From assembly GCA_027062325.1 (NCBI GenBank), contig JAMOTN010000072.1, forward strand, positions 1 through 19,224: 19,224 bases of DNA, given 5' to 3'. The position numbers and the translations under genes were made by a program. The stretch's first letter is position 1; the number at the start of each line of letters is the position of its first letter. Below the pieces are notes generated by a model that was not told the origin of the DNA, searched no databases, and saw only the letters and a list, made by a program, of their open reading frames with translations. The DNA comes from a bacterium (lineage in GTDB: Bacteria > JAMOTN01). Positions 1-19,224 of the stretch are shown here, in pieces.

Positions 1-132
1 AGGTTGTTTGAAAGAGGATATAACGACGAATATGAGAACTAAAAAGACGGTGAGAGTTATTAGTATGACGATTATCTTTTGAGGTGTAGGAAGTTGTTTA
101 ATCTTTCCGAAGAATTCTGAAAAAAATCCCAT
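1..132 (-). CDS. fliF: N-terminal fragment of a probable flagellar M-ring protein FliF (runs off the left edge)
   Basis: Reading leftward from an ATG at 130-132, 44 codons stay open to the window edge. The visible peptide has a short amphipathic cytoplasmic start (MGFFSEFFGKIKQLPTPQK), then one strongly hydrophobic segment at about residues 20-40, then SSFKQP. FliF proteins start this way: a short cytoplasmic helix with a Q-K/R pair before the first membrane helix, and a Pro soon after it. FliF forms the MS ring of the flagellar basal body. G-rich Shine-Dalgarno sequence (GGGGGGA, then AAGGGGG) lies directly upstream, which supports this start. Only the N-terminus is visible and the signature is weak, so another single-pass or bitopic membrane protein is possible. 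The gene diverges from the SLH protein gene. Confidence 0.45.
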   Translation of the reverse strand, partial: MGFFSEFFGKIKQLPTPQKIIVILITLTVFLVLIFVVISSFKQP

Positions 133-175
133 TCCCCCTTATCCCCCCTGAAGGTGTTAACTAATTGATTAGACT

Positions 176-204
176 TAAATAATTGTCATATGACAATCCT
201 TCAA
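176..204 (-). promoter_or_regulatory. Candidate leftward promoter for the fliF-like gene with a palindrome filling its spacer
   Basis: On the minus strand TTGAAG (199-204) and TATTTA (176-181) are separated by exactly 17 bp, matching a sigma-70-type layout with a weak -10. The 17-bp spacer is occupied by the 16-bp palindrome at 182-197. The -10 matches the consensus at only four of six positions, so this is tentative. Confidence 0.3.
182..197. promoter_or_regulatory. Perfect 16-bp palindrome, candidate operator
   Basis: ATTGTCATATGACAAT is its own reverse complement over all 16 bases and lies between two divergent genes. The symmetry (TTGTCAT/ATGACAA) is typical of a dimeric helix-turn-helix operator. 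I do not recognise it as a known family's box. Its position could affect the leftward promoter and, more distantly, the SLH gene. Confidence 0.45.
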
Positions 205-264
205 AAAGTTACAAGATGATTTTAACATATACTTTGGGCTCATACCACTTGCCATATAGTTTGT

Positions 265-292
265 TTGAGAGATTTTATTTTTTTGATACAAT
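265..292 (+). promoter_or_regulatory. Candidate sigma-70-type promoter for the SLH protein gene
   Basis: TTGAGA (265-270), a 16-bp T-rich spacer and TACAAT (287-292) form a reasonable -35/-10 pair. The predicted start of transcription would leave a leader of about 50 nt before the ATG at 348. That leader contains the strong ribosome binding site GGAGGGAG at 336-343. Confidence 0.45.
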
Positions 293-347
293 CCAAATGT
301 ATTTTGTTTGATTAAAAAATGATCAATGTTAGAGTGGAGGGAGAATT

Positions 348-1883
348 ATGGGAAAAGGAGTGTTTTTTGGTTTGGTGCTGGTGTTTTGGTGTGGAGTAGT
401 TCTTGCTGATAGTTACTATTCAGATTTAAAAAAGACTCCAAGTTATTTAATCTTTCTCAAGAGATGGGGAATAATGATTGGATATCCTGATGGCACTTTC
501 AGGGGAGAAAAAACTGCCAGTAAATTTGAAGTAGCAGCTTCCATATGGAGAATGTCAAATTATTTGGAGATTCAAAGGGAGTATCCCCCTATAAAGCCAA
601 AAGGATTTGAAGATTTAATAAATGAGTTGAATGGACGCTTAGCTCTGTTGCAGAGAAATATGGTTAATATTAGAGGCGATTATAAGAAAAGTAGGATTGA
701 AAGGGTTTTTGAGTATTTGAGTGGCTGGTATGGCTTAGATGATTATCATTTTCAGGAGCTAAGGAATAAAGTTGCTTTAAAGTTTTCAGGCGAAAGAGAT
801 GATATAAGGTTTTATGTTCAGGGGAAGATGCAAAAAGATTTAGCAGATGGAAAGGATACTTTGGGAGTTTTAAAGTTGGATAAATGGTATGTTGGATTGA
901 AGAATTTACGTTTGGATTTGTTTTACGATTACATTACTAAAATTGGGTTTATGCCTAAAGGAGTTCTTGCTGGATATTTTGATTTTTTAACTTGGTTGAA
1001 GCCCAAAGGGGCTGTTGGGGTTGAGTTTGGAAAGTTCAGAGTTCTGTTCACGTTGGGGGAAGATAAATTTGAGGCTGGGAAAAGAACCAAAGATCTCCAA
1101 AGTTGGGGGGGATTTTACAATTTGAAAAGTAACAAAGGAATGTTAAATGTACTAGTATGGCAAAAGTTAGATTCGGTAGGAGCAAAGTATAGGTTAGATC
1201 CGGTATTTTGGGGGTTGAACTACAGGAAGGATTTTAGGAATAAAAAAGTAGTTTATAGATTTTATTTATCTTTGTGGCACGAGGAGGGAAATGATAGTAG
1301 TTTTGAAAAAGCGGTAAATGATTTTGATTTTACCTCTTCAAAGTATTTAAGGAGCATCAATCTCACTAATTATAAAGCAGATATGAGTCTTGCTTATAAT
1401 ATTGGAATGGCATTTGAGAGCCAAAAGAATTCTTTGAGAGTATTTTATTACTCTTCAGATAAGGATTTTGCTGCTCCGATTCCTGAATTGGGAGTTTTCA
1501 AAACTTGGAGAAGCCTGCCTTCAAAAGGATTAAATGCAATACCTGTGGGTAGCTTTTGGGGCTACTGTGTAAAGAAGAAAAACGATGATAGCATTTATTT
1601 AAATCCGTATGTTTATACGAATGTTGATAAGTTTTGGTTTAACTGGGATTATAGGGTGAATAATAGGGTTTTATGGCGTCTATTTTATGAAAATTTTGAG
1701 CAAGCTGAGGAAAATGCCTTTATTGAGCATGCAGATTTTGACAGTTATGGAATTGTTTTTGACTATACTTACAGTAAAAATGTGAAGCTTTACTTTTATG
1801 TATCTAAGTATGAATTTGATGAGAGTGAATACAAAGACTACGCGAAAGTTGGTTTACAGTGTGAGGTTAAATTCAAACTGTGA
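348..1883 (+). CDS. Exported SLH-domain outer-membrane beta-barrel (porin-like) protein
   Basis: A 511-residue protein with a clear signal peptide (residues 1-20, hydrophobic, ending VVLA|DS). A single S-layer homology domain follows (about 24-72), recognisable from YSDL near its start and GYPDGTF at 45-51. A short helical, probably coiled-coil stretch (about 85-110) comes next, then roughly 390 residues rich in aromatics and alternating polar/non-polar residues (RFYVQGKM, YFYVSKYEF), as in transmembrane beta-strands. This order is known from SLH-tethered porins of Thermotogota, Deinococcota, Synergistota, Negativicutes and Cyanobacteria. There the SLH domain binds cell-wall polymer and the barrel sits in the outer membrane. 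The barrel call is inferred from pattern only; the C-terminus ends in Leu rather than the usual Phe. The start is supported by GGAGGGAG, and it is the first gene of a two-gene operon. Confidence 0.7.
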   Translation: MGKGVFFGLVLVFWCGVVLADSYYSDLKKTPSYLIFLKRWGIMIGYPDGTFRGEKTASKFEVAASIWRMSNYLEIQREYPPIKPKGFEDLINELNGRLALLQRNMVNIRGDYKKSRIERVFEYLSGWYGLDDYHFQELRNKVALKFSGERDDIRFYVQGKMQKDLADGKDTLGVLKLDKWYVGLKNLRLDLFYDYITKIGFMPKGVLAGYFDFLTWLKPKGAVGVEFGKFRVLFTLGEDKFEAGKRTKDLQSWGGFYNLKSNKGMLNVLVWQKLDSVGAKYRLDPVFWGLNYRKDFRNKKVVYRFYLSLWHEEGNDSSFEKAVNDFDFTSSKYLRSINLTNYKADMSLAYNIGMAFESQKNSLRVFYYSSDKDFAAPIPELGVFKTWRSLPSKGLNAIPVGSFWGYCVKKKNDDSIYLNPYVYTNVDKFWFNWDYRVNNRVLWRLFYENFEQAEENAFIEHADFDSYGIVFDYTYSKNVKLYFYVSKYEFDESEYKDYAKVGLQCEVKFKL

Positions 1884-1928
1884 TAAAATCTAAATGTGAA
1901 TTAAAGTGAAAAATCGGAGGGATGTGAG

Positions 1929-2837
1929 GTGAAGATGGTGGGGAAGTTTTTTATGTGGATTGCGACAGTTGCAGGGTCCATTTTTGCATGGAGTTGGTTG
2001 AATCCTAAGGATAAGAAGGTGGCTGAGGATCTTTCAGAGATTGAAAATGCTTATGAAAAGTATGGGGCTGATTCGGCTTTAGCTCAGTTTTTGGTATCAA
2101 GTGATGCAGAGGGAGCAGCAATTTTTGTTTATTCTGAGGAAGAGGAGAACTTTGTTAAGGTAGCAAAGAGCGGAGTAGAGGTTGGAGAAGTTAACAAGCA
2201 TAAGATGGATTTATCACAACCTTTAAGTCTGAAACGTGGAGATTACGATGTCAGACTTTGGCCTGTTAGAAGAAATGATGTGGTGGTAGCTGTGGTGGCA
2301 GTTGCAGCTGATGGAACTACTTTTGAGGTTTACTTACCTCTTTTGAAAATGATGGCTCTTTCTGAATACATGGCTTATACCCTTAACCATGTGAAGGGTG
2401 TGGATGAAGTTTTACAAGTTTACACTCAGGCTCACTTTGAGAAAGTTTTGAAAAGAGAACTTGAAAGGGCAGAGAGGCAGCATGGAACTTTGACTTTGTT
2501 GTTTGTAGAGGCAGCAGAGGAATTGACTCCAGAGCAAAATAAAGCTGTTGTTGATAAACTTCGTAAATCGACTAGAATCTTAGATGTTATATTCTCACTT
2601 GGGAATAGATTTGCAGTCATATTGAGTGAGGCTGGAGAAGAGGAAGCTGCTAGAGTCGCAGATAGATTGATATCAGAGCTTTCAAAACTTGAATTGCCGC
2701 AAATATATTTAGGCAGTGCTACGTATCCTGCAGATACCACTGTTCAGCAGAATTTGGAAGATGCGGCTATGGAGGCTTTGAAAACTGCAAAAGAGAGGGG
2801 GGTAAAGTACGTTAAGTACTCAGAGCTTTACAGATAG
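1929..2837 (+). CDS. Membrane-anchored protein with a degenerate GGDEF domain
   Basis: A GTG start preceded by GGAGG (1916-1920) with 8-nt spacing; the ATG two codons later is too far from it. The 302-residue product has an N-terminal membrane helix (about 5-24) and a mixed alpha/beta segment that may be a small sensory (GAF-like) domain (about 55-140). From about 163 it carries a fold with the GGDEF layout: F170...EL.RAER, TRILDVIFSLGNRFAVIL, and LGSATYP near 261. The signature GGDEF is replaced by LGNRF at 224-228, and the metal-binding Asp strand reads LLFVEAAEEL instead of the usual DxDxFK. It is therefore very unlikely to make cyclic di-GMP. It might instead act as a regulatory, binding or scaffold version of the fold. 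It follows the SLH gene after 45 bp and ends 7 bp from a convergent gene. Confidence 0.75.
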   Translation: MKMVGKFFMWIATVAGSIFAWSWLNPKDKKVAEDLSEIENAYEKYGADSALAQFLVSSDAEGAAIFVYSEEEENFVKVAKSGVEVGEVNKHKMDLSQPLSLKRGDYDVRLWPVRRNDVVVAVVAVAADGTTFEVYLPLLKMMALSEYMAYTLNHVKGVDEVLQVYTQAHFEKVLKRELERAERQHGTLTLLFVEAAEELTPEQNKAVVDKLRKSTRILDVIFSLGNRFAVILSEAGEEEAARVADRLISELSKLELPQIYLGSATYPADTTVQQNLEDAAMEALKTAKERGVKYVKYSELYR

Positions 2838-2844
2838 AGGAAAG

Positions 2845-3642
2845 TTAAAGGATTGATTGAAAAATTAGCTTTAACCAAGCATAGGATGATGGTATAAGGC
2901 GTTTAATACGTTGGGGTTGGTGGATAATTCTCCAGAGCCACTCAGCCCCTTTTTCTTGCCATGATTTGGGAGCTCTTTTTACTTCACCCGCTATTACGTC
3001 AATCGTTCCTCCAACTGCGAGAATAATGGGAAAAAAAATTGGTGACTTAGTGTTTAAAAGGGATTTCACCTCAAAGTTTTTTTTAAGTTTATATGAAAAA
3101 AGCTCTTGTTTAAAAGCTCCCATTCCGCAAATAATGATGAACGGATTTGTGTTATTGAGTTCCCAAACTTTCATAATATTTTCAATTATTTGATTTTCTT
3201 CTTTAGAGTGTGGCTTAAAATAACCGTGGTGATAATATAACACTTTTTTTCCTTTTTCTTGTAGTTTGGATATGGCTTTTATCAGAACTTCTTCCTTTGA
3301 GCCCACTAAAATGAGTTGTGTGTTTGAGAGTTGGATTAGTTTGAAAGTTAAATCTACCCCCGTAGTTCTTTCAGTCGAGTTTAGTATTTTGCTATTCTTA
3401 AAATTTTGTATTAGTTTTAAAAATTTTACAACGGACATACCATCAGGAAGTAGAAAATCTGCATTTGCGTATAGAGAGAATAATTCAGGAATATTCATAA
3501 CTTTTGGAAATGTTGTGAAGTCCACAGAAAAAACACTAACGAATTTTTCTTTACTCTTTTTTATAAGCTTTCTTGCTAATTCATCGGTTTTTCCTGAAAA
3601 CCAGTTTAATTGTTTAAGTTGTGTTAAAAAATTATTTGTCAT
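2845..3642 (-). CDS. WecG/TagA/CpsF family glycosyltransferase
   Basis: A 265-residue protein of typical length for this GT26 family, whose members transfer an N-acetylmannosamine-type sugar onto a lipid-linked acceptor for teichoic acid, enterobacterial common antigen or capsule. Family motifs visible are LLPDG at 64-68 (with the conserved catalytic Asp67), RTTGVDL at 92-98, GMGAFKQE at 173-180, RAP at 223-225, EWLWR at 234-238 and a basic QPQRIKR end. The hydrophobic and basic C-terminus fits membrane association. Its ATG overlaps the stop of the nfeD-like gene (ATGA), so the two are translationally coupled, with AAGGAG just upstream. The exact sugar cannot be told from sequence. It is the last gene of the long leftward operon. 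Confidence 0.9.
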   Translation of the reverse strand: MTNNFLTQLKQLNWFSGKTDELARKLIKKSKEKFVSVFSVDFTTFPKVMNIPELFSLYANADFLLPDGMSVVKFLKLIQNFKNSKILNSTERTTGVDLTFKLIQLSNTQLILVGSKEEVLIKAISKLQEKGKKVLYYHHGYFKPHSKEENQIIENIMKVWELNNTNPFIIICGMGAFKQELFSYKLKKNFEVKSLLNTKSPIFFPIILAVGGTIDVIAGEVKRAPKSWQEKGAEWLWRIIHQPQRIKRLIPSSYAWLKLIFQSIL

Positions 3643-4925
3643 ACCTTACTCCTTAAATTTTCCTTATTTTCTTCATTTAGAGAAGCAATTTTCAACTTTA
3701 AACCTTCTCTTCCAATAACTTTTACTTTATCTCCGGGTTTGAGAGAAGAGGTATCAGATGTTGCTATGGCTTCCCAAAGTGTCCCATCCCAAAAAACTTT
3801 GAGTTTTGGAATAACTTCTTCAACGGTTGCTTCGCCTTTGGCTTCGTAAACTTCTGAGTGTCTTGGACGTGATTTTATTATCAGATACACCATAGTGGCT
3901 ATTGCCAGTGCGAAAAAAATTGCAATTGGTATGAAGAATTTGTAGAGTGAAAAGGAAGCAGGAAGAAGAATAGCTGATCCTATTACAAAAGATATTATTC
4001 CTAGAATTCCAAGTATTCCAAAGCTTGGGATGGACATCTCAGCCACTGCAAAAAACGCTGCTAAGAGTATTAGAGCAACTCCAAAGTAGTTTACAGGAAG
4101 ACTGTTTAGACCGTATAGAGCTACTATTATGCACATTGCTCCCAACGTGCCTGCAATGAGTGAAGGAGTGAAAAATTCGAGGATGAGAAGAAGAGCCCCC
4201 AATGATAGGAGTTGATATGCAATTTCTGGTTTTGCTATCCACATTAGAAATTTTTCAGTGGCTGTTGGAGTGAATTCTACAAGTTTTACTTCGAATCCAA
4301 CAAAATGCTTAGCAACTTCTTCGGGTGAATTTGATATAAACGAGATGAGTTGAGCTTTCAATGCTTCTGTAGCTGTTAGAGTTTTACTATTCCTTATTAG
4401 TTGCCAAAGCAATTCTTCGTCCTCTTTTGTAACTAGTTTTTTTGTTTCCCAAAATGCTTTCAATGTGTTGAATAAAAACTGTTCTGTTTTTTGTTTCAAG
4501 GATTTTTTTAAGTCCTTACCACTGAGTTGGATTGGTGTAATACCGCCTATTATTGTGTGAGGAGCAGCAGATGAGTAGTGGCCTGCAAGAAGCAGTATTA
4601 CTCCTGCTGAAAATGCACTGGCTCCTTCGGGATAAACCATAGTCATTGTTGTAATTTGATCATCACGTAACAATTTGCCGATTTCTACTGCGGATTCTAT
4701 GAGGCCTCCTGGTGTATCAAAAGCAAATAGTAGGTAATTAAAATGTTTTGTCTTTGCATAATTTATTGCTCGCTTTAAAAAATCTGTGAGCGCAGGCGTA
4801 ATAGCTCCAGAGTATTTTACAAATAGCACTCTAACTGTCCCTGAATTGCTTGCTCCAATAGTTTGAATGGGTGATGTTAAAAAGAGTACTATGAGAACAA
4901 GTATAAGCTTACCTGATAACTTCAA
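3639..4925 (-). CDS. nfeD: NfeD-family membrane-bound ClpP-class serine protease
   Basis: A 428-residue protein with a signal or anchor helix (1-24). A ClpP-class protease domain spans about 30-215, with DTPGG at 70-74, likely nucleophile Ser106 in FSAGV, and a lysine (Lys146 is my best candidate) as the general base. Four to five membrane helices follow between about 235 and 350, then a C-terminal NfeD OB-fold (about 364-415, LKPGDKVKVIGREG). This is the full-length NfeD architecture, known from the archaeal PH1510 protease, which cleaves the hydrophobic tail of a stomatin. No stomatin gene lies alongside here. Translation starts at TTG (4923-4925) behind AGGTGAG at 4934-4940. The apparent ATG between the two hits a stop at once. 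It overlaps the upstream Ig-like gene by 17 bp. Confidence 0.9.
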   Translation of the reverse strand: MKLSGKLILVLIVLFLTSPIQTIGASNSGTVRVLFVKYSGAITPALTDFLKRAINYAKTKHFNYLLFAFDTPGGLIESAVEIGKLLRDDQITTMTMVYPEGASAFSAGVILLLAGHYSSAAPHTIIGGITPIQLSGKDLKKSLKQKTEQFLFNTLKAFWETKKLVTKEDEELLWQLIRNSKTLTATEALKAQLISFISNSPEEVAKHFVGFEVKLVEFTPTATEKFLMWIAKPEIAYQLLSLGALLLILEFFTPSLIAGTLGAMCIIVALYGLNSLPVNYFGVALILLAAFFAVAEMSIPSFGILGILGIISFVIGSAILLPASFSLYKFFIPIAIFFALAIATMVYLIIKSRPRHSEVYEAKGEATVEEVIPKLKVFWDGTLWEAIATSDTSSLKPGDKVKVIGREGLKLKIASLNEENKENLRSKV

Positions 4926-6525
4926 ATTCCCATCTCACCTCTTCTTGAAGCCATACGCCATCTTTTGACTTTACAGAGTGGGGAAGAAGCCTTACCATGT
5001 ATTTTCCAGTTTTTAGGGGGAGGAGTGGTTTGAAATACACCCCGTACTTATCAGTTGTGACTTTACCAATTACTGGAGTTATATCAGGTAATTTGTAAAC
5101 TTTGAATTTAACAGCAATGTCCTTACTTGCTTCTATCTCATCTTCGAATATTACTCTTATGGTAGTTGAAGAGAGGACGACTTTTCCAGTTGGATAGTAC
5201 TTCTTGACTTTGGGAGGTGTAGGAGTATTTGATTCCTTTCTAAAATCCTTTGTTTCGGCGTACTCTTCAAGTTTTTTATAACTTTTAGCTAGGACATTTC
5301 GAACAAGAAGTGTAATTTCCGAAGTTGGTGGAAATTTGATGGTTACAGACCTTGTGCCAACTTTTGCTCTTTTCCAACGAATCAATTTATTAGATGCAAT
5401 AAGACGAACAGTAAGCCAGTTTACAGTCGCAGGTAAAATTGGCTCTGTGAATATTACAGTAACGGAGTTTGTGCTCCACTTGACTTCTTGAACTTGGAAT
5501 TTCTTTGGATAGGAGAAGAAGCGCCAGATTTTCTCGGAGAGGTGCCTTCCTGTTAGATCAGTTATATCGCTTGATAATACTAATTTAAAGCTTTTCCCTT
5601 TGATTTCTTTTATGAAAGGAGTAATGTAGAGAATTTGCTTTTCCATGTTATATAGAAGTTTCGAATAAATTGGCTCATTATCTGCGAAAAAGGCTACAGT
5701 AGTTGAATTTAAAGTTTCTGGTTCGACGGGGGCTGAAAAAAGAACTTCTATGGTGGATAGAGAATCAATGTTTGAATTTGGTTTGGGCTTTATTAGTTTT
5801 GCGTCAAATACGGTATTTGAAGCAGAGCGTGATAATAACCAAAAGCTCCAAGAGATAGGTGTACCCAGTTTGTTTCCAGCTTCATCAGCAAGTTTTCCTG
5901 AAACAGTTATGGTGTACATATCGGGAGGTAGAGATGTGAACGGAATAAATTTGAGAGTTAGCTCTTCTGGGATCCAGACTATTTTACCCGGAATACGAAT
6001 ACCTTTTGAATTTTTTAGGGTTATGGCATTTTGATCAAGACTATCTCTAGACAAAGTTTCAGAAAAGACAACTTTTATCTCTGATAAAGAAAGAACTTTA
6101 TCTCCTACTGATGGGAAAGTTTCGAGAACAATTGGAGGAATGGTATCCTGCTTGACTACAGTATAGAAAGAGAAGAAAAATTCCTTTCTAAGTTTCTCAC
6201 CTGTTTCTGCAGTTATGTCCGGTTTTATAATCAGAGTGTATTTTTTGTTTTCCTCAAGAGGAGATATTGGTTTTATAAAAATTTCGTTGGGATCGTTAGG
6301 ATTTTTTGAGACGTTACACTGTATGTAGGTTTCAGGAATTTTTAATGAAAAGTACCAATCGTTTAGATAACTGTCTTTTATTGGTGAATCAAACCTTATC
6401 TTTATTACCACATCGAGTGGAACATTGATTTGACCGTCCTGCGGATAAGTTGAGACGACGCGTAATGCCCAAATGTGGGCTGAAAATAGTAAAATTAAAA
6501 GCAAAATTACTTTACTTCTCTCCAT
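4909..6525 (-). CDS. Exported protein of tandem Big_5-type Ig-like domains (538 aa)
   Basis: The product has a signal peptide (1-20, MERSK then a hydrophobic run ending HIWA). About five Ig-like repeats follow, each roughly 100 residues, starting near 21, 131, 243, 345 and 440. The recurring grammar is that of bacterial Big_5 domains: 'P..G....L..I.V.F...', 'L.F.P...L.....Y...+...+.D..G' and a terminal 'W.F'. The clearest case is DTIPPIVLETFP to SWSF in the second repeat. No membrane anchor, LPXTG motif, lipobox or enzyme motif is visible, so it is probably a rod-like periplasmic or surface protein. The N-terminus resembles that of the larger upstream Ig protein (MERSKV versus MERRKV in the reading frame), and the genes overlap by 19 bp, which suggests duplication and coupled expression. 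Substrate or ligand is unknown. Confidence 0.75.
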   Translation of the reverse strand: MERSKVILLLILLFSAHIWALRVVSTYPQDGQINVPLDVVIKIRFDSPIKDSYLNDWYFSLKIPETYIQCNVSKNPNDPNEIFIKPISPLEENKKYTLIIKPDITAETGEKLRKEFFFSFYTVVKQDTIPPIVLETFPSVGDKVLSLSEIKVVFSETLSRDSLDQNAITLKNSKGIRIPGKIVWIPEELTLKFIPFTSLPPDMYTITVSGKLADEAGNKLGTPISWSFWLLSRSASNTVFDAKLIKPKPNSNIDSLSTIEVLFSAPVEPETLNSTTVAFFADNEPIYSKLLYNMEKQILYITPFIKEIKGKSFKLVLSSDITDLTGRHLSEKIWRFFSYPKKFQVQEVKWSTNSVTVIFTEPILPATVNWLTVRLIASNKLIRWKRAKVGTRSVTIKFPPTSEITLLVRNVLAKSYKKLEEYAETKDFRKESNTPTPPKVKKYYPTGKVVLSSTTIRVIFEDEIEASKDIAVKFKVYKLPDITPVIGKVTTDKYGVYFKPLLPLKTGKYMVRLLPHSVKSKDGVWLQEEVRWEFEVIR

Positions 6526-9500
6526 AGTTTGTATTTCTCACCTGCCCATTTGATTCTGTATTTGAATTTTAATGAATTTACTCTTATGATCGCAGTTTTT
6601 TCGTCGGTTGCTATAATTCTAAACTCGGGGATTTCCTCTGAATCAAGGGAGGTAATGTTTACAGGTTTTAGCTTTTCAAATAGATTTGCGTTATTTGATA
6701 AGAGGTGAACTGTTAAGGATACGGGGAAAGAGTTTTCAGCTGTAGATTTAGAAATCTCAATCTTTTCTATTTTAAAGTTAGGTTCTACTGTTCTGCCAGC
6801 AACTTTTAAATGCGGTAATACGTAATGGCTTTCTGACATTATGGTATCAACAGTTAATACAAAGCTTCCGACATAATCTTCAGGAAGGTGCAGTATTAAA
6901 TTGTTGCCATTTATTTCTATATTTGCATCTTCAACACCTTCTCTTGTTATGAGACGTGCAGATTCAAAGCGTTTGATTTTGTCGTTAAAGGATATTATAA
7001 GTTCTCCACCAATGTCACATTTTCTAGATTTGGGAATTATGGACAAAAGCTTTAATTTTCTCCCAATCCAAACTTGCCATTTGTAGTTTTCTTTTTTGGC
7101 TTTCCTTATCCAAGAAAGTGATATGACATTTTTGCCGGGATTGAATTTTACATCTTCTGCTGTTAACACTTCGTTCCAAAGGTAGAAATCGGTTATTGGT
7201 GAACCATTCACCTTTAGGTGAATATCTCTAGGGGTTTCTCTAAATTTGACGATTATTCGAGATGCACTTTCAACTCTACCCGTTGGATGTAAACTTATAA
7301 TATTTACGGGTTCTATAACATTGAACGAAGCTTTAGCTTCTTTTAATGTTTGGCCATACTTATCCTTGATGTTTTCCATTATTATATTAGCTTCCCCTCC
7401 AAATTTAATCATAGGAAGTTTTATGGAAACTATGGCATAAGATATGTTGATATTTTTCTTATCAACATTTATGTCAAAGTTGTCGGTTTGGACTTTAACA
7501 GAGTCTATTGTTTCTACTGGATTTGAGAATACAAATACTACTTTAGAATACTGGGGAAGCAGTGTTCCTTCTTTAGGGATGACTCTGACCACCTTTAATG
7601 GAGATATGACTGTAAAATGCCAGGATTTAGTGTACTCTTGTCCGCTTTCATTTGTCCATTTCAAAACTATGACGTTATCTCCTTCTAATACCACATCATC
7701 AATGGAGAAGTTAACAGCTTTTCTATTATAGAACTTATATTCTACTCCGTTAACGATGACTTTTAAAGATTTAAATTTACGGGAGAATGCAAACTTTGCT
7801 TGAACGGGTTTAAGAACTTTTCCAACGGGGTAGAAGCTTAGGAGTTTTATAGGAAGCTTTTCATACATTCTGTTTTCTATGACTTTAAAAAATGGGTGCT
7901 GCATCTTTCCACCTGTTGTTGATACTAACCCACTTATGGTTAATTTTACATATTTCGAATATATTGGATTGAGTGGAATTATCTCGATTAGACGTGGATC
8001 TACAAATTGTATATCGCACTTTATTGGTTCGTTTTTATCAGTTGTGAGACGAACGGTTATAGGATTTACACTTTCGGCAATGACAGATGTGGAAAGTTTG
8101 ACAAAGAGTTTTGAGCGTAAAACTTTGGGATATACGGCAATTACTTGTGGAATCTGAGGTGGTTTACGTTTTTTCACCGTGAATGAGTATTTAAAGCCAT
8201 CGAATCTTGATGAATCATATGCTATGAAACCAGCATCTATTGAAATCGTGTATTTACCAGGTTTCTGATCAAATTTTATAGCAATGGTTCTGTCTTCTGG
8301 CTGTTCAACTTTAAATCTGACAAGCTCCGTTTCATTTCTAACCACACTTACGAGTTTTGATACTGCCGATAGAACGACAGGTTTATTAAAAGTTATGTGG
8401 CACTCAAATCCTGGGAATACTTTAGATTCGTTAGTAGGAGAAAATTCAACAACAAATGTTTTTTCAAGTATTTTAAGGAAGTTAAAGCTCCAACTTATAG
8501 CGTGATCTAACATTGTAAAGTCCCTTGCTTGTATTACTGGTTTTATATCTACTCTGTAGCGCCCTTCCTTATAGTCATATGGATAAAATTTTAGGCAATT
8601 CTTTTCTATTACCCATCGTCCGGGGACTTTTAGGCCATTTGCTAACGTAACAGTGGCTGCATCTTTGGGAATGAAAAAGTTAAGGCGTTTGTTGAAGCAA
8701 ATACTTATTGTGAATGAGTTTGCCCGAAGAGTTCCTGTGGGAGAAAAAGCTATAACTTTTAAAGGTGTTTTGTTTTCTACACGCTCAGTTTTCCAGTGGA
8801 ATTTCATGATTTTTAGGTCACCTGTGATTGGTTTGAGATCCAGAAGTAAGGTATAGTCTGTATCTGGAGCTAAAGTTACTAGGGGTTTTATTACAATGGC
8901 AGACAAGCTTTTAACCCAAGTTACTGATAAGGGAACATTTTGGTTCTGGTTTTTCAATTGTACGTATTTATCAAGAGATGTCATAGAAAGTGGTGGCTTG
9001 GAGAGGAATATCATTATTGTTGGTTTTAAGGGAAGGGTTTCTGTAGGTTTAGGAGATACATTTAAAATTCTACCATGCCAAGTTTGTTTGGTTGAGAAAG
9101 ACCAGGAGAAATTATAGCCCATTTTGTTGCCAGCTAGGTCTTTTATCTTATTACCTCGAATGAGGACAGTATAGTTGGAGGAACTTTTGAGGATACCTGT
9201 ATCTAGTATTATAGCTTTATTTTCAACTTTAAAGTTTACTTCTTTAGTGGATTTTGAATTTTCTATGAAAAGTACGGCCCCTTTTTCAGCTTTTATTTTT
9301 TCTGAAAAGATTGCGAAAATTTTTGGGTTTATAGGAATATTTTGAGAATTTGGTGCAGGAGAAGTTTTAATTATTTTTGGAGGAGTTGTATCAAAGAGAG
9401 AGTAATCAAGAATCACACTTTTTTGTAAAAAAGCCCCACTTTTGGATTTAGTCAATCTATTTACTACAACTCGCAGATTGAAGCGGGTTTTACAACGCCA

Positions 9501-10088
9501 CACAATAACTTTCCCATTGATTTTGTATTCTCCTTTTATGCGCTTGTTATTAGAGATGAATATTACTTCTGCAGAACTTAGTGGTTCATCAAATGTAATT
9601 TGTCCGTTGATAATGGGAGATGTTATCTCTTCATAGACAGAAGGATAGTGAGATATCTTTGAAAAGAAATGTTTTGGCAATTTTACAGGAGAAGCTATTT
9701 CTTCAACATAATCTTTCTCTAAAGTATTTCCGTACTCTGAGCGTAAAAGGGCAGAGGAGATTATAAGAGTAAAATTACCAAACATATGCGTTGATGGGAG
9801 TAAAACAACAGTTGTAGGAGAAGATTGGGAAATCCAAAAAGTATAATCGACAGGATTGGCAGTTTCATCTATGAGCATTATTGCTGTTTGTATGCTGGAA
9901 GGATCGGGAGGTTGAGAAAATTTTATAAAAACTTTATCTAATGTTCCGTTGTAATATTTGGGTGTAACTGAAATTACGTAAAATTCGGGTGTAGAAGATA
10001 TAACTTTAGTGTAAAAAATGGACAGTGCAAATATCAATAATAACGGTATAAATGAATTTTTAATTGGCTTCCTGTATCCAACCTTCAC
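6507..10088 (-). CDS. Very long exported or membrane-anchored protein of about 11-12 Ig-like (Big_5-type) domains
   Basis: The frame is open from an ATG at 10106, but that ATG has no ribosome site. GTG at 10086-10088 sits 6 nt behind AGGAGG, so I place the start there (1193 residues). The protein has a basic N-terminus, one hydrophobic segment (about residues 12-31 from the GTG) acting as signal peptide or anchor, then about 1150 residues of repeats near 90-100 residues each. The best preserved begins DTTPPKIIKTSPAPNSQNI, passes through KIKDLAGNKMG and ends FSWSFST. Others (PLKVIAFSPTG, PIKLLSFYPVGK, PVNIISLHPTGR) are more divergent. The 'V..hPtG.v' starts recur in the C-terminal half. It resembles a long fibre or stalk, at about 4 nm per domain if fully extended. 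No catalytic motif, sorting signal or cysteine pairs stand out. It lies between the HEAT gene (gap 23 bp) and its smaller relative. Confidence 0.75.
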   Translation of the reverse strand: MKVGYRKPIKNSFIPLLLIFALSIFYTKVISSTPEFYVISVTPKYYNGTLDKVFIKFSQPPDPSSIQTAIMLIDETANPVDYTFWISQSSPTTVVLLPSTHMFGNFTLIISSALLRSEYGNTLEKDYVEEIASPVKLPKHFFSKISHYPSVYEEITSPIINGQITFDEPLSSAEVIFISNNKRIKGEYKINGKVIVWRCKTRFNLRVVVNRLTKSKSGAFLQKSVILDYSLFDTTPPKIIKTSPAPNSQNIPINPKIFAIFSEKIKAEKGAVLFIENSKSTKEVNFKVENKAIILDTGILKSSSNYTVLIRGNKIKDLAGNKMGYNFSWSFSTKQTWHGRILNVSPKPTETLPLKPTIMIFLSKPPLSMTSLDKYVQLKNQNQNVPLSVTWVKSLSAIVIKPLVTLAPDTDYTLLLDLKPITGDLKIMKFHWKTERVENKTPLKVIAFSPTGTLRANSFTISICFNKRLNFFIPKDAATVTLANGLKVPGRWVIEKNCLKFYPYDYKEGRYRVDIKPVIQARDFTMLDHAISWSFNFLKILEKTFVVEFSPTNESKVFPGFECHITFNKPVVLSAVSKLVSVVRNETELVRFKVEQPEDRTIAIKFDQKPGKYTISIDAGFIAYDSSRFDGFKYSFTVKKRKPPQIPQVIAVYPKVLRSKLFVKLSTSVIAESVNPITVRLTTDKNEPIKCDIQFVDPRLIEIIPLNPIYSKYVKLTISGLVSTTGGKMQHPFFKVIENRMYEKLPIKLLSFYPVGKVLKPVQAKFAFSRKFKSLKVIVNGVEYKFYNRKAVNFSIDDVVLEGDNVIVLKWTNESGQEYTKSWHFTVISPLKVVRVIPKEGTLLPQYSKVVFVFSNPVETIDSVKVQTDNFDINVDKKNINISYAIVSIKLPMIKFGGEANIIMENIKDKYGQTLKEAKASFNVIEPVNIISLHPTGRVESASRIIVKFRETPRDIHLKVNGSPITDFYLWNEVLTAEDVKFNPGKNVISLSWIRKAKKENYKWQVWIGRKLKLLSIIPKSRKCDIGGELIISFNDKIKRFESARLITREGVEDANIEINGNNLILHLPEDYVGSFVLTVDTIMSESHYVLPHLKVAGRTVEPNFKIEKIEISKSTAENSFPVSLTVHLLSNNANLFEKLKPVNITSLDSEEIPEFRIIATDEKTAIIRVNSLKFKYRIKWAGEKYKLWREVK

Positions 10089-10094
10089 AACTTT

Positions 10095-10100
10095 CCTCCT
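10095..10100 (-). promoter_or_regulatory. Ribosome binding site that decides the start of the large Ig-like gene
   Basis: AGGAGG on the minus strand lies 6 nt before GTG at 10086-10088 and inside the coding stretch that would follow the upstream ATG at 10106. No comparable site precedes that ATG, so the GTG is preferred. Confidence 0.6.
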
Positions 10101-10111
10101 CTCCATAAAAG

Positions 10112-12844
10112 TTAGAGATTTTTCATAATCTCTTCTGCTTCGTTTTTAGTTTTTTCTTCTTTTTGAGGAATTGATGTTGGTGCAGAGGCTAATGAACCTC
10201 TCATCTCCATAAGAAGTTTAGTAATAAGTGGTTTTAAATCTGGATATTTGGCTTTCAATTTTTCTAGTTCTTCAACAACTCCTTGACCTACTGTTTCAAG
10301 TATAGCTTCTAAAGTCATTTTGACGAAATCGTCAGACTCCTTCATTGCTAGAAGTACTCCCTCTGTTATTTTAGGTCCCAGTTCGGGAAGTTTTTTATTG
10401 ACTATACCACGCACCAAATTGTTGTTACTGGCAGCTTCCGGGGCAATACGTTTAATAAGCATTGCCACGATTTTACTATCGTTAGTTGTTTTAACAAACT
10501 CGATTGCTTTTTCAAATATTATTTCTTCAGGCCAATTGACAAGAATTTCGTAAATTATCGCTGTAACTTCGGGATCCGAACGATCAGCTAGGTCGAGGAG
10601 AGCTTGTCTCTTGGAAGCACTTTGAGCTGCGATTTTCAGAAGCTCGATTATAAAGTTCCTGTACTTTGGAAATTTCAGGTATGCATCTAGTAGTGTAGCT
10701 AAGAATGAGTTATTTTCTATATCCATTATTGCATGCTTTATACTTTCCGGAATTTCTTTACCATGAAATGAGAGCAAATATTTTAAAACTGATTTCTTAA
10801 GGACTTCGCTTTCTGATATGGAATTCCCCATGGTTTTGAGCAGGTAGGAGGCAACAGCAGTATCTGGCTCAGATAGTAGGGCTTTCATAAGAAGCTGATC
10901 AAATTTAGCAACAGTATCAAAATCTGCAAATAGTAAGGCTTCAGCAGCTTGTTTTCTTATTTCTGTGTTCTCTTTTCTATTGGTGATTATATTTAGTAGG
11001 ACTTTAAATGTTTTGTCAGGAACGTCAGAAGATAAATAATAGCTTAACACTTTGATTGTTAATTTTTTCAACATTAGATCAGTTTGAGGAGATGTAGCAA
11101 GTTCAAATACGACACTTCTTGCGTCAGGTCCAACTTCTGAAAGAATATTAAGGGAATGTTCAACAAGGGGAATTTCTTCAATGTTTTGCTTCTCAGTTTC
11201 CCTGATTTTCTTTACAACATATTCTAAGAGAAGTTTTACAAAGCTTATAGAATTCATACCTGAAAGATTTTTTACAATGATTTCACATTCTTCAGGATCT
11301 CCATTTTCTAAAACATCAACTATTATTCTCAATGCTTCTTCTCCACGAATTTGAGATAAAGCAAGAACTGCTGCTTTTCTCTCCTCTAGATCTTCTGAGT
11401 CCAAAAGAAGGGAAATTTCAGTTATTGCTTCACTTCCAAATCTATTTAGAACATTTCCAGCCCAATAATGTATGTCCGGATTATTTTCTAAGAAAGCCAT
11501 GATTAAAGGCTTTATAACTTTTTTTCCCATGGAAAATAGAATATCTGCTGCTTTTGCTCTGAGCCCCCATTTGGGGTCTTTAAACCTAGATATGAGGATG
11601 GGAATTACTTCGTCAGTTTTAATATTTGAAATTGCAGTTAAAGCGTAATATCTTATTCTTTCATTATCATCTTCCAAGGCTTTACTGAGATAATTTATAG
11701 CATCTTTTCCAAGCTTACTTAAGGCTTGGAGTGACCAGTAGACCATATCTTCATCGGCACTTTGAAGTTGCTCAACTAATAAATTAAAAGCTTTCTCACG
11801 CTTGAGAATCAAAAGAGTTGCTGCACGTTCACGGATTGTCCAGATTTTATCTTTAAAGGCCTTTATCATAAGCTTTAGACTTTCGGGGGAGTCAATTTCG
11901 CTAACAGCTTCAAGAGCGAATAAGCGCATATCTGGATCTTGGGAGTTCATAAGTTTTGCAAGTGTTGGCAGAATTTTTTCTTTGTTTCTTGCAGCAAGAA
12001 CTTTTAGCCCCCAGTATTTGGCTTCAGATGAGGCTTTTGTGTTGGAGAAAATTTCTTTAATTACTCCATCCACTTCAGGGCTATTTGTAAATTTTAAAAT
12101 GTCAGCTGCCAGTCTTCTTATCAACCATGAGTCTTCGTCGAAAGCTTTAACAAGAGTTTTAATTGCTTCAAGAGATTTTATCTCTCCAAGTGCAACTATT
12201 GCCCACATTTTTTTATTATTGTCTTTTGAAGCTAAAAGGGCTTTGGCAACAGGAAGAAAATTTTCTTTTTTGAAACGAGCAAGAAGCTTTAGTGACCAAA
12301 ATGCTATATTTTCATCTCCGAGATCGCTCAAATTTTGCTTGAAGGCTTTTTCAAGATAGGGAATAGCCTTTTGAGCGAAGTTTTCTTCAATGATTTGAGC
12401 TGCTGTTTGTCTTACTGTCCAAACTTCATCTCCCAGAGCTTTTATTACTGTGGTTAGAGCTACCGGGGACATGTGATTTCCAATTGCTCTTATTATGTGT
12501 TCACGTATCTTATAATCTTTTTCTTTGTTGTATAAGTTGGCAAGTTCTTGCGTAGCTTCTGGGGATTTAATATCCCCCAATGTTCTTATTGACCAGTACC
12601 TGAGGTCTTCATTATGATCTTTTGCCAAACCTGCTTTTAGATATGCAACTGCTGCTTTACCAAATTTGGAAGTGATTATTTCACTTGCTGTTTTTCTAGC
12701 AATCCACATGGGGTGTTTGAATACTAAAATCAGATTTGGGATGGCAATTTCCGGTTTAAAGTTAGCCAGTTCTTTAACTCCTTCTAAAACGACTTCTTTT
12801 TCTTCGCTGTTTAATTTCTTTTTTACAATGCTCAGCGACCCCAT
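10112..12844 (-). CDS. 910-residue cytoplasmic HEAT-repeat solenoid protein
   Basis: The product has no signal peptide or membrane helix. It is built almost wholly of paired amphipathic helices with the HEAT / PBS-lyase-like grammar ('R..A...L..i....a...L...l.d'). The first 520 residues show a higher-order period: five units of 91-98 residues, each with W..R, then (Y/F)W, then an R..AL-type motif. The later half has more divergent HEAT-like helices. The tail (about 885-910) is polar and charged with Lys and Glu (PQKEEKTKNEAEEIMKNL). HEAT solenoids act as protein-binding scaffolds; no enzymatic residues are evident, and lyase activity of the phycobilin type is unlikely. The ATG follows GAGGG after about 7 nt. 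It sits 12 bp after the GspC/PilP-like gene, suggesting a cytoplasmic scaffold for the envelope proteins of the same operon (inference). Confidence 0.85.
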   Translation of the reverse strand: MGSLSIVKKKLNSEEKEVVLEGVKELANFKPEIAIPNLILVFKHPMWIARKTASEIITSKFGKAAVAYLKAGLAKDHNEDLRYWSIRTLGDIKSPEATQELANLYNKEKDYKIREHIIRAIGNHMSPVALTTVIKALGDEVWTVRQTAAQIIEENFAQKAIPYLEKAFKQNLSDLGDENIAFWSLKLLARFKKENFLPVAKALLASKDNNKKMWAIVALGEIKSLEAIKTLVKAFDEDSWLIRRLAADILKFTNSPEVDGVIKEIFSNTKASSEAKYWGLKVLAARNKEKILPTLAKLMNSQDPDMRLFALEAVSEIDSPESLKLMIKAFKDKIWTIRERAATLLILKREKAFNLLVEQLQSADEDMVYWSLQALSKLGKDAINYLSKALEDDNERIRYYALTAISNIKTDEVIPILISRFKDPKWGLRAKAADILFSMGKKVIKPLIMAFLENNPDIHYWAGNVLNRFGSEAITEISLLLDSEDLEERKAAVLALSQIRGEEALRIIVDVLENGDPEECEIIVKNLSGMNSISFVKLLLEYVVKKIRETEKQNIEEIPLVEHSLNILSEVGPDARSVVFELATSPQTDLMLKKLTIKVLSYYLSSDVPDKTFKVLLNIITNRKENTEIRKQAAEALLFADFDTVAKFDQLLMKALLSEPDTAVASYLLKTMGNSISESEVLKKSVLKYLLSFHGKEIPESIKHAIMDIENNSFLATLLDAYLKFPKYRNFIIELLKIAAQSASKRQALLDLADRSDPEVTAIIYEILVNWPEEIIFEKAIEFVKTTNDSKIVAMLIKRIAPEAASNNNLVRGIVNKKLPELGPKITEGVLLAMKESDDFVKMTLEAILETVGQGVVEELEKLKAKYPDLKPLITKLLMEMRGSLASAPTSIPQKEEKTKNEAEEIMKNL
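11285..12718 (-). repeat. Five tandem three-HEAT super-repeats within the solenoid gene
   Basis: Residues about 43-520 contain five units. The first-helix tryptophans (W..R context) fall at 47, 142, 240, 335 and 426, and the second tryptophans ((Y/F)W context) at 84, 183, 278, 370 and 461. Each unit ends with a third HEAT repeat, often with an AF.D/RFKD-type junction. The even spacing (91-99 residues) implies duplication of a three-repeat block rather than of single HEAT repeats. Confidence 0.75.
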
Positions 12845-12856
12845 TTTTATCCCTCG

Positions 12857-13408
12857 CTATCTTTTAGTTCTCTCCTCTTTTTCCTTTTTTCTACGTTCTT
12901 CCTTAGCGACTTCTTTTTTACTTTCAACAGCTTCTTTGATAATATCTTCGACAAATTTTCCAATGTATTCTTCAGAAAATTCGTACTTATATGGAAATTT
13001 ACTTTTCTTCAGAGTTAACAAGTTGCCAAAACCGTCTTGGAGAACAATTGCATTATCTTTTATTGTTTTGAGACGCCAAAAAGTTCCAATTTTGTCTCCA
13101 GGAAAAAACGTTTCTACTTTTCCACTTGCTGCATCTTTTAAAACTACACTAACAGCGCTATAGGGAGTTTTGACAATTTCTAAAATCCAGAACTTCTGCC
13201 AAGGTTTGAGTCCAACTTCAGGAGTAGGAACAATTATTCTTAATTTAGGGACAAGTTTTGTTTCGTGAGTAGGTTTTTGTGTTTGAAGACTTTCATCTTC
13301 AGCTAGAAGATCCACTAAGCTTTGATGGTCTTCGGCTTTTATCAAGGTGGAGAAGAGAAGAGTAAATAAAATAAACGCTAAACACTTTAAATGTGCTGTT
13401 TTTGCCAA
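12857..13408 (-). CDS. Secreted GspC/PilP-like periplasmic protein
   Basis: A 183-residue product with a signal peptide (1-25, ending LIKA|EDHQ) and a flexible acidic/Pro-rich linker (about 30-65). A small beta domain follows at about 83-135 (VVLKDAASGKVETFFPGDKIG ... IVLQDGFGNLLTLKK). The 'pGD.I....+..I..n.ivl.d..G....L' pattern resembles the homology region of type II secretion GspC and type IV pilus PilP, which links inner-membrane assembly parts to the secretin. It ends in a highly charged Lys/Glu tail (about 155-183). No lipobox is seen, although Cys9 lies in the leader. The start is TTG (13406-13408), 8 nt after GGGAGG at 13417-13422. It is the first gene of the leftward operon. The domain match is by pattern only; pilin and secretin genes are not in the window. 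Confidence 0.55.
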   Translation of the reverse strand: MAKTAHLKCLAFILFTLLFSTLIKAEDHQSLVDLLAEDESLQTQKPTHETKLVPKLRIIVPTPEVGLKPWQKFWILEIVKTPYSAVSVVLKDAASGKVETFFPGDKIGTFWRLKTIKDNAIVLQDGFGNLLTLKKSKFPYKYEFSEEYIGKFVEDIIKEAVESKKEVAKEERRKKEKEERTKR

Positions 13409-13449
13409 ATATATTACCTCCCTTTAGCGAACTAGTCAGCTTAATTTAG

Positions 13450-13458
13450 TGTTATAAT
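13450..13458 (+). promoter_or_regulatory. Extended -10 promoter for the rightward HTH-TPR operon
   Basis: TGTTATAAT is a full consensus extended -10 (TGn + TATAAT), which can work without a good -35; none is evident at the right distance. Transcription would begin near 13465, about 60-70 nt before the HTH gene. Confidence 0.55.
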
Positions 13459-13465
13459 TATAACA
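13457..13465 (-). promoter_or_regulatory. Extended -10 promoter for the long leftward operon
   Basis: The minus strand also reads TGTTATAAT here, sharing bases 13457-13458 with the opposite -10. Transcription would begin near 13450, leaving about 40 nt before the TTG start at 13408 with its GGGAGG site. Confidence 0.55.
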
Positions 13466-13537
13466 TCAAAATCTAACAATATAGAACAATTGAGGCAAGC
13501 AGCTTAGTAGTGGTTTTAGTTAGGAGTGAAACGTTTA

Positions 13538-14011
13538 ATGTTAAGAAGTTCTAGGGTTTTCTTTGCAATGTTTCAGTTTATGGCTTTCTATAGCGTTGAA
13601 GATTTGGTTAGTTTGACGGGAACTTCTAAAGTTACAATTTACAAGCAGCTTTCTAACTTGAAGGAGATGGGGTTACTTTTACAGAAATCCTCGCTCTATC
13701 TGCCTAATTATTACAGATCAAGTTGTGTGAAATTTAAGCTGGCACTAGATTTGTTGTTTTTAGAGGAGAGTTCTCAAAGTTTGAAAACAAAAAGTGTTGC
13801 TGAGAGAGAAGGATATTCAAGAGTAGAGGTTATTGCCTCGTCTGTTTTGCCTTTTGAGAGGGAAGAAAATGTAAAAAAAGGGTTTGATTCTGTCAATAAG
13901 TATCATATTACTGTTTCTGAGATACTCCAAATAAGGGAAAAATTGCCCATTGATTTGAGGGAGGTTATTGATTACAGGTTAGAATTTTTGAAAAAATTAT
14001 ACAAACGATAG
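13538..14011 (+). CDS. Small winged-helix-like HTH protein, probable transcriptional regulator
   Basis: The product (157 residues from ATG 13538) has an N-terminal helix-turn-helix: helix, SVEDLVSLTGTSKVTIYKQL (recognition helix around TIYKQL), then NLKEMGLLLQK and a short strand pair (SSLYLPNYY) that fits a wing. This is the MarR/ArsR/IclR-like 'sense type, read as one unit' arrangement. The C-terminal 90 residues, charged and mostly helical, match no family I recognise. The frame also has GTG at 13526, but GGAG at 13523-13526 overlaps that codon and would serve the ATG (11-nt spacing), so I prefer the ATG; the choice is not firm. It lies immediately downstream of the palindromic divergent promoter, which suggests autoregulation and control of the leftward operon. 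Confidence 0.65.
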   Translation: MLRSSRVFFAMFQFMAFYSVEDLVSLTGTSKVTIYKQLSNLKEMGLLLQKSSLYLPNYYRSSCVKFKLALDLLFLEESSQSLKTKSVAEREGYSRVEVIASSVLPFEREENVKKGFDSVNKYHITVSEILQIREKLPIDLREVIDYRLEFLKKLYKR

Positions 14012-14023
14012 TGTGGGAGTGAT

Positions 14024-16354
14024 GTGGTTGTGAATTTTAAAGAAGTTGCTGTTTTAAAAATGTTGAATAAAAAACAGATTGAAAAATTATGGGAGACAAA
14101 AGAGTTAAAACTCGATTACAAGGTGCCGTGGCGTAACTGTTGGTATTTGACTTTTAAAAAAGGAAGAGAGTTTTACCTTGGGCGTATAAACTACTTGAAG
14201 GTTGAAATAAAAAAAAGGGAGGATGATAAGTTTCCTTATTTAGAGGCTGCTTGGATATTGAAAATAAATGAACCGGTTAAGCTTGAAATATCCAAGTTTT
14301 CCAAGTTTTTTGAAGAGCTTTCTGACATAGAGTATCTTTCTTTTGAAGAGATGTTGAAAAAGGAGAAGGAAAAGGAACGTAAGATGTCTGATGAAGAAAA
14401 GAAAATGTTGATAAGTCGCTATATGGAGCGTATAACAATTGCTTCTGCAAAAGGGAATTTAAATGAAGCTTTTTGGAGCGCGGATAGGTTAATGGATTTT
14501 ACCTCTTCATCTGCTCTTGCAAGCTTTTACTATGGTATGGTGTTGGAGGCTATGGGAAGATTAGAAGAGGCTATATGCCACTTTTTAAGAGTGATAGAGG
14601 AAGATAAGAGAGCTTTATTGGCTTATGTTCACCTGGGATTTTGCTTGGAAAGAAGAGAGATGGTTGATGTAGCAACAAAGTTTTACAAAGAGGCTTTAAA
14701 GCTTGCTCCAGATTCGGAGCTTGTTAAGTTTCACCTTGGAAAGGCACTGCTTGAGTTGAAAAGGTATGAGGAAGCTGCTAAATACTTGGAAGAGATAGTA
14801 AGCAGTGGAGCAAAGAATGTGGAGATTTTAAATCTTTTAGCTGTGGCTTATGCCTTTAGCAGGCAGGTTGAGAAAGCTTATAAAATTTGGAAGGATATTG
14901 TGGATAGTGGAAAAGCTACTCCAGCTGTTATTTTCAATTATGCAAAAGCTTGTTTAAATATTGGTAAGATTGCTGAGGGGTTACGATACCTTGAAAGTTT
15001 AAGAGAAGAAGTAGAGGATCCAAATTTCCGTGCGATGGTCGAAGCAGTTATAAAGGAGATAAGTGAGAGTGAGGGGATGAAAAATGCTAAGGGATTGGCT
15101 GACTACTTTGAGGGCAAGTTTGGTGTAAGGGTTGAGGGACTCACAGAAGAGGTTAGAAAGCATGTGGATATTGCAGAGTTGGAGAAATTCTTGGAAAAGT
15201 ATGATTGGGATGATTATGACTTGAAAGTTATACGTTTTGAACCTGAGGAGTCGGATAAGGATTACGAAGTTGAAAATAAAGTTTTGTCTATATACAAGCA
15301 GGTATGGGTGCGTTCCAAAAAGTTTGGGCGTAAATTGTCAAATGTATTGAAAAAAGGCATAGAAAAAACACGAGTTGAGGTAAAGGATATGGGGAAGGAT
15401 ACACCAGTTGTCATAGATAGGCGTGATTATACGCAGATGAGTGAAGAAGATTTTAAGCAGATATATGAAGAGCTTATGGAAATGATTTCAGAAGATCCAG
15501 AAAATGCATGGTATTACTATCATTTGTCGAGAATCCTTGATATGAACGGGCGAGAGAAAGAGGCCTTTGAATTTATAAATAAAGCTGTAGAATTGGAGCC
15601 AGATAACCCCATGTTTTTATACTATAAAGCGCTGTTTTTAGAAAGGCGTGGGGAGCTGAAAGAAGCTTTAGAGTTGCTTCAGAGAGCACTTATAGTGGAC
15701 GTGGATTCGGAGTTGGAAAGAATTTTCGAAGAGATTGGTTTTAAGAAGTCAGACATATACTTTGCTATGGGAAATATTTTGGTAAGGATGGATAGGATAG
15801 AAGAGGCTGTATCAGTTTTGAAAAGAGGACTGGAGATGGATCCCAAAAATCCCATTGCTCACTTTCAATTGGGAGCTTGTCTTGAAATTTTGAAGCGTTA
15901 CGATGAAGCAAAACAACACCTTATAAATTCAATAGCCATAGATCCGCAATTTGCTTATTCTTACATAAAATTGGGATTGGTTTACTACAGGCAGAAATTG
16001 TATGAGGAGGCGATACTGAACTTTGAAAAAGGACTTGCGCTTGCACCTTACATTACAGAAGGGTTGTACTGGTTAGGAGAATTGTATTATGAACTTGGAA
16101 ATAAAGAGTTGGCGTGGCAACTGTGGACTGCAATTTTGAACAATTCCACTCCAGAGGATCAGTTTTGGAAACTTGCCAAGATGAGAATTGAGGAGTTGGA
16201 GGGAAAAGCTGGACCTGAAGGTGAAGGAGATGTGGGTAATAATAGCGGTGGTAAAGGCAAAAAAGGGGCAACTAAAAAATCTGCTTCTAAGAAAAAAAGA
16301 GATGAAAATTTAAAAGATAGTGATAAAGAAAGTGGAGACAATGAAAAGAAGTAG
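14024..16354 (+). CDS. 776-residue cytoplasmic TPR protein with two repeat blocks
   Basis: The N-terminal domain (about 1-110) is of unrecognised type (PWRNCWYLTFKKGREFYLGR). A charged Lys/Glu helix (about 108-128) follows. The first tetratricopeptide block spans about 135-345 (for example LEAMGRLEEAICHFLRVIEED, LELKRYEEAAKYLEEIV). A linker of about 140 residues with a basic patch (RSKKFGRK) comes next, then a second TPR block at about 475-725 (LKRGLEMDPKNPIAHFQLG, YRQKLYEEAILNFEKG). The tail (730-776) is low complexity, Gly/Ser/Lys-rich, and ends acidic. No signal peptide or membrane helix is seen. TPR proteins bind partners; this one probably scaffolds a complex with its neighbours. A GTG start (14024) follows GGGAG at 14015-14019 after 4 nt; the in-frame GTG at 14030 (10 nt) is an alternative. 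It begins 12 bp after the HTH gene. Confidence 0.85.
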   Translation: MVVNFKEVAVLKMLNKKQIEKLWETKELKLDYKVPWRNCWYLTFKKGREFYLGRINYLKVEIKKREDDKFPYLEAAWILKINEPVKLEISKFSKFFEELSDIEYLSFEEMLKKEKEKERKMSDEEKKMLISRYMERITIASAKGNLNEAFWSADRLMDFTSSSALASFYYGMVLEAMGRLEEAICHFLRVIEEDKRALLAYVHLGFCLERREMVDVATKFYKEALKLAPDSELVKFHLGKALLELKRYEEAAKYLEEIVSSGAKNVEILNLLAVAYAFSRQVEKAYKIWKDIVDSGKATPAVIFNYAKACLNIGKIAEGLRYLESLREEVEDPNFRAMVEAVIKEISESEGMKNAKGLADYFEGKFGVRVEGLTEEVRKHVDIAELEKFLEKYDWDDYDLKVIRFEPEESDKDYEVENKVLSIYKQVWVRSKKFGRKLSNVLKKGIEKTRVEVKDMGKDTPVVIDRRDYTQMSEEDFKQIYEELMEMISEDPENAWYYYHLSRILDMNGREKEAFEFINKAVELEPDNPMFLYYKALFLERRGELKEALELLQRALIVDVDSELERIFEEIGFKKSDIYFAMGNILVRMDRIEEAVSVLKRGLEMDPKNPIAHFQLGACLEILKRYDEAKQHLINSIAIDPQFAYSYIKLGLVYYRQKLYEEAILNFEKGLALAPYITEGLYWLGELYYELGNKELAWQLWTAILNNSTPEDQFWKLAKMRIEELEGKAGPEGEGDVGNNSGGKGKKGATKKSASKKKRDENLKDSDKESGDNEKK

Positions 16355-16387
16355 TTAAATTAAAGAATGTCTTGAGGGACTTTAGTT

Positions 16388-16786
16388 ATGAAAAGAGTCA
16401 AATTTGACAGAATAAAAGGGATCAAGCATTATATTAAGCTTGTTATTTTGTCTTTGTTTGGAGGTTTTGTTTTTGCTGTGTTTTCAAGTTTTCTGGTTGG
16501 AGGGCTATTTGTAGTTGCAGGTAAAGTATTTTTAAAAGGAGTTTGGTATGGAGCGGTTGGGACTGCACTGCTATTGTTATTTGCAGGAGTTATGTACTCT
16601 GCAAATTTTGTGATGCCCGCAGAAGTTTGGAAAGTTGAGGATTGGAAGTACCGAATGGATGAGTATTACGATTATCTATTCTTGGTTAGGGAACGTAATC
16701 TAAAATGGTCAGTTGTTTTTATAACTTCTGGGGTAGGGGCTGCTTTGTTTTTTGCAATTATTGATTGGTACCTAAAAATTCATTGA
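16388..16786 (+). CDS. Small three-helix inner-membrane protein of unknown function
   Basis: A 132-residue product with a basic N-terminus (MKRVKFDRIKGIKHYIK) and three hydrophobic segments at about 16-45, 52-72 and 107-127. A polar, aromatic and acidic loop (about 78-106, WKVEDWKYRMDEYYDYLF) separates the second and third. I do not recognise a family. The positive-inside rule places the N-terminus in the cytoplasm. GAGGGA lies about 10 nt before the ATG. It follows the TPR gene after 33 bp and probably ends that operon, so it may anchor the TPR protein at the membrane (inference). It is convergent with nfi; the 56-bp gap holds no clear terminator. Confidence 0.65.
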   Translation: MKRVKFDRIKGIKHYIKLVILSLFGGFVFAVFSSFLVGGLFVVAGKVFLKGVWYGAVGTALLLLFAGVMYSANFVMPAEVWKVEDWKYRMDEYYDYLFLVRERNLKWSVVFITSGVGAALFFAIIDWYLKIH

Positions 16787-16842
16787 GGTTTAATAGGAGG
16801 GAAATAAGAGTCAACCAGTGAAGAACGGAAAACGGTAAACCA

Positions 16843-17580
16843 CTAGAATAAAGCAGATTGTTCATTTATAAGTCTTCGTCTGTATTTTACAAGGCTGTTG
16901 TGAGCAAGGCGAGTAGGTTCAGGAAGACGATACTTTGCTAGTTTAAGAGTAACTTTTATAGCGAATGGTAATTTTACTTTAAAGCCGCTTGAGACAAATA
17001 TCGGTTTTGTGTTAGTGCGAGTTCTAACTGCTGCTCCGATAACTTCAGTTTCATGAATTAGCATAGATATACTTCCTCTTTTATTGCCAAGTTTAAAGTG
17101 CTTACCACACAGGATTTTTTTTGCACATCCTATTGTTGGAATACCTGTGACCATTCCAAGGTGGGTTGCGATTCCAAGTCTTCTTGGATGAGATATTCCA
17201 TGCCCATCAACTATTAAAAGTTCTATTGGATGGGAAAGTTTTTCAGTGGTTTTTTCAATAACTTTTATCAAAACAGGGAGTTCTCGAAAAGCAAGAAGTG
17301 TTGGGATATATGGGATGTTAACTTCAGTTTCTTCTACTGTGATGAGCTCAGACTTTAGTGTCTGAGTGTTTAAAATCACTACACTTGCAATTGCTGTGGT
17401 AGGGGTTTTGTAGGGATTTAAGAATGTTACATCACATCCTGCAACAAGCTGTGGAAATGATTTGAATTTAATTGGTTCGGTTTTGAGTAAAACCTTGCGT
17501 AAATTTTTTTGCAGCTCTACAGCATTTTTGTAGGAAAAATTTTCAATTACTTCAAATGTTTTTTTCTTTATATCCTTCAT
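16843..17580 (-). CDS. nfi: Endonuclease V (deoxyinosine repair endonuclease)
   Basis: A 245-residue protein, close to the usual 220-230 with short extensions. Conserved blocks are GCDVTF (48-53), PYIPTLLAFRE (90-100), VDGHGISHPRRLGIATHLG (124-142), GCAKK (151-155), a vRT...P.FVS.G stretch (about 185-199) and RLPEPTRLAH (218-227). The metal-binding acids correspond to Asp50, Glu100 and Asp125, and the PYIP strand-separating wedge is intact. The enzyme nicks DNA at the second phosphodiester 3' of inosine or other deaminated bases and starts their repair. The ATG follows TAGGTAAG. It is the last gene of a leftward run after ftsL (11-bp gap). Confidence 0.95.
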   Translation of the reverse strand: MKDIKKKTFEVIENFSYKNAVELQKNLRKVLLKTEPIKFKSFPQLVAGCDVTFLNPYKTPTTAIASVVILNTQTLKSELITVEETEVNIPYIPTLLAFRELPVLIKVIEKTTEKLSHPIELLIVDGHGISHPRRLGIATHLGMVTGIPTIGCAKKILCGKHFKLGNKRGSISMLIHETEVIGAAVRTRTNTKPIFVSSGFKVKLPFAIKVTLKLAKYRLPEPTRLAHNSLVKYRRRLINEQSALF

Positions 17581-17591
17581 ATACTGCTTAC

Positions 17592-17912
17592 CTACCGATT
17601 TGATTGGTTGTTTAATGGTGCGTTTGTTTTGAGAAGGTAATAGACTTTTGCTTTGTGAAGACCAAGCTCCTTCGCTTTTTTTTCAAGAAATATGGGATTT
17701 TTAAGTTGTTCAATTTTAACTTTTAGATCTTTTAGTTGTAAAGATAGCTTTGCAGTATTGTTCTTGAGCTTCGCAATTTCACTTTTTAGTGTTATGAGCT
17801 TTACTTGGAGCCATACACGTCCCATCAGTATTGTGGCAAAGACAAATATGAGTAAGATAAATCTAAAGACTAATTGCCTGTCCAAGCGAGAGGATTTTGA
17901 AGTGCTCCTCAA
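17592..17912 (-). CDS. ftsL: FtsL-like cell division protein
   Basis: A 106-residue bitopic protein: short basic cytoplasmic start (MRSTSKSSRLDRQ), one membrane helix (about 16-34), a heptad-rich coiled coil (about 37-72, LKSEIAKLKNNTAKLSLQL), and the FtsL/DivIC-type 'P..lE..A.elGL' ending (PIFLEKKAKELGL). Primary sequence is poorly conserved in this family, so the call rests on architecture and on its place directly after rsmH, the classic dcw order. FtsL with FtsB and FtsQ activates septal peptidoglycan synthesis. The TTG start (17910-17912) lies 9 nt after GGGAG (17922-17926). Confidence 0.75.
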   Translation of the reverse strand: MRSTSKSSRLDRQLVFRFILLIFVFATILMGRVWLQVKLITLKSEIAKLKNNTAKLSLQLKDLKVKIEQLKNPIFLEKKAKELGLHKAKVYYLLKTNAPLNNQSNR

Positions 17913-17934
17913 CTTTTATCACTCCCTGAAACTG

Positions 17935-18942
17935 CTATTCCTCAGCTATCTTTTCGGCTATACGTAAAGTTGCACTACGTGCCCGTGGATTTATCTCTAT
18001 CTCTTCTTCGGTAGGTTTGAGCTTTGCTATAAATTTTACAGTTTTTTTTCGATTACACGTGCATATTGGTTGTTTTGGGGGGCAAACACAACCTCTTGCA
18101 AATTCTTTTAGAGTATCTTTTACGATTTTATCCTCAGCACTATGAAAAGTTATAATAGCAATACGTCCACCAACCCTTAATGAAGATATTGCTCTTTTTA
18201 AACCTTCTCTCAACTCGGAAAATTCGTTGTTAACGGCAATTCTTATAGCTTGAAATACGGGGGCAACCACATTTTTACGGAATTTCTTATTTTTGAAAGT
18301 GCGTGCGAATGCACGCTTTACTATCTTGGCTAGTTCTGTTGTTGTTTTGATAGGAGCGATTTCTCTGGCTTTGACAATTGCGCGAGCAATTCTCGTTGGA
18401 ATGTTTACTCCTCCTTCTTTTAGAATTTTAACGAGTTCAGCAAAACTTGAACCATTCACTATGTCATAGGCTGTAATAAAAGTGCCGTGTTGATCAAAGC
18501 GCATATCCAGAGGTCCTTCTTTATCGTAAGAAAAACCGCGCTCTGGGTTGTCAACGTGTGGGCTTGAGATTCCAAGGTCGAACAAAATGCCATCTACTTT
18601 TTCTATTCTGAGCTCCTTGAGTATGTCGTGAAGGTTTAAGTATGAGGTATGAACAATAAAAACGCGTGCATCATTAACATTTTCCTTAAAAATTTTTACC
18701 ATTTCCGCATCTTTTTCAAGGGCAATGATTTTACCGTTTTTTAGTTTTGAGAGAAGTGTTAATGTATGTCCGCCAGTGCCAGCAGTGGCATCCACATAAA
18801 CGCCGTCTTCATTGATAAGTAAAAATTTGAGTACTTCTCTTGGCATAACTGGAATGTGGATTTTACTTTTCATATATGTTATCTTTTCAATGATTGTTTT
18901 AATATCACCGAACTGTTCTGAATTTTTATTTGATTTTTCCAC
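17935..18942 (-). CDS. rsmH: 16S rRNA (cytosine(1402)-N(4))-methyltransferase RsmH
   Basis: The protein uses SAM to methylate N4 of C1402 in the decoding centre of the small ribosomal subunit. Family motifs include HIPVM (29-33), DATAGTGGHT (51-60, SAM loop), DLGISSPHVD (122-131), RGFSY (135-139), PLDMRF (144-149), HSAEDKIVK, a Cys-rich segment (GCVCPPKQPICTC) and NPRARSATLR near the end. The window reading starts at GTG (18940-18942), 6 nt after GGGGGG, and adds about 23 residues before the usual family start. Met24 (ATG at 18871-18873) fits the family length better but has no clear ribosome site, so the start is uncertain. It lies 19 bp after the folC stop. Confidence 0.95.
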   Translation of the reverse strand: MEKSNKNSEQFGDIKTIIEKITYMKSKIHIPVMPREVLKFLLINEDGVYVDATAGTGGHTLTLLSKLKNGKIIALEKDAEMVKIFKENVNDARVFIVHTSYLNLHDILKELRIEKVDGILFDLGISSPHVDNPERGFSYDKEGPLDMRFDQHGTFITAYDIVNGSSFAELVKILKEGGVNIPTRIARAIVKAREIAPIKTTTELAKIVKRAFARTFKNKKFRKNVVAPVFQAIRIAVNNEFSELREGLKRAISSLRVGGRIAIITFHSAEDKIVKDTLKEFARGCVCPPKQPICTCNRKKTVKFIAKLKPTEEEIEINPRARSATLRIAEKIAEE

Positions 18943-18961
18943 CTAAGTCCCCCCTATGGAT

Positions 18962-19224
18962 TTACCACAATTTTTTCAAGAATCCGTAGCAGCCTTTTAT
19001 TATTTCACTCGCTGTATATATAGAACCAGTGACAGCTATTTTTTTATTATTTTTAACTGCTTTGATGATATCGTCCAATTCTACGCAGTTGGCTTCAATT
19101 GAAAATTCAGCTTTAATTAAGTTTTGCAATTTATTAGAGGAAATTGCTCTTGGATGATTAGAACTTGTAACCCACAGTTTTACTTGAGGATGAGAAGTTA
19201 AAAATACGCTTATCTGTTTTAAAA
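18962..19224 (-). CDS. folC: C-terminal end of a FolC-type folylpolyglutamate/dihydrofolate synthase (runs off the right edge)
   Basis: Reading leftward, a frame open from the right edge encodes 86 residues and stops at TAA (18962-18964). It contains SNHPRAISSNKL, then DDIIKAVKNNKK and AVTGSIYTASEI. That is the closing part of the Mur-ligase-like C-terminal domain of FolC (the 'Al..A...d.vlvtGSlYl.ge' region). FolC adds glutamate to folates, and in many bacteria also makes dihydrofolate. The missing 5' part with the ATP-binding P-loop lies outside the window, so which activity it has is unknown. It is probably in one transcription unit with rsmH. Confidence 0.75.
   Translation of the reverse strand, partial: LKQISVFLTSHPQVKLWVTSSNHPRAISSNKLQNLIKAEFSIEANCVELDDIIKAVKNNKKIAVTGSIYTASEIIKGCYGFLKKLW

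Follow-up and report, generated by a model that had tools for sequence, protein, structure and literature searches.

Two divergent gene runs joining familiar envelope protein families in an unusual combination in an uncultured bacterium

Nine genes arranged in two divergent runs occupy most of the window, by which we mean the entire contig analysed (C72, 19,224 bp), from a 1.65-Mb draft genome of 81 contigs that is 84% complete. The layout is real, the parts are familiar and their combination is unusual; no system is demonstrated. In the reading that we prefer, to which we give an even chance, the six genes on the minus strand make up one co-transcribed operon for exported and envelope proteins and the three on the plus strand a separate small operon, with a promoter gap shared by both. 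This reading is based on the overlaps and narrow gaps between genes of the same strand and the domain matches of their products, on the palindrome in the gap and the signal-like N-termini of the HR-like protein and both Big_5 proteins, and on the match of the HR-like protein in another genome (G010), the three secretins of the genome and the split between NfeD and slipin.

Results

Gene layout and the divergent gap

Open frames for all nine genes named in the earlier note were found at the positions given there or within a short distance of them, so that the divergent two-operon layout with tight gaps and overlaps that it described is borne out. Reading from the gap, the minus strand carries the genes of an HR-like protein (12857-13408), a HEAT protein (10112-12844), two Ig/Big_5 proteins (6507-10106 and 4909-6525), an NfeD1b protease (3639-4925) and a WecG glycosyltransferase (2845-3642), the junctions being, in this order, gaps of 12 and 5 bp followed by overlaps of 19, 17 and 4 bp. 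Read likewise from the gap, the plus strand carries the genes of an HTH protein (13526-14011), a TPR protein (14024-16354) and a three-helix membrane protein (16388-16786), separated by 12 and 33 bp.

The minus-strand run stops at the WecG gene, facing a pair formed by an SLH-porin and a degenerate GGDEF protein. The partial or degenerate GGDEF gene (1929-2837) is convergent with the minus-strand operon, its end being 8 bp away from the stop codon of WecG, and the porin-like protein (348-1883) has one weak SLH domain. Two more SLH proteins are encoded in the genome, on contigs C3 and C6, and these SLH proteins suggest an outer membrane tethered via SLH domains. At the other flank, the minus strand continues with the genes of EndoV, DivIC and RsmH.

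Between the two runs lies an intergenic region of 117 bp (13409-13525) that contains a perfect 16-bp palindrome, TGTTATAATTATAACA (13450-13465). On either strand it reads TGnTATAAT, an extended -10 element, so it could correspond to two face-to-face extended -10 boxes, to an operator for the HTH protein, or to both. The shared promoter region proposed earlier thus finds a counterpart in this gap, in which the palindrome can be taken as two opposed extended -10 boxes. When gaps were randomised at equal length and dinucleotide content, such a palindrome arose by chance in about 0.6% of cases (P ~0.006), and the exact copy is present once in the genome. An operator or a pair of face-to-face promoters is possible from this pattern, and the palindrome is the sole positive evidence for shared regulation of the two operons; the HTH protein would probably act here as a local regulator. 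Scans of the sequence for sigma-70 promoters and for terminators gave results no better than those from shuffled sequence. A regulon defined by the palindrome was considered and rejected, with just three other sites carrying two mismatches in the genome and one for the control pattern. The window has two 16-bp palindromes in total, both intergenic; the second perfect one, ATTGTCATATGACAAT (182-197), is situated upstream of the gene at 348 that encodes the SLH-porin.

The plus-strand genes

The first product of the plus-strand run, of 161 aa, gave weak matches to several winged-helix and HTH models (E 0.003-0.06), every one of them below the cut-off. The HTH regulator that had been proposed corresponds to this weak resemblance (E ~0.003 at best), and a role as local regulator is possible. 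The second, of 776 aa with a charged C-terminal tail, is a TPR protein (TPR_2 E=1.9e-43, together with other TPR models). The third, of 132 aa, has three hydrophobic segments in its sequence, in agreement with the membrane protein described before, and did not match any Pfam or NCBIfam model above cut-off.

The HEAT protein and its relatives in the genome

The second minus-strand gene encodes a HEAT-repeat solenoid of 910 aa (PF13646, HEAT_2, E=1.2e-61), so that Pfam supports both the giant HEAT protein and the large TPR protein of the earlier note. Its N-terminus is not signal-like, from which we infer that the protein is cytoplasmic, where it might serve as a general binding scaffold. At least eight other HEAT loci exist in the same genome (contigs C2, C42, C44, C3, C22, C45 and C10). 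Where their neighbours were read, these were a ClpX-like AAA protein (C2), fliP-fliQ-fliR-flhB-flhA (C42), central-metabolism and transport genes (C44) and a PEP-utilising enzyme (C3), and no Big_5, NfeD or WecG gene was found beside the HEAT genes of these four contigs. Matches to TPR_16 were obtained for around 18 open frames of the genome. Since HEAT and TPR genes are so numerous, the presence of either near another gene is weak evidence. One of the HEAT loci (L080:6023-9605) encodes two adjoining HEAT proteins, divergent from the flagellar fliP-fliQ-fliR-flhB-flhA genes that neighbour them.

A small protein with an HR-like domain

The gene next to the gap on the minus strand encodes a small protein of 183 aa with a signal-like N-terminus, an HR-like beta domain of the PilP/GspC kind at about residues 72-147 and a charged helical tail. 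No match to it was found in Pfam, NCBIfam or the PDB sequences. When it was compared with 290 genomes, it gave four matches outside its own genome with E no higher than 0.01, a number near chance expectation. One of them, weak (E=0.002 for a single genome, with 290 searched), is a 137-aa gene of G010 located between PilO and secretin genes, that is, at the PilP position of a pilMNOPQ cluster, and it is unlikely that the protein should hit a gene in this position by chance. The remaining weak matches, to histidine kinases of G250 and G112 and to an ATPase-like protein of G005, were rejected as chance.

GspC HR and PilP have in common a small beta-sandwich fold (PMC3169554). The 183-aa protein resembles them in its short domain, predicted to be beta-rich and periplasmic, and in a PGD...I..(V/I).L..G pattern, and differs from them in that its gene lies outside any pilus or secretion operon, in having no curated family match and in its long charged helical tail. 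Single-sequence AlphaFold models were of low confidence (pLDDT 53 for the full-length protein and 58 for the domain alone), and the domain model, at this low confidence, was all-beta in the HR-like region, where an HR domain would have a sandwich of six or seven strands. Foldseek and VIA-align searches with this model listed unrelated beta proteins (E >0.01, Z <4), with PilP and GspC unlisted; the fold model is too weak, so these searches count neither for nor against PilP/GspC. The previous assignment as GspC/PilP-like draws on the weak G010 match, Pfam, NCBIfam and PDB giving none, and it is plausible, not proven.

Three secretins are encoded in the genome, one in a pilM-N-O-P-Q-like cluster on C23, one in a GspE/GspF/secretin cluster on C29 and a third on C20. 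The HR-like protein would be periplasmic and, by analogy with PilP and GspC, could touch the N0 domain of a secretin. A second protein of the genome, on C17, also matches it weakly and shares its domain; this other orphan HR-like protein (L160:6666-7478) has a long Pro/Thr/Ser tail and adjoins a nadD-like gene and a UDP-glucose dehydrogenase gene.

Two adjoining exported Big_5 proteins

Both exported Ig-domain proteins announced in the earlier note were found to carry Big_5 domains (PF13205), the one given there as about 1190 residues having 1199 in its longest frame. The 538-aa protein has a signal-like N-terminus and four scored Big_5 stretches (E=6.5e-41, 139.8 bits against a cut-off of 23.6), and the 1199-aa protein has likewise a signal-like N-terminus, with three scored stretches (E=1.4e-30, 106.5 bits, same cut-off). 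Residues 1-545 of the longer protein align with residues 1-538 of the shorter one at around 22% identity (E=1e-4). The two genes adjoin, and no other protein of the genome matches Big_5 as strongly as their products do. As in the SbsA-type surface proteins with Big_5 domains, tandem Ig-like domains follow a signal-like N-terminus in both; in contrast to those, no SLH domain, sortase signal or other anchor was seen in either. They would be exported Ig-like rods. Elsewhere in the genome, a giant extracellular-type protein of more than 3000 aa (L084:2973-12146) that runs past the end of its stretch has NPCBM_assoc, Big and FlgD_ig domains.

An NfeD1b protease apart from slipin

The NfeD protease named earlier is a membrane protease of the NfeD1b type (428 aa), with a ClpP-like N domain, a membrane domain and an OB C-domain, a call sustained by three Pfam domains (PF25145, 49 bits with a cut-off of 40; PF24961, 65 with 26; PF01957, 34 with 29). 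It matches the structure of the PH1510 protease with E=7e-13. Its catalytic Ser106 is aligned in all 14 homologues compared, and Lys146 fits the catalytic position when aligned by hand, MAFFT placing a four-residue insertion beside it. Compared with the 14 homologues, the GRN motif is lost and GAAHPV has become GGITPI, with A-H-P changed. The enzyme has diverged but probably still works as a protease.

NfeD1b is present in 188 of 290 genomes. Its neighbourhood was examined in 20 distant genomes, 18 of which could be resolved, and in 13 of these 18 it adjoins a slipin (EYERxVxFRLGR motif); no other protein of the cluster was matched near NfeD1b in any of the 18. The window contains no SPFH gene, the SPFH genes of the genome being on C21 and C79, and the slipin of the genome is that on C21, apart from NfeD. 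This slipin gene (L139:2523-3347) has no NfeD gene with it and is downstream of an HPr-like gene and a large glycosidase-like gene. NfeD1b has been described as paired with SPFH1b/slipin, and SPFH genes without a neighbouring NfeD have been noted too (PMC2636767). With respect to the NfeD1b-SPFH1b operon of Pyrococcus (PH1510-PH1511), the window protein has the same three parts and keeps the catalytic serine, whereas it has Big_5 and WecG genes as neighbours instead of an adjoining slipin, and its GRN and A-H-P motifs are changed. It may represent a membrane protease uncoupled from its usual slipin gene.

A WecG glycosyltransferase

The last gene of the run encodes a 265-aa protein with a full-length match to PF03808 (E=4.7e-37, 127.8 bits against a cut-off of 27.4, profile positions 1-167 of 168), which confirms the WecG/TagA/CpsF glycosyltransferase of the earlier note, and with a match to a solved TagA (7mpk, E=1.6e-19). 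It is the single match in its genome. Like TagA of Thermoanaerobacter italicus it has the PDG and C-terminal motifs, but it scores below the named-equivalog cut-offs and its gene is not among glycan genes. It would add the second sugar, of the ManNAc type, to a glycan carried on undecaprenyl, on the inner side of the membrane. WecG and NfeD genes never adjoin among the matches listed, the nearest pair being around 18.5 kb apart (G046).

Discussion

In order to place the cluster among related genomes, its phylum was searched, which yielded one genome, the window's own; the 98 genomes drawn as relatives were all from other families, with a kinship to the source genome no closer than the domain. 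Two scans of genome contigs returned no HEAT relative, only distant RsmH loci, and the viral contigs searched with Big_5 and TPR gave no match. Around the Big_5 and WecG relatives of other phyla, the rest of the cluster was absent from the 1.5-kb flanks read. No open-access paper was found that combines three or more of NfeD, WecG, HEAT repeat and Ig-like proteins.

These comparisons are in line with an ordinary juxtaposition, in which functionally unrelated genes are packed into neighbouring operons of a small genome that abounds in HEAT, TPR and Ig proteins, and NfeD and WecG keep to their usual pathways, their partners being elsewhere. Operons of functionally unrelated genes are common, the HEAT and TPR genes of this genome are numerous, a slipin is available on C21, and no conserved partnership appeared in any other phylum sampled. 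Nevertheless, of the six minus-strand proteins five either begin with a signal-like N-terminus or work at the membrane, a closer theme than random genes would show, and the consecutive overlaps and near-touching junctions suggest selected co-expression, so that we consider juxtaposition somewhat improbable.

The earlier note had gone further and joined the nine genes into a single, possibly undescribed system for envelope assembly, made up of a cytoplasmic scaffold (HEAT and TPR), a membrane link, a surface fibre of Ig rods, a protease and a glycan. The envelope part of this proposal fits the minus-strand genes. The compact divergent layout with a palindrome in common also speaks for a single system, as do the adjoining position of the two strongest Big_5 proteins and the location of NfeD in this operon, away from its usual slipin partner and with changed active-site surroundings. 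Against it, the other HEAT genes are in unrelated company where read, beside ClpX-like AAA, flagellar export or PEP-utilising enzyme genes and not beside Big_5, TPR genes are common in the genome, and the flanks read around distant NfeD, Big_5 and WecG genes are devoid of other cluster genes. One system would here be inferred from the neighbourhood, without comparative support, and we regard it as unlikely for the nine genes. With a single genome for the phylum a lineage-specific system would look identical, so this reading keeps some weight, and the absence in other phyla leaves the claim unproven, not refuted.

The boldest version, a lineage-specific module in which the slipin-free NfeD1b would process or quality-control the two Ig-rod proteins, exported via a secretin with which the orphan PilP/GspC-like protein makes contact, while scaffolds of the HEAT and TPR kinds lie at the membrane, appears very doubtful.

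As things stand, and with two operons around a shared promoter gap as the preferred reading, the locus illustrates how lineages without sequenced relatives, in which inference from gene neighbourhood fails, recombine known envelope families. A real module would mean that an uncultured, deep-branching lineage of diderms has a surface-assembly route not built on the known fibre or S-layer systems, and that NfeD1b proteases work without a neighbouring slipin.
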